From Candidatus Nezhaarchaeales archaeon (lineage in GTDB: Archaea; Thermoproteota; Methanomethylicia; Nezhaarchaeales; JAWCJE01), in NCBI GenBank assembly GCA_038853715.1, contig JAWCJE010000012.1:1-50972 (forward strand): 50,972 bases of DNA, written 5' to 3'. Below, piece by piece: positions 1 through 50,972 of the stretch; position 1 is the first letter of the stretch, and every line of letters begins with the position of its first letter. The position numbers and the translations under genes were made by a program. Under the pieces are notes generated by a model. It did not search any database and had not been told where the DNA came from. It saw only the letters and a list, made by a program, of their open reading frames with translations.

Positions 1-1248
1 CGTTCCGTTTCGGAACTTATGGTTGGTATTGAAACCCTTCTTGAAGGGGTTATACGCCGCTTAAAGGTTGATCGTTGCCATTTACTCGTTAGGGATTACT
101 TATCGGCCGTTACAATTAAGAGGTGGAAGGCTTTCACCGTAAATAAGCCCGATGAGGTGGATAGCGAAGTACTACTGGTTAATGGTAGGATGCTCATAGA
201 TGAAGGCGCGGTTAATCAACTACGCTCGTTAGTAAGGAAGGATACGCTTTACCTTCAAGATGGAGCTTTAGCCTTCGGCTACTTAAGCCCTAACTTGGCT
301 AAGGAGGTTTTAAGCTCGGTTAAAGCGCCCTTAGACCTTAACGGGCTTTTAAAGCATGCCGGTGGGAGGGTTGAGCTAAGAAGGGTTGAAGGGTTTAAAC
401 TTCTAAACTATCCGTGGGAGCTTATTGAGGCCTGCCGTAAAATGATAATCGAGGGTTGCCGTAGGATCGGGGTGTTAAAGGAGGGTGAGCTCAGCGATAA
501 AGTAATGGTTTACGGAGGCGTTGAAAATGTGTTACTAGCTAAGGGGGTTGAGGTGGAGGCGTTTGTAACGCTTGATGCTAGGGGTGGACCGATATTCATA
601 GATGAGGGGGCGATTATACAGTCCGGTTCAAGGATATCTGGCCCGGCTTACGTGGGTAAGCATTCGATCGTAAGGTCGGCTATTATCGGGGGCGGTACAA
701 GCATCGGCCCCGTATGTAGGGTGGGTGGTGAGGTTGAAGAAACCATTATTCAAGGGTATAGTAATAAGCAGCATTTAGGCTTCCTAGGCCACTCCTACAT
801 GGGTGAATGGGTTAACATAGGCGCTGGTACTACTAACTCTGACTTAAAAAATACCTATGGAACTATTAAGGTTAAGGTTGAAGGTAGAAGGATTGACACC
901 GGTAGGATTAAGGTCGGCTGCTTCATCGGAGATTACGTTAAAACATCGATCGGCACCTACATATACACAGGTATACGCGTAGGTGTTTGTTCACACCTAC
1001 ACGGCTTCATCTTAAACGACGTACCGTCCTTCACCATATGGGGTTTAGACGGTAAACCCGTAGAACTCGATTTAGAGTCCGCCATAAGGACGCAGAAAAG
1101 GGTTTTTGAACGTAGAAACGTTACTCAAACAGAGGAGGACGTAGCGCTTCTAAAATACCTCTTTGAAGCCACTAAGGAGGAGAGGGTGGACGTAGTTAAG
1201 GGAAGGCTTAAAGTCGATAAGACCACTTCGACGGTTAAAGAACCTTAG
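1..1248 (+). CDS. GlmU-like sugar-phosphate nucleotidyltransferase/acetyltransferase, 5'-truncated
   Basis: Resembles the alternative GlmU family known mainly from Bacteroidetes (TIGR03991 type): an N-terminal nucleotidyltransferase-like part followed by a left-handed beta-helix. The frame is open to base 1, and the residues before the Met at base 19 read RSVSEL, which fits the family's conserved N-terminal stretch. The true start is therefore upstream and the N-terminus is missing. NYPWELI lies at residues 130-136 counted from base 19. Hexapeptide repeats follow from about residue 190 to 345, including LGHSYMGEWVNIGAG. The expected role is activation of a sugar 1-phosphate (UDP-GlcNAc-type) in the cytoplasm. 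The exact substrate is inferred from the family only. Confidence 0.75.
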   Translation, partial: RSVSELMVGIETLLEGVIRRLKVDRCHLLVRDYLSAVTIKRWKAFTVNKPDEVDSEVLLVNGRMLIDEGAVNQLRSLVRKDTLYLQDGALAFGYLSPNLAKEVLSSVKAPLDLNGLLKHAGGRVELRRVEGFKLLNYPWELIEACRKMIIEGCRRIGVLKEGELSDKVMVYGGVENVLLAKGVEVEAFVTLDARGGPIFIDEGAIIQSGSRISGPAYVGKHSIVRSAIIGGGTSIGPVCRVGGEVEETIIQGYSNKQHLGFLGHSYMGEWVNIGAGTTNSDLKNTYGTIKVKVEGRRIDTGRIKVGCFIGDYVKTSIGTYIYTGIRVGVCSHLHGFILNDVPSFTIWGLDGKPVELDLESAIRTQKRVFERRNVTQTEEDVALLKYLFEATKEERVDVVKGRLKVDKTTSTVKEP

Positions 1249-1532
1249 AAGCTTTAAACCTTATTCTTATTTGAAGGCTTAAATAGCCGTCTCATAGTTA
1301 GATGTAATACCGTTAGCAGTATAGGGCCGAGGTCAATGGGCCGCGTTAAAATCGATGGATGCTAGGTTGAAAGGTTTACTTGCCATCACAAAAGATCAAG
1401 CCGCTAGTATTTTGAGGAAACCTCTAATGGGAAAGGAGGCTTGGTAGTTTAGTCCTTCTACCATAGCAACTAGCCTCTTGCGTGTAAATTGATTTTACCT
1501 TCTTCCAATAATCCTCGTCCGAGTACACTAAG
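1249..1532. other. Intergenic stretch, no gene recognised
   Basis: About 280 bases lie between the GlmU-like gene and an IS remnant. No frame of convincing length, RNA gene or repeat was seen. Part of it may be decayed downstream sequence of the IS remnant, but I could not align it to the other IS copy in this window. Confidence 0.4.
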
Positions 1533-1845
1533 CTACTGGATCATTCGCCGTTCATTTAGTGGAAAGTAGAGCCTCATAAGAGAGGCAGTAAAGCCTTTAA
1601 GCTGTCTAAAGGGCATTGAGAAAAGGTAGCGTACAACGGCCAAGAACTCCACATACCTATTCGTAATCTTAAAGGGCCTACCGAGCTTACCATTATTCGT
1701 ATGCTCATAATCATAGCAATCGAGAAAATCAAGACTTAAGAGAAGCTCGCCACGCTTAATAAGCCTCTCATCAACAACCCTCCAACTCATAAATTAAAAT
1801 AGAGTAAAAGAAGCTTAAAGAATTAAACCACAAAGCTTTATTGAG
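1533..1845 (-). pseudogene. IS5-like transposase remnant (N-terminal fragment)
   Basis: An 85-codon frame (1533-1790) carries VDERLIKRGELLLSLDFLD and GRPFKITNRYVEFLAVVRYL. These match the N-terminal region of the larger transposase remnant at 38646-39347. Nucleotide similarity continues upstream to about 1845 (for example GCTTTGTGG-TTAATTCTTTAAGC), outside this frame, so a frameshift has separated the original start. The fragment ends after LMRLYFPLNER and lacks the whole catalytic domain. It is a dead insertion-sequence fragment. Family assignment (IS5-like DDE) rests on the larger copy. Confidence 0.6.
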
Positions 1846-2096
1846 TCGAAATCAAACCGCGACTTTACTCATCCAGAGCCAGAAACGAAGAACCTTCGGT
1901 TTTTCCAGTCGTATATCGATCCGAGTTTGTAGCAGTACTTAATGAATTTTTACCCGGCAACTTAAGGTATTTAAGCCTCCTCCATGGAGTGTTTCATGTT
2001 TAGCGTTAGGAGGTTTTTAAACTTTTAAATGATGTAACATGAGTCTAAAAGGCCTTCCATAGCGATCGATAACGCTTATTCTGCTTTACGGCTTCC
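1846..2096. other. Intergenic stretch, nothing recognised
   Basis: About 250 bases lie between the IS remnant and the 3' end of the thioredoxin reductase gene. I see no gene, RNA or clear repeat in it. Confidence 0.4.
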
Positions 2097-3011
2097 TTAG
2101 GGATGTTGACCCTTAACGTACTCGTAGGCGCTTAACGCGGCGATTGCTCCTTGTCCGCAGGCAACTATAAGCTGGTTGCTTATCCCTGTTATGTCGCCGC
2201 ATGCAAATAGCCCTGGGATGTTGGTCTTCATGTGGTGATCGACTTCAACGTAGCCTTCACTATTTAACTTAACGCCTAAGCCTGTAAGGAGTGTTTTATC
2301 CACCTCTTGGCCTATGGCTACGAATACTCCGTTTACCGTTAACAACTCCTCCTTACCGTTCTCCTCGTTCTTTAACCTTAAGCCGTTAACGAGTTTATCT
2401 CCTAAGATTTCGATGACGGTATAGGGGGTCTTAAAGTTAATGGCAGCCTTCTCGGCCTTATTAACCAGTACTTCATCGGCTTTAAACGTCCTCCCCCGAT
2501 GGATAAGGTAGACGGTTGGACATAGCTCCTTTAGGTATAAGGCGTAGGTGAAAGCAGTATTCCCCCCTCCAACGACGGCTACGGTTTTACCCTTAAATAG
2601 GGGCCCATCGCAGGTTGCACAGTAGCTTATACCTCTACCGATGAATTCTTCCTCGCCTTTAACGTTAAGCTTCCTATAGTTTGTCCCTATGGCTAGTATT
2701 ACTGCCTTAGCTTCGATAAAGCCGCCCGAAGCTAGTTTCACCTTGAAAAGTTCTCCAAGCTTCCTAATCTCCGTTACTTCATCCATTACCATTTTAACGT
2801 TTAGGGCTTTACAGTGTTCTTCGAAGCGTTGGGCAAGCGTTAACCCTGATACGCCCATAAGCCCTGGGTAATTTTCAATTATTGGCGCGTTAACTATTTG
2901 GCCTCCGATACTAGCCTTCTCTATTAAAACCACGTCGAGGTTCTTCCTAGCTAGGTATATGGCGGCGGTAATACCGGCTCCACCACCTCCTACTATGGCT
3001 ACCTCATACAT
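2097..3011 (-). CDS. trxB: Thioredoxin reductase
   Basis: A 304-residue flavoprotein that transfers electrons from NAD(P)H to thioredoxin or a glutaredoxin-like partner in the cytoplasm. The FAD-binding GGGGAG motif is at residues 8-13. The redox-active CATC is at residues 131-134, followed by the NAD(P)-binding GGGNTA near 148-153. The C-terminal GLFACGDI motif contacts FAD. Length is normal for low-molecular-weight TrxB. The ATG start is the family's usual N-terminus, immediately before the first beta strand. The gene lies about 38 bases downstream of elp3 on the same strand, so co-transcription is possible. Confidence 0.93.
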   Translation of the reverse strand: MYEVAIVGGGGAGITAAIYLARKNLDVVLIEKASIGGQIVNAPIIENYPGLMGVSGLTLAQRFEEHCKALNVKMVMDEVTEIRKLGELFKVKLASGGFIEAKAVILAIGTNYRKLNVKGEEEFIGRGISYCATCDGPLFKGKTVAVVGGGNTAFTYALYLKELCPTVYLIHRGRTFKADEVLVNKAEKAAINFKTPYTVIEILGDKLVNGLRLKNEENGKEELLTVNGVFVAIGQEVDKTLLTGLGVKLNSEGYVEVDHHMKTNIPGLFACGDITGISNQLIVACGQGAIAALSAYEYVKGQHP

Positions 3012-3049
3012 CGAGCTATAACCCCGCGTAAAACCGCCTCTAACCCTTA

Positions 3050-4486
3050 CTACCTTAACCTCTTATACATGTATGGCGAGTTAGGGTACTTCCTATATCC
3101 AAAAGCCCTATAGTAGGGTTTCGCTCCGATCCCGCTTGTAACTAGTAGTAGGCGTAGGTCGTATTCCTCTTTAGCTATTCTTTCAACCTCGTTTAAAAGG
3201 CGTGCTCCAAAACCTTTATGCTGCCATCCTTCAACGGTTCTAACGCCGACTGGTATTTGCGGCCCGCATACCTTAAGCTCCCTTAGTAAGGCAGCCTTCC
3301 TTCCAACCTCGGGTCTATGGGCTAGTTGACTTGGTATTCTAAGCCTAGCGAAGCCTATTAGGAGGTCTTGGATTACGTCCTCAAAGGATACGAATACTTC
3401 GATCCCCATGCTAGCTTCGTATTTTTCGACTAGTAGCTTTACGTTTTCAGGTTTAGCGGTTATACCCCTCTTAAGCATGGCTATACCTACTTCACGGCAC
3501 CTTATACACCTACACTTAAGGCCTCGGCGTTTAAGCTCCTCGAGTACGAGCTCCCTAAGGTTGCTCTTCCTAACTCCAGCGCTTATTAACTGGGCCGGTA
3601 CATCCCTTTGAACCCGCATAACCCTTATCCACTTAGGAATTAGGGGTTTAACGCGGCAAAGTAAATCTATAACCTCATCGACCTCTAGCGCCTTATACTC
3701 GGCTTTCTTCCAGAGCTCGTAGAGCTCGGAACCAGGTAGTACTAGGGTTGGGTATATTTTTAAGCCGTCGGGCCTGAAGTCGGGGTCTTCAAACACGGTT
3801 TTAAAGGCCTCAAAATCTAGCTCCGGGGTGCTACCGGGTAAACCGGGCATTAAGTGGTATGTTACCTTTAACCCAGCATCTTTAAGGATGCGGGTGGCTA
3901 TTATCGAGTCCTTTACGGTATGTCCACGTTTAACGCCCTTAAGTATATCGTCGTAAACGGTTTGAACACCTAATTCAACCTTGGTTGCTCCAAGCTTCAA
4001 CATGAAGTCAACGTGCTGCTCCTTAGCCCAATCAGGCCTAGTTTCAAAGGTCATACCTACGCAGCGGATCTTAGCCTTCTCGTTCCTCTTCTGAGCCTCG
4101 CCTAGGTTAATGGTTCCGTTACGTCTAGGCTTAGGAAAACGGTTCATGGCTTCAAGGCACATAGTGATAAACCACTCCTGGTAATCGAGGGGCATTGAGG
4201 GGAAGGTTCCCCCCATAATTATTAAATCGACCTTTGAAGGTGTATGGCCAAGCCTAGTATACTGGGTTAACCTTAACCTTACCTGCTCGTAGGGGTCGTA
4301 GTCGCACTGCGCAGCCCTCATTAAGGCTGGCTCCTTACCATAATAGCTTTGAGGGGTGAAGGGTGGGCCTCCGAAGCAGTAGAGGCATTTACCGTGCGGG
4401 CAGGGCCAAGGCTTAGCCATAACTGCTACGACTGAAACTCCTGAAAGCATTCTTACGGGTTTTTTAAGCGTCGTTAAGGTCTGCAA
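3050..4486 (-). CDS. elp3: Elp3-like tRNA uridine(34) carboxymethyl transferase, short N-terminus
   Basis: Radical SAM enzyme fused to a GNAT acetyltransferase domain. In the family it uses acetyl-CoA and SAM to build the cm5 group on wobble U34 of tRNA. The cluster cysteines are in CPHGKCLYC (residues 29-37). A zinc-type CRCIRC motif lies in the middle, and the GNAT domain occupies about the last 110 residues (GWQHKGFGARLL). At 478 residues it is shorter than typical archaeal Elp3 because it begins almost at the conserved KKPVR...SGV block. The TTG start is supported by GGGGAGG about 9 bases upstream, and the neighbouring gene ends 17 bases before it, so the short N-terminus looks real. It follows a Trm9-like methyltransferase gene. 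Confidence 0.9.
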   Translation of the reverse strand: MQTLTTLKKPVRMLSGVSVVAVMAKPWPCPHGKCLYCFGGPPFTPQSYYGKEPALMRAAQCDYDPYEQVRLRLTQYTRLGHTPSKVDLIIMGGTFPSMPLDYQEWFITMCLEAMNRFPKPRRNGTINLGEAQKRNEKAKIRCVGMTFETRPDWAKEQHVDFMLKLGATKVELGVQTVYDDILKGVKRGHTVKDSIIATRILKDAGLKVTYHLMPGLPGSTPELDFEAFKTVFEDPDFRPDGLKIYPTLVLPGSELYELWKKAEYKALEVDEVIDLLCRVKPLIPKWIRVMRVQRDVPAQLISAGVRKSNLRELVLEELKRRGLKCRCIRCREVGIAMLKRGITAKPENVKLLVEKYEASMGIEVFVSFEDVIQDLLIGFARLRIPSQLAHRPEVGRKAALLRELKVCGPQIPVGVRTVEGWQHKGFGARLLNEVERIAKEEYDLRLLLVTSGIGAKPYYRAFGYRKYPNSPYMYKRLR

Positions 4487-4503
4487 GCACTTTAACCTCC
4501 CCT

Positions 4504-5262
4504 TTAAGTCTTTATGGCTATAGCCGCTACGTTCTCGGCGAAAAACCTTGCTTTAACCCTATACGCGTACACCCTTTCAACGTTAAACCCGCCAGCCTCT
4601 AGAAGCTTACGTAGTTCGTACCGGTTAAATAGGTGGTAAAACCTTACATATTTCTTTCCCTTATAGCTCCAAGGGACGTATACGTCTCCATATTCCGCTA
4701 CACTACTAAGTAGCTTCTTTAATAGGCTTTTAAGGAGTTTAAAGGTGAACCTCGGTTGCCATCGGCTCCAGGCGCTTATAATGAGTCTTCCACCCTTCTT
4801 TAAAACCCTTAAAGACTCCCTTACCGCTTTAACCCTTAAAGCGTTGAAAGGTATGTGGTGGATGGTGGCTAGGTTTAAGGCTCCATCGAAGCACGCCTCC
4901 TTAAAGGGTAGGCTACACGCATCAGCAGCTACTACGTGTAGCCTACCCCAAAGCCCTAACCTCCTAGCTTTATCCGCTAGGATCTTATTAAGCTCCACGG
5001 CGAAATCTACACCTACAACTTCAAATCCTTTCTCGGCTAGGGGGATGGCGTGACGTCCGTTACCGGATCCTACGTCGATTATTGAAGCGTTTAAACCTAA
5101 GCCTTCAGTTACTGAAAAGCATAAGTCCCAGGGCCTTCGCCTAACCTGGTTAAAGGAGGGGGCGATAGCGTTAAAGGCCTCCATTACCTGCCTCCTTAAC
5201 CTATCGGCTAAGGCTTCGATACTCGGTTTCAAGTTTTTCTCCGAGCATTTTGCTTCGAACAA
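4504..5262 (-). CDS. Trm9/ALKBH8-type tRNA wobble-uridine methyltransferase
   Basis: Class I SAM methyltransferase of 252 residues. The SAM-binding glycine motif is IIDVGSGNGRHAIPLA (about 81-96). The post-motif LATIHHIP and the C-terminal VPWSYKGKKYVRFYHLF are typical of Trm9/ALKBH8 enzymes, which methylate cm5U34 to mcm5U34. The gene precedes elp3 by 17 bases on the same strand, so the two probably form one transcript and act in sequence. In other organisms Trm9 is activated by Trm112; no Trm112 is visible here. The start appears to be TTG without a strong ribosome site, so the exact N-terminus is uncertain. Confidence 0.8.
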   Translation of the reverse strand: MFEAKCSEKNLKPSIEALADRLRRQVMEAFNAIAPSFNQVRRRPWDLCFSVTEGLGLNASIIDVGSGNGRHAIPLAEKGFEVVGVDFAVELNKILADKARRLGLWGRLHVVAADACSLPFKEACFDGALNLATIHHIPFNALRVKAVRESLRVLKKGGRLIISAWSRWQPRFTFKLLKSLLKKLLSSVAEYGDVYVPWSYKGKKYVRFYHLFNRYELRKLLEAGGFNVERVYAYRVKARFFAENVAAIAIKT

Positions 5263-5429
5263 CTTAATAAAGCCAGACCCTTTAACCTAGCGACTTGCCC
5301 CGCGTGAGCTTATTAAGGTAGAAGAGCTGAAGAACGTCTAGCCGTGGTGATGTGTTTCTTCGCGTAATTGCTAAATGGTTTCACGGATGGCTTGAGTAAG
5401 GCTAAATAAGTGGGTTTATTAACCTTTTA

Positions 5430-6188
5430 ATGAGCCTAATGGTTAGGTTAACGCCCCTTCGAAGGGAGATCGCCGTTAGAATGCTTGGTGAGATCGCGTT
5501 CTCTAGCGATATAGGTGGGGCTTTAAGGCTTTGGCGTGAACGCTTCTTAACCTCTAAGGTCGACCTTGCGCGTCACTTAAAGCTTTCACCATCGGTTATA
5601 AGCGACTATGAGAGCGGTAGACGGAGATCGCCGGGTGTTAAGGTGCTTAAACGCTTTGTACTGGCGTTAATGGAGATCGATGAGAAACGTGGTGAACGCG
5701 TACTTAAGGATTTAGCCTACTTACTGGTAGGCTCGGAGCCGCTTCGATCCGCTATTCTCGATGCGCGTAACTTTACGGAGGCTCCATCAGTTTTTGAATT
5801 CTGTAAGTTTATTAAGGCTAGGATCTTCACCTGTGAAGACCTATGGGGTGATGATGTTACTGGCTACGTAGTGCTTCATAGCTCTAAGCTCCTACTGGAA
5901 ACACCGGCCTACGACTACGTGAAGCTTCAAAGCCTAATAGCCGGTAAGGCTGTGGTGTTTGCTGATGCACCTTCAAGCCAACCGTTAATGGTATCTGTTA
6001 AGCTTATGCAGGCTAAGCCAGCCGTAGTAGTCCTTCACGGTTTACGGAGTATTGATAAGACTTCGAGAGCGATAGCTAACTCTGAGCAAATACCGTTAGC
6101 TACGGTAAGGGGTTTTTCAACGGTGGATTTAATTAAGGCGTTAAGAAGCTTTAAACCGGGTGAACAACTTTTTACGTCGGCTAAGTGA
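5430..6188 (+). CDS. HTH transcriptional regulator, COG1709-like
   Basis: A 252-residue protein with an XRE/lambda-repressor-type helix-turn-helix at about residues 40-75 (KVDLARHLKLSPSVISDYES). The C-terminal domain, about 150 residues, is of a type found with this HTH in archaea (COG1709-like) and has no assigned activity. It probably binds DNA as a dimer. It is divergent from the Trm9-elp3 operon, and deoxyhypusine synthase starts 41 bases downstream from its own promoter. ATG at 5430 is used; a second in-frame ATG at 5442 is possible. Target genes are unknown. Confidence 0.75.
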   Translation: MSLMVRLTPLRREIAVRMLGEIAFSSDIGGALRLWRERFLTSKVDLARHLKLSPSVISDYESGRRRSPGVKVLKRFVLALMEIDEKRGERVLKDLAYLLVGSEPLRSAILDARNFTEAPSVFEFCKFIKARIFTCEDLWGDDVTGYVVLHSSKLLLETPAYDYVKLQSLIAGKAVVFADAPSSQPLMVSVKLMQAKPAVVVLHGLRSIDKTSRAIANSEQIPLATVRGFSTVDLIKALRSFKPGEQLFTSAK

Positions 6189-6192
6189 AAGC

Positions 6193-6200
6193 TTATATAT
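6193..6200 (+). promoter_or_regulatory. TATA box of deoxyhypusine synthase gene
   Basis: TTATATAT sits about 30-37 bases before the ATG at 6230, the spacing expected for a nearly leaderless archaeal transcript. It lies just after the stop codon of the upstream regulator. Confidence 0.55.
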
Positions 6201-6229
6201 GGAGGTACACCATCAACTGATGGGTTGAA

Positions 6230-7297
6230 ATGAAGGAGGAAATCCTTAGGGAGAAGGTTGAACATTTAAATTTAGAGCTTGATGAGGATGTAGGTAAGCT
6301 TGTTGAGGCCTTCCATAAAACCTCCTTTCAGAGTAGGAATATTGCACGTTGCTACGACGTCTACGCCGCTATGCTAAACGATCCGAGTAGGGTTACCATA
6401 TTTTTAGGCTTAGCGGGAGCTATGGTTCCAGCCGGTATGAGGAAGGTTATAAGGGATATGGTGGAATACGGGATGGTGGACGTACTAGTTTCAACCGGCG
6501 CTAACCTTTATCACGATATCTGCGAGGCTTACGGGGTTCACCACTACCTAGGATCCCCGAACGTTGACGACGCCTTCTTAAGAAGGATCAGGGTGGATAG
6601 GGTTTACGATACCTTCACCGACGATGAGGGCTTAGAGCGCGTAGATAACATAATAGCTCAGATAGTTGACGAGATGGAGGTAGGCGTATACTCGAGTAGG
6701 GAGTTCCTAGCTTTACTAGGTGGACGCTTAAACGATGATAGCTCCATACTAGCCACCGCGGTAAGGAGAGGGGTACCGGTTTTCTGCCCCGCGATAAGTG
6801 ATAGCTCAATCGGTATAGCCTTAGTTAAACACTATTTAAGGTGTGAGGAGCGTGGTAGGAAGCCCGTCGTTATTGATACCGTGAAGGATTGCTACGAGAT
6901 AATGCAGATTAGGCTTAAATCGAGGAAGAGCGGAGCCGTATACATTGGTGGGGGTGTACCGAAAAACTTCATCCAGCAGATACCCGTAACCCTAGATATT
7001 TTAGGGTATAAGAACCCCGGCTTCGCTCATGACTTCGCTATCCAGATAACCATGGATGACCCTAAATGGGGAGGCCTCTCCGGCGCTACTATTGAGGAAG
7101 CACAGTCTTGGGGCAAGGTTAAAGCGGATGCGACGAAGGCTACGGTGTACGTGGATGCCACCATAGGGCTACCCTTAATAGTCGGTGCTTTAATGAAGAC
7201 GCAGAGGGCTGCATTAAAGCGGCGTGGCAGGTTATTATTCAATTGGGATAAGGGTAAGCTGATTGATTTACGCGTAGAAAAAGACGTATCAGCGTAA
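6230..7297 (+). CDS. dhs: Deoxyhypusine synthase
   Basis: NAD-dependent enzyme that transfers the aminobutyl group of spermidine to a lysine of aIF5A, the first step of hypusine formation. At 355 residues it is slightly longer than many archaeal homologues. The family blocks are present: FLGLAGAMVPAGMR, STGANLYHDI, CPAISDSSIG and a C-terminal WGKVKADATKATVYVDATIG, which includes the region of the catalytic lysine. The gene follows a TATA box at 6193 and has little leader. An agmatinase gene for putrescine synthesis is 2.6 kb downstream. Confidence 0.93.
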   Translation: MKEEILREKVEHLNLELDEDVGKLVEAFHKTSFQSRNIARCYDVYAAMLNDPSRVTIFLGLAGAMVPAGMRKVIRDMVEYGMVDVLVSTGANLYHDICEAYGVHHYLGSPNVDDAFLRRIRVDRVYDTFTDDEGLERVDNIIAQIVDEMEVGVYSSREFLALLGGRLNDDSSILATAVRRGVPVFCPAISDSSIGIALVKHYLRCEERGRKPVVIDTVKDCYEIMQIRLKSRKSGAVYIGGGVPKNFIQQIPVTLDILGYKNPGFAHDFAIQITMDDPKWGGLSGATIEEAQSWGKVKADATKATVYVDATIGLPLIVGALMKTQRAALKRRGRLLFNWDKGKLIDLRVEKDVSA

Positions 7298-7362
7298 CAG
7301 ATAATAGCTGGCATACTAGCTTCTTAACGGTTAAACGACCATTCGCGTAGAAGGTCGCCGCG

Positions 7363-7884
7363 TTGCGCGGTCTCTACATTGGGAGGTTTCAACCCTTCCA
7401 TAAGGGGCATCTTGAAGCTTTGAAGTGGATACTACAACGCGAGGACGAAGTAATTATCGGTATAGGGTCAGCGCAGTTTAGCCATACGCTTGATAACCCC
7501 TTCACGGTCGGTGAACGCATCGAAATGATAAGGCGTACTTTAATAGCTGAGAACCTCTTGAACCGCTGCATAATAACGCCTATCCCAGATATAGGGCAGC
7601 ATAGCCTTTGGGTATCGGTTGTTAAGCAGTACTGTCCACGCTTTGATAGGGTCTATACTAATGGGCCTCTCACCCGCCGCCTATTCATTGAGGCTGGCTA
7701 CCAGGTTTTAGATATCCCTAGATTTAATAGGGAGAAGTATGATGGTACGCGTATAAGGAGGTTGATGGTTGAAGGCGGCCCATGGGCTGAGCTCCTACCA
7801 GCACCGGTAGCTAGCTTTATAATTGAGGTGGGCGGTGTTGAAAGGCTTAAATCCTTAATTGGAGATGATAAAGCTACCCCCTAA
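7363..7884 (+). CDS. Archaeal nicotinamide-nucleotide adenylyltransferase
   Basis: A 173-residue nucleotidyltransferase-superfamily enzyme that makes NAD+ from NMN and ATP. The N-terminal GRFQPFHKGH (residues 7-16) contains the HxGH nucleotide-binding motif. The second ATP-binding motif appears as YDGTRIRRLM near the C-terminus. Length equals that of archaeal NadM. The TTG at 7363 is the only reasonable start, since an in-frame stop lies just upstream at about 7348. It follows deoxyhypusine synthase, an NAD-dependent enzyme, by 65 bases on the same strand. Confidence 0.9.
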   Translation: MRGLYIGRFQPFHKGHLEALKWILQREDEVIIGIGSAQFSHTLDNPFTVGERIEMIRRTLIAENLLNRCIITPIPDIGQHSLWVSVVKQYCPRFDRVYTNGPLTRRLFIEAGYQVLDIPRFNREKYDGTRIRRLMVEGGPWAELLPAPVASFIIEVGGVERLKSLIGDDKATP

Positions 7885-7993
7885 TAAGGGTGCATAGTAT
7901 AATCCTCGGCTCTTAAACGCTAACCCTTTAACACCTTAATCGAGTTTAAAGCTGATACGCTTTAACGGTTCCTCCTACCTGCTTCAAGGCGGG

Positions 7994-9058
7994 TTAAGCC
8001 TTTACTGAAGCCTCCTTGATAGCTGCTTCACGCTTCGACGCTGAAAGCTTTAAGACGAGCTTTAACCCAGGCTTTACCTCTTCAATAGGTTTAAACTCTA
8101 AGTATCCTGCTTCGTAAGCCTCTTTAAATAGCTGTTCGCCAGTTTCAGTCCTTATTATAACCGTGTTCCATCCATCAGGGGATCCGACCGATCCGACAGA
8201 TATATCGGCGTGTTCAGCCGTGAAGTCGCGGCATACGTGGCATCCCTTCTGCGCGTATTGTTTAACCTCGTCAAGCTTTACGTTTACGGCTTCACCTTGG
8301 TTTGAGTAGGCTATGAACCTTCCTTTAGTGATAGCGAACTTCTTAACGTCGACAGGTTTAACCCCTTTAGAGGCTAGGAACCTATCCATTAAGTCAGCGT
8401 AGCGGAAGCTCTCCATGCAGAAGAGTCCGACGACGACCTTAACCCTACTACCAAGCTTTAAGCAGCCCTTGAAGCCGTATTGCATCTTTCTAACCGCTTG
8501 AACCTGGCAAGGCGTCCCCACGAAGGCTACTCTTTCCTTAGCGTGATAATCTATGGCTTCACTTAAACCTATTAGGTTTGGGCTAGGGGTATACTTGGTA
8601 CCAGCGCATTTAATAAGCTCCTCCTTTCTAGTTAGGACTAGGGGCCACGGCTTCCACGGCTGTTTAGTTAACCCCGCTGCTACTACGGCGTCCGCCATTC
8701 CCTTCTCCAACGAGCATATGAGAAGCGTGGTAGCTACTCCTCCATCCTGGGCTATAGCCTGTAAATCTTTAAGCGTGGTTCTAGCCGTATATACGGATCT
8801 ATATACTCCTATTCCTTCACTTTCCCTTACCCTTCCAAAAACGGCTTTATCCATTTCCTCTGCTTGGAAGCCTGTTTTAGGACATGTATAGTAGCATACT
8901 TCGCAGTTAACGCATCGACCTATTAAGCGGGGGTTCTCGTCGGCGACCCATATAGCCCCTACAGGGCAGGATGCTATACATGCTCCGCAGAAAACGCATA
9001 TCCCCTTCCTAACTACGTCTACAAAGAGGCTGCCGAAGGCTTTAGGCTTTTCAGCCAC
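7994..9058 (-). CDS. FrhB/FdhB-type coenzyme F420 oxidoreductase with N-terminal ferredoxin domain
   Basis: Begins with two [4Fe-4S] motifs, CVFCGACIASCP and CVNCEVCYYTCP, followed by the FrhB/FdhB_N and FrhB_C domains (QDGGVATTLL; VGTPCQVQAV). The family carries FAD and passes electrons between F420 or another partner and iron-sulfur proteins. I chose GTG at 9058 because GAGGGTGG lies about 7 bases before it. An in-frame GTG at 9091 would add 11 residues (365 in total). No hydrogenase or formate dehydrogenase subunits are nearby, so the electron partner is unknown. It ends about 110 bases from the convergent NMN adenylyltransferase gene. Confidence 0.82.
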   Translation of the reverse strand: MAEKPKAFGSLFVDVVRKGICVFCGACIASCPVGAIWVADENPRLIGRCVNCEVCYYTCPKTGFQAEEMDKAVFGRVRESEGIGVYRSVYTARTTLKDLQAIAQDGGVATTLLICSLEKGMADAVVAAGLTKQPWKPWPLVLTRKEELIKCAGTKYTPSPNLIGLSEAIDYHAKERVAFVGTPCQVQAVRKMQYGFKGCLKLGSRVKVVVGLFCMESFRYADLMDRFLASKGVKPVDVKKFAITKGRFIAYSNQGEAVNVKLDEVKQYAQKGCHVCRDFTAEHADISVGSVGSPDGWNTVIIRTETGEQLFKEAYEAGYLEFKPIEEVKPGLKLVLKLSASKREAAIKEASVKA

Positions 9059-9194
9059 GTAAACCACCCTCGTAAAGCCGAGTAGAAACACGTAGCCAGT
9101 TATTTAATTTTTCGTCGTCGGGGTTATGGACTTAACCGTTGAGCTACAACGTGGTAATCCCTCCGCTTAACCTTCAAAAGGTTTAGTTAAACGT

Positions 9195-9503
9195 CTACTC
9201 AACGCTTATGTTCTCCTTGGGGAAACCTAAGCTTATCAGGGTGTCCCTAACCTTTTGCCGATGATCGCCCTGTAGCTCTATTTTGCCGGATTTAACGGTG
9301 CCACCGCATGCGCATACAGCCTTAAGCTTGCCAGCTAACCCCTTTAAGTCGTAGTCCTTCTCGTTTATACCTTCCACTACGGTTACATCGCGGTTCCATT
9401 TACGCTTCTCCGTAAAAACCCTGATGATTTGCTGCTCTCTAACTATTGCCTCACAAACACATAGGTCTTTAGGAAGCCCACATACTGAGCAGATACTACT
9501 CAT
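9195..9503 (-). CDS. Translation initiation factor aIF1 (SUI1)
   Basis: A 102-residue SUI1/eIF1 protein that acts on the small ribosomal subunit in start-site selection. An N-terminal zinc-knuckle-like CSVCGLPKDLCVC is followed by the SUI1 core (KDYDLKGLAGKLKAVCACGG; DHRQKVRDTLISLGF). Length and end match archaeal aIF1. The ATG start is preceded by a TATA box at 9533-9540 and has almost no Shine-Dalgarno sequence, suggesting a leaderless or short-leader mRNA. It is divergent from rpoP. Confidence 0.93.
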   Translation of the reverse strand: MSSICSVCGLPKDLCVCEAIVREQQIIRVFTEKRKWNRDVTVVEGINEKDYDLKGLAGKLKAVCACGGTVKSGKIELQGDHRQKVRDTLISLGFPKENISVE

Positions 9504-9532
9504 CCGGACCAGTCTTTCTACCTTCTCGCCTC

Positions 9533-9540
9533 TTTATATT
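9533..9540 (-). promoter_or_regulatory. TATA box of aIF1 gene
   Basis: On the minus strand AATATAAA precedes the aIF1 ATG (9503) by about 30 bases, with A-rich sequence upstream. This is the expected archaeal promoter position for a short leader. Confidence 0.55.
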
Positions 9541-9611
9541 TTTTCCACCCATAACGGTTGTTAATGGAGCTTAAGGTGGCGTTGAGGCGAGTAAAGCTTA
9601 ATTAATTAGCG

Positions 9612-9630
9612 CCCCCCTCGATTAGGGGGG
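9612..9630. promoter_or_regulatory. Perfect hairpin just upstream of rpoP
   Basis: Seven-base perfect inverted repeat (CCCCCCT, five-base loop, AGGGGGG) ending 10 bases before the rpoP ATG. The 3' arm is also the only purine-rich stretch that could act as ribosome binding site. It could be an operator between the TATA-like TTAATTAATTA (about 9598-9608) and the start, or an RNA hairpin. Which one is not decidable from sequence. Confidence 0.45.
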
Positions 9631-9640
9631 TTAAAGCCTA

Positions 9641-9784
9641 ATGAGCTATAAGTGTGGTAAGTGTAAAAGGGTTTTCTCCAAGGAGGAGCTTGAAAGTATG
9701 CCTGGGATTCGCTGCCCCTTCTGTAACGGTAGAATCCTATATAAGGTACGTCCTAACGTCGTTATAAAGATAAAAGCGCGTTAA
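9641..9784 (+). CDS. rpoP: DNA-directed RNA polymerase subunit P (Rpo12)
   Basis: A 47-residue zinc-binding polymerase subunit. It begins MSYKCGKCKRVF and has a second pair of cysteines in RCPFCNGRILYK, giving the CxxC...CxxC zinc site of Rpo12/RPB12. The C-terminus VRPNVVIKIKAR is also typical. Rpo12 anchors within the core polymerase assembly. Length matches archaeal homologues exactly. It is divergent from the aIF1 gene, with an unusual hairpin just before the start. Confidence 0.92.
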   Translation: MSYKCGKCKRVFSKEELESMPGIRCPFCNGRILYKVRPNVVIKIKAR

Positions 9785-9921
9785 TGGAGAACCCACGTAA
9801 AGCTTTTAGGTATAAAGCCTATCTCGTATAGGATTTTCATAGTTATAGAGGGTACCGTAGATATTAACATTCCTATCCTACGATGCTTGGATGTACGCTG
9901 CCTATATGAACGTTAGGGATG

Positions 9922-10818
9922 TTAGCTCCTCCTCGACCTATGGATCATCCCCGTTACTTCGAAGATGGCTTTAGCCGCTTGAGCTGCGGCTAAACCGGTA
10001 TCGTAGGGTGGGCATACTTCTACAACGTCGAAGCCGATAAGCCTTCGATCAATTACGTTGTTTAATACGTCGAGTAGTTTAGTAGGGTTTATCCCTTCAG
10101 GCTCAGGGTTTGAAACGCCCGGGGCGTAGGAGGGATCTAGTACGTCTACGTCTATCGATAAGTAGACGGTTTCAACGTTTTGAAGCCTCCTTCTTAATAG
10201 TGCGGCTAGCTCGATCGCCCCCCTACCTTCAACCTCCCTACTTGAAACTTGGAGGAGGCCTATTTTACCGGCGTATTCAACCTCCTCCTTACAGGCTGCT
10301 CTTACGCCAACTTGGATTAAGCGTTTAGGCCCTATAAGCTCGATCATTCTACGCATCACGGTGGCATGGCTAAGCCTTTGCCCCGGGGGGTATTCGTCGC
10401 GTAGATCCATATGTGCGTCGAAGACTAGAATCGCTGCAGCCCTTAAGGCTTTAAAGGCGGCGTAGGTTATGGTGTGTTCACCGCCTATTAATACTGGTAT
10501 TTTACCCATATCCCTAATTTCCTTTACCACCTCCTCAACCCTATGGAGGGTTTCGTTTACATCTCCATGTACCACGTTTACGTCGCCTAGGTCGTGCATC
10601 TTAACGTCCTCAAGGTCTATGCCAACCCTCCAAGAGAAGGTCTCTAAGTTCATACTTACCTCCCTAACTACGGCTGGAGCAAAACGGGCGCCTGGCCTAT
10701 AGGAGGCGGTACTATCGAATGGGACGCCTACCACTACGATGGGTGCTAATTGAAGCGGCGCCTGTAAGCCTCCGAACGTGAAGCGGGTTTGATTAACGTA
10801 GAAGAAAGACTGCTTCAA
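9922..10818 (-). CDS. speB: Agmatinase (ureohydrolase family)
   Basis: A 298-residue Mn-dependent ureohydrolase. The metal-ligand blocks are GGEHTITY, FDAHMDLRDEY with HAT downstream, and SIDVDVLDPSYAPG. The lack of arginase-specific features and the archaeal context favour agmatinase, which releases urea from agmatine to give putrescine for polyamine synthesis. Polyamines in turn supply deoxyhypusine synthase. The start is TTG at 10818, preceded by AGAGGGTTAAG. It is a single gene with no operon partner visible. Arginase or another guanidino-substrate activity cannot be excluded. Confidence 0.88.
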   Translation of the reverse strand: MKQSFFYVNQTRFTFGGLQAPLQLAPIVVVGVPFDSTASYRPGARFAPAVVREVSMNLETFSWRVGIDLEDVKMHDLGDVNVVHGDVNETLHRVEEVVKEIRDMGKIPVLIGGEHTITYAAFKALRAAAILVFDAHMDLRDEYPPGQRLSHATVMRRMIELIGPKRLIQVGVRAACKEEVEYAGKIGLLQVSSREVEGRGAIELAALLRRRLQNVETVYLSIDVDVLDPSYAPGVSNPEPEGINPTKLLDVLNNVIDRRLIGFDVVEVCPPYDTGLAAAQAAKAIFEVTGMIHRSRRS

Positions 10819-11128
10819 ACTTAACCCTCTTCTTAACTGTTACTTAGGCCTTCAAAAACCCTTATTAACTCGACGTACCATTTAACGCCGTCAAGTAAAT
10901 ATGTTTTAACGCGTTAAATATGTACTTCACCGCGTTACGTAACGCGTAATGTTACCGTTACTTCTGCGCGGGGAAAGTTTCCCGTAGCTAATAGTTCGGG
11001 AACGCGTGTTTCTACTGGAGAATTTTAAAGAGTTTATTGCAAAATTCCATAGCTTAAGCTGCTTAATTAACCATCCGCTGAAAGTTTTACAATAAGTTCA
11101 TAGTGGATTCAGGGTTAGAGCCTTAAAT
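10819..11128. other. 310-base intergenic region with structured repeats
   Basis: Contains a GGGAAA-G-TTTCCC hairpin (about 10973-10984) and a GTTC-GG-GAAC hairpin (about 10994-11003), with CGCG repeats on either side of both. The 21-base motif repeated at 50800-50820 follows. No protein-coding frame was seen. A non-coding RNA or a regulatory region is possible. Confidence 0.4.
11009..11029. repeat. Dispersed 21-base motif, copy A
   Basis: TTTCTACTGGAGAATTTTAA plus A, identical over 21 bases to 50800-50820. Each copy lies between the 3' end of one minus-strand gene and the 5' end of the next, and each is next to a GGAAA/TTTCC hairpin. The function is unknown. Confidence 0.6.
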
Positions 11129-11476
11129 CTAGCTTATTAAGCCTTTTTCCTTCAATACGTCTATAACTCTTTGCCCGGGTTTAACGATTAGCTTTGTTAT
11201 TTTAAGCTCATTAAGCAGTATCGAAGCTCCTGGACCAAATTCACCTGAAACAACCATGTTTACCTGTAGATCCGATAAATACTTAGCTACTACCGGCCCT
11301 TTACCATGGCTAAGTGTAGTAGCGGGATTCTGTATTACCTTTACGCTTTTAACCTTGCCTCCTTCAATATCTACGACGGTAAAAGTTTTAGAGCGCCCGA
11401 ATTCATGCGAGACGTCGTCTTCGATTCCTTTGGTACCGGTGGTTGCAAAAGCTATCTTAATAGGTTTAGATTCCAC
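11129..11476 (-). CDS. NifX/NifB-C-like dinitrogenase iron-molybdenum cofactor domain protein
   Basis: A 115-residue single-domain protein of the dinitrogenase iron-molybdenum cofactor biosynthesis fold: IAFATTGTKGIEDDVSHEFG at the N-terminus and VVSGEFGPGA in the middle. Family members bind metal-sulfur clusters or molybdenum/iron-sulfur precursors. Free-standing archaeal versions are not evidence of nitrogen fixation. It is 6 bases downstream of a Trp/Pro-rich small protein gene, and a DUF134 gene is divergent. These three together are a recurring archaeal/anaerobe neighbourhood. Confidence 0.85.
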   Translation of the reverse strand: MESKPIKIAFATTGTKGIEDDVSHEFGRSKTFTVVDIEGGKVKSVKVIQNPATTLSHGKGPVVAKYLSDLQVNMVVSGEFGPGASILLNELKITKLIVKPGQRVIDVLKEKGLIS

Positions 11477-11482
11477 GAAGTT

Positions 11483-11698
11483 TCACTTCTTCTCTGTTTT
11501 CTTGAGCTCCTCGATCCTCTTCGCTACGTCCGCTAGTTCCGCCTCTAAATACCTCTTTAACTCCTCTAACGCTCTTAACTCCTCGCTCGGATCCATCGGG
11601 TAAGGTGCTGGATAAAAGGGTGCTCGCGCCCATGCTGGAGGCCAAGGATGCCGCGGGCACCACCATCCCTTAGGCCAATGCCACCAATGCCAACACAC
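11483..11698 (-). CDS. Trp/Pro-rich small protein with C-terminal coiled coil (DUF5320-like)
   Basis: 71 residues. The first 35 are extremely rich in Trp, Pro, His and Ala (MCWHWWHWPKGWWCPRHPWP). The last 35 form a charged helix likely to coil (ALEELKRYLEAELADVAKRI). This architecture resembles the small proteins (DUF5320-like) encoded beside NifX-type genes. The GTG start is strongly supported by GGAGGTG at 11705-11711, six bases upstream. Cys and His in the N-terminus could bind metal. The function is unknown; operon context suggests a partner of the NifX-like protein. Confidence 0.7.
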   Translation of the reverse strand: MCWHWWHWPKGWWCPRHPWPPAWARAPFYPAPYPMDPSEELRALEELKRYLEAELADVAKRIEELKKTEKK

Positions 11699-11748
11699 CT
11701 ATATCACCTCCATTTTGCGATAAGCCATATAATATGTTTGACCGAAAC

Positions 11749-11757
11749 TTATTTAAA
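11749..11757. promoter_or_regulatory. Shared divergent promoter element of the DUF134 and NifX-like genes
   Basis: TTATTTAAA lies about 25-30 bases before the DUF134 ATG (11780), consistent with a leaderless mRNA. The palindromic TTTAAA core could also serve the opposite gene, giving a leader of about 30 bases that contains its GGAGGTG. A second AT-rich box is at 11727-11735. Confidence 0.45.
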
Positions 11758-11779
11758 TTTTGTGATGTATCTCGTAATT

Positions 11780-12094
11780 ATGCCTGGATGGCGTTGGTGT
11801 AGACGCTATAGACGTGGAAGAGTAGGAAGACTACCTGCTCCCGTAAGAATTACTTCGACTCCAATTACTGAAAAACTTGAGCCTATTCCTAAGAGTAGCA
11901 AGGAGCCGGTCTACATGGAAATAGCTGAAGTTGAAGCTTTAAGACTTATCGACCTAGAAAAACTATCCTTTGAAGAAGCAGGTATAAGGATGAATGTTTC
12001 AAGAAATACCGTTTGGAGAATGGTTAAAAGCGCTAGGGAAAAACTCGTAAAAGCAATAATCGAAGGTAGGGAAATCATAATACGAAAAGAGTAA
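11780..12094 (+). CDS. DUF134 family DNA-binding protein
   Basis: 104 residues from ATG at 11780. The Arg-rich N-terminus (MPGWRWCRRYRRGRVGR) is followed by the family hallmark EVEALRLIDLEKLSFEEAG and a helix-turn-helix (RMNVSRNTVWRMVKSAREKL). DUF134 proteins are sigma-like HTH proteins commonly encoded next to NifX-like and DUF5320-like genes. It is therefore a likely local regulator of the divergent operon. A longer reading frame extends upstream to 11648, but a TATA box about 25 bases upstream and homology support the ATG at 11780. Confidence 0.8.
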   Translation: MPGWRWCRRYRRGRVGRLPAPVRITSTPITEKLEPIPKSSKEPVYMEIAEVEALRLIDLEKLSFEEAGIRMNVSRNTVWRMVKSAREKLVKAIIEGREIIIRKE

Positions 12095-12583
12095 AGAGCT
12101 CCTTAAGTTTATTTATGCAGATAAAAAGTTCTTGGCCGTTATACGCTACCTTTTCTCTAGGTTCATAGGGGTTCCTCGACTTCTTTAACCCATTTAAGGT
12201 TAAGCCTCGGACGTGTAACCTCCTAGGAAGGACCGTATTAAGCCTAGATCCACCGCTACGTAGAATAGTAGCGCGCATATTAAGGCCCGCTTCTAAGCCT
12301 AAAACTCTTCTACCTTAGATTCGAAGGGGGTGGATTTAAGCTTCCGCTAACCCCCCATTAAGCTATTTACGCCTTATAATACTTTTAGCTAAGACTTAAA
12401 TAAACGTCTTAAAACCCGCATTTCCTCCAGGTTGGTGGAAGCAAGCTTAATCGATTAGTTTTAAAACTGAAACTTTTAATGGAGATGGTGTAAAATTGTC
12501 CTTCTACGAAGGTATTTCACCCTTACACAATAAGCTGTAAACGCTTAAAAGTGAAAAGGTCCTTGGTGGCTTGGGGGTTAAGT
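12095..12583. other. 489-base leader/intergenic region before glyS
   Basis: No credible gene. It holds a CGCTAC/GTAGCG hairpin (12254-12273) and a nested inverted repeat at 12488-12528 close to the glycyl-tRNA synthetase start. TATA-like stretches occur at about 12473-12480 and 12542-12550. Confidence 0.4.
12488..12528. promoter_or_regulatory. Nested inverted repeat upstream of glyS
   Basis: GTGTAA (12488-12493) pairs with TTACAC (12523-12528), enclosing a perfect CCTTC-TAC-GAAGG hairpin (12500-12512). It ends 55 bases before the chosen start. It could be an RNA leader structure or an operator. Confidence 0.4.
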
Positions 12584-14344
12584 ATGAGTCGGAGCGTCGC
12601 GGTGAGCCTCCACGATAAGGTCGTTGAGCTTGCTAAACGTAGAGGTTTCTTCTGGCCTTCCTCCGAGATCTATGGGGGGGTTGCCGGCTTCCTCGATTTA
12701 GGGCCGCTGGGTACCTCGATGAAGAGGAAGATCGTTGAGAGGTGGCGTGAATGGTTCGTACTTAGGCATCAGGACTTCATTACCGAGATCGAAACTCCCA
12801 TCGTAATGCCGTCCAAGGTTTTTGAAGCCTCGGGACACGTGGATCACTTCACCGACTTTATAGTTGAATGTTCCTCCTGTCATAGAAAGTTTAGGGCGGA
12901 TCACCTAATAGAGGAACAGACGGGTATTAAGGGTCTTGAAGGGCTTAAACCCTTCGAGCTTGATAGGCTAATAGAGGAATACGGGGTTAAGTGTTCTGAT
13001 TGCGGCTCTAAGCTAGGTAACGTTAAAACGTTCAACCTATTATTTAAAACGTTTATCGGCCCTTATAGTGAAAACGTTGCTTACGCAAGGCCTGAAGCGG
13101 CTCAGGGTATGTTCACCACGTTCCAACGCGTGTATAAGGTTATGCGTGAAAAACTACCTTTAGGTATAGCGCAAATAGGGAAGGTATTAAGAAACGAGGT
13201 TTCACCTAGGCAGGGGCCTATAAGGCTTAGGGAGTTTACGATCATGGAGGTAGAGTTGTTCTTCGACCCGGAGGATCCTTCCTGCCATTTACTCGATAGG
13301 GTCGCTAATGAAACGTTACGTCTACTCGTCGAGGAGGATGTAGCGATGAAGCGTAGCGAGCCACGCCTCGTTACCGTACGTGAAGCGTTGGATAAGAAGC
13401 TAATAGTTAACGAGTGGAACGCTTACTTCATGGCTATAGCTAAAAACTACGTAGCTAGCATCGGTATACCTGAGGATAAGCAGATGTTCCTCGCTAAGCT
13501 ACCAGCTGAAAGAGCGCATTACGCGGCTCAAGTCTACGATCAGGTAGTTCAACTTGATCGATGGGGCTGGGTTGAGGTTTCAGGCCACGCTTATAGAACC
13601 GACTATGACTTATCAGGGCATATGAGGATGAGCGGCGAAGATCTTAGGGTTTTCAAAAGGCACGATCCACCCATAATTACTCAGCGCCTAACGGTTAAAC
13701 CAGTTATGCATAAGCTAGCCGCCCTATTTAAGGATGAGGCGGAAAGGGTTAAAGAGCTTCTTAAGGAAGTGGATGCCGAACAGCTTCAAAAGCAGCTAGC
13801 GGAGAAAGGCTACTGTGAAGTCGGAGGCTTTAAGCTTACTGGTGACTCCTTAACCTTCGTTAAGGAGGAGGTTAAGGTAACGGGTAGACGCTTCATCCCC
13901 CACGTAGCTGAGCCGTCCTTCGGAGCTGATAGGCTCCTATACGCCGCCTTAGAGTACGCGTATAGCGAACGTGAGGATAGGGTTATTTTAAGGCTTCCTA
14001 AAACCATAGTACCAGTAGAGGTAACGGTTTTCCCCCTCGTTAATAAGGACGGGATACCTGAGATGGCTAAACGCGTTTACGACGACCTAATCCGTAACGG
14101 TTTCCTAGTGGAATACGATGATTCAGGCTCCATAGGTAGACGCTACGCTAGAGCCGATGAAGTAGGGGTGCCATTAGCTATAACCGTCGACGGCCAAACT
14201 CTTAAGGATGGAACCGTAACCATTAGGGATCGTGATACGTGGAAACAGGTTAGAGCTAAAATAAACGATATCCCACGCCTCATTAAAGAGTACTTAAACG
14301 GCCGCTTAAGCTTCGTAGATCTAGGAAACCCTCAACCTATTTGA
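12584..14344 (+). CDS. glyS: Glycyl-tRNA synthetase (class II, dimeric type)
   Basis: Charges tRNA-Gly. The family blocks are clear: RRGFFWPSSEIYGGVAGF at the N-terminus, motif 2 (NEVSPRQGPIRLREFTIMEV), a CSSCHRKF...CSDCG zinc-like insertion, motif 3 (PSFGADRLLYA), and a C-terminal anticodon-binding domain (DDSGSIGRRYARADEVGVP). I chose ATG 12584 (586 residues) because GGGGG lies about 8 bases upstream. GTG at 12551 would add 11 residues with no ribosome site. The upstream region contains an inverted-repeat structure. Confidence 0.95.
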   Translation: MSRSVAVSLHDKVVELAKRRGFFWPSSEIYGGVAGFLDLGPLGTSMKRKIVERWREWFVLRHQDFITEIETPIVMPSKVFEASGHVDHFTDFIVECSSCHRKFRADHLIEEQTGIKGLEGLKPFELDRLIEEYGVKCSDCGSKLGNVKTFNLLFKTFIGPYSENVAYARPEAAQGMFTTFQRVYKVMREKLPLGIAQIGKVLRNEVSPRQGPIRLREFTIMEVELFFDPEDPSCHLLDRVANETLRLLVEEDVAMKRSEPRLVTVREALDKKLIVNEWNAYFMAIAKNYVASIGIPEDKQMFLAKLPAERAHYAAQVYDQVVQLDRWGWVEVSGHAYRTDYDLSGHMRMSGEDLRVFKRHDPPIITQRLTVKPVMHKLAALFKDEAERVKELLKEVDAEQLQKQLAEKGYCEVGGFKLTGDSLTFVKEEVKVTGRRFIPHVAEPSFGADRLLYAALEYAYSEREDRVILRLPKTIVPVEVTVFPLVNKDGIPEMAKRVYDDLIRNGFLVEYDDSGSIGRRYARADEVGVPLAITVDGQTLKDGTVTIRDRDTWKQVRAKINDIPRLIKEYLNGRLSFVDLGNPQPI

Positions 14345-14527
14345 ACCCCTCTTAAAAGCCGAAGTAGCGCGAGGTTGATAACCGTTAAAGCTTATTAGAG
14401 TATACGCGGAGAAGTACGATATTCCGCTCGGCATCTCCCTAGCTAAGGTTGCCTTAAAACTCGGCTTAAACGAAGCGTTAAACATAACTTTCTCCTACCC
14501 TACTTATATGGTTTTGAGGGGTGCGTT

Positions 14528-14797
14528 ATGAGTAAGGTGGTGGAGCGACGTTTAAGGGTTAGGAGAATGGAGGGTGTTGAGAATGGCTCAGCTAAAATAA
14601 ACCCTAAAGCAGCACAATTCCTAGGGATTACTGATCTCGTTGAAGTGGTGCTTGTAGGGAAGAGGAGGTTCCGGTTTAAAGCCGTATTAAGTGAAGCTAC
14701 CCCTACTAACGAAGTATGGATTAACCCTGGAGAAGCTTTAGCCTACGGGATAGCGGATAACAGTATAGCTACAATACGTAGGCCTCTTAAAGCGTGA
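14528..14797 (+). CDS. Small double-psi beta-barrel-like protein
   Basis: An 89-residue protein not assigned to a named family. Two similar halves, GSAKINPKAAQFLGITDLVE and TNEVWINPGEALAYGIADNS, each resemble the strand-turn-helix unit of double-psi beta barrels as in the VAT/Cdc48 N-terminal domain. It lacks any ATPase or catalytic domain. Its ATG overlaps the stop (ATGA) of an upstream open frame without a standard start codon (14382-14531). The lysine- and arginine-rich surface could bind nucleic acid or peptide, but this is inference. Confidence 0.55.
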   Translation: MSKVVERRLRVRRMEGVENGSAKINPKAAQFLGITDLVEVVLVGKRRFRFKAVLSEATPTNEVWINPGEALAYGIADNSIATIRRPLKA

Positions 14798-15207
14798 ATC
14801 CTACTAGTATAACCGCGTTAAGCGTTTAACTGTAACTGATCGAAACTAATATTCCTAATGTTTCATAAGATGTTTTCTCGCCTCTCGGTTGTTATCTATA
14901 TGGGAAGTACGTGAAAGATTAAAGACGTATCGAGCACAAGATAACGATGACGGACTAAAGGTTTTAATTACGATCTTTAATGAACCTAGTATCGCCCTTA
15001 ACGATCTTGCAAATATCTTAAACTTATTCCTGGTTTGGAATGTACACGATGCTACGAAGTTCAAGGAGGACGGCTTGGGATTGTATCGAAGAGGATAAAT
15101 TTTTGTCCGTTTATGGAACAAGGAATAGCAAAAACGTTGTAAAATTCTATTTTAGAAGGCGGCGTATGAGTCTTTAAGCTATAGATTTCACTCTTCCTTT
15201 GCTTTCG
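14798..15207. other. 410-base region without a convincing gene
   Basis: A 69-codon plus-strand frame (14889-15098, TTG start) and an 88-codon minus-strand frame (14855-15121) overlap. Neither has recognisable domains or a clear ribosome site. A short palindromic stretch (TTCTA...TAGAA, around 15142) lies before the 3' end of the next gene. It may be decayed sequence. Confidence 0.35.
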
Positions 15208-16275
15208 TTATTGTTTAACTACTTTAAGTACTTGTTCGTAGTATCTAGGCTTTCTTGTTAATGTTATCTGGTGGAAGCTTTTACCGGGTCCTTCAACCTT
15301 TTCAAGCGTACCAGCTACTAGGCATGTTTCGTCTTCCTTGGCTTGTAGCCTAAACTCTTCAACGTATGAAACCACCCGTACGATGTCGTCAACCTTAAGC
15401 CCGTTAAGGATCCGTTCAACGCTAACCCCGTAAAGTGAGGGCATAAACCCTGAATCCTTAGCATCGGTAACCTTAACTACCGCCTTTATCCAGCCTCTAT
15501 CTATGATTCTAAGCTTAGGGTCGTACTCGTTTTTAATTTCGCTCCAATCTCGAACCGGTTCAAACTCGACTTTTACGGGTCTACCTAGCTCCTTGGACTC
15601 GTAGACGCCGTAGATTAGCTTTCTAGCTTGATGCCAGATGAACTCCTTTAAACCGTAGTTTTTAAACCTCCAACGCTTCCCAGCAGTCTTTAACGCTAAT
15701 CTCTCATACTCATTAGTAAACCCTGAAGAGGGATCCCTATACAGGTTTTCTAGTAGTTCCAGTAGTTCGTGGAGTTTCTTACGTCCGTAAATCACTAAGT
15801 CTATATCGCTATAGTCTGGGTGGTAAAAACCGTGTTGAAGCGATCCGAAGACTCCGAAGTCCTCACTTTTCAGTGTTGAAAGCTCCTGTACTATGTTTAA
15901 AACGCTCCTTAACGTACGGATAAGCGCGTCGTCCTTAAGCGTTAATAGGACTTTAAGCCTTTGATCAGCTCTTCTAACCTCGCGGATTTGATCCTCCTTT
16001 ATCCCTACCAGCTTAACGCCCATGCCCTCATGCGGTATTAAATACTTCTCGTACTTGGCGGCTACAAACCTTAACCCTTCATCCTCGTAAAACTTGTAGT
16101 AGGCTGGGCCGCTTCCATTTATAAACTGCCTTAAAGCCTTTGAAAGGCCTACTCTATAAATGGTTTCAGGAGCGTACTCCACATCGCAGAGGTAGGCTTT
16201 AGGAGGATGATCATAGCCGTAAACCCTAAATATTATGCCCTCATCGCTTACAACGCTATCGCGGTCGCGAAGCAT
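15208..16275 (-). CDS. Archaeal predicted nucleotidyltransferase (COG1665-like)
   Basis: 355 residues. The N-terminal block LRDRDSVVSDEGIIFRVYGY is the conserved start of an archaeal family. A central polymerase-beta-type nucleotidyltransferase signature follows, with FGSLQHGF...SDIDLVIYG giving the GS motif and paired aspartates. The C-terminal region is small-ligand or RNA-binding-like and unassigned. Proteins of this type are predicted to transfer nucleotides to RNA, protein or small molecules, but the substrate is not known. It is followed downstream by intergenic sequence and has no operon partner. Confidence 0.75.
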   Translation of the reverse strand: MLRDRDSVVSDEGIIFRVYGYDHPPKAYLCDVEYAPETIYRVGLSKALRQFINGSGPAYYKFYEDEGLRFVAAKYEKYLIPHEGMGVKLVGIKEDQIREVRRADQRLKVLLTLKDDALIRTLRSVLNIVQELSTLKSEDFGVFGSLQHGFYHPDYSDIDLVIYGRKKLHELLELLENLYRDPSSGFTNEYERLALKTAGKRWRFKNYGLKEFIWHQARKLIYGVYESKELGRPVKVEFEPVRDWSEIKNEYDPKLRIIDRGWIKAVVKVTDAKDSGFMPSLYGVSVERILNGLKVDDIVRVVSYVEEFRLQAKEDETCLVAGTLEKVEGPGKSFHQITLTRKPRYYEQVLKVVKQ

Positions 16276-16330
16276 TAAGGCTACAGCCCCCTAAGCCTTA
16301 AGGCATGAAGTCAAAACGCTCTTAAACTAT

Positions 16331-17620
16331 TTAAACCGTTCTACTAGGTTTAAGGGGCTTTCGGGCTCGGAAGTAAGCCTCAATACTCCTTTCAAGCTCT
16401 TTAAACATCTTATCGTACTTTCTCTTAAGCTCTTCAAGTGCCTTCCACGCCTCAGCTTTAAGTTGAGGCCTCCCTTCTTCGTATTGTGTACGCGTGATCT
16501 GCCTATGTTTTTCTTCCAGCGCTCGCTACGTCTTGTGGAGGCTCTTTACGATAAGCTTGCTTTCCTCCAGCATTTCCCCGTAAACGGCTTCAATCTTACC
16601 GTAGATCGGCTCGACGGTACTCCAATACACCGGTCTACTTGGTTTCCTTAAGGCATACTTAATCAAGCGCGCCTTAAGCCGTTTATGTGGAAGCGTTGCT
16701 TCGACGTTCCATAGAAGGCGCTTGATATGATCTTTAGCGTACACTACGATGTAATGGTAGTCGTTACCAAGGCTGCCGTAGTTTGTTGTTCTACCTTTAG
16801 GCGTTGTATACAGGTGCATCTTGTACTCACGTTGCTTAAGAGCCTCGTATAACGATTTAATGACGTACACTTTCTCGTTGTATAGTGTAACCCTAAAACC
16901 CACGGTTCTTCTTCCTTTATGGCTCTGTGATACAATGTACAGAGTGAACCCTCTATGTCAATGGTTATGCTGAGCGCGCTGTAAAGCTTTACGTCGCTAT
17001 CTACAGGCGTTAGAGTAAGCTTTTCAAGAAGCCACCAATAGCTCTTGAGCGGCAAGTAAATCCATAATTGCCACGTATAGCCTCCCTTGATATCCCAGCG
17101 CGGCGCTATGCCTACATACCCGTACTTGACGAAGGCCTCCTTGAATAGGAGCGCCAAGTACGAATCAGGTGTATTCAGCACTACTAATACTTGTTGCCAG
17201 TATCGCTTTACGCTTCCGTCGGTGTGCGCTAGATACCATAGTTTAAGCTTTTCCGCGTCGTCTTCATCGAAGTCGCGTTTAGCATGCTTCGTATTCGCTA
17301 GCTGTAACGCTGTTATCCTATCGCGCACTTTAACGTTTAACCTTTTCATCCACCCTCGTAGCGTAGAATACGGTACGTTGAGGTGCTTTGAGAGTTTGTT
17401 TATTGATACGCATTTATTCCAATGTAAGTCCTCAACTAACGCTTTGAAGCGCTGGTTATTGTCGAGAGCCTTATCCATCACTACCTTCTTCGCTTCCTCC
17501 GAAAGCATCGCTAACAAGCATTCAGGAATTACTATCGTCCTCGGCTTACGCTTAGTAAGCTTTAACGTGAGCTTTAACCCTGCTTAGAGGGATCCTGCGA
17601 CCTTTTCCCCATCCAAACCA
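16331..17620 (-). pseudogene. Disabled copy of the HTH-LAGLIDADG element gene (copy 1)
   Basis: Homologous over its length to the intact 433-residue protein at 29604-30905. It reads N-terminal LLAMLSEEAKK, an HTH region (LSKHLNVPYSTLRGWM), two LAGLIDADG-like motifs (LWYLAHTDGSV; LSITIDIEGSL) and a C-terminal coiled coil. It is broken in at least three places: an in-frame TAA near 17583 where the intact copy has CAA; a frameshift around 16744-16903; and a TAG near 16525 where the intact copy has Trp. The 3' end (about 16353-16376) matches the left terminal sequence of the intact element. Its 5' end lacks the intact copy's promoter and terminal repeat. Confidence 0.75.
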
Positions 17621-17833
17621 CTCCCTAGGAATATACTGCGCGTTTAATGCCGTCGATATCGCTATTAGGAGCTTCTTAATGCTCTGTCTATCTAGGTGTT
17701 CGGGTATTGCTTTCTCTTCTCCGTAGGGGAGGCGTGGGCCGTCTGGGCCTACGCCAGCCATTACGCCTATCATACCCGCGACCAACGTCATTAGGAGGGC
17801 GTAATACCTATCTAGGTTTAGGTCTTTCTCCAT
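17552..17833 (-). CDS. Hypothetical protein, possibly truncated by element copy 1
   Basis: 93 residues, not recognised. The N-terminal hydrophobic stretch (YYALLMTLVAGMIGVMAGVG) could be one membrane segment. The second half is basic. Its last third overlaps the start of the disabled element in another frame, so the natural C-terminus may have been lost on insertion. The ATG is preceded by AGGT. It overlaps head-to-head, by a shared CATG, with the plus-strand acetyl-CoA synthetase fragment, so both cannot easily be functional. Confidence 0.35.
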   Translation of the reverse strand: MEKDLNLDRYYALLMTLVAGMIGVMAGVGPDGPRLPYGEEKAIPEHLDRQSIKKLLIAISTALNAQYIPREWFGWGKGRRIPLSRVKAHVKAY

Positions 17834-18173
17834 GTACCTAATGGAGTATATGGAGGTTTATGAGGCTTCGATAAGGGATCCGGAAAAATTCTGGGATGCT
17901 GAAGCCCGTAAACTTGAATGGTTTAGAACTTGGGATAAGGTCTTAGAGTGGGATCCTCCCTTTGCTAAATGGTTTGTTGGAGGTGTTTTAAACGCGTCTT
18001 ACTTATGCGTTGATCATCACGTGAAGGGCTGGAGGAGGAATAAGGTGGCTATGTACTGGGAGGGGGAGCCCGGAGATAGTAGAACGATAAGCTACGCTGA
18101 GCTCTATCGTGAAGTCAATAGGTGTGCGTCAGTTTTGAAAAACCTAGGGTTTAAGAATGTGGATTACGTTTAA
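17832..18173 (+). pseudogene. Acetyl-CoA synthetase, N-terminal fragment
   Basis: Codes only the first 113 residues of an AMP-forming acetyl-CoA synthetase: FWDAEARKLEWFRTWDKVLE, WFVGGVLNASYLCVDHH and DSRTISYAELYREVNRCAS. Full enzymes are about 600-660 residues. The frame stops where the RGDRV...motif should follow, and the next gene is unrelated, so the adenylation core and catalytic C-terminus are absent. It is a truncated pseudogene produced by deletion or rearrangement. Confidence 0.8.
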
Positions 18174-18180
18174 CTAAGGT

Positions 18181-18654
18181 TTGTACGCCTTAAAGAAGGT
18201 TAAACCCTTGGTACTCCACGTCGTCGTAGCGTTAGACCTAGACCACTTCAACGAAGTGGTTAGAAAAGCAGCTTGGCCTAGATATAGCCCTAACCCTATC
18301 ACTGGCCTTCTCTCAAGGCTTGTTGAGGACTTGGTTATTAAGCGTAGAGGCATCGTTATCTATGGTTTAGACTGGGATAGGGGTACGGAGGAGGCGGTTA
18401 TAGAGTTTGTGGAGCCAGACCTCGAGGATTTACTATTAGACCTCGAGGATTTAAGACGGCGTATTGAGGAGGCTGGTAAAACTAGTGGGACTGGCGTAAC
18501 CTTAAGTATTGGCGTCTCTAAGTATGAAGCGCCCGACGGGGTTAAACCGGTTAAGGATAGGAGGGCGTTAAAGTCTTCACCCTATAGGTACTTAGCGCTT
18601 AAAGCGCTTCGTAAGGCTAAAAGGCTAGGCGGTAACCGTTTAGTAATCGTTTAG
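18181..18654 (+). CDS. Nucleotidyl-cyclase-fold protein, GTP cyclohydrolase III-like half
   Basis: 157 residues, TTG start. It opens with VVVALDLDHFNEVV, which resembles the first metal-binding strand of GGDEF/cyclase folds. YSPNPITGLLSRLVEDL follows, similar to the SPNP/TPNP region of archaeal GTP cyclohydrolase III, then VTLSIGVSKYE, the conserved late strand, and KALRKAKRLGGNRLVIV at the end. The GGDEF/GGDN signature itself is replaced by DWDRGTEE, so catalysis is uncertain. It is half the length of the two-domain GTP cyclohydrolase III. A nucleotide-binding role is likely; the product is unknown. Confidence 0.55.
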   Translation: MYALKKVKPLVLHVVVALDLDHFNEVVRKAAWPRYSPNPITGLLSRLVEDLVIKRRGIVIYGLDWDRGTEEAVIEFVEPDLEDLLLDLEDLRRRIEEAGKTSGTGVTLSIGVSKYEAPDGVKPVKDRRALKSSPYRYLALKALRKAKRLGGNRLVIV

Positions 18655-18656
18655 TA

Positions 18657-18866
18657 ATGCTGGCTCGAATGGCGAAGGCTCGAGGCGGTTTTAAAGTCAC
18701 TAGTACCCCTCTAATAATGATAGGTCAGGTTCTACTGGTTAATGTGAGGGACGTTGTTAAGGCTATGGAGATGGTAACGGTGCATCGGGATGATATAGTG
18801 GCTAAAGCTGACGAGTGCGATCCAACACTCATTAAGCTCGAAGGCGATGCTAAGGCTAAACCCTAG
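18657..18866 (+). CDS. Hypothetical small protein
   Basis: 69 residues, not recognised. It starts 2 bases after the stop of the cyclase-fold gene, so translational coupling is likely if it is real. It has no membrane segment and no cysteine cluster; one hydrophobic strand-like run (LIMIGQVLLVNV) is followed by a charged C-terminus. Conservation would be needed to confirm it. Confidence 0.35.
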   Translation: MLARMAKARGGFKVTSTPLIMIGQVLLVNVRDVVKAMEMVTVHRDDIVAKADECDPTLIKLEGDAKAKP

Positions 18867-19219
18867 GTTTAAACGTGGGAACGCTGGCTCTAATCAATGA
18901 AGGTTGAACCTTTAAGCTTTAAGAGTTCGACGATGCATAATCTTATTAGTTTAAACTTGTTTAAGCCTTTTACCTTTTTCACCACTCAACGCTCGAAGGC
19001 GCACCAGTAACGCTAATAACTTGATAATATCATTAGTTGCGTTTGCACGCCGTCATACCCTCCGGTTTACCGTTTACTACCATGCCGTATACGGGCTAAA
19101 GCACTAGTAAACGTGATCGGAGGCTAACAATGAAAGTATGCATGTACAACGTGGTCATAAACCTATGACGCTGACTTAACATAGAATGGAGGGATCATCA
19201 TGATGATCAAGCCTTAAAG
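18867..19219. other. 353-base intergenic region with palindromes
   Basis: No gene seen. It contains a TGATA-A-TATCA palindrome near 19022, a GTCATA-AACC-TATGAC hairpin (19154-19169) and a perfect 16-base palindrome at 19193-19208. Confidence 0.35.
19193..19208. repeat. Perfect 16-base palindrome GATCATCATGATGATC
   Basis: Each arm is eight bases with no loop. It lies 12 bases beyond the stop codon of the minus-strand cysteine-motif gene. A dimeric protein-binding site is the simplest reading; as an RNA it would have no loop. Confidence 0.5.
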
Positions 19220-19723
19220 TTATTGCTTTACCTCTCTACTTTTTAATATTAATTCGGCGGCTAGCTGTGCTGCTTTTTTGACGACTTCTGGACATTTTTC
19301 GTAAGCTCCGGCCCTTACGAACTCTTCATATTCAACAGGGTTTTTGAGGTCGAAAGCCCTTCCAAAAAGGAACGTTTGAATGTCTCGGCATTTAACGCTT
19401 CCAAATTCCTTTTCAAACCTTTGATAAAGGTCCACGGCAAGCTCCATGGCCTTCGCGTATCGAGGTGAAAACCTCGCATCTTCCAGTTTCTCCCTTCCAT
19501 ACGCTAGCCCTATAGCCATGATGCCACCAGATAAAGCTCCGCAGACCTCACCCATTCGGGCAACTCCTCCAGCGAAAGCACTAGCCGCTTTAAACGATTC
19601 CCCATCACCAAGCTGAAGGTGCTCTTGAAGCGCCTTTAACACGCACTGGGAACATCCATGGTAAATTTTTTCATAGTAGTACGCGGCTCTCCCTATCTTC
19701 TCTATAAGTTCAGAGGTAGACAT
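19220..19723 (-). CDS. C_GCAxxG_C_C family redox protein
   Basis: 167 residues with the spaced cysteine pattern of this family: HGCSQCVLKAL (Cys 24 and 27), GGVARMGEVCGALSGG (Cys 61), VKCRDIQ and YEKCPEVV. Members are small cytoplasmic proteins, often found in anaerobes, thought to be redox-active or to bind metal clusters; some are annotated as split-soret cytochrome or oxidoreductase partners. The ATG at 19723 is preceded by GGAGG. It stands alone between long non-coding stretches. Confidence 0.8.
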   Translation of the reverse strand: MSTSELIEKIGRAAYYYEKIYHGCSQCVLKALQEHLQLGDGESFKAASAFAGGVARMGEVCGALSGGIMAIGLAYGREKLEDARFSPRYAKAMELAVDLYQRFEKEFGSVKCRDIQTFLFGRAFDLKNPVEYEEFVRAGAYEKCPEVVKKAAQLAAELILKSREVKQ

Positions 19724-20069
19724 GGTAACGCCTCCTTTAAGGTGAATCTCAAGCTCTTTTAATCGTTTAAAGTTCCTTTAATGCGTTTGGGTACGAAGTT
19801 CGTTTCAATTGTGAATGGATCGTTATTAAGCTTCCTATGGCAGGAGTTAAAAGAATCATGGTAAACGGCGTTGAGATTAAGCAGTTAACGGAAAGTCCTT
19901 AGTTGACGCTCTCCATTAACTTCTCGTCCTCATTAAGCAACCTTTCTGTTAACCTCCCTAATGGTTACGTCCCCTCTATCACGCTAGGCGTGTTTATGAG
20001 GTAACGTGGATATGTTTAAAGCGTAGGGTAAAGGTGTTAACGTAGATGTTTAAAGCTGGAAGATCGAGC
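19724..20069. other. 346-base intergenic region
   Basis: Nothing recognised. There are short open frames without ribosome sites and no clear structure. Confidence 0.35.
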
Positions 20070-20555
20070 CTAAGGTTGAGATGCTTCCTTTTGTATTTCG
20101 AGTAAAAGGTTTAATGCCTCACTTAAGACCCTTGATAGCTGAACCGTGAAATCTTCAGCCCCCTCCACTCCTTGAATGAAGCACCTAAATCTTTCTACTT
20201 TACTACGTAACTCGTTTAGCCTATCACGGTATTTCATCATAATGGTTACGGGTAGCTTTAACCCGCCGCTTAAGGGTTTTTGCGCTGTACTTAATAACTC
20301 CTTTAACTCGTTTAACTCCTTAGCCTTTAAATCAAGGCTTTTAGCCAGCTCTTCAACCTTACTCTTAAGCTCGTCCCTTTCCTTAGAGAGCTCCTTAATC
20401 CTTGCTTCAGCGTCTTTAAGCTCTAAGTACTTAGTTAAAGCCTCCCTTATAAGCTCGGAGGCGGTAATACCCAGTTTTTCAGCCTCCGCGTTTACCTTAT
20501 TATAGAGCTCCATGCTTACATGGCAACCTACAAAGGCCCCCTTACCCCTCGACAT
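20070..20555 (-). CDS. Ribbon-helix-helix-like protein with coiled coil
   Basis: 161 residues. The N-terminus (VGCHVSMELYNKVNAEAEKL, then GITASELIREALTKYLEL) fits a ribbon-helix-helix DNA-binding domain at about residues 8-50. A long charged coiled coil follows (about 50-90), then a helical C-terminus. Such proteins bind operators as dimers or act as antitoxins. No toxin gene is adjacent, so the latter is not supported. The ATG is preceded by GGGGAGGGG. The target is unknown. Confidence 0.6.
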   Translation of the reverse strand: MSRGKGAFVGCHVSMELYNKVNAEAEKLGITASELIREALTKYLELKDAEARIKELSKERDELKSKVEELAKSLDLKAKELNELKELLSTAQKPLSGGLKLPVTIMMKYRDRLNELRSKVERFRCFIQGVEGAEDFTVQLSRVLSEALNLLLEIQKEASQP

Positions 20556-21023
20556 ACCCCTCCCCTAAGAAGTCTCAGCTTTAGAGGCAGGAAGTAGTTG
20601 AAGTCTTGATAGATAAGCTAACTGATAAAGCTTATGCTTGAAAGAGCCTTAAGGTGTCAAACGTCGAATCGATCTATGAACCGATCCTACGCGCGGTTTC
20701 CACTAGGGTCTCCAGTAGAAGCACTAATTTTGAAGCTAACCGGTTGAAGACATTCCACTTTAAACTTCGGTTGAAATATATGTTGGAACGTTGAGCTTAA
20801 CGCTTCTAATAAAGCCTAATTGGAAATAACGGCTCCTTGACCTCTATCTCCAATGGAGAATGAGGAAGGTTCGGATTAATGGTTCTCAGGCTTAGAAGCG
20901 GGCCTTAACCCGCCTCCCCAAACCACTAAGTACTTCTCCTTGAGCGTATCTAGCTCTCTTTAAGCGTCGTTTATGCTTCACTCGCTATTCGCGTTAAAAG
21001 CGTTCTACTATTGTACGTCGGCT
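20556..21023. other. 468-base intergenic region
   Basis: No gene recognised. Around 20697-20725 lies a sequence whose reverse complement contains TTCTACTGGAGA, the core of the dispersed motif at 11009 and 50800. There it is part of its own imperfect palindrome (CCACTAGGG/CTCCAGTAG). Confidence 0.35.
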
Positions 21024-21281
21024 TTAAGTGTACTTAACGGTTATCTCTAAGCTTACTCCAACGGTTTTAGCTAGATTCTGCAGCCTTATGACCTCCTCTT
21101 TAAATTTAGCAAGTTCGTTTAATCCTTCACTAAGCCCTAAAAGGAACTCCTTCTCCTCTTCGCTTCCAGTGTAAGCCTTGGTAGCTTTACTTAGAGCCTC
21201 GGCCATAACCTTCATCCGCGCTACATCCTTCCTCTCGGCGATAAGCCTCGCCACCTCATATCCATCCTCAAAGCTTAACAT
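21024..21281 (-). CDS. Hypothetical helical protein
   Basis: 85 residues, not recognised. It is almost entirely helical and charged (EVARLIAERKDVARMKVMAE) with no cysteines or membrane segment. The ATG start at 21281 has only weak upstream purines. It stands alone between two long non-coding stretches; the ordered amphipathic composition suggests a real small protein, perhaps a regulator or antitoxin-like partner, but nothing more can be said. Confidence 0.4.
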   Translation of the reverse strand: MLSFEDGYEVARLIAERKDVARMKVMAEALSKATKAYTGSEEEKEFLLGLSEGLNELAKFKEEVIRLQNLAKTVGVSLEITVKYT

Positions 21282-21723
21282 AGAGGGCCACCCTACGTAA
21301 ACCCCGATCTAAAATACTAGCTTGTTTAACCCTTAAGGGTTTCGTTAAGCAGCGTCCTTCATTCTATCTAATCAGCTCGCCGCCTTGATGGTTTAACTGA
21401 CGGTTAAAGCCTAGGTGGATAACGTCGAGTTAACGGGTAGGAAGCCTAGATAAAGAGTACCAATAACGGCAAGCTCATAAAGGAGAAGGCCCCTTCCAGA
21501 GAACAATTATCATGAGCGTCTTCCCGAAATAGCCCCAATGATGTATTACGCCGGAGGCTTTTTCCCTATAACTTCTTCCTTAATCTCCCTCCTTCTCCAA
21601 GGATAAGCCTAGCGGCGCTATGATGAATCCTTTCAGCAGGTTTTAAGTTAGCGCTTACCTTTCTCTACATAAACGAATAAGACTGTTTTTCAACATTAGC
21701 CTTAGGCAATTGATGAGGCTGCT
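21282..21723. other. 442-base intergenic region
   Basis: No gene, RNA or repeat recognised. It is moderately AT-rich near the glycosyltransferase 3' end. Confidence 0.35.
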
Positions 21724-22872
21724 TCACTTTACCGATTTAAGGATATCCACTAGTTTTAATACTGTGACTTCCCAGTTAAACTCTTTCTCCACTAACTCCC
21801 TTCCCCTCTTCCCCATTTCCCTCCTTAACGCATCGTTTTTTAGTAATGTTATTAGTTTTTGGGCTAGGGCCTTAGGATCCTTAACGGGGATTAGGAACCC
21901 GTTTTCTCCGTTTTTAACAGCTTCAGCTATTCCTCCTACCGATGTAGCTATTACGGGCTTCGCGCAGGCCATGGCTTCAAGAATGGATCGCGGTATTCCC
22001 TCTCCCCCTCTACTTGGCAATATGAATACGTCAGCTAAACAATAGTATTTCGGCATTTCACGGTTTGGGATAGGCCCGATAAGCTTAAAGTTTTGCTCAA
22101 CTTTTAATGAGGCTAATCTTCTTCTTACCTCCTTGATTGTTCTCGGCGTACCTTCACCGACGAGTAGGAACTTAGCGTTGACCTCCTTTAACACGATGGG
22201 CGCGGCCTCAATTATTTCCTCTACGCCCTTTAAAGGGTCGATCCTACCAACGTATAAAACCACTTTTTCGCCCTGCTGAAGCTGGATCGCTTGCCTTAAG
22301 CCTTCGCAGTTAATATTTGGGTTAAACCTCTGCGCGTCTATAGCGTTTCGTACGATTTTCACCTTTTCCCTTCTTACCGCGTATAAGTGCTTTACGACGC
22401 TGGGTAGCATGGCCCAGGAGTAAAGTATTACTGCGTCAGCCGATTCCGCGACGGCATTAAAGACGGCGCGATAGAAAACACCCTTTAACCCCTTGGTCTT
22501 AATGAGCAGCCAGACACCGCCAATAAGTAGTATTAGCGGTATTTTAGCTACCTTTTTAGCGATTAACGCCGATATTAACTCGGGAAGCCCAAAGGTCCTT
22601 ACGTAGATTACGTCTACCTTCCTTATCGTGAGTAGCGTGGTTAAGGCGTATGAAATTATTTTCGTGGCTCCGTGAAGCTTAGGTATTGGTATTACTGGTG
22701 CCTTACGTAGCTCGATATTCGCCGGTTTACCGTAATGGTCAGCCGCCTCGGTTGTAATTACAATTACCCGTTTAAGGTGGCTTGCAACCCTAATTATTTC
22801 ATCGAATATGTGCGCTTCAAGCCCTGCGACCGCGTGCCCCCTAAACCTGGTTACGTAGGTTAAAACCTTCAA
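21724..22872 (-). CDS. Glycosyltransferase family 4
   Basis: 382-residue GT-B-fold enzyme. The donor-binding C-terminal domain has VVLYVGRIDPLKGVEEIIEA, then the EX7E-type block EGIPRSILEAMACAKPVIAT and SVGGIAEAVKNGENGFLI. The N-terminal domain carries the acceptor side. It transfers a sugar from a nucleotide donor, probably on the cytoplasmic face during glycan or lipid-linked oligosaccharide assembly. It starts (TTG) four bases after the stop of the epimerase gene on the same strand, so the two likely form an operon supplying and using a UDP-sugar. Confidence 0.88.
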   Translation of the reverse strand: MKVLTYVTRFRGHAVAGLEAHIFDEIIRVASHLKRVIVITTEAADHYGKPANIELRKAPVIPIPKLHGATKIISYALTTLLTIRKVDVIYVRTFGLPELISALIAKKVAKIPLILLIGGVWLLIKTKGLKGVFYRAVFNAVAESADAVILYSWAMLPSVVKHLYAVRREKVKIVRNAIDAQRFNPNINCEGLRQAIQLQQGEKVVLYVGRIDPLKGVEEIIEAAPIVLKEVNAKFLLVGEGTPRTIKEVRRRLASLKVEQNFKLIGPIPNREMPKYYCLADVFILPSRGGEGIPRSILEAMACAKPVIATSVGGIAEAVKNGENGFLIPVKDPKALAQKLITLLKNDALRREMGKRGRELVEKEFNWEVTVLKLVDILKSVK

Positions 22873-22876
22873 TGGG

Positions 22877-23830
22877 TTATCCCCACTGTTTAAGCTTAAC
22901 TAGCCATGCTACTTCGCGCTTTAACCCTTCTCTAAGCCCTACCGAAGGCTTAAAGCCTAATAGTTTCCTCGCTTTACTTATATCAGCGCAGGTATGCTTT
23001 ACGTCACCCTTGAAGCGCTCATGGTGAAATGCTTTAACCTCAACGTTAACCTCGTCTTCTATCAGCTTAATAACGCTTTTAATGGGCGTTGAAGCCCCGG
23101 TTCCCACGTTTATCGTTTCACCATTAACCTCCGCCTCCATGGCGAGGACGCTGGCTTCTACCACGTCGTCTACGTAGATAAAGTCTCGAGACTGGGATCC
23201 ATCCCCGTAGATTGTTACCTCGCGTCCTTGAAGGGCTGCTACTATGAACTTGTGGAAGGCCATGTCAGGCCTCTGCCTCGGCCCGTAGGTGGTGAAGTAA
23301 CGTAACGCCACGAAAGGTATCTGGTAGTTTTTATGGTAAAGGTAGCATAGGTTTTCAGCCGCTAGCTTGGTTACGCCGTAAGGCGATATGGGCTTAGGGC
23401 TCACTGTTTCCTGCGTTGGTAGGGTTTCAGCGTCACCGTAGATTGAGGAGGAGGATGCATAAATTAGCTTTCTTACCGGCTTCCCCTTTAAATGCTCAAG
23501 TAGTCGTTGGGTGGCTAATACGTTGTCGGAGAGGTAAGCCTCAAAGCTTCTACCCCAGCTCGCCCTTACGCCTGGTTGCGCTGCCTCATGGAATACGTAA
23601 TCAACGTTTGAAAGTATAGCTTCCAAATCTACCGAGAGTAAGTCCGCCTCAATAAGATTAAAATCCGGATTTTTAAGCAGACTCCTTACGTTAAGCTCCT
23701 TATAAAACCTTGGGTAATAATCTGAAAACTTATCTATGCCTAACACTTTGTACCCCAACTCTAGTAGGCGCTCGGCTAGGCGCGACCCTATAAACCCGGC
23801 CACGCCAGTAACTAAGCAGCGCATCTTCAA
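22877..23830 (-). CDS. NAD-dependent sugar-nucleotide epimerase/dehydratase
   Basis: 317-residue extended SDR protein. It has the NAD motif VTGVAGFIGSRLAERL, the catalytic SSSSIYG and YGVTK (Tyr-x3-Lys), and the substrate-loop FTTYGPRQRPDMAF. These match UDP-glucose or UDP-glucuronate 4-epimerases; the F-TTYGPRQRPDMA form is common in UDP-glucuronate/galacturonate epimerases. It acts in the cytoplasm in sugar-nucleotide supply. The ATG start at 23830 is the natural N-terminus. It is upstream of a GT4 gene in a two-gene operon. Substrate specificity is inferred. Confidence 0.85.
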   Translation of the reverse strand: MKMRCLVTGVAGFIGSRLAERLLELGYKVLGIDKFSDYYPRFYKELNVRSLLKNPDFNLIEADLLSVDLEAILSNVDYVFHEAAQPGVRASWGRSFEAYLSDNVLATQRLLEHLKGKPVRKLIYASSSSIYGDAETLPTQETVSPKPISPYGVTKLAAENLCYLYHKNYQIPFVALRYFTTYGPRQRPDMAFHKFIVAALQGREVTIYGDGSQSRDFIYVDDVVEASVLAMEAEVNGETINVGTGASTPIKSVIKLIEDEVNVEVKAFHHERFKGDVKHTCADISKARKLLGFKPSVGLREGLKREVAWLVKLKQWG

Positions 23831-24184
23831 GCTTCATCCCTTTAACACTTCAGCTTCGCTTCCTTTGAAGCTAGGGCTCTTAAAACCTTAACGGTTTTAG
23901 AGGGGTGTTTGTAACAGTCCATCGGTTTTGTTAATGCTTTCTATCTTCGTAAGGTTTTTCTTCTAAGCATTTTCCGCTTTAATCCACGTATAGAGTCTCT
24001 AAGTTTATTATGATCTGCTTGGTTCAAGTCTTACTAGGTATTTTACCTTTGATTAAGCCGTACGATGATTACTGTTCTTTTAGTGAGCGTGGTTAGAGCG
24101 TTAATAGAGGTGATGGACTATTATAAGCACGTGGTAGAAACGTAAGGCTAATTAACGTGGGTTTCAGGCCTTATTTGAAGGCTT
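23831..24184. other. 354-base divergent intergenic region
   Basis: Separates the glycan operon from the repeat-protein gene. A 26-codon frame (24065-24145) includes ATGGACTATTATAAGCAC, which is nearly repeated just after the repeat-protein gene (ATGGACTGTTATAAACAC at about 24531). No other feature was recognised. Confidence 0.35.
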
Positions 24185-24532
24185 ATGGATCCCTTAACGC
24201 TTTCAACTATAAGCTTAATCCTAGCCTTCGTAGTGTTAGCTGAGAACACCGTAGGCTTATGGAGGATCGCCCAAGGCATTAAATCAGTCCAGGATGGCGT
24301 TAAAGCCGTTCAAGATAGCGTTAAAGAAGTTCAAGCTAGCGTTAAAGCCGTTCAAGATAGCGTTAAAGAAGTTCAAGCTAGCGTTAAAGCCGTTCAAGAT
24401 AGTGCTAAAGCTATTCAAGAAGGTGTTAAAGCGATCCAAGATGGACAGAGGTACATGGTTGAAGGTTTAAAAACCTTACAAGAAGGTCAAAAGGCGATAA
24501 TGGAGGCTTTAGAAAGGATTGGGAAGGGGTAA
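24185..24532 (+). CDS. Membrane-anchored heptad-repeat coiled-coil protein
   Basis: 115 residues. The N-terminal hydrophobic segment (LSTISLILAFVVLAENTVGL) is a likely membrane anchor. It is followed by about eight seven-residue units of the type VKAVQDS/VKEVQAS at residues 32-87, a perfect coiled-coil heptad with Val at positions a and d. The tail (MVEGLKTLQEGQKAIMEALE) continues as helix. The matching DNA units are nearly identical, so the array has expanded recently. It is not assigned to a family. It could be a spacer, a phage-tail-like helix or a sensor stalk. Confidence 0.6.
   Translation: MDPLTLSTISLILAFVVLAENTVGLWRIAQGIKSVQDGVKAVQDSVKEVQASVKAVQDSVKEVQASVKAVQDSAKAIQEGVKAIQDGQRYMVEGLKTLQEGQKAIMEALERIGKG
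24278..24445 (+). repeat. Tandem 21-base coding repeat (42-base higher-order unit)
   Basis: Eight units of 21 bases. Units 1-2 (24299-24340) and 3-4 (24341-24382) are identical 42-base pairs coding VKAVQDS-VKEVQAS, and unit 5 differs at one base. Units 0, 6 and 7 are diverged. This is in-frame expansion, not a CRISPR array. Confidence 0.85.
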
Positions 24533-24622
24533 TGGACTGTTATAAACACCCTAGGCGTACCATAAGCTTTTTAAGTCCCTACGCCTTAGAGGCATTGAAG
24601 CCGGTTTCATGGAGGTATGGTT

Positions 24623-26725
24623 TTGATTTATACTTTAATAGCTGTTGTTGCAGCGGTAATCGCGTTGGTTTTCGCTGGGATGTCGGCTTTCCTAGTGGTT
24701 AAACGTCCATGTGGAACTGAACGTATGGTTGAGATATATAAAGCCATAAAGGAAGGCGCTAGGGCCTACTTAAATAGGCAGTATAAAACGCTGCTAACTC
24801 TAATGATCATTTTGGCGGTGGTCTTCGCCGTAACCGTTGACTACAACTACTTCGCATCTGGGCGTTCTGGGTATTCTTACTACTTTCCCTTCGTAGGCTT
24901 ATCGTTCCTAGTGGGAGCAGTATTCTCAGCGTTAGCGGGCTATGTAGGGATGAAGGTCGCCGTGGAGGGGAACGTTAGGGCCGCTAACGATGCGCATCAG
25001 GGGCTTAAAGCCGCGCTTAGCACCTCCTTTAGGGGAGGGGTTGTCATGGGCCTATCGATGGTTGGCCTCGCCCTCCTAGGGGTTTCAATATTCTACCTAT
25101 TCTGGAGGAACCCGTTACTATACGCAGGCTTCGGCTTCGGCGGGAGCTTAGTAGCCTTATTCGCTAGGATCGGCGGCGGGATCTACACTAAGTCGGCTGA
25201 TGTTGGGGCCGATCTAGTGGGTAAGGTCGAGGCCGGCATCCCTGAGGATGACCCCAGAAACCCGGCGGTTATAGCTGATGCCGTGGGCGATAACGTGGGT
25301 GATGTAGCCGGTATGGCCGCCGACGTATTCGAAACGTATGCCGTAACCCTTATAGGCGCTTTACTATTAGGCTGGCCCCTTACACAAATAACTCGTAATG
25401 TAGCGTTCCTCGAGTATCCGCTTCTACTTGGAGCTATAGCCGTTTTTTCAACGATCATGGGGACCTTCACTGTTAGAACGGGCGAACGGGGCGATCCAAC
25501 AACCGCTATACTTAAGGGGATAGCTGTTACCGCTGTTCTAGCTATAATAGGCTTTTACGCAGCCACTATGGCGCTTTTTAATTCACCCTCCCTCTTCTAC
25601 GCGGCTATGATAGGCGTAGTCATAGTAGTCCTCTTAGCCCTTTTTACGAACTTTTACACGTCCTACAAGTATCAGCCTACGAGGTCCATAGCTGAAGCGG
25701 CTCAAGCCGGCCCAGCTATAAACCTAATCCGGGGCTTAGCTAACGGCCTTGAAAGCGTTATACTCCCAGTAGTAACAATAGCCTTAGGCGTTTTAGGTGC
25801 CTACATGCTGGCCGGAGGTATGTGGGGCGACGTCTTTGCGGGGATGTACGGGGTCGCCATAGCCGCGATGGCTATGCTTTCCATAGCGGGTATAATAGTA
25901 TCGGTAGACGCCTACGGCCCCATAGTTGATAACGCTGGAGGCATAGCGGAAATGGCCGGCTTAGATCCAAAGGTGAGGGAGATTACCGATGCCCTCGACG
26001 CCGTTGGAAATACTACTAAGGCGTTAACCAAGGTATTCGCGATAGGTTCAGCGGGGTTAGCGGCTTTATCACTCCTCTTAGCCTACATAGAGGAGGTTGC
26101 TGAGGTTAAGTATCCAACCCTACCTTTAGACGTAAGGCTTATGAAGATAGGTGAAACGTTAACGCTGATTAAGCCGCAAGTAATCCTAGGCTTAGTTATA
26201 GGCGGCGGTTTAACCTTCGTATTCGCGGCCCTCTGTATGAAGGCGGTCGGGGTCGGAGCCTTTAAAATGGTTAGCGAGGTTCGAAGGCAGTTTAAGGAGA
26301 TACCGGGCATTATGGAGGGTAAGGCTAAACCCGATTACGCGAAGTGTGTAGATATAAGCGTACGCGCCGCCCTACGTGGGATGGTTGCTCCAGGCGCTTT
26401 AGTTATTCTAAGCCCGTTAGTGATAGGCTTCCTATTCGGCTCCGAAGCCTTAGCTGGACTATTGATTGGCACTATAGTTTCAGGCCTCGCCCTAGCCTTA
26501 ATGATGGCTAGCGGAGGGGCGGCTTGGGATAATGCTAAGAAGTATATTGAGACTGGCGCTTTTGGAGGTAAACGGTCGCCGGCTCACGCCGCCGCCGTTG
26601 TAGGTGATACTGTTGGCGATCCCTGTAAGGATACCGCTGGTCCAGCCATAAACCCGATGATAAAGGCCGTAAACATGATATCGATAATATTCGCGGGGCT
26701 AATAGTAGCGTTAACGTTAATATAA
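24623..26725 (+). CDS. hppA: Membrane-bound proton-translocating pyrophosphatase, K+-independent type
   Basis: About 700 residues with roughly 16 membrane helices. It hydrolyses pyrophosphate and pumps protons across the membrane. The substrate site has the signature DVGADLVGKVE, with further acidic motifs (NPAVIADAVGDNVGDVAGM; DNAKKYIE; VVGDTVGDPCKDTAGP). The residue after GNTT is Lys (GNTTKA), which in this family marks K+-independent enzymes; the others have Ala. I chose TTG at 24623 because GGAGGT (24611-24616) is six bases upstream of it. The ATG at 24617 abuts the ribosome site. Pyrophosphate comes from aminoacylation and acyl-CoA ligation, including enzymes encoded here. Confidence 0.93.
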   Translation: MIYTLIAVVAAVIALVFAGMSAFLVVKRPCGTERMVEIYKAIKEGARAYLNRQYKTLLTLMIILAVVFAVTVDYNYFASGRSGYSYYFPFVGLSFLVGAVFSALAGYVGMKVAVEGNVRAANDAHQGLKAALSTSFRGGVVMGLSMVGLALLGVSIFYLFWRNPLLYAGFGFGGSLVALFARIGGGIYTKSADVGADLVGKVEAGIPEDDPRNPAVIADAVGDNVGDVAGMAADVFETYAVTLIGALLLGWPLTQITRNVAFLEYPLLLGAIAVFSTIMGTFTVRTGERGDPTTAILKGIAVTAVLAIIGFYAATMALFNSPSLFYAAMIGVVIVVLLALFTNFYTSYKYQPTRSIAEAAQAGPAINLIRGLANGLESVILPVVTIALGVLGAYMLAGGMWGDVFAGMYGVAIAAMAMLSIAGIIVSVDAYGPIVDNAGGIAEMAGLDPKVREITDALDAVGNTTKALTKVFAIGSAGLAALSLLLAYIEEVAEVKYPTLPLDVRLMKIGETLTLIKPQVILGLVIGGGLTFVFAALCMKAVGVGAFKMVSEVRRQFKEIPGIMEGKAKPDYAKCVDISVRAALRGMVAPGALVILSPLVIGFLFGSEALAGLLIGTIVSGLALALMMASGGAAWDNAKKYIETGAFGGKRSPAHAAAVVGDTVGDPCKDTAGPAINPMIKAVNMISIIFAGLIVALTLI

Positions 26726-26828
26726 CCCGCCCTTCCCTACCTTCTTTAGGTAGGAGGTTTTCTAGGTTTTAGAAAAGGCTTTTGGAGCGTGTCGAACGAT
26801 AGCTATTAGCCATTGGTTTGACGAGTTT

Positions 26829-28394
26829 ATGGAGCGCGTCCTAAGTAGGGGGTTAAAGCATACTGTTGAAAGCGGTACCTCTATATCTGGTCCAGCCCAT
26901 ATAGGGAACGCTTGCGATGTACTTTACGCTGAAGCAGTATGTCGAGAGGTAAGGCTGAGGGGTGGTGAAGCGATATCCATCTGGGTTGCCGATGACCTTG
27001 ACCCTCTAGATTCAATCCCGTACCCTTTACCGGAGGATGAGTTAAAGAAGTATTTAGGTAAGCCCTACATTAACATCCCGGACCCCTACCGCTGCTGTCA
27101 AAGCTGGGCTCAACACTTCACCTTGGAGTTCGTAAACTCCTTAGAGCGTATGGGCCTAGAACCCATAGTTAAATCAGGCTACTCTATGTATAGGGACGGT
27201 ACATACCTACCCTACATACGCTTATCGCTTAGGGAGGCCGATAAGATTAAGGAGTTACTTCGAAGGATTAGCGGTATGCATAAACCTCGAGCTTGGCTAC
27301 CCTATATGCCTATTTGCGCTAACTGCGGTAATATAGCGACTACGTTAGCTTACGGCTATGAGGGTGATAAGGTTCTTTATGGCTGCGAGCTCGACGTAGG
27401 TTACGCTAAGGGTTGCGGCTATAGGGGTGAGGTTGACGTTAAGCTGGGTCAAGGTAAGCTCCAATGGAGGGTTGAATGGGCAGCCCGCTGGTCAGCCTTC
27501 GGGGTAACCGTGGAGCCGTTCGGGAAGGAGCACGCCGCCGCTGGAGGATCCTACGATACTAGTAGCGTAATTGTCAGGGAGGTGTTTAAAGGGGAGCCGC
27601 CCATCCCGCTTATCTACGAGCACGTAATGATTAATGGAAGGAAGATGTCTAAATCTAAGGGTAATATACTTACGCCGCGCCAATGGTTTGAAGTAGCGCC
27701 ACCGGAAACCCTTAGGTTCTTCTTCTTCCGCGTTTATCCAGCTAAGCATAAGGATCTAAGGATGAACGAGGTTCCAAGGCTTGTTGAAGAGTTTGAAAGG
27801 GCTGAGAGAATATACTATGGGGTTGATGAGCTGGTCGATGAAAAGGTGAATGTACATTTAAAGAGGAGCTACGAGCTATCAATAATAGGTAAGCCGGCTC
27901 CAACTCTACCCATACGCCTACCCTACGATCTCGCGGTTACGCTTATACAGGTATATCGTGATATAACGCTTGAGAAGGTTATAGACGTACTTAAACGTAC
28001 CGGGCGCCTATATAGGGATTTAACGGCCGATGAAGTTGAAGCGTTAAAGCTAAGACTTAGACAAGCTGAAGCTTGGCTTAAGAAGTACGCGCCTGAAACT
28101 GTAAAGTTTAAACTGCTCGACGATGTTTCGCGCGTTAAGAACCTGTTAACCGATAAGCAGAAGGAGGCGTTAATGAAGGTAGCCAGCATACTTAAAGGAG
28201 GGGATTGGCTGCCGCGGGAGCTTAATACTAAGTTTTTCGAGGTATCGAGGAGCTTAGGCCTTCCTCCACCTAGCTTCTTTGAAGCCGCCTACTTAACGTT
28301 AATAGGGGCTACATCGGGGCCTTGGCTAGCTAACTTCGTACTAGCCTTAGGCAAGGATTTCGTAGCTAAACGCTTCGAGGAGGCCGCAAGCTAG
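26829..28394 (+). CDS. lysK: Class I lysyl-tRNA synthetase
   Basis: Archaeal-type class I LysRS charging tRNA-Lys. The HIGH-type motif is GPAHIGN (about residues 21-27) and KMSKSKG is downstream. Cysteines are present in PICANCGN. Length is 521 residues from the ATG. The frame remains open upstream to 26766, and the codons before the ATG read AISHWFDEF. His-Trp matches the near-universal HW at the N-terminus of this family, so translation probably begins at an ATA (26799) or ATT (26805) codon. There is no ATG, GTG or TTG in frame upstream. The gene is followed by an uncharacterised gene. Confidence 0.93.
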   Translation: MERVLSRGLKHTVESGTSISGPAHIGNACDVLYAEAVCREVRLRGGEAISIWVADDLDPLDSIPYPLPEDELKKYLGKPYINIPDPYRCCQSWAQHFTLEFVNSLERMGLEPIVKSGYSMYRDGTYLPYIRLSLREADKIKELLRRISGMHKPRAWLPYMPICANCGNIATTLAYGYEGDKVLYGCELDVGYAKGCGYRGEVDVKLGQGKLQWRVEWAARWSAFGVTVEPFGKEHAAAGGSYDTSSVIVREVFKGEPPIPLIYEHVMINGRKMSKSKGNILTPRQWFEVAPPETLRFFFFRVYPAKHKDLRMNEVPRLVEEFERAERIYYGVDELVDEKVNVHLKRSYELSIIGKPAPTLPIRLPYDLAVTLIQVYRDITLEKVIDVLKRTGRLYRDLTADEVEALKLRLRQAEAWLKKYAPETVKFKLLDDVSRVKNLLTDKQKEALMKVASILKGGDWLPRELNTKFFEVSRSLGLPPPSFFEAAYLTLIGATSGPWLANFVLALGKDFVAKRFEEAAS

Positions 28395-28463
28395 TAGCCG
28401 TTCCGCCTAATGAATCCTAGGGGGCCGTAAGCTAAATTAGGGTTTAAACCGATTTAAGTAACG

Positions 28464-29210
28464 ATGTTATCCAGGTACGCGGCGCTAGTTAAAAACCTAC
28501 GCGGCGTAGTACTCGTTAACCTTGGGGAAGAGGCTTCTAGGGGCGTTTTAAACTGGCTCATTAACCGCTTTAAATATAGGAAGCTAGGGCTTCCGCCCTC
28601 AATAGTTGAACACTACGCTTCACTACTTGAAGGTAGGCTTAACGGAAAGCCCTTCGTTAAGCTAATGTACCCCTTGAAGGCTATAGAGCGCCTCGCCAAC
28701 CTAGTTAAAGAGGAGTTAAACGTAGGGATTGAAGCCGCTGAAGCAGTAATTCTAGCTTCAACCTACGTATGCCCGGTAATAGCGTTAGGCCCCTCAGCTA
28801 GGGAAGCGCTTAAACCTTTAATAGTGAAGACCGTTGAAAGTAGGACTCGTCTCGACGATAAGGGCTGGAAGCTACACTTTAGAATAGCCGACTACACGGT
28901 CTTAGACCTATACGCTTGGAGTAGCCTACATGCAGAACAACTTTGGGATCCTACGTTAAACTACGACTCCTTCATAGATGATAGAGCTAAACGAGTGAAG
29001 AAAGACGTTAAACGATACTGGAGGTTGATGAAGGGTACCGATCAGCCTAAGCCTTTCCTCGGCTACATCGACGTAGCTCGTTTACTCGCCGAGAGGCTTA
29101 AGGCGGGAGATCAGGGTATTGCTAAACGCCTCCTCGAGCTTGAAAAGCTCGAAGCTTCAGCGGGTCTTTCAATAGAAGCTGCTGTACTAGTCTATGAGGC
29201 GCCTACCTAG
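28464..29210 (+). CDS. Uncharacterised 248-residue protein
   Basis: Not recognised. It is soluble and largely helical, with no cysteine cluster and no membrane segment. Distinct stretches are VVLVNLGEEASRGVLNWLIN near the N-terminus and DKGWKLHFRIADYTVLDLYA in the middle, followed by a basic KRVKKDVKRYWRLMKG. It lies 69 bases after LysRS and 54 bases before an HD-domain gene, all on the plus strand. The basic helix could bind nucleic acid. It looks like a real gene by length and codon pattern, with no assigned function. Confidence 0.6.
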   Translation: MLSRYAALVKNLRGVVLVNLGEEASRGVLNWLINRFKYRKLGLPPSIVEHYASLLEGRLNGKPFVKLMYPLKAIERLANLVKEELNVGIEAAEAVILASTYVCPVIALGPSAREALKPLIVKTVESRTRLDDKGWKLHFRIADYTVLDLYAWSSLHAEQLWDPTLNYDSFIDDRAKRVKKDVKRYWRLMKGTDQPKPFLGYIDVARLLAERLKAGDQGIAKRLLELEKLEASAGLSIEAAVLVYEAPT

Positions 29211-29264
29211 AGGGGCTTAAAGCCTAGCGAAGCTTAAAATTACGCGTTTGAGGGGTGGTTAGGG

Positions 29265-29573
29265 TTGAAGCCTGAGAGCGATGGGGTTTTTAAAGCGATA
29301 ATCGAAAAGGTTAAACCCTACTTTAAGGAGGGGGTTGGAGGTCACGATTGGCTTCACGTTGAACGCGTCTATAACCTTTGCGTTAGAATAGGTATGAAGG
29401 AGGGCGCCGACCTAGACGTAGTAAGGGCGGCGGCCATACTTCACGACGTTGGAATACCTATGGAAATTAAGCGGGGGGTTAACCATGCGGAGGAGGGTGT
29501 GAAAATAGCCCTTAAAATCCTTAAGGAGGCCGGCTTCCCGGCGGATAAGGTAGATCAGGTGGTTTACGCTTGA
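29265..29573 (+). pseudogene. HD-domain phosphohydrolase, N-terminal part (gene split by an element)
   Basis: Codes 102 residues of a YedJ-like HD hydrolase. GGHDWLHVERVYNLC gives the first histidine and RAAAILHDVGIP gives the HD pair. The frame stops just where the conserved middle should begin, although codons after the stop read GGSRGG, reminiscent of a later family motif. The C-terminal part (HFYEKLLRVKRFMNT) is found at about 31020-31187, on the far side of the LAGLIDADG element. The gene is therefore disrupted. TTG start with upstream GGGGTGG. Confidence 0.75.
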
Positions 29574-29603
29574 GGTGGAAGCCGAGGAGGGCTGATGAAG
29601 GGT

Positions 29604-30905
29604 TTAAATGTTAACCGGTACTAAATCGCTAGGTCTAAGGGGCTTTCGGGCTCGGAAGTAAGCCTCAAAGCGTCTTTCAAGCTCCTTAAACCTTTCATCA
29701 TACCTTTCCTTTAACGTTTCAAGCGCTTTCCACGCTTGAGCTCTAAGTTTTTCTCTTTCCCCTTCGTATTGTGTACGTGTGATCTGCTTCCGCTTACGTT
29801 TTTCTGTTAGTGCTCGCCACGACTCGTGAAGGTTCTTTACGATAAGCCTACTTTCTTCCAGCATCTCCTCGTGAAAGGCTTCAATCTCACTGTACATCGG
29901 TTCGATACTGCTCCAATATACTGGTTTACTCGGCTCACTTAAGGCATACCTGATTAAAAGTGCCTTAAGCCGCTTATGCGGAGGCGTTAGCTTAACGTTC
30001 TCTAGAAGGTGTTTAACGCAAGCTTTAGCGCGTACTTTAATGTGGTAGCAGTTGTCCTTGAGGTGGCCGTAATATGTTGCGGTTCCTTTAAGCGTTGCGT
30101 AAAGGTGCACTCTGTACCCATACCGCTTAAGCGCTTCATACAGCGCCTCAACAACGTATACCTTCTCATTGTATATAACAACCGCGAACTGCGCGGTTTT
30201 TCTTCCTTTACGGTTGCATGTATACACTGAGCCTTCGGTGTCGATGGCTATGCTGAGCACGCTGTAAAGCTTTACGTTGTTATCTATAGGTGTTGGAGTG
30301 CGCCGCTTAAGAAGCCACCAGTAGATCTTAAGCGGCAGTAAAACCCATAACATCCACACGTAGTTTTCTTTGTCATCCCTGTACGGTCCCACGCCCACGT
30401 GCCCGTACCTGCCAAAAACCTCCTTGAAGAGGAGCGCCAAGTACGGGTCAGGCGTCCTCAGTATTACTTGCACCTGTTGGCCATTCTGTATTACACTTCC
30501 ATCGGTGTGCACAAAGTACCATAACTTGAGCCTTTCCGCATCGTTGCCGTCGAAGTCACGCTTAGGATACTTATACCTTCCCGTTTTCACCAACTGTAAC
30601 GCCGTTACATTATCACGTATTTTAACGTTCATTTCATACCTCATCCACCTCCACAGCGTAGTAAACGGTACGCCGAGGCGCTTCGACAACTTTCTCACCG
30701 ATACGCCCTTATGCCAGTGTAATTCCTCAATTAACACTTTAAAGCGCTGGATATCGTTAACCGCCCCGTCCATCACCGTCCTCTTCGCTTCCTCAGAGAG
30801 CATCGCTAATAACTCGTTTGGTATCATTATTTTCCAAGGGTTGCCGAAGTTCACCGTTAACGTTAACCCTGCTTGGAGGGGTTCTGCGGCCCTTTCCCCC
30901 GTCAC
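29604..30905 (-). CDS. HTH plus double-LAGLIDADG endonuclease-like protein (intact element gene)
   Basis: 433 residues. An N-terminal strand and helix (IMIPNELLAMLSEEAKR) are followed by a helix-turn-helix (VSVRKLSKRLGVPFTTLWRW, about residues 70-90). Next are two LAGLIDADG-like repeats, LWYFVHTDGSV and LSIAIDTEGSV, keeping the acidic residue (Asp, Glu) that ends each motif. A C-terminal coiled coil ends in YFRARKPLRP. Free-standing LAGLIDADG proteins are usually homing endonucleases. Here the gene has its own TATA box and GAGGTG ribosome site before the GTG start, and imperfect inverted repeats at both ends. It lies antisense inside an HD gene. The last codons read into flanking DNA. Confidence 0.75.
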   Translation of the reverse strand: MTGERAAEPLQAGLTLTVNFGNPWKIMIPNELLAMLSEEAKRTVMDGAVNDIQRFKVLIEELHWHKGVSVRKLSKRLGVPFTTLWRWMRYEMNVKIRDNVTALQLVKTGRYKYPKRDFDGNDAERLKLWYFVHTDGSVIQNGQQVQVILRTPDPYLALLFKEVFGRYGHVGVGPYRDDKENYVWMLWVLLPLKIYWWLLKRRTPTPIDNNVKLYSVLSIAIDTEGSVYTCNRKGRKTAQFAVVIYNEKVYVVEALYEALKRYGYRVHLYATLKGTATYYGHLKDNCYHIKVRAKACVKHLLENVKLTPPHKRLKALLIRYALSEPSKPVYWSSIEPMYSEIEAFHEEMLEESRLIVKNLHESWRALTEKRKRKQITRTQYEGEREKLRAQAWKALETLKERYDERFKELERRFEAYFRARKPLRPSDLVPVNI

Positions 30906-30957
30906 GGTAACTCACCTCGAAACGTTTTTATAGCCCCGAAGCCCCTTTAGTGGCTAG
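29629..30957. mobile_element. Candidate HTH-LAGLIDADG element with imperfect terminal inverted repeats
   Basis: The left end reads CTAGGTCTAAGGGGCTTTCG then GGCT (29629-29652). The reverse complement of the right end (30932-30957) reads CTAGCCACTAAAGGGGCTTC then GGGGCT. The shared core is CTAA(A)GGGGCTT..GGGCT. It carries one gene, its promoter and nothing else, and separates the two parts of an HD-hydrolase gene. The same left end is present in copy 1 (about 16353-16376). Exact boundaries and any target duplication are uncertain. Confidence 0.5.
30925..30933 (-). promoter_or_regulatory. TATA box of the element gene
   Basis: On the minus strand CTATAAAAA lies about 20-28 bases before the GTG start (30905), with GAGGTG between them. 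It sits inside the right terminal repeat region. Confidence 0.5.
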
Positions 30958-30965
30958 GGAGGGGT

Positions 30966-30995
30966 CAGCAGCGCGCAGAGGCGCGCTACTGTTTT
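30966..30995 (+). terminator. GC-rich hairpin followed by T-run
   Basis: CAGcAGCGCGC-AGAG-GCGCGCTaCTG forms a ten-pair stem with one mismatch and a four-base loop, followed by TTTT. It lies just outside the right end of the element and before the remaining HD-gene fragment. It may end plus-strand transcription or stabilise an RNA end. Confidence 0.45.
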
Positions 30996-31019
30996 AATCA
31001 CCTCTCATTGTGTCAGCCG

Positions 31020-31187
31020 TTCATCATACCCCTCCCGGCTTCAACCATAGCCCATTTCTACGAGAAGCTATTAAGGGTTAAAAGGTTCATGAATACGGAG
31101 GAGGGTAGGCGGTTGGCTGAAGGCCGTCATCGTTTCATGAAGCTCTTCCTAAAACGTTTCTTAGCCGAGGTCGAAGGGTTAAGCTAG
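31020..31187 (+). pseudogene. HD-domain phosphohydrolase, C-terminal part
   Basis: The open frame reads STIAHFYEKLLRVKRFMNT, then EEGRRLAEGRHRFMKLFLKR and ends AEVEGLS with TAG at 31185. This is the C-terminal signature of the HD hydrolases whose N-terminal part is at 29265-29573, in the same orientation. It has no start codon of its own in a sensible place. The part between (middle helices) is missing or not recognisable. The 5' limit given is approximate. Confidence 0.7.
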
Positions 31188-31258
31188 GCTAAATGTTTAT
31201 GCTCTACGAGTTGGAGGCGTATAACGGGGTGATCTACCTGCAGAGTGGAGTCGCTAAT

Positions 31259-31753
31259 ATGTACGTATTGCCTTGTCCTTCCTGCGGTAGGGAGGCGCTG
31301 GTTGTAAACGAGCTAGTGCATGATATACCGCGCTTCGGTAAGATGCTCCTAGTCTCCATGGTCTGTAGGTTCTGCGGGTATAGGAAGAGCGATGTTATGA
31401 GTTTAGAGTTTAAGGAGCCGGTTAGATACGAGTATAGGGTGAGTAGCGTTAAGGATTTAAGCGTAAGGGTTATTCGGTCTTCGACGGCAACCATAAGAAT
31501 ACCGGAGCTAAACGCTGAAATACGCCCGGGCCCGGCTAGTGAAGGATTTATCTCGAATATTGAGGGCGTCCTACATAGGATTAGGGATGCCGTAAACCTG
31601 ATCATTAGGAGCGGTGAACCGGAGGATGTGGAGAAGGCTCAGGAGGTCTTAAGGAAGATGGAGCTAGCTTTAAACGGTAAACTCGCCTTCACCCTAGTAC
31701 TTGAAGACCCCTATGGGAATAGCTACGTCGGTAAGGCCGACGATTCGACGTAG
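31259..31753 (+). CDS. Archaeal ZPR1-type zinc finger protein
   Basis: A zinc finger with PCPSCGRE and CRFCGYRKSDV (CxxC about 30 residues apart), followed by the ZPR1 beta domain. The eukaryotic protein binds eEF1A as a chaperone; archaeal homologues are single-domain and their partner is inferred to be aEF1A. I chose ATG 31259 (164 residues) because GGAG lies eight bases upstream and the zinc finger begins seven residues later. An in-frame start at 31193 would add 22 residues without family support. It follows the broken HD gene closely. Confidence 0.8.
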   Translation: MYVLPCPSCGREALVVNELVHDIPRFGKMLLVSMVCRFCGYRKSDVMSLEFKEPVRYEYRVSSVKDLSVRVIRSSTATIRIPELNAEIRPGPASEGFISNIEGVLHRIRDAVNLIIRSGEPEDVEKAQEVLRKMELALNGKLAFTLVLEDPYGNSYVGKADDST

Positions 31754-31809
31754 AGGTTTAAGCCTCTATTAGGTGGTTATAAGGCGTTTTGCGCTGATCA
31801 GATGCTTAA

Positions 31810-32895
31810 CTAAAACCTAGCAGGGCTAAACGGTTTAATTAAGGGGTCTACTTCGCCTCCTACGATTAACCTACCTAGTAATTCTCCGATGGCCGGTATT
31901 ATGCTAAGCCCGTAGTCATGGCAGCCGCACGCTAAATATAAGCCATTAACGCTTGTTTCACCTATTAACGGCTTTCCATCCGGTGTCGTATCGCATATCC
32001 ACGTCCACTGCCTAAGTATTTTTAGGCCGCTTAAAGCCGGTACGATTTCCACGGCCTGCCTTGAGAACTCCTTGAGGAAGGAGTAGCTTGAAAGGCTTAA
32101 GTCGTAGCTTCTACCTAAGCTACCGATCGTCCCTATAAACTCACCCCTCATCGTCTGGCCGAGTAGGAAACCGTTAGAGGGCCTCTCGATTACGGGGCCT
32201 AGGAATGGCTTCATAGGCTCCGTAACTAAGGCTTCCCGCGCTAACGGTTCTACTGGTACCGTTAACCCAACCTGTTTAGCTAGCTCACTGGAGTAGACGC
32301 CGGCGGCTATTACAACCTTCCTAGCTTCAACGGTTTCAGCATCCGTAGCGACGCGGAAGCTTCCTCCTTCAACTTTAAGGCTTTTAACTTTAGCCTGCTT
32401 CCTTAGGGCTCCGCCAACCTTTTTAAAGGCTTCGAAGTAAGCCCATAGGAGGGCTAACGGATGTACTAGTCCTTCACGCTTATCGTAGTAGCACGCCTTC
32501 AACCTTTCCACGTTGACGTATGGAAACCGCTTTTTAACCTCCTCAAGCCTTAACGGATCGCATTGAACCCCCATACGCTTATAGGCCTTATACTTCTCCT
32601 CTAAAGCCTTAGCTTCCTCCTCCTCTAAGGCTACGATTAGACATCCACTCCGCCTGAATAGGGTGTTAACTCCGAGTTTATCGGGGAGCTTATCGTGCAT
32701 CTTTAAGCCCATTAACGCTAGCTTAGCTACGTCGTCTACCACCCTCTCCCTTACGAGCCCTATATCCCTTCCAGTCGATCCGAATCCTAGGTAGTTAGCC
32801 TCGAAAACCATGGTTTTTAAGCCGCGTTTAGCGACGTTGTAGGCTATGCTTAAACCTAGAGCCCCTCCACCTACTACGGCTACGTCAACCTTCAA
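31810..32895 (-). CDS. FAD-dependent amine/proline dehydrogenase beta subunit (DAO family)
   Basis: 361-residue D-amino-acid-oxidase-fold flavoprotein. It has the FAD motif VAVVGGGALGLSIAYNVAKR at the N-terminus, FGSTGRDIG, and a C-terminal DTTPDGKPLIGE...GCHDYGLS. It resembles the catalytic beta subunit of dye-linked L-proline dehydrogenase and sarcosine-oxidase-like complexes. Last of four genes joined by 4-base overlaps with a small [2Fe-2S] protein, a ferredoxin and an NAD(P)-binding alpha subunit. The substrate (proline, sarcosine, hydroxyproline or another secondary amine) cannot be fixed from sequence. Confidence 0.82.
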   Translation of the reverse strand: MKVDVAVVGGGALGLSIAYNVAKRGLKTMVFEANYLGFGSTGRDIGLVRERVVDDVAKLALMGLKMHDKLPDKLGVNTLFRRSGCLIVALEEEEAKALEEKYKAYKRMGVQCDPLRLEEVKKRFPYVNVERLKACYYDKREGLVHPLALLWAYFEAFKKVGGALRKQAKVKSLKVEGGSFRVATDAETVEARKVVIAAGVYSSELAKQVGLTVPVEPLAREALVTEPMKPFLGPVIERPSNGFLLGQTMRGEFIGTIGSLGRSYDLSLSSYSFLKEFSRQAVEIVPALSGLKILRQWTWICDTTPDGKPLIGETSVNGLYLACGCHDYGLSIIPAIGELLGRLIVGGEVDPLIKPFSPARF

Positions 32896-33164
32896 CCTTC
32901 TTCACCCGAGAAGATACCTATCGGAACCGGGTCGATAGGAGGCCTAATAACCACCGTTTTCGCCTCGCGGAGTTTACCTTTCTGCCCTAGGATCCTTATT
33001 AGGTGCATCATGCACGACTTACCTTGACACGGGCCCGTAGTCGCGCCCGTAAACCTTTTAAGGGTTTCTAGGTCGTCGTAACCGGCCTCTATGGCTTTAA
33101 GTACGTCATCCTCTGTTACGTCGTGGCAGAGGCAGATGAACTTCTTAGCCTTCATACGGATCAC
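32892..33164 (-). CDS. BFD-like [2Fe-2S] protein
   Basis: 90 residues. CLCHDVTEDDVLKAIEAGY and GPCQGKSC supply four cysteines in the CxC...CxxxxC pattern of BFD-like [2Fe-2S] domains. It is the third gene of a four-gene operon; its start overlaps the preceding stop and its stop overlaps the next start. It probably carries electrons between the two flavoprotein subunits. In many proline or hydroxyproline dehydrogenase complexes this domain is fused to the alpha subunit; here it is separate. Confidence 0.82.
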   Translation of the reverse strand: MIRMKAKKFICLCHDVTEDDVLKAIEAGYDDLETLKRFTGATTGPCQGKSCMMHLIRILGQKGKLREAKTVVIRPPIDPVPIGIFSGEEG

Positions 33165-33664
33165 CGTCGGATGATCCTTACGGCTCTAACCTCGAAAACG
33201 TGCTTCGGATCGGGGGTTTCAACCGTTATTACGAAGGCGGGGTCTTGCTTCTGTGGACGTAGCGCCTTAACGATCCTACCGATGCCGACCTCCCTCCCCG
33301 ATCTATCTAGAAGCACCGCTTCATCACCTACCTTAGGCTCCGGTAGAAGCTCGTATGGCATACTTACGTAGCCCTTGCCATCCTTTATCTGAATACAGAA
33401 GATGGCTAAACCGGGGCATGAACTAATGCATAACTCGCAGCCTACACACTTATCCCAATCCACTCTGGGGGGTTTACTTATGGACTCCTTCATTATGGCT
33501 TTAACCTTACATACCACGGCGCACGGGTTACACGGTATTTCCTGAACGCATTCAATAACTGCTACCCTTCCCTTCTTCACCCTATCCTCGGGTGGTAGGA
33601 TGTTTAGCTTCATTAGCTCTTCAAGCGTAAAGTACCCTTTAACTACGTATTCTTGACCGTTCAC
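33161..33664 (-). CDS. Ferredoxin-type iron-sulfur subunit of the dehydrogenase complex
   Basis: 167 residues. The first cysteine set is in CVQEIPCNPCAVVC and the canonical [4Fe-4S] motif is CVGCELCISSCPG. A C-terminal beta domain follows. It would be the electron-transfer subunit between the FAD-dependent beta subunit and the alpha subunit. It overlaps both neighbouring genes by four bases (ATGA-type coupling). Compare the gamma/delta iron-sulfur subunits of archaeal four-subunit dye-linked dehydrogenases. Confidence 0.78.
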   Translation of the reverse strand: MNGQEYVVKGYFTLEELMKLNILPPEDRVKKGRVAVIECVQEIPCNPCAVVCKVKAIMKESISKPPRVDWDKCVGCELCISSCPGLAIFCIQIKDGKGYVSMPYELLPEPKVGDEAVLLDRSGREVGIGRIVKALRPQKQDPAFVITVETPDPKHVFEVRAVRIIRR

Positions 33665-35253
33665 TTCATTTCAGCCTCGACGCGCTCTATATCGTCGACG
33701 GTAACGACCTTTAAGCCCTTCTTAACCCTATCGCTAAACGGTGAAGACCTTTCATCTTCGAGCTCCTTATGAAGCTCCATTATCGTGTTCCACTCAGCTT
33801 TACCGCCATAGCCTAGGCTTAAACTAGCATGTAAGCCGGCTATGGCGCCTTCAAGCATTGCTGTAGCAGCCTCCTCAATCCCTGAGCAATCGCCGGCTAT
33901 GTAAACATCCCTTCTTACCCTACCGTATACGTCGCGTACCGGTACGAAGCCTCCTAGCTCCGGAACTAACACCATCTTCGGTTTAAAGTGCTGTATTAAA
34001 TCGTAGGTAGGGTTAAGGCCGACGGCTACGCATATGAAGTCGCAGTCTAACACCTTCTCCGTTCCAGGTATGGGGTTAAAGCGTTCATCGAGTTGTACTA
34101 TTACGGCTCCTTCAACCCTCTTCTTACCTAGAGCCTTGAGTATGGTATGTCTCGTATAGATGGGGACTCCAAGCCTCCTTACTTTAGCGGCGTGTACGAG
34201 GTAGCCGCCTATTCGTGGCGCGGCTTCAACTATGGCTTTAACGTTTACACCAGCTTGCATTAGCTGGTAGGATACTATTAGGCCTACGTTACCGGAGCCT
34301 ACCATGAGCCCGGCCTCGCCCGGCTTTATGCCGTAAACGTTCATAAGGGTTTGAACCCCGCCGGCACCATAAACCCCGGGTAGATCGTTATTTTCAAAGA
34401 CTAACGTCCTCTCGTAAGCGCCGGTAGCGATGATAAATTTCTTCGCCTTCACCTTAACCAACGTACTGTTATCCTTTACGGCTGTAAGTATACCCTCCCT
34501 AGGGTAGTAGCCGAAGGCCGATGTGGAGGTTAAGGCCTTTACGGAGTTCAGCTTTAGAAGCGTTTCGACCATTTCCTCGGCGAGCTTAAAACCTCTCCTA
34601 CCGGCACAGTAAGTTACGTTTCCGAAGAATTTATGCGTCTGTTTAATTAATTGTCCACCTAGTAGGTGTTTATCGTCCATTACGAGGACGCTTCTACATA
34701 GTTGTCCAGCCCTTATTGCTGCGGAGAGACCCGCTGGCCCTCCACCTATTACGGCTACGTCGACGTCGTAAGCCTCGGGCTTAAACCCCTTAACGCTTGC
34801 GTAGCTCACCCTTCCTATTCCCGTAAGTACCCTCATTAACTTCGTGAAGGCCCTTCGGAGGGGGGAAGGTTTTACAGCCATCTTCAAGTAAGCGCTTGAA
34901 GAAAGGTCTAACCTAGCTAGTATGGGGGCTAGAAAATCTGTGTCGGCGCTCGGCCAACCCTTCTGCCTCTTAACCTTCATCCCTTCCTCCACTTTAACCA
35001 TGCAGGTCCTTACGTTCGGAACCCCGTTAACCTCCATCATGCACGCGGAGCACCTACCTATAGCGCAGAAGAAGCCTCTAGGCCTACGGTACTTGAAGCT
35101 CCTACTAAACACCTTTATACCGTTAGCGTATAGAGCCGCGGCGATGGTTTCATTCTCATACGCCTTAACGGGTTTACCTTCAAAGTAAAAGGTACACTCC
35201 TTACCCCTCTTAAAGGAGAGGATTGGGTGCTCGTAGATCCTTAAGTCAGGCAA
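33661..35253 (-). CDS. [2Fe-2S]/FAD/NAD(P)-binding alpha subunit of the dehydrogenase complex
   Basis: 530 residues. The N-terminal [2Fe-2S] plant-ferredoxin-like domain resembles SoxA/HcnA (CAIGRCSACMMEVNG plus VRTC). A pyridine-nucleotide-disulfide oxidoreductase domain follows, with VAVIGGGPAGLSAAIRA for FAD, GLMVGSGNVGLIVSYQL for NAD(P), and a C-terminal VYIAGDCSGIEEA. It is the first gene of a four-gene operon with ferredoxin, BFD-like and DAO-fold subunits. It likely passes electrons from amine oxidation to NAD(P) or ferredoxin. Confidence 0.83.
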   Translation of the reverse strand: MPDLRIYEHPILSFKRGKECTFYFEGKPVKAYENETIAAALYANGIKVFSRSFKYRRPRGFFCAIGRCSACMMEVNGVPNVRTCMVKVEEGMKVKRQKGWPSADTDFLAPILARLDLSSSAYLKMAVKPSPLRRAFTKLMRVLTGIGRVSYASVKGFKPEAYDVDVAVIGGGPAGLSAAIRAGQLCRSVLVMDDKHLLGGQLIKQTHKFFGNVTYCAGRRGFKLAEEMVETLLKLNSVKALTSTSAFGYYPREGILTAVKDNSTLVKVKAKKFIIATGAYERTLVFENNDLPGVYGAGGVQTLMNVYGIKPGEAGLMVGSGNVGLIVSYQLMQAGVNVKAIVEAAPRIGGYLVHAAKVRRLGVPIYTRHTILKALGKKRVEGAVIVQLDERFNPIPGTEKVLDCDFICVAVGLNPTYDLIQHFKPKMVLVPELGGFVPVRDVYGRVRRDVYIAGDCSGIEEAATAMLEGAIAGLHASLSLGYGGKAEWNTIMELHKELEDERSSPFSDRVKKGLKVVTVDDIERVEAEMK

Positions 35254-35355
35254 GGTGAACCCTCTCCGCCTCTTCCTTCAAAGACCTTTTATACTTTACC
35301 TAAATAACCCTTAGAGCGGGTGTTCGACGGTTTTACGATAACATAACTATTCCAG

Positions 35356-35656
35356 CCTATCCTTAGAGGAAAGTAAGCGAGTTTTGAAGAGCCTCCACGA
35401 GGCGTGGCAAGCGCTGAAACGTAGGTGGAAGGAGGTTGCGCGTACACAATATGAAGAAGAAAGAAGCAAGCTTAGAGATAAGGCATGGAGAGGGCTCGAA
35501 GCCTTAAAGGAGAAGTACGACGGAAGGTTTGAAGAGCTTAAAAAGCGCATTGAGGCTTACTTCCAAGCCCATAAGCCCCTTAAACACTATGAGGTGCGTT
35601 TTAACTTCCATGAGTTTATCGGGGGTGAAATCTATGAAGCCCATGACTCTACGTAG
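35356..35656 (+). pseudogene. C-terminal remnant of HTH-LAGLIDADG element gene (copy 3)
   Basis: An open frame reads SLEESKRVLKSLHEAWQALK, then RTQYEEERSKLRDKAWRGLE, KEKYDGRFEELKKRIEAYF and QAHKPLK. It matches the last 85 or so residues of the intact protein at 29604-30905, in opposite chromosomal orientation. The HTH and both LAGLIDADG motifs are missing. After HKPLK the reading frame continues into unrelated sequence to 35656. It lies between the dehydrogenase operon promoter region and the deacetylase-fold gene. Confidence 0.7.
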
Positions 35657-35687
35657 GTGGATCTGTTAAGGGTCTCCCTTAAAACGT

Positions 35688-36839
35688 TTAAGGTGAAAGC
35701 CCGTGGAGGGGGAATATTTTACTTTTAACCTCGGCGATGCTTTCCTCCACTTCCCTCATAACCCGCTCCTTCCTGGCTTCGCTAAGTTCCGGCTCCTTCT
35801 CGTCGTCTATTATCGATGGGAGTTCGGCGTAGGTTATTGATTGGTAGAGCTTCTTCCAACCGTCAGGCAATTCGAGGTTCACGGGTATTTCACGGCCGGC
35901 GACTATCGACGTCGCTATGGTCCATACGCGGCTTACCGCGCTTAAGGAGTAGCCTCCTCCTCCAAGCATTACGTACTTCGCTCCTACCTCGTGTACTAGG
36001 CTATGCATCGCTTTAAGGTAGCTTCTATAGCCTTTACTCGTAAGCGCCATATGGGTTAGAATGTCCGTGTAATGGGTATCAACGCCGGTTTGCTGAATTA
36101 CGACTTCGGGCTTAAAATTTTTAAAGAGCGGAACGACTACTTCGTCGAACGCCTTAAGGTAGGCGTCGTTAAAGGTATCCGGCGGTAGGGGGACGTTAAC
36201 CATGAAGCCTTTCGCATCCCCTTCACCCATTTCGTCGACGAAGCCTTTCCCCGGGTATAGGTAACGCCCGCTTTCATGTAGGTCTATTTTTAAAGCCCGC
36301 GGCTCGTTATAGAGTACCTCTTGCGTACCGTCACCGTGATGCGCGTCGAAATCCACTATTAAAAGCCGCTTTACCTTATACTTTTCAAGTAGGTACTTAG
36401 CGGTTATGGCTACGTCGTTAAAAACGCAAAAGCCAGCGGCCCTACCGCTAGCCGCGTGATGAAGGCCTCCGCCAATATTGAAGGCGTGATCACATTTACC
36501 GGTCATTACGAGGTCGGCGGCTACGAGGCTACCTCCAACCTTATACGCTGAAACCTCGTAAACCCCTTTAAAAGCTGGTGTATCGCCGTAGTCTAAGTAG
36601 CCATAGCCGGTTAAGCTAGCTGCTTTAACGAAGTCTATATAGTCGCGGTTATGAACTAGTGAAAGCTCATCATCCGTGGCTTGCCTAGGTTGTTGTAGCT
36701 CTATAATACCGTGTTTAACGAGGTCGAGTGCTTTTATTAATTCAACGGTTAACCTATATCTTTCAGGCCTAAGGGGGTGTGTAGGGCCGAAGTCGTATTT
36801 TAAGTACGTTTCCCCGTAGACGAGGACAACCTTACACAT
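35688..36839 (-). CDS. Histone deacetylase/AcuC-family hydrolase
   Basis: 383 residues of the zinc-dependent arginase/deacetylase fold. GGGLHHAASGRAAGFCVFND holds the catalytic His pair, and DFDAHHGDGTQEV holds the Asp/His zinc site and charge relay. VIQQTGVDTHYTDILTHM and LGGGGYSL complete the family blocks. It removes acetyl groups from lysine or from small amines such as acetylpolyamines; in archaea acetylated Alba or an acetyl-CoA synthetase-like enzyme are possible targets. Length is typical of AcuC-like members. ATG start; single gene. Confidence 0.87.
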   Translation of the reverse strand: MCKVVLVYGETYLKYDFGPTHPLRPERYRLTVELIKALDLVKHGIIELQQPRQATDDELSLVHNRDYIDFVKAASLTGYGYLDYGDTPAFKGVYEVSAYKVGGSLVAADLVMTGKCDHAFNIGGGLHHAASGRAAGFCVFNDVAITAKYLLEKYKVKRLLIVDFDAHHGDGTQEVLYNEPRALKIDLHESGRYLYPGKGFVDEMGEGDAKGFMVNVPLPPDTFNDAYLKAFDEVVVPLFKNFKPEVVIQQTGVDTHYTDILTHMALTSKGYRSYLKAMHSLVHEVGAKYVMLGGGGYSLSAVSRVWTIATSIVAGREIPVNLELPDGWKKLYQSITYAELPSIIDDEKEPELSEARKERVMREVEESIAEVKSKIFPLHGLSP

Positions 36840-36978
36840 CGTAGCTCCCCGCTTTTTAAGGCGGCCGGTTATAAAAGGTTTAAGCAGGGCTTCTTCGAAG
36901 GCTTCAGCGGCCTACGAATATTTAGCGTCGGAGGGGCGGTACATGCTTATCCCTATCTTCGTCTAGTTGCCTTTAGCG

Positions 36979-38316
36979 TTAGGCCCTTCTAAGCGCGATT
37001 TCAGCCGCTAACGCTATCGGGTTCCAAACGTCGGCTAAGGGTGGGGTGTAGCAGGAATCCATGTTCACTAGGTCGTAGGCGGTCATCCTACTTTGAATGG
37101 CTAACGCTAAGGCGTCAACCTTCGCCGCTACCCCTTCACCTCCGATTACCTGTCCGCCGATAAGCCTCATGGAGGACCTTTCGAAGACGAGCTTAACCCT
37201 TAAATCCTTAGCCCCCGGATAGTATTCGGCGTGGCTCTTCCACGTAACGGCTCCGATAGCTACATCTATCCCTAGCCGCTTAGCTTGCCAAACCGTTAGC
37301 CCCGTGGAGCCTACCTCTAAATCGAAGGCCTTAGTAACGATGGACGCTAAAACCCCGGGGAAGATAGCGTAACCACCAGCCGCATTAATCCCTGCAACCC
37401 TACCCTGCCTTACCGCTACTGTACCTAGTTGGCATAGTGTAGGCGTTAAGCTCAACATGTGAATGCTTTCCACGCAGTCACCGGCTGCGTATATGCCGCT
37501 AATCGAGGTCTCCATCCTAGGGTTAACCTTAATACCGCCGGTAGGGCCTAGCTCCAAGCCGATTTTAGACGCTAACTCGTTATTAACTCGAACTCCTATA
37601 GCTAATACCGCTAAGTCCGCTTTAAACTCCTCGCCGGATATAACGACGGCCCTTAGCCTTCCGTTACCGAGGAACTCACTAACCCTTCCACCTAGGATTA
37701 AACGTACTCCGGAGGATTCAACGGCCTTATGGATGATGGAGGCTACATCCTCATCAAGCGAGGAACGCATAACTTGGTTAAGGGCTTCAACCAGGGTAAC
37801 CTTTAACCCTAACTTAACTAGGGCATTAGCTACCTCTAAACCAACCGGCCCTCCACCAATCACCACGGCCTCCTTAGCGTTAGAAGCAGCGCTACGTATC
37901 ATTCTAGCGTCATCCATGGTTCTAAGCGGGTAAACCCCCTCCATACCTACGCCTTTAATCGGCGGTATGAAGGGCCTAGCTCCCGTAGCAATTATTAAGG
38001 AATCGTAGGCTAACCTTTCCTCCTTCCCTTCCTCCCTTAACACTCTAACAGTTTTAGCTTTAACGTCTACGTCGAGCACCCTAGATTTAAGTAGGAGGTC
38101 TATCCTCATCGTCCTATAGAACTCGAATGGGTATATGTAGAGCTTCTCGAAGCCTTCTATTTCACCGCTAATCACGAAGGGTAGGCCGCACCTCGAGTAC
38201 GCAGGATGCGGTTCTTCGCTTACCACCTTAACGTCGACGTCCCTACGGGTTCGACGCGCGTTTAAAGCTGCGCTTAAACCAGCTGCGCCACCGCCAACTA
38301 TAACGATCTTATTCAA
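36979..38316 (-). CDS. CoA-disulfide reductase/NADH oxidase-type flavoprotein
   Basis: 445-residue pyridine nucleotide-disulfide oxidoreductase. The N-terminal FAD motif is IVIVGGGAAGLSAALNARR. A single redox cysteine lies in YSRCGLPFVISGEI, as in CoA-disulfide reductase, NADH oxidase and persulfide reductase. The NAD(P) motif is AVVIGGGPVGLEVANAL. ISGIYAAGDCVE and the dimerisation domain follow. It would reduce CoA disulfide, oxygen or polysulfide with NAD(P)H; which one is not clear. TTG start at 38316; single gene. Confidence 0.83.
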   Translation of the reverse strand: MNKIVIVGGGAAGLSAALNARRTRRDVDVKVVSEEPHPAYSRCGLPFVISGEIEGFEKLYIYPFEFYRTMRIDLLLKSRVLDVDVKAKTVRVLREEGKEERLAYDSLIIATGARPFIPPIKGVGMEGVYPLRTMDDARMIRSAASNAKEAVVIGGGPVGLEVANALVKLGLKVTLVEALNQVMRSSLDEDVASIIHKAVESSGVRLILGGRVSEFLGNGRLRAVVISGEEFKADLAVLAIGVRVNNELASKIGLELGPTGGIKVNPRMETSISGIYAAGDCVESIHMLSLTPTLCQLGTVAVRQGRVAGINAAGGYAIFPGVLASIVTKAFDLEVGSTGLTVWQAKRLGIDVAIGAVTWKSHAEYYPGAKDLRVKLVFERSSMRLIGGQVIGGEGVAAKVDALALAIQSRMTAYDLVNMDSCYTPPLADVWNPIALAAEIALRRA

Positions 38317-38456
38317 CTTGTAACACCCGTGGCGTTAAAGGGTTTACGTTACCACTTAAATAAGCTTGTACGCTATTAAATAGTTAAGTCTAGAAGGTCC
38401 TAGATTTTTCATTGCATGGTGCAATCTTGAACCTCGTAGTTCCTCCTTTACGCCTT

Positions 38457-38540
38457 ATGCACATACTAAGCCTTCACAGTCGATGGTTATGCTGAGTACG
38501 CGGTAAAACTTCACGTTACTATCTATGGGTGTTGGAATCC
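38457..38540 (-). pseudogene. Internal remnant of HTH-LAGLIDADG element gene (copy 4)
   Basis: Reads IPTPIDSNVKFYRVLSITID then CEGLVCA and stop. It matches the segment around the second LAGLIDADG motif of the intact protein (PTPIDNNVKLYSVLSIAIDT). Only about 84 bases are recognisable. It lies next to a transposase pseudogene in a region rich in decayed mobile sequence. Confidence 0.65.
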
Positions 38541-38645
38541 TTCAACCATCCTATCAATTTTGATTAAGCGGTTTTGGATTCTCCCTAGAATCTCTTCAAA
38601 TTTACTTTGTAATATGTTAATATTTTCATCATTAAGTCTCCTTCA

Positions 38646-39347
38646 TCAATTATAGCTTTGTGGCTTAATTATTGTTATGTATTTGCTTCTTTGTTTTGGT
38701 ATTGGGTTTGTGTTTATAGGTTTATGATTGTTTATGGATGCTTTTATTTCTAGCTTTTTTGCTATGTTTGGTAGCTCCTTAGTCTTAACGTTTACCACGA
38801 AGTGGATTTTAATGTAGCGCTTCTTCTTACCGTGTAAGCGTGTAACCCATCCACCGGACTTATGGACACTAATACCGCTCGAATTAACGGCTATGGGTTC
38901 ACTTGAACCCCTCAACGAGCCGCGTAAAGATAGGTTAAGCGTTAAAATACGCCTCCTAATCCATGAGTAGTCGGCTGATGGAAGCCTGGGGATAAGCCTA
39001 TTCAAGGCTCTAGTGAAGCCTTCAAGCTGCCCGTAAGGCATGGAGAAAAGATAACGTATAACAGCGAGGAACTTAACATACCTACCGGTAATCTTAAAGG
39101 GTCATCCGACCTTACCATTATTCAAATCCATAAGCTCGTCATCATAGTTTTCAAGAAAGTCCAAGCTAAGAAGGAGCTCACCACGCCTAACAAGCCTCTC
39201 ATCAACAACCAATACATAGATTAAAACAAGACATAAGAAGCTTAAAGAATTAAGCCACAAAGCATAAAGTTTCAAACATGGGACTCCATGCGGATAAAAC
39301 ACAACTTCGTATATACCATTAGCAACCTCCTTAGCTTTAACGAGCAC
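38646..39347 (-). pseudogene. IS5-like DDE transposase pseudogene
   Basis: One continuous frame interrupted by TGA at 39102-39104, where the 1.5 kb copy has AGG (Arg in GRPFKIT). The N-terminal part has VDERLVRRGELLLSLDFLEN; the middle has GRYVKFLAVIRYLFSMPYGQ and SWIRRRILTLNLSLRGSL. The position of the first catalytic aspartate reads IAVNSSGISVHKSGGW, with Asn instead of Asp. After about NVKTKEL the sequence no longer resembles a transposase. It is inactive on three grounds: nonsense codon, lost catalytic residue and degenerate C-terminus. Confidence 0.7.
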
Positions 39348-39813
39348 TTAAACCTTGAGGAAGTTAAACCTATTCCACTAGATTTAGGAGGGTGCTTTAA
39401 GCTCAGAGGCTATTTTTAAGGAGGTTTTCACACCTGGTTCTGGGGATTGTAGGCCTCTTACGAAGTTCCTTTATGGGTTGATTTAACCGCCTCGTACATC
39501 GGTTTGAGGCCGCTCCGGTACGTGGCTTTGCCGAGGCGTGTAACGCGCAGTTAATTTATTCATACGCCGTAAACTTGTTAGCCATGAAATTACGTTTTTA
39601 AGCCTCCACGAGTTTAAAGCTAGAAGCTCCCTAGTGGAGTGGTGGCTTTGAGCTTTAAACGCTTAGCAACCTTACTTGAGGATCAAAAAGCACCATTCAA
39701 CCGCGAGCCCCGCCTTAAGCCCTTTAACGTATACCTAGAACTAGGCCTACCCTACCTTTACGCTTAAGGAGGAAGCCCTTCACGGCTAACACCGTTAACG
39801 GTGAACTAACGCG
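39348..39813. other. 466-base region upstream of the LipS2-like gene
   Basis: Holds a 39-codon frame (39648-39767, TTG start, ending LGLPYLYA) and a short frame without a start containing EVFTPGSGDCRPLTKFLYGL (about 39416-39484). Neither is assigned; they could be remnants of a deleted neighbour. A perfect 14-base palindrome lies at 39790-39803. Confidence 0.35.
39790..39803. promoter_or_regulatory. Perfect palindrome CACCGTTAACGGTG before LipS2-like gene
   Basis: Two seven-base arms, ending 10 bases before the ATG at 39814. The position suits an operator overlapping the transcription start. Confidence 0.4.
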
Positions 39814-40785
39814 ATGTCGAACCTAGGGCTAGTTCGGCTTTCGCTTGGAACCGCTGCGGCTTTAGGTTTATCAAAGATTTGGATCGGCGTTAAACCATCC
39901 ACTGCCTACCTCCTCACCTACGTTAACGGTAAGTGTAGGGCTAGCTGCGGTTTCTGTACGCAGGCGAAAACTAGTATGGCTGACGCCGACCTCCTATCTA
40001 GAGTGACTTGGCCGCCCTACCCGCTTCAGGAAGTACTAGATAAACTATCGAACAGCAGTATTAGGAGAATCTGCATACAGGCGGTAAACGTTGAAGGAAT
40101 AGTGGAACAAGTTTTAAGCCTAATACGAAGCATTAAGCTAAGGGTCGATACTCCAATATCCCTTTCAATCCACCCTCTCTATGACCATCAACTTAAGGCG
40201 TTAAAGGATGTCGGCGTGGAGCGAGTTACAATACCGCTTGACGCTGCTAATCAAAACGTGTTTCAACGCGTTAAGGGTGACTTCTACAGCTGGGATGAGC
40301 ATTGGTCCGGGTTGAAACGAGCTTTAAACGTATTCGGCAAGGGGAGGGTGGGTACACACTTAATAGTTGGGCTAGGTGAAAGTGAACTCGATATGGCTAA
40401 TACCATTCAGAAGCTATACGACCTAGGCGTTTACCCTGGGCTTTTCGCCTTCACCCCGGTTAAGGGGACGAGGATGGAGCGTTACCCAAGGCCGTCCATT
40501 GAAAGCTATAGACGCGTACAACTCCTACACTACCTAATAACGAGGGGGTTAAGCCGCGTTGAACTAATGGAGTTCAACGGGAACTACGTGGTAAAAAGCT
40601 TTGGGATATCGAAGGAACGATTAAAGCGGATCGTTAAATCCGGCACCCCGTTCCTAACGAGTGGATGCCCGAACTGTAATAGGCCATACTATAATGAGCC
40701 GCCCAGCGGTCCATTCTATAACTATCCTAGACCCTTAAAACCCGATGAGGTTATACGGATATGTGAACAGCTTTTCCACGAATAA
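39814..40785 (+). CDS. Radical SAM protein, LipS2-like lipoyl synthase subunit
   Basis: 323 residues. The radical SAM cluster motif is CRASCGFCTQ (Cys-x3-Cys-x2-Cys, about residues 38-45). The C-terminal TSGCPNCNRPYYNEPPSGPF supplies further cysteines that resemble the auxiliary-cluster region of archaeal LipS2. In the archaeal lipoate pathway LipS1 and LipS2 together insert two sulfurs into octanoyl groups. No LipS1 is present next to it in this window, so either it is elsewhere or this is a related sulfur-inserting enzyme. A palindrome just upstream may regulate it. Confidence 0.65.
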   Translation: MSNLGLVRLSLGTAAALGLSKIWIGVKPSTAYLLTYVNGKCRASCGFCTQAKTSMADADLLSRVTWPPYPLQEVLDKLSNSSIRRICIQAVNVEGIVEQVLSLIRSIKLRVDTPISLSIHPLYDHQLKALKDVGVERVTIPLDAANQNVFQRVKGDFYSWDEHWSGLKRALNVFGKGRVGTHLIVGLGESELDMANTIQKLYDLGVYPGLFAFTPVKGTRMERYPRPSIESYRRVQLLHYLITRGLSRVELMEFNGNYVVKSFGISKERLKRIVKSGTPFLTSGCPNCNRPYYNEPPSGPFYNYPRPLKPDEVIRICEQLFHE

Positions 40786-40812
40786 GGAAGGCTACGTTTA
40801 TACCTACCGTGG

Positions 40813-40840
40813 ACTTCTACCTTCTACGAATGGTAGAAGT
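40813..40840. terminator. Perfect hairpin between LipS2-like gene and fumarase
   Basis: ACTTCTACC (40813-40821) pairs with GGTAGAAGT (40832-40840) across a ten-base loop. It lies 28 bases after the LipS2-like stop and 42 bases before the fumarase start. It may be a terminator or an operator; there is no T-run. Confidence 0.45.
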
Positions 40841-40881
40841 AAGGGGAATATCTTATAAGGGGTTTAACCTTCTTAGTAGGG

Positions 40882-41763
40882 GTGGTTGTACTGCTAGCTT
40901 ATGATGTGCTTAAACAAGCCGTTTTAACCGCGTTGAAGAGGAGTGTTACACGTTTACCGCAGGACGTTAAGGAAGCGATCTACCACGCCTATAGGACGGA
41001 GACAAGCCAACTAGGTAAAACCCAGCTTGAAGCTATAATTAAAAACTTCGAACTAGCTGAAAAATCTGAGTTACCAATCTGCCAGGATACAGGTATACCG
41101 TTATTCTACGTGAAGGTTGGCCCTACAACCTGTAGTCCTAAGCTTCTTGAGAAGGCGATAGTGGAAGCCGTACGTGAAGCTACGCTACAGGGCGTACTAA
41201 GGCCTAACGTAGTCCACCCTATTACGAGGAGGAATACTGGTGACAACACCGGGATCCATATACCCCATATCTACTGGGAGCCCGTGGATGAGGATTACGT
41301 TGAAATCACGGTTCTACCGAAGGGTGGAGGCTCCGAGAACATGAGTGCTTTCGCCATGTTGCCCACCGGGGCTGGAGTAGTAGGTGTGAAGGAATTCATT
41401 ATGGAGGCTGTATTGAAGGCTGGAAGCCAACCTTGTCCGCCAACCATAATAGGCGTAGGTATTGGTGGATCAGCTGATATAGCGGTTAAACTGGCGAAAC
41501 AAGCCGTTATGCGACCCTTAAACTTTAGGAGCCAAGACCCGGATACGGCTAAACTGGAGCAGGAACTTCTTGAAGCCGTGAATTCGACTGGTATAGGGCC
41601 TATGGGTTTGGGCGGTAAGTGGACGACGTTAGCCGTAAACATCGAGTACGCGCATTGTCATACTGCGAGCTTCCCTATAGCTTTAAACATGCAGTGCTGG
41701 GCGGCTCGTAGAGCGACCATAAAGCTTAACGTTAAGGGCGAGGTAGAACAGTTAACCCCGTAG
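40882..41763 (+). CDS. fumA: Fumarate hydratase class I, alpha subunit
   Basis: 293 residues, N-terminal half of the class I [4Fe-4S] hydro-lyase that converts fumarate and malate. Cluster cysteines lie in LPICQDTGIPLF and in the C-terminal HCHTASFPIALNMQCWAARR. PKGGGSENMSAF is a further family motif. Start GTG at 40882, with a TATA-like TTATAAGG at about 40853. The beta subunit follows 11 bases later, giving the usual archaeal two-subunit enzyme. Tartrate dehydratase is a close homologue, but the length and context favour fumarase. Confidence 0.9.
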   Translation: MVVLLAYDVLKQAVLTALKRSVTRLPQDVKEAIYHAYRTETSQLGKTQLEAIIKNFELAEKSELPICQDTGIPLFYVKVGPTTCSPKLLEKAIVEAVREATLQGVLRPNVVHPITRRNTGDNTGIHIPHIYWEPVDEDYVEITVLPKGGGSENMSAFAMLPTGAGVVGVKEFIMEAVLKAGSQPCPPTIIGVGIGGSADIAVKLAKQAVMRPLNFRSQDPDTAKLEQELLEAVNSTGIGPMGLGGKWTTLAVNIEYAHCHTASFPIALNMQCWAARRATIKLNVKGEVEQLTP

Positions 41764-41774
41764 GGTGGGAAGGT

Positions 41775-42386
41775 ATGGGTGAGTTCCACCTTAAAACCCC
41801 TCTAACCGAGAAGGATGTTCGAAGCTTAAAGCTTGGAGACGTCGTTTACCTAACGGGTACAATTATAACTGCTAGGGATCAGGCTCATCGTCGAGCCTTA
41901 GAATACGTTAGTAAAGGTTTAAGGTTACCCTTAAACTTTGAAGGTAGCGCCATTTACCACGCTGGCCCTATCGCTTTAAAAACCGATAAAGGTTGGAAGG
42001 TAGTAGCGGCTGGTCCAACCACAAGCACTAGGATGGAGAAGCTTGAGGCTGAGTTCATAGAGAAGTTAGGCGTCCGCATGGTTATAGGTAAGGGAGGGAT
42101 GGGGTTAAAGACCTCAGAGGCGATGAAGAGGTTTGGAGCAGTCTACTGCGCCTTCACTGGTGGAGCGGCTATTTTAGCGGCTAACGCTGTTAAAAGCGTT
42201 AGGAGTGTTGAATGGCTCGATCTAGGAGCACCTGAAGCCCTCTGGTCCTTGGAGGTTGAAAACTTCGGCCCCCTACTCGTAGCCATAGATTCGTATGGGG
42301 AAAACCTATACTTGAACGTCATTAGGAACGCTGAAGCAAAAGTTAAGGCCTTACTAGATCTTTGGCGGGGAAAGGCGTTAGCTTAA
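41775..42386 (+). CDS. fumB: Fumarate hydratase class I, beta subunit
   Basis: 203 residues, C-terminal half of class I fumarase (LTEKDVRSLKLGDVVYLTGT at the start; GPTTSTRMEKLEAEFIEKLG; GKGGMGLKTSEAMKRFGAVY; GGAAILAANAV). It forms the swivelling domain that completes the active site with the alpha subunit. It starts 11 bases after the alpha stop with GGTGGGAAGG upstream, so the pair is one operon. The product functions in a partial citric-acid cycle. Confidence 0.9.
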   Translation: MGEFHLKTPLTEKDVRSLKLGDVVYLTGTIITARDQAHRRALEYVSKGLRLPLNFEGSAIYHAGPIALKTDKGWKVVAAGPTTSTRMEKLEAEFIEKLGVRMVIGKGGMGLKTSEAMKRFGAVYCAFTGGAAILAANAVKSVRSVEWLDLGAPEALWSLEVENFGPLLVAIDSYGENLYLNVIRNAEAKVKALLDLWRGKALA

Positions 42387-42440
42387 CTAGCCTCATTTAA
42401 GGTTTTACCTTACTATAACAGCATGATCGTGTAGGATGCT

Positions 42441-44012
42441 TTAGCGTTCTCTAAGTTTCCTCCTCAACACTTTTCCTACTAACGTTTTCGGTATTTCGCT
42501 TACAAATTCTACCTCTCTAATCCTCTTATACGGAGCTACTCTTTCTTCGCAGTACTTTATTAGCTCGTCCTTGGATATGTTGAAGCCCTCCTTTAAGACT
42601 ACGAAGGCCTTCGGGATTTCGCCGGCTTCAACGTCAGGCTTCCCGACTACGGCGCATTCCTTAACGGCTGGATGCGTATAAAGCACGTTTTCAAGCTCAG
42701 CCGGGTAAACGGAGTAACCCTTATACTTTATGAGGTCCTTCTTCCTATCCACTATGTAGAAGTAGCCTTCCACATCCATCTTAGCGAGGTCTCCGGTGTA
42801 AAGCCATCCATCCCTAAGTGTTTTCCTTGTTTCCTCGTCCTTCTTCCAGTAGCCCTTCATAACCTGCGGCCCCCTGATAATGAGCTCCCCTACCTCCCCA
42901 GGTTTTAACTCGATGGTGCCGCTTTCCACATCTACGACTTTAGCCTCCGTATCGATTATCGGTATACCTATTGATCCCTCCTTCACCCTTTCAGGGGGGT
43001 TCGTATGGGTTTCGGGTGATGCTTCAGTTAAGCCGTAGCCAGGTATCATAGGGACCCCTGTAAGTGCTTCCCACCTCCTCTTTAACTCGATGGGTATCGG
43101 CATAGCTCCTACCTTAACGTAGCGTAGCGATGAAAGGTCGTACTTCTTTATCGCCGGATGGTTAATGAGGATGTTAAACATGGTAGCTGATCCATACCAC
43201 GTCGTAGCTTTCTCCTTTTCAACGGTTTCAAGCGCTTCCTCAGGGTTAAAGCGCGGCATTAGAATGGTGCGAGCCCCTACGTAGATTGGCGAGTTCATAC
43301 AGACGCATGAACCCCACGTATGACAGAGCGGTAGTACTCCCATAACCACTTCCCGCTCGGTCCACTTAAACCATGTAGCGTTTTGAATGGCGTTAACAAC
43401 TAGATTGTAGTGGGTCATCATAGCCCCTTTAGGCATCCCCGTCGTACCACCCGTATACTGTAGTACGGCTACGTCCTCCTTCGGCTTCACCGTGAAACTC
43501 GGCGGCTTTAAGTCCCGCTTTAAAAGCTCATTGAGACGTAAGGCTTCTTGATCCCCATTGTCTACTACGATCACCCCTTTCAGCTTAACACTAGCCGTCC
43601 TCTTAAGGGTTGGATAGAGGTCGCTTTGAGTAATCGCAAAAATTGCTTCAGAATCTTCAAGCTGATACTTCAATTCAAACTCCTTATATAGGGGGTTAGC
43701 CGCGGTAACAATGCCACCGGCCTTTAAAATGGCGTAGTAACTTATTACGAACTCTAGAACGTTGGGTAGAAAGATTAGGACCCTTTCACCCTGTAGTAAC
43801 CCCATTTCTACGAGGGAGGCAGCCAACCTATCCGTTAAACGATCAAGGTCCTCGAAGGTTAACGATCGATTTCGACATTTAAAAGCCACTTTCTCAGGGC
43901 TTTTAGCGGCAGTACTACTTAGTAGAGCGAAAAGCGGTACTTCAGGGTACTTTAAGCTCCTAGGCACCCCGTTAGGCCAATATTTAAACCAAGGCTTCTC
44001 TAAACTCAACAC
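42441..44012 (-). CDS. Acyl-CoA synthetase (AMP-forming, fatty-acid CoA ligase-like)
   Basis: 523-residue adenylate-forming enzyme that makes acyl-AMP and then acyl-CoA, releasing pyrophosphate. AMP-binding motif YTGGTTGMPKGAMMTH. MIPGYGLTEASPETH, GWLYTGDLAKMDVEGYFYIV and DRKKDLIKYKGYSVYPAELE are the later conserved blocks. The C-terminal KTLVGKVLRRKLRE contains the catalytic lysine region. Chain-length specificity is not determinable. It is convergent with the fumarase operon and has no operon partner. The pyrophosphate could feed the membrane pyrophosphatase. Confidence 0.88.
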   Translation of the reverse strand: MLSLEKPWFKYWPNGVPRSLKYPEVPLFALLSSTAAKSPEKVAFKCRNRSLTFEDLDRLTDRLAASLVEMGLLQGERVLIFLPNVLEFVISYYAILKAGGIVTAANPLYKEFELKYQLEDSEAIFAITQSDLYPTLKRTASVKLKGVIVVDNGDQEALRLNELLKRDLKPPSFTVKPKEDVAVLQYTGGTTGMPKGAMMTHYNLVVNAIQNATWFKWTEREVVMGVLPLCHTWGSCVCMNSPIYVGARTILMPRFNPEEALETVEKEKATTWYGSATMFNILINHPAIKKYDLSSLRYVKVGAMPIPIELKRRWEALTGVPMIPGYGLTEASPETHTNPPERVKEGSIGIPIIDTEAKVVDVESGTIELKPGEVGELIIRGPQVMKGYWKKDEETRKTLRDGWLYTGDLAKMDVEGYFYIVDRKKDLIKYKGYSVYPAELENVLYTHPAVKECAVVGKPDVEAGEIPKAFVVLKEGFNISKDELIKYCEERVAPYKRIREVEFVSEIPKTLVGKVLRRKLRER

Positions 44013-44248
44013 CGTTAAACCGCCCCTACCCGGTCAGTAGTAGCGTAAAGGTCATACATATGGTTTAAGGCCGCGGTTAAAGTAGTAAATTAACACCGTT
44101 CATAGGGTTACGAAGTATCGAGGATTAAAGGAATTAAGAAGGGGAAGGACTTTTAACAAGGTAGGAAGGTTAGCGGAACAGTTAGATGGAGACGTTTAGG
44201 TAATACCAGCCCTACCTTTTAATCGTATCGACCACTTTTAAGTGAGGG

Positions 44249-45061
44249 GTGCTTAGGGTGGCTCTCCACTTCGTGGGTATGGGGTTATATAGTGAGAAGG
44301 GGCTTACGCTTGAGGGGCTTGAGTTAGCTAGAAGGGCTGATGAAGTTTATGTTGAGCTATACACTAGCCTAATGCCTGGTTTAACTCTTAAGAGCCTGGA
44401 GGGTCTCATCGGGAGGAGGGTTATTGAGCTTAAAAGGGAGGATCTTGAGGGGAGGGGGGCCGGTAAAATTATTGATGAGGCCTCTAAGCTTGAGGTGGTT
44501 ATATTAGTACCGGGCGATCCTTTTATCGCTACTACGCATTTAGCTCTCCACCTCGAAGCGGTTAAGAAGGGTTGTGGGGGACGCGTTATTCACGGGGTAT
44601 CGATAGCTTCAGCCGTCCCAAGCGTAACGGGGCTTTCATTCTACAAGTTTGGTAGGACGGTTACGATGGTTTATCCGGATCATGGTTCAGCCTCTGAGGA
44701 GGCTTACGAGGTTATTAAGACGAATAGGCAGCTAGGCCTCCATACGTTAATCCTCCTCGACATTAGGAGGGAACGTGGGCTCTACATGACGATAGCCGAT
44801 GCGCTTAAACTCCTCTTATCGGTGGAGGAGCGTAGACGTGAAGGAGTAGTTACTGATCGTACGTTAGCGGTAGGCGTAGCTAGGGTTGGAGGGCGGAATG
44901 TGGAGGTTAAGGCCGATATGGTTAAGGAGCTACTTTCATATGGTTTCGGGCCGCCTCCCCATGTACTCGTATTCCCTGGGCGGCTACACTTCGTTGAGGC
45001 TGAAGCCTTAATACTGCTGGCTAAAGCGCCTAAAAACCTCATTGAGAGTCAACAACGGTAG
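44249..45061 (+). CDS. dphB: Diphthine synthase (Dph5/DphB)
   Basis: SAM-dependent tetrapyrrole-methylase-fold enzyme that methylates the modified histidine of aEF2 during diphthamide synthesis. The N-terminal block HFVGMGLYSEKGLTLEGLEL, the EVYVELYTSLMPG strand and VPGDPFIATTHLAL are family signatures, with VIHGVSIASAVPSVTGLSFY and VTMVYPD later. GTG 44249 gives 270 residues. The GTG at 44258 is better spaced from the AGGGG and would remove three residues. Single gene in a non-operon setting. Confidence 0.92.
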   Translation: MLRVALHFVGMGLYSEKGLTLEGLELARRADEVYVELYTSLMPGLTLKSLEGLIGRRVIELKREDLEGRGAGKIIDEASKLEVVILVPGDPFIATTHLALHLEAVKKGCGGRVIHGVSIASAVPSVTGLSFYKFGRTVTMVYPDHGSASEEAYEVIKTNRQLGLHTLILLDIRRERGLYMTIADALKLLLSVEERRREGVVTDRTLAVGVARVGGRNVEVKADMVKELLSYGFGPPPHVLVFPGRLHFVEAEALILLAKAPKNLIESQQR

Positions 45062-45363
45062 GTTTTCGCCTTTAACCGCCGTAATCGACAACCCCCTCCT
45101 AACCGTTTCTCTACCGGTAAGTGTGGCGTTGTCATCATCAATAACACCCCTCTAGTGTACGCTTTAAGCTTCGTTAATGCTGAGGTTAAAGGCGAAGTAC
45201 GATGGGAAATTCAACGAGCTAGAGGAGCGTATTAAGGCTCACTTTACGCCTTGAAGCATACTGTTTTTACGAATTATCAGCGGGGAGTTTAGCTTTAAGT
45301 GGATCGTTAAAGGAGCTTGAAGGATTCTTCGGTTCAATTTTTTAGCGAAGTGGAAGCTTAAGT
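45062..45363. other. 302-base intergenic region with element remnant
   Basis: Apart from the LAGLIDADG-element remnant at 45180-45254, no gene or RNA was recognised. Confidence 0.4.
45180..45254 (+). pseudogene. C-terminal remnant of HTH-LAGLIDADG element gene (copy 5)
   Basis: The frame LRLKAKYDGKFNELEERIKA then HFTP and TGA matches the coiled-coil end of the intact protein (KERYDERFKELERRFEAYF). Only about 25 codons remain, and the KPL end is lost. It is the shortest recognisable piece and the assignment rests on this one match. Confidence 0.5.
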
Positions 45364-46401
45364 TTAAGCGGCGGAGAGCGTTAATAGTTGGGTTAGCCTT
45401 TTTGAGAGCGTAGATCTTAATTGTTCGCGTAGGTCTTCATCGTCCTTATACCTAAGTATTTGGTAATGTTGCTTTAATCCTTCAATTAACGGTTTTAACT
45501 CGTGAGGGCCTTCACCCTTAAGGAAGAACCATAGGTTCTCCGCGTCGATTTCTATTAGGAGTTCGATGAGTTCGACGTAGGATTTATAGTTAAAAGTACT
45601 TCCTACAAGGATTATTCCAGCGTCCGTAGCGTTTACAGCGTCACGTATCTCTATAACCTTAGCCCGGCTGGTGATGAGTACTTCGCCCTTAAAAAGGGAT
45701 GTTTTCAATTTGAACTCGTCTTCAATGACCTTTTTAACAACCTCCGCTTCCCGCTCTAGGTCTGGGGTATAGCTAATGAAGACGTTTTTAAGCTTAAAGC
45801 ATACGCATGGTTTCTTTTTACACTTCCAGCATACTTCTGGGTATTTCTCCCAGGTTGCCTTAACTAGGTCTATTTTGAACTTGTTGGCTATCGCTATTGT
45901 CCAGCCGAGGACGCCTGCAAGCCTATCCTCAACCTCGGCTCGTTCAGCTCTCATCCTTAGCTTTCTGGACGTTATACCTACGTCTTCTATAAGCCTCATA
46001 ACCATGACGTCTGGGGGATTGTTAAGGTTTTCATCCTTATAGAGTTGCCCTAAGTACTCCTGCCATTCGCTTAGGTTCTCCGGCTTCTCCTTACCGATTA
46101 AGGCGTAGGGGGCTAGTGAAGTTTGACCCTTACCTGGCCTTCTAGCTACGTACTTAACCCTCATGATTTCGTCTAAGGAGGAGCCAAGCTTACTTGTGAA
46201 GGCGCAAGTCCAAGCTAGGACGTCGGGTATATGCCAAGTGATCTGGTCGAGGTCTATGGTTAGTATTGGTTTTACTAGTTCAGCTACTTCCTCAATAAGC
46301 CTATGTAAGGTTTGCTCTAGGTTCATTGTCTGGTTACGAGCTTCATATATGGCTTTAAACATCTCCTTCCATTCGTCGAGGGACCATTGATAATGGGACA
46401 T
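45364..46401 (-). CDS. Double MazG-like, zinc-knuckle and TIR/DUF4062-like fusion protein
   Basis: 345 residues in four parts. (1) About 20-85: MazG-like helices with LHRLIEEVAELVKP and IPDVLAWTCAFTSKLG; the ExxE side is kept but the expected Glu before Asp-Val is His. (2) About 130-190: a second MazG-like unit (MRLIEDVGITSRKLR; EDRLAGVLGWTIAIANKF), with Gly where the metal Asp is expected. (3) A CWKCKKKPCVC knuckle. (4) About 208-340: a TIR/DUF4062-like domain (NVFISYTPDLEREAEVVKKV; DAGIILVGSTFNY). Both MazG units look catalytically altered, so a nucleotide-sensing role with a signalling or effector domain is plausible. ATG start at 46401; single gene. Confidence 0.6.
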   Translation of the reverse strand: MSHYQWSLDEWKEMFKAIYEARNQTMNLEQTLHRLIEEVAELVKPILTIDLDQITWHIPDVLAWTCAFTSKLGSSLDEIMRVKYVARRPGKGQTSLAPYALIGKEKPENLSEWQEYLGQLYKDENLNNPPDVMVMRLIEDVGITSRKLRMRAERAEVEDRLAGVLGWTIAIANKFKIDLVKATWEKYPEVCWKCKKKPCVCFKLKNVFISYTPDLEREAEVVKKVIEDEFKLKTSLFKGEVLITSRAKVIEIRDAVNATDAGIILVGSTFNYKSYVELIELLIEIDAENLWFFLKGEGPHELKPLIEGLKQHYQILRYKDDEDLREQLRSTLSKRLTQLLTLSAA

Positions 46402-46454
46402 GGAGCCTCAGTAATACTTACGCGCTCATTACCCTTTAAGCTTTCCAAGCCCCT

Positions 46455-47048
46455 TTAAAGGTGTGTTGGCGTTATGAAGGTGTAACCCAACTTCTTTAAC
46501 ACATCAACTAAGTATAATAGCTGGGCGCTACGCTCAACTAGGCAGGCATATCGATAGGCTACATCAATAACCTGAGCCGCCGTAAAAACGCCGTGACCCC
46601 TAACTATTACGGAGTGGCTCTCCTTCAACGCTTTAGCCACCGCTTCAGCCATCCTCTGCGATCCGGCTTCCCCTTCTACTACAGGGATCCTTTTAAGGAC
46701 GTAGCTAGCTTCAGCGTCAATAGGTTTCAGCTCATCATAGAAGAACGATGTGGCTATCGCGTAGGGTGAATGTGTATGGATACATGCGAGGTATTGGGCG
46801 CTCTCCATGTAAATAGCCCTATGAAGTAGTATTTCGCTACTAGCTATCGTATCAAGGCTGGATGGCTTATCTACGCGTGTCTCTATAACGTCTTGAGGTT
46901 TTAGGTCTTCAAGGTGGGCTCCATGCCTAGTTATGAACATCCTATTACCGCTCCTTAAGCTTAGGTTGCCTCCATGCCCAGCTACGTAGCCGTGTATAGC
47001 TAGCAACCTTCCATACTTACGGAAAACCTTGTAAACCTCTTCCTTCAT
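46455..47048 (-). CDS. Class II aldolase (fuculose-phosphate aldolase-like)
   Basis: 197-residue zinc-dependent class II aldolase/adducin-family protein. GYVAGHGGNLSLRSGNRMFI carries the phosphate site. HTHSPYAIATSF holds two zinc-binding histidines, and RGHGVFTAAQ the third. Typical reaction: reversible cleavage of a ketose 1-phosphate to DHAP and a short aldehyde such as lactaldehyde or glycolaldehyde. It lies 21 bases downstream of an AOR-family gene on the same strand, which could oxidise the aldehyde product. ATG start. Confidence 0.82.
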   Translation of the reverse strand: MKEEVYKVFRKYGRLLAIHGYVAGHGGNLSLRSGNRMFITRHGAHLEDLKPQDVIETRVDKPSSLDTIASSEILLHRAIYMESAQYLACIHTHSPYAIATSFFYDELKPIDAEASYVLKRIPVVEGEAGSQRMAEAVAKALKESHSVIVRGHGVFTAAQVIDVAYRYACLVERSAQLLYLVDVLKKLGYTFITPTHL

Positions 47049-47069
47049 CGATGATCGGTGAAATTAGCG

Positions 47070-48863
47070 TTAAAGCGGCTTTAAACCGTTTACCCCTGGG
47101 TTTTTAAGTGGTTCACCATTTAAAGGGTTGCCGCTTAACCATCCTCTAACCGCGTAGTAGTCGTTAAGCATCTCCTTGAGCGGTATAACCCTTCCGGCGC
47201 AAGGCCCTTTATCAACCGGTGTAAGGAGGCGGGTTGGTAGCGTATCATCGCTACTCGTGAATCCTTCCCTCAGGTTGAACGACCTTTCAAGGTTCCATAT
47301 CCTCTCGCCGGCTTTAAGTAGTTCACGCTTATCGTAAGGCTTACCGGTTACGGCTTTAAGGGCTTGAGCTATCGATTCGTCATCCAGCCCGAGCGTTAAA
47401 AACTTACATAATACTAACGAGTCGACCGCGGCGAAGAAGTTCTGCTGGTATACTACTAGATCCGCCTTACCTACGGGGGAGAAGCGATCTAGTAGTACTG
47501 GTACACCTAGTAGTTCGAAGGATATCATGTAGGCCCTTAAATGGCAGCCTCCACGGTTTGACGTAGCGTAAGCTAAGGCTTGCCCGTAAGCCCCCCGTGG
47601 ATCGTAGGCTGGTAGTTCAAGCCCTTTAACGTTCATCGAGGCCTCAGAGTAGCCGTACTTTTCAGCCAGCCTCTTCGATCCCTCGGCTAGATCGTTTCCG
47701 AGGCCTCTCCTATAGGCCGTGTCTAATATTAGGTTTTTAACCTTCTCCTTATCGCCCCAACTCAGTTGGATGGGGATAAGCCTACGCTCGCTTAGCTCCA
47801 TGGCGCAAGCTAGGGTTGAACCCATGGTTATGGTGTCTAAGCCTAAATCGTTACATAGGTAGTTGGCTTCGATCACCGTTTTAAGGTCGTTAATCCCGCA
47901 TAGGGCGCTTAAAGCCCATAAAGATTCGTACTCGGGCCCTTCCCCCATACGCCCATTAACCCTTGTCACCTTCTTACAAGCTATGGGGCAATTGTAGCAG
48001 GATCTACTCTTCACTATGAAGCCTTCGATTAAAGCCTCCCCAGATACTAGTTCAGCGTCCTCGAAGTAGGTGGATTTAAAGTTAAAGGAGGGGAACATGC
48101 CGTACTCGTTCACAACGTTTACGAGGACCGGGGTGCCAAACCTCGGGAGGCTTTTACCGGTTATGGGGTTTAAACGTATCCTCTTAATGAAGTTCTTAAG
48201 GAGGTCGTTTAAAAGGTTTTCATCAGCTACGTCCACCCTGCGTGATCCGCGGGCTACCACAGCCTTAACGTTCTTAGAGCCTAAAACCGCCCCAAGACCA
48301 CCTCTACCGGCGAAACCTATACCATCGCTTACGACGCAGGCGAAACGCGTTAAGTTTTCTCCGGCGGGCCCTATACAGGCTACTCCACACCTACTACCGT
48401 ACTCGTTTAGTAACTCCTTAACGGTTTCACCTGTTGGAAGGCCCCATAGGCCGTCGGCGCTTTTAACCGTTACATCGCCTTCGTCAACGACTATTATCGA
48501 CGGTTTAGGTGCACGGCCCTTAATGAGGACGGCGTCGAAGCCTGAAGACTTTAGGAAGAAGCCGAAGAAGCCTCCGGAGTTAGAATCGAATATCGTATTG
48601 GTTAGTGGCGATTTAGATATTAACGCGTAACGTCCACTAGTATAAACTCGGGTCGCTGTTAAAGGCCCTGTAGCAAACACTATAACGTTATCTGGGTGGT
48701 ATGGGTTCAAGGCGGGGTTAAGGTTATCGTAAACGAGTTTAACACCTAAGCCTCTACCTCCGAGGTAGTTGGTTAAAAGGTCCATGCCCGGGTCGATGTG
48801 CTCCACTTTAGGGGTTGATAGATCGATGTACGCTATCTTACGCATCCATCCATGAACCTGCAA
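47070..48863 (-). CDS. aor: Tungsten-containing aldehyde ferredoxin oxidoreductase
   Basis: 597-residue AOR-family enzyme oxidising aldehydes to acids with ferredoxin. N-terminal LSTPKVEHIDPGMDLLTNYL and LGGRGLGVKLVYD bind the pterin. RGGLGAVLGSKNVKAVVARG is the first pterin signature. Cluster cysteines lie in SRSCYNCPIAC, with a fourth in a later LVLCKFL. Tungsten is inferred from the family. It is the upstream member of a probable operon with a class II aldolase. The start is TTG within the run CAGGTTCATGG at about 48863; the exact start is uncertain. Confidence 0.9.
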   Translation of the reverse strand: MQVHGWMRKIAYIDLSTPKVEHIDPGMDLLTNYLGGRGLGVKLVYDNLNPALNPYHPDNVIVFATGPLTATRVYTSGRYALISKSPLTNTIFDSNSGGFFGFFLKSSGFDAVLIKGRAPKPSIIVVDEGDVTVKSADGLWGLPTGETVKELLNEYGSRCGVACIGPAGENLTRFACVVSDGIGFAGRGGLGAVLGSKNVKAVVARGSRRVDVADENLLNDLLKNFIKRIRLNPITGKSLPRFGTPVLVNVVNEYGMFPSFNFKSTYFEDAELVSGEALIEGFIVKSRSCYNCPIACKKVTRVNGRMGEGPEYESLWALSALCGINDLKTVIEANYLCNDLGLDTITMGSTLACAMELSERRLIPIQLSWGDKEKVKNLILDTAYRRGLGNDLAEGSKRLAEKYGYSEASMNVKGLELPAYDPRGAYGQALAYATSNRGGCHLRAYMISFELLGVPVLLDRFSPVGKADLVVYQQNFFAAVDSLVLCKFLTLGLDDESIAQALKAVTGKPYDKRELLKAGERIWNLERSFNLREGFTSSDDTLPTRLLTPVDKGPCAGRVIPLKEMLNDYYAVRGWLSGNPLNGEPLKNPGVNGLKPL

Positions 48864-48952
48864 GGTTTAACCCAGCGCTTAGCTTAAGTGTTATCGCGCC
48901 ATACAGTTTAATTAAGGCTCCGCTAGGAGGAAGGCTGCTGGTGTAAGTATTA

Positions 48953-49885
48953 ATGAAGTTAGATGAGGTTGTAAAGCTCCTAGGGTTAAGATCTGTGGAG
49001 GAACTCTTAGCTTTAGGCTATAGGACTGTTGAGGCTATAGCGTTCACCTCGCCATCAACCCTAGCCAAGGATTTAGGGGTATCGTTGGAGGCCGCGGAGC
49101 GATGCGTTAAGGCGGCGGTTGAAAGCTTAAGCGTTAAACCGGTATCGCTGGAGGAGTTAATGCGTAAGCAGTTGGATGTGGAGCGTATTCATACTGGGAG
49201 CCGTGCGCTTGATAAACTGCTCGGTGGAGGCATTGAAAGCTGTATGGTTACCGAGTTCTACGGTGAGTATGGCGCTGGGAAAACGCAGATATGCCATCAG
49301 TTAAGCGTTAACGCGCAATTACCTAAAAGCATGGGGGGTTTAAGCAGCAAGGTAGCCTACATAGACCCCGACGGTACCTTCAGGCCTGAACGCGTAGTTA
49401 GAATGTCTATTGAGCTAGGGCTGGATCCTAAAGCGACCCTAAATAACATACTATACTTTAAGCCTACGAATACGTATCAGCAAGCGTTAGCTGCTAGGAA
49501 GGCTGTTGAAGAAGGAGTTAAGCTACTGATCATAGACTCCGTGGTTTCACTATTTAGGATCGATGGTGGGATGGCTACTGGATATAGGGGGCTTACTCAA
49601 CATTTAAGGATGCTGCGCGACTTAGCCTTAAGTAACCGGTTAGCTATAGTGATAACTAATCAGGCGGTAGCTAGGCCTGAACTTGGAGTAGAGGTGGCTC
49701 CAGCTGGCGGTTTTAGCGTTGAAACGAGTTTAACCAGGGTTAGGCTTGAAAAGAGGGTGGGAGGGGTGAGGGTGGCTAAGCTTGAAAATAGCCCGTACCT
49801 AGCTGAAGGTGAGGCCCTCTTTAAGATTACGGAGGGCGGGATACGGGACGTGTTTAAGGAGGAGGGCTATGATTATGCAGAATAA
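48953..49885 (+). CDS. radA: DNA repair and recombination protein RadA
   Basis: 310-residue archaeal recombinase. An N-terminal helix-hairpin-helix domain (about 1-60) is followed by the RecA-fold ATPase. Walker A is GEYGAGKTQ (about 104-112) and Walker B is LLIIDSVVSLFRI. IDPDGTFRPERV and VITNQAVARPE are family blocks. It forms filaments on single-stranded DNA and promotes strand exchange. The presence of the N-terminal domain argues against RadB. ATG start with GGAGGAAGG upstream. A small gene overlaps its 3' end. Confidence 0.93.
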   Translation: MKLDEVVKLLGLRSVEELLALGYRTVEAIAFTSPSTLAKDLGVSLEAAERCVKAAVESLSVKPVSLEELMRKQLDVERIHTGSRALDKLLGGGIESCMVTEFYGEYGAGKTQICHQLSVNAQLPKSMGGLSSKVAYIDPDGTFRPERVVRMSIELGLDPKATLNNILYFKPTNTYQQALAARKAVEEGVKLLIIDSVVSLFRIDGGMATGYRGLTQHLRMLRDLALSNRLAIVITNQAVARPELGVEVAPAGGFSVETSLTRVRLEKRVGGVRVAKLENSPYLAEGEALFKITEGGIRDVFKEEGYDYAE

Positions 49886-50261
49886 GATTGATGAGGAGGC
49901 CAACCTACTAGTTAGGTACCTCTACTTTAAAAGCCCAACCGAGGCCGCTAGGACCCTTGAAAGGTTAAAGGTGTTAAAGGGTAAAGGTGAGTATTCAGCT
50001 GGTAGGTTCCATGCCCTTCAAGGCATATATAACGCGGCGCAAAGGAATGATCGGGATTCTCTATTCTTAAAGATCTGTAGTCAGTACTCCGTGGACGAGG
50101 TTTTACGTATTAAGAACGAGCTTGCTAGAGGGCTTAGAAGCCCGGTTATTGATAGCTTCGACCGCGGCTTCTTTGAGCAGTGGCTCCAAATAATAGATCA
50201 AGTGGTGAAGCTTAGAAGTGAGAAGCCGAGTCAAGGGTTTGAAGCATCTAGCCCTAGATAG
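49875..50261 (+). CDS. Uncharacterised protein coupled to RadA
   Basis: 128 residues, helical, not recognised. Two ATGs (49869 and 49875) follow GGAGGG; the second has the better spacing of nine bases. The gene overlaps the radA stop by about 11 bases in another frame, so it is translationally coupled. Conserved-looking stretches are YLYFKSPTEAARTLERLK and RFHALQGIYNAAQRND. Position suggests a RadA-associated role, but there is no direct evidence. Confidence 0.55.
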   Translation: MQNKIDEEANLLVRYLYFKSPTEAARTLERLKVLKGKGEYSAGRFHALQGIYNAAQRNDRDSLFLKICSQYSVDEVLRIKNELARGLRSPVIDSFDRGFFEQWLQIIDQVVKLRSEKPSQGFEASSPR

Positions 50262-50315
50262 GATGACGTTGAGCGAATCGAGATGGAGCATCGTATAGAC
50301 GGGTTAGAACTTAAC

Positions 50316-50627
50316 CTATGATGGTGGGAGGGTGAAGGTTAAATATAATGACCAGAAGACTAACCAGGTTAGGAAGTAGGCGAAGATACCGCCGGTCTTT
50401 AGGAAGGCTGGGTTATTTAGATCCTCAGCTTTGATCCTTAGTACTCGTGTTATTAGGTAGAAGGATCCAACGTATACTAGTACGGCTAAAATTGATGGTA
50501 TTAAGCTTTGTAGAAGCCCTAACGGTAGAACTAGGTATAGCCAGCCTGAGAAAAGCCCAACTCCAACTCCTAAAAGCACTCTCGTATAGTATATTTTGGA
50601 GCCTGCTTTCACCCTTAAAACCTCCAA
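50316..50627 (-). CDS. Small three-helix membrane protein (EMC6-like candidate)
   Basis: 103 residues with three hydrophobic segments: VLLGVGVGLFSGWLYLVLPL, then LIPSILAVLVYVGSFYLITR, and IFAYFLTWLVFWSLYLTF. An N-terminal basic or amphipathic helix precedes the first. The size and layout resemble the archaeal EMC6/Rab5-interacting-like membrane insertase subunits. No sequence signature confirms this, so the assignment is tentative. It is convergent with the radA transcription unit. Confidence 0.5.
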   Translation of the reverse strand: MEVLRVKAGSKIYYTRVLLGVGVGLFSGWLYLVLPLGLLQSLIPSILAVLVYVGSFYLITRVLRIKAEDLNNPAFLKTGGIFAYFLTWLVFWSLYLTFTLPPS

Positions 50628-50741
50628 TTAACCATTAAATGCGCCTCATATAGTATACTTTAGAGCCGGGCTACATCCTTAAAAACCCTCCACCACCAAT
50701 GGTGGTGTAGCTTAACCTAGAAATACTGGTTCTGAAGCTAG

Positions 50742-50778
50742 CTTATGAGACTCGTTTCCTCTGGAAACTCCACAGGAA
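50742..50778. repeat. Hairpin of the dispersed-motif region
   Basis: TTTCCTcTGG-AAACT-CCAcAGGAAA forms a nearly perfect ten-pair stem with a five-base loop, about 22 bases from the 21-base motif at 50800. A similar GGGAAA/TTTCCC hairpin lies beside the other copy at about 10973. Confidence 0.5.
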
Positions 50779-50799
50779 ATATAGGTATTATAACCATTA

Positions 50800-50820
50800 T
50801 TTCTACTGGAGAATTTTAAA
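50800..50820. repeat. Dispersed 21-base motif, copy B
   Basis: TTTCTACTGGAGAATTTTAA plus A, identical to 11009-11029 about 40 kb away. It lies 19 bases beyond the stop of the minus-strand zinc-ribbon gene. On the minus strand it reads TTTAAAATTCTCCAGTAGAA plus A, which begins with a TATA-like run. Confidence 0.6.
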
Positions 50821-50838
50821 AAAAGAAGGGATGTTTTA

Positions 50839-50958
50839 CTACTCACTAGTTATGAGGCTTCCACAGTAACAGCAGAAAAGTACGCCTTGGTAGTTGCTTG
50901 GAACGTAGAACTTGCCGTTGCAGTTTCCGCATTTAACCCGGTCGAGCTTATCGGTCAA
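50839..50958 (-). CDS. Small zinc-ribbon protein
   Basis: 39 residues. Two cysteine pairs, KCGNCNGKFYVP and CCYCGSLI, form a zinc ribbon. The TTG at 50958 has GGAGGT seven bases upstream; an in-frame GTG at 50967 overlaps that site and is less likely. Comparable tiny zinc ribbons in archaea have no firm function; RNA polymerase or ribosome association is only speculation. It is complete within the window. Confidence 0.65.
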   Translation of the reverse strand: MTDKLDRVKCGNCNGKFYVPSNYQGVLFCCYCGSLITSE

Positions 50959-50972
50959 GCCTTTCACCTCCA

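Follow-up and report, generated by a model that had tools for sequence, protein, structure and literature searches.

An Elp3 gene without the N-terminal tRNA-binding extension is paired with a Trm9-like methyltransferase gene in a Nezhaarchaeales archaeon

A stretch of 50,972 nucleotides from a Candidatus Nezhaarchaeales archaeon (the window, meaning the whole stretch analysed) carries genes for Elp3 and a Trm9-like methyltransferase 17 bases apart, which raises the question of whether the two act together on the tRNA wobble uridine. An earlier reading, made from the sequence alone, had proposed that they are an operon giving an mcm5U-like base by a minimal two-gene pathway. The coordinates, order and 17-base spacing that it gave for the two open reading frames were right, and both frames were found on the minus strand. 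The features that concern us are as follows.

2097-3011, minus strand: thioredoxin-reductase-like gene, a neighbour 38 bases downstream of elp3
3050-4486, minus strand: Elp3 with radical SAM and GNAT (KAT) domains, 478 aa, TTG start, without the N-terminal tRNA-binding extension
4487-4503, minus strand: intergenic gap of 17 bases, read from the sequence, with a ribosome-binding-like stretch GGGGAGG at 4502-4496
4504-5262, minus strand: Trm9-like class I SAM methyltransferase, 252 aa, from the list of open reading frames; TTG start at 5262, tentative
5430-6188, plus strand: divergent helix-turn-helix gene, a neighbour for which no pathway role is claimed
6230-7297: deoxyhypusine synthase-like gene (PF01916), near the Elp3/methyltransferase pair
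44249-45061: dph5, far from elp3

The methyltransferase gene comes first and elp3 follows, with the GGGGAGG stretch nine bases ahead of the elp3 TTG. The start codon of the methyltransferase is uncertain because start points differ among its relatives. With 343.0 bits, the thioredoxin-reductase-like gene narrowly missed the TIGR01292 cut-off of 343.45 bits; it was considered as a third member of the operon and dropped, being absent from the other loci searched. The deoxyhypusine synthase-like gene is another translation-factor modification gene near the pair. Rfam gave no match in the window, nor in 2900-5600, and scans for sigma-70 promoters and terminators, which do not cover archaeal promoters, showed no excess over chance expectation.

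The 478-aa frame can be identified with certainty as an Elp3. It matched TIGR01211 with 682.8 bits (cut-off, 350), and no other protein of its genome exceeded that cut-off, making it the sole full Elp3 there. The closest solved structures were M. infernus Elp3 (E 1e-161), the eukaryotic Elp3s and D. mccartyi Elp3 (E 3e-118). The cluster cysteines C29, C34 and C37 and the zinc-linker cysteines C325, C327 and C330 were cysteine in 36/36 rows of an Elp3 alignment, a few rows of which are overlapping loci of a single gene. M. infernus Elp3 forms cm5U in vitro (passages of PMC5372719 and PMC13315578), and its activity requires the acetyl-CoA-site residues K150, K266, Q461 and Y517 (a passage of PMC6367351). 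Using a numbering offset derived by hand from the structure-database alignment, we found K150, K266 and Y517 kept as K85, K207 and Y458 in the window Elp3. The position of Q461 is occupied by E403, similar to E386 of D. mccartyi Elp3, and that of H463 by K405; the H463A variant of the M. infernus enzyme still hydrolyses acetyl-CoA, as a passage of PMC6367351 states. The window Elp3 thus shares its domain order, cluster, zinc site and KAT residues with M. infernus Elp3 (6IA8, 6IAD, 6IAZ), which however has a basic extension, and H463 where the window protein has lysine. D. mccartyi Elp3 (5L7J, 5L7L) is the more distant of the two by E-value, but it resembles the window protein in having no extension and a glutamate in the acetyl-CoA pocket.

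Judged by its sequence, the unusual part of the pair is this Elp3 without the tRNA-gripping front end. The long-form Elp3 of most archaea and of eukaryotes carries an N-terminal tRNA-binding extension, whereas the window Elp3 has none. Its TIGR01211 match begins at model position 57, and therefore the extension is missing; upstream of the TTG the frame stays open for 22 more codons, which run into the methyltransferase gene. A profile of the extension (A3) gave nothing convincing in the same genome (G000; best E 0.18) and nothing better than E 0.018 in the genomes G001, G003, G009 and G028, and it recovered the extension from each of the four genomes used as positive controls, with E-values of 1e-16 to 1e-28. 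In M. infernus, the basic extension confers the affinity for tRNA (~50 nM) and also supports tRNA-induced acetyl-CoA hydrolysis, according to passages of PMC6367351. The same source reports that D. mccartyi Elp3, without an extension, still binds tRNA, although more weakly (~1410 nM).

The methyltransferase is very probably Trm9-type, as judged from its residues and from a profile search of solved structures. It matched Pfam Methyltransf_11 with 69.8 bits (cut-off, 21.2); no match to a Trm9-specific model came from the libraries searched, and no NCBIfam cut-off was reached. In a single-sequence search of the PDB, Yarrowia Trm9 (5cm2_Z) ranked second. Its alignment spans residues 40-228 and takes in the C-terminal VPW...R[FY]YHL[FY] segment, whereas most other matches aligned the SAM domain alone. 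With a profile built from 20 relatives, 5cm2_Z became the top match at 102.6 bits, the runner-up reaching 78.2. W45, H135, H136, R207, H210 and N244 were invariant in these relatives, and R41 and Y209 were kept in at least 90%. Matched by motif, R41, H135/H136, R207, Y209 and N244 correspond to yeast Trm9 R29, H115, R241, Y243 and N271, the alanine mutants of which lose tRNA affinity and activity (a passage of PMC5372719). An AlphaFold model made from a three-row alignment was of modest confidence (mean pLDDT, 62.8). With this model, Foldseek placed 5cm2_Z first at 26% identity, its E-value tied with that of 3sm3, and VIA-align showed no Trm9 among its best 50 entries, all of which lay within ~3 Z units. 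The deep nodes of the methyltransferase tree were unsupported (0.008), so that the window protein was placed neither inside nor outside the Trm9 clade; the partner of Yarrowia Trm9 was a Methanomassiliicoccales protein (0.86), and the window protein showed no specific grouping with Trm9. The R[FY]YHL-type motif was present in 26 of the 50 methyltransferases read outside the class and absent from the other 24, indicating that the family passes gradually into proteins of greater divergence.

The gene pair was followed in 41 genomes, namely its own and 40 of the same class or order. An orthologue of the methyltransferase (E ≤ 1e-30) was present in 34 and Elp3 (E ≤ 1e-60) in 36 of them. Both genes occurred in 32 genomes, and in 27 of these they were adjacent and on the same strand with the methyltransferase first; the pairing is not due to chance. 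In several relatives, an available elp3 start codon gives a 4-base overlap with the methyltransferase stop. The genes were non-adjacent in G002, G004 and G005, in G018, where 1.3 kb separates them, and in G027, where they lie on different contigs. In the first three, all of family f3, the methyltransferase gene nevertheless keeps the helix-turn-helix neighbour seen in the window, which supports its orthology. A search of the genome contigs with the single methyltransferase protein gave nine loci, of which only L004 was a clear relative. Outside the class, 36 genomes have both a full-length Trm9-like match and a short Elp3; a hand count from the coordinates showed the two genes no more than 150 bases apart in 14 of them.

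Eukaryotic Trm9 needs Trm112 as its activator. A Trm112 gene is present in the genome of the window, apart from the pair (48 bits; cut-off, 22), and the relatives surveyed for it, together with this genome, gave a Trm112 match (E ≤ 0.001) in 37/41 cases, 34 of them over the cut-off. An NcsA/Ncs6-type thiolase (TIGR00269) is also encoded elsewhere in the genome. The Elp1 family (PF04762) gave no match there, and the control genomes were equally silent; that archaea lack the remaining Elp proteins is a published rule (a passage of Grosjean et al. 2008, PMC2584109).

We consider it quite probable that the two genes form a wobble-uridine modification operon giving an mcm5U-type methyl-ester base. 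Elp3 would use its radical SAM chemistry and acetyl-CoA to turn U34 in a subset of tRNAs into 5-carboxymethyluridine (cm5U), and the Trm9-type enzyme, as a heterodimer with Trm112, would methylate the carboxylate to give mcm5U. The thiolase could give mcm5s2U in some tRNAs, and the wobble base may thus end as mcm5U, as mcm5s2U or in a form processed further. The lack of the extension and the lysine in place of H463 count against this reading, and the methyl-ester bases reported in archaeal tRNAs (mchm5U and mchm5Um; PMC7668247) count for it. From sequence comparison we infer the two activities, the partnership with Trm112, the nucleoside and the set of tRNAs. The chemistry of the sequence-only reading is therefore likely to be right, and its putative operon of elp3 with a Trm9-type gene is supported by gene identity, residues and linkage. 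Its "minimal two-gene pathway" does not hold, since the genes for Trm112 and the U34 thiolase lie elsewhere in the genome.

The association between the short Elp3 and Trm9-like genes was surveyed in 299 genomes of the phylum. A Trm9-like match (E ≤ 1e-25) was found in 82/299 and Elp3 (E ≤ 1e-60) in 250/299. The start of the Elp3 match was obtained for 229 of these 250 genomes (149 + 80), the 21 left out all belonging to one family. We called an Elp3 short when its TIGR01211 match started at position 35 or later, and a Trm9-like protein full-length when its match reached profile position 219 or more. The Elp3 of G027 is a fragment that begins at 140, and this genome was therefore excluded from the counts. 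Outside the class of the window, a full-length Trm9-like protein occurred in 36/68 genomes with a short Elp3 against 0/133 with the long form, as counted with the strictest length filter, chosen post hoc, and over families and lineages that are not independent. With a match end of at least 205, the counts were 39/68 and 8/133, and with no length filter 41/68 and 13/133, so the association weakens as the filter is relaxed. At least four of the short calls are doubtful: inspection showed an extension in G250 (f42), G262 belongs to that family too, and the Elp3 genes of G155 and G207 lie at a contig end. All four fall in the cell of short Elp3 without Trm9. Inside the class of the window the rule fails, as 18 genomes whose best Elp3 is long-form carry Trm9, three of which (G002, G004 and G005) have a short Elp3 too; in family f6 the Elp3 that accompanies Trm9 is long-form, and in f3 both forms of Elp3 occur. 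In the Elp3 tree, rooted at the midpoint without an outgroup, the window Elp3 groups with short Elp3s of other families, which also neighbour Trm9-like genes.

Other readings of the pair differ in where the pathway would end or in what the enzymes would act on. The methyl ester may be an intermediate, the final wobble base being ncm5U, cnm5U, mchm5U or a 2'-O-methylated derivative instead of mcm5U(s2). Archaeal tRNAs offer precedents, namely ncm5U34 in Thermoplasma acidophilum (a passage of PMC5372719), cnm5U in several euryarchaea (a passage of PMC7694415) and the methyl-ester wobble bases mchm5U and mchm5Um at position 34 (a passage of PMC7668247). However, the operon showed no gene that was noticed as serving a later step, and no enzyme is known to form ncm5U or cnm5U; we regard this outcome as somewhat unlikely. 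It is also conceivable, but quite unlikely, that the methyltransferase has a different substrate, be it another tRNA, an rRNA, a protein or a small molecule, and that elp3 merely lies in a general cluster of translation genes. Class I enzymes of the Methyltransf_11 type are hard to assign, the deep part of the methyltransferase tree has no supported nodes, and other translation-factor modification genes do lie close by, with deoxyhypusine synthase in the window and, in G001 and G003, dph5 immediately behind elp3. The retained Trm9-specific residues and C-terminal lid motif, and the recurrence of the linkage to elp3 in distant families, argue against such a substrate.

The missing extension itself invites the suggestion that the short Elp3 has lost tRNA modification and has another role, such as protein acetylation, since M. 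infernus Elp3 requires the extension to bind tRNA with high affinity (as the cited passage of PMC6367351 has it) and none was found in the genome of the window. We hold this to be very unlikely, because the tested radical SAM and acetyl-CoA residues are all kept in the short forms, H463 excepted, the window Elp3 is the only full Elp3 available to its genome, and a bacterial enzyme equally devoid of the extension, DmcElp3, binds tRNA, if more weakly (same source, in part). Within the favoured reading, in which both enzymes serve the wobble uridine, the Elp3 may have lost the extension or never had it, and may act in a physical unit with Trm9 and Trm112, the methyltransferase pair binding the tRNA and taking cm5U34 over directly. 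This idea is rather improbable on present evidence; if true, the three proteins would make up a minimal mcm5U synthase and offer a prokaryotic counterpart of the Elongator accessory subunits.

An archaeal Elp3-Trm9 pairing has been proposed before. In the passages that bear on it, Grosjean et al. 2008 (PMC2584109) described archaeal Elp3 and Trm9 homologues, clustered in Sulfolobus solfataricus, and proposed a product similar to mcm5s2U; a 2017 review of Trm112 (PMC5372719, in part) repeated the pairing and called its distribution limited, and a passage of another review (PMC7694415), citing van Tran 2018, states that archaeal Trm9-Trm112 turns cm5U into mcm5U. By its published description, known to us in passages, the S. 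solfataricus cluster resembles the window in having clustered Elp3 and Trm9 genes, with Elp3 alone of the six Elp proteins; in the window, compared with that description, the methyltransferase gene directly precedes elp3, an order kept in 27/32 relatives. The eukaryotic Trm9-Trm112 enzymes (S. cerevisiae, Y. lipolytica 5CM2 and the ALKBH8 domain) share with the window protein the class I fold, the R/H/R/Y/N residues, the C-terminal lid motif (RYYHLY in these enzymes, RFYHLF in the window protein) and a Trm112 in the genome. They differ in sequence (26% identity in the Foldseek alignment), and only the window gene is linked to elp3. ALKBH8 furthermore has fused AlkB/RRM domains, which the window methyltransferase does not.

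The pair is real, conserved and functionally coherent, and the short Elp3 is the part of most note. Titles, abstract openings and passages gave no link between a short Elp3 and Trm9, most subscription papers being outside the scope of the search; within that scope, we found neither the missing extension of this Elp3 nor the association described before. The archaeal pairing is extended here by a gene order conserved through a whole archaeal class, and mcm5U-type wobble bases are therefore probably commoner in archaea than the "limited distribution" mentioned in PMC5372719 (in part) would suggest. The association of Trm9-like genes with the short form offers a concrete hypothesis for how a lone Elp3 could work without its tRNA-binding extension.

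Some relatives showed further arrangements of these genes. In L149 (G118:C2, frame 45-2207), a 721-aa open frame contains the Elp3 match; the ~190 residues ahead of Elp3 were considered as a fused domain and rejected, as by eye they look like read-through opposite another gene, and neither of the two long open frames inspected (G118 and G216) was an Elp3-methyltransferase fusion. In G003 and G001 (L157:3984-6258 and L158:4188-6465), the gene for diphthine synthase, dph5, begins within the end of elp3, so that the genes run trm9-like, elp3, dph5. In eukaryotes, Dph3/Kti11 connects the diphthamide and Elongator pathways. Four f3 genomes, G004, G005, G002 and G008 (L031, L032, L034 and L037), have two Elp3 genes each. 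The long-form f3 Elp3 has glutamate at the K266 position and valine at the Q461 position in 4/4 cases, and the short f3 Elp3s aligned (L059-L062, from G002, G005, G004 and G007) keep lysine and glutamate there. The residues suggest that the long f3 paralogue may have lost the use of acetyl-CoA or changed its function.

Follow-up and report, generated by a model that had tools for sequence, protein, structure and literature searches.

We identified a multicopy element in the genome of a Candidatus Nezhaarchaeales archaeon, one copy of which interrupts a gene for an HD hydrolase. With a probability of roughly 0.55, this copy was given by a lineage-specific archaeal element that spreads by endonuclease cutting and repair copying from its 3' side. 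The element is probably a stand-alone LAGLIDADG gene turned into a general mobile element that spread by such 3'-side break-repair copying. The window is the whole stretch of 50,972 nucleotides that was analysed (contig JAWCJE010000012.1, positions 1 to 50,972), and the positions below refer to it unless another locus is named. The interrupted gene and the unit inside it comprise the following features.

29265..29573, plus strand: N-terminal portion of the interrupted HD hydrolase gene (PF01966, Pfam HD, E 6.5e-10; homologue alignment)
about 31040..31187, plus strand: C-terminal portion of the interrupted HD hydrolase gene (alignment to class-level homologues)
29574..31046, minus strand: complete mobile unit of 1473 bp as present in the window (outer inverted ends; left boundary at the divergence point of the C2, C14 and C6-end copies)
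29604..30905, minus strand: predicted mobility protein of 433 aa with HTH, LAGLIDADG motifs and coiled coil, starting at GTG
30633..30773, minus strand: helix-turn-helix (HTH) region, aa 45-91 (PF05225, 21.7 bits, above the cut-off; model pLDDT about 62-90)
30492..30530, minus strand: LAGLIDADG-like motif 1, LKLWYFVHTDGSV, acid D135 (HTDGSV invariant in six copies)
30225..30257, minus strand: LAGLIDADG-like motif 2, LSIAIDTEGSV, acid E224 (EGS invariant in six copies; PF14528 sub-threshold)
29652..29915, minus strand: coiled coil at the C-terminus, aa 331-418 (long helices with a mean pLDDT of mostly 67-92)
30926..30932, minus strand: TATA box TATAAAA (conserved in the C2, C14, C6-end and C22 copies)
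30957..31036, minus strand: structured left block, in which the outer stem GGGAGGGG/CCCCTCCC encloses ATGATGA ... CTGA motifs together with a hairpin (folding, four-copy alignment, consensus fold)
31017..31046, minus strand: left outer inverted end GGTTGAAGCCGGGAGGGGTATGATGAACGG (local alignment)
29574..29603, plus strand: right outer inverted end GGTGGAAGCCGAGGAGGGCTGATGAAGGG (local alignment; not found 3' of other copies)
30932..30950, minus strand: left inner arm CTAAAGGGGCTTCGGGGCT of the GGGGCTT inverted pair (conserved in other copies)
29634..29652, plus strand: right inner arm TCTAAGGGGCTTTCGGGCT of the GGGGCTT inverted pair (conserved in other copies)

The HD hydrolase reading frame starts at 29265, breaks at 29573, resumes at about 31040 and ends at 31187. 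Its N part matches the Pfam HD family, while its C part (ASTIAHFYEKLLRVKRFMNTEEGRRLAEGRHRFMK) aligns with the C-terminus of 18 class-level homologues, so the sequence-only reading was right that an antisense unit splits a single HD-hydrolase gene. The comparison it had suggested, with relatives whose gene is uninterrupted, was carried out with class-level relatives; these carry the gene whole, most of the 18 homologues being 202-229 aa. Against them about 50-60 codons are absent here, the lost segment lying around HSFS...LEAKVLSDADRLDAMGAIGIYR, which agrees with the earlier remark that part of the middle of the gene is missing. The alignment supports the view that insertion of the unit may have been accompanied by a deletion in the HD gene. 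Intron- and intein-borne homing elements are unlike this arrangement, since the unit runs opposite to the HD gene, some HD residues are absent and the copies are mostly intergenic.

The 433-aa protein is predicted to be a stand-alone HTH-LAGLIDADG endonuclease. The HTH, the two LAGLIDADG-like motifs and the coiled coil first described from the letters were confirmed by PF05225, by the motifs and by the model helices, respectively, and both motifs hold an acidic residue (HTDGSV, D135; DTEGS, E224). A search with LAGLIDADG profiles found a PF14528 region (Pfam LAGLIDADG_3) on aa 221-304, but its score of 19.9 bits was below the cut-off of 22.5. The PDB sequence search with this protein gave no match, and searches of NCBIfam, PHROGs and PADLOC gave nothing informative on it. 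An AlphaFold2 model was built from a four-row alignment and reached a mean pLDDT of 56.5; the model is shallow because the alignment was restricted to the window sequence and the archaeal protein L059. The top PDB matches of this low-confidence model in Foldseek were I-SceI (E 1.9e-4), bI3 maturase, I-AniI and WhiA, a ranking taken as supportive only because the model is poor. Among six near-full copies in the genome dN/dS was 0.24-0.36 at dS 0.5-0.8, and D135 and E224 were invariant, which indicates that the LAGLIDADG protein was under selection throughout the spread. The gene was also said to have its own TATA box, and TATAAAA is indeed kept in four other copies.

The genome searched contains 1,549,558 bases in 30 contigs, is 95% complete and is the single genome of this family in the comparison. 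The 433-aa protein gave 65 matches in it, including the six near-full copies (the window's own counted), which are 65-70% identical, differ at 30-35% of residues and include one with in-frame stops. The remaining matches were copies truncated at the end of a contig and dozens of degraded fragments. Several contigs have a boundary inside a copy, as is usual where repeats break assemblies. Counted from the genome stretches around the matches, copies and remnants together number about 60, and 47 are interior (not limited by contig ends). They are mostly intergenic and lie in both orientations, with no orientation bias relative to the neighbouring genes. Further copies and remnants in the window are listed below.

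16334..17920, minus strand: second element copy, frameshifted, with part of ORF-A and the LAGLIDADG gene
20881..20977, minus strand: short 3'-end remnant
35363..35585, plus strand: 3'-end remnant
38406..38541, minus strand: internal remnant beside an IS5-family copy
45183..45257, plus strand: short 3'-end remnant

An ordinary free-standing homing gene, arriving once or a few times (on an integrated plasmid or virus, for example), amplified through duplication of segments and recombination by the host and then decaying, is not a likely source of these copies. Such genes of the HTH-LAGLIDADG type do occur singly in other archaea, and extra flank is common to some of the copies here. However, the flanks of nearly all copies are unrelated past 30-97 nt, many different intergenic spacers are occupied, and no relatives were found in the viral contigs scanned.

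Most copies share the 3' end and are ragged at the 5' end. The 3' terminus was kept in 39 of the 47 interior copies, while the left block was reached in 7. The former count used a 3'-end profile and was repeated without it using equal protein segments, which from N to C matched 9, 9, 12, 15 and 32 interior loci; differing conservation of the segments could contribute to this gradient. In the first protein search the C-terminus was reached by 43 matches versus 15 for the N-terminus. Downstream of the stop codon about 25-30 nt are common to most copies (60-97 nt in some pairs), after which the flanks are unrelated, and the 3' end lies near a hairpin and a T-rich stretch. Remnants of about 80-115 nt from the 3' end form a discrete group. 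Identical short stretches were present at the junctions of C15 (CTTGAAA) and C21 (CGAGG), which could be simple later deletions rather than insertion scars. No target-site duplication was seen on reading the flanks of the window copy.

Two other explanations of the common 3' end were considered. The first is a host-recruited repeat, of which the 3' end is kept by selection as a terminator or RNA, so that truncation reflects retention and not the mode of copying. The discrete group of short remnants would suit it, but their orientation and placement with respect to neighbouring genes vary, they are diverged and frameshifted, and we consider this explanation highly unlikely. The second, marginally less probable still, is RNA-mediated, LINE-like copying, in which the target would be nicked by the LAGLIDADG protein and the element's RNA then copied by a reverse transcriptase, beginning at the 3' end. 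A fixed 3' end close to the hairpin and T-rich stretch, together with graded 5' truncation, would be expected of it and is shared with non-LTR retrotransposons. Against this, no reverse transcriptase (PF00078) was found in the 95% complete genome by a search that was positive in 3 of 14 control genomes, and neither target duplications nor A-tails were seen.

The stretch 29574-31046 was taken as the unit on two grounds, its outer inverted pair and a left boundary at which the sequences of C2, C14 and C6-end cease to match the window. Some caution is due on the right, as only one copy shows that outer end. The outer pair, about 30 bp, gave a local alignment score of 38, and 0 of 200 mononucleotide shuffles were as good. 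Only the window copy has both outer ends inside the contig, and only there are the outer inverted ends complete; among about thirty copies tested no other gave a significant outer pair, and the right outer end was not found at the 3' side of the others. The GGGGCTT inverted ends pointed out in the sequence-only reading are real and conserved, but they are not the outermost, the longer pair at 29574-29603 and 31017-31046 lying outside them. The unit, though correctly described as antisense, is accordingly 1473 bp with the outer ends counted and not 1.3 kb. The left inner arm is promoter-proximal, while the right one doubles as the coding end of the 433-aa ORF. With up to 3 mismatches CTAAAGGGGCTTNNGGGCT was matched at 44 places in the genome, whereas the reversed control pattern gave 3. 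Five of the 44, all exact, are left ends, and some fifteen of the rest fall at the 3' end of a copy. Homologues within this genome do carry the GGGGCTT ends; most copies retain the 3' arm, and the left arm is confined to the five whose left side survives. The idea of a mobile unit with inverted ends therefore holds for a few copies, but most are 5'-truncated and do not have both ends.

The unit resembles DDE insertion sequences, IS5-family copies included, in being short, having inverted ends, occurring in many copies and disrupting a gene. It differs from them in its ends, in containing no DDE transposase and in the target duplication, of which none was found; terminal inverted repeats of their kind are present in the window copy only. 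We consider it unlikely that the unit is a passenger, moved in trans by a DDE or other transposase acting on its inverted ends, with the LAGLIDADG protein as cargo or regulator. The inverted ends of about 30 bp in the window copy and the presence of IS5-family copies, often adjacent, argue for this, whereas the IS5 ends GCTTTGTGGYTTAATTCTT are unlike those of the unit, and IS5 was rejected as its mover on this ground. Moreover, the left end matched no other locus in the rest of the genome above background, no other element with the same ends was found in the genome, purifying selection acts on the LAGLIDADG ORF, and the flanks of the window copy have no target duplication that we could find. 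A trans-acting transposase may perhaps be missing from the 95% complete assembly, and this was counted against the endonuclease-driven explanation that we prefer. IS5-family copies with these ends are located at 1587-1837 and about 38590-39268 of the window and also in C2, C15, C19 and C21; four of them adjoin fragments of the LAGLIDADG element in the same orientation, and in C15 and C21 the two are directly joined.

The structured left block spans about 130 nt and occurs in the window copy as well as in three copies at contig ends. Folding z-scores were -4.4, -4.0 and -3.6 in three copies, better than all shuffles. The block is nearly invariant except in the hairpin, of which the stem differs in each of the four copies while complementarity is kept. 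Since RNAalifold credited only two pairs with two-sided changes, the hairpins being aligned with gaps, the case for covariation rests on reading the four stems. The arrangement GGGAGGGG-TATGATGA ... CTGA-CCCCTCCC, with C/D-like motifs beside the closing stem, is found in 3 of the 4 left blocks, and the fourth (C6-end) has CTCCTCCC with a G-U pair. Exact matches to GGGAGGGGTATGATGAA in the genome are confined to the four left blocks. These motifs resemble an archaeal box C/D RNA, but Rfam lends this no support, with 14.3 bits (sR28) and 14.2 bits (sR5) against cut-offs of 39 and 40, respectively; the spacing between its boxes is too short for a usual box C/D guide.

The fuller order of the element is left structured block, TATA, ORF-B, ORF-A, LAGLIDADG gene and 3' hairpin. 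ORF-B (about 96 aa, with a CDVCG...CEECRRKYH motif) and/or ORF-A (about 160 aa) precede the LAGLIDADG gene in the C14, C2, C6-end, C22, C24, C21, C7 and C6 copies, and no known family was found for either. Both are missing from the window copy, and they are dispensable in some copies. In the window copy the TATA block meets the LAGLIDADG start at GGTGA, which is common to both sides, and the join may be read as a short-repeat deletion. Upstream of the left block, the C2, C14 and C6-end copies have a 53-aa ORF ending in VGLEAPVNASTLSSAAV (L113:1453-1614, minus strand; equivalents in L114 and L115; C1:5541-5657). It has no known family, and family searches gave no support for this peptide as a TnpB or ORF end.

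Break-repair copying is proposed because the fixed 3' end, the ragged 5' end and the microhomology at the C15 and C21 junctions fit it. The LAGLIDADG protein would cut the chromosome at loosely specified places, and repair of the break would copy the element from its 3' side, often aborting early. The open end would then be joined via microhomology, with local deletions and copies truncated at the 5' end as the outcome. The window copy may have been made by aborted copying, or from a full copy that later lost ORF-B by the GGTGA short-repeat deletion.

The 433-aa protein had no match in eight genomes of the same order and other close relatives. Among 398 genomes of the phylum the remaining matches were weak and one per genome, and the contigs of 84,980 species scanned gave one relative, with 26% identity. 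Free-standing archaeal HTH-LAGLIDADG homing endonucleases (L059, 328 aa; L062, 354 aa) have the same HTH and LAGLIDADG architecture at 25-28% identity; in other archaea, however, there is one match per genome and no repeat family was seen, compared with about 60 copies here. The repeat family thus appears to be lineage-specific, being found in this genome only, the one genome of its family in the comparison. In two different archaeal families, L009 (G054) and L061 (G139) have the same gene pair, in which a protein of 210-227 aa with a conserved C-terminal part is followed by a LAGLIDADG-like protein.

A homing endonuclease is ordinarily restricted to a single site, and its gene is usually single-copy. 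The occurrence of a homing gene as a repeat throughout a genome, dozens of its copies being decayed, is a natural test of the change from homing gene to transposon. If it is true that the endonuclease is the mobility enzyme, this would be a route of transposition that uses no transposase, recombinase or reverse transcriptase. We suggest only tentatively that the element may represent a distinct class of prokaryotic transposable elements, in which a LAGLIDADG endonuclease replaces the transposase and DNA copying from the structured 3' end of the element installs full or 5'-truncated copies at loose targets. The closest precedent is WHO10 of the yeast Torulaspora globosa, of which strain-specific stand-alone copies, 72-80% identical, lie at five unlinked loci (PMC7282813). 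Some of them interrupt genes without duplication, and the integration mechanism was called unclear by the authors (PMC7282813). The WHO10 protein fuses an intein to a zinc finger, and fragments of FBA1 are carried along (PMC7282813). Both are stand-alone genes of the LAGLIDADG superfamily at several non-homologous loci, with a copy identity of 65-70% in our case. The zinc finger is fused in WHO10, whereas the protein here has an HTH and a coiled coil, and the Cys motifs are in the separate ORF-B. The present element is archaeal, has inverted ends and a structured left block, numbers about 60 copies and shows 5' truncation. The end of the 53-aa ORF upstream of the C2, C14 and C6-end copies may or may not be a carried host-gene fragment like those of FBA1 in WHO10. 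Given this precedent (PMC7282813), the suggestion of a wholly undescribed type of mobile element is not supported. No description of an archaeal counterpart was found in the literature searched, which was covered partly by titles and abstracts, with subscription journals mostly outside the scope.

Two further observations concern copies and remnants. The copies at C2:86983-87180 and C2:96186-96380 are about 80% alike in the element, while their 97-nt 3' flank is 99% identical and seems to have spread or been converted separately. Remnants of the 3' end also lie tail to tail, about 100-145 nt apart, at C3:843 (plus strand) and 945 (minus strand) and at C14:8381 (plus strand) and 8525 (minus strand).
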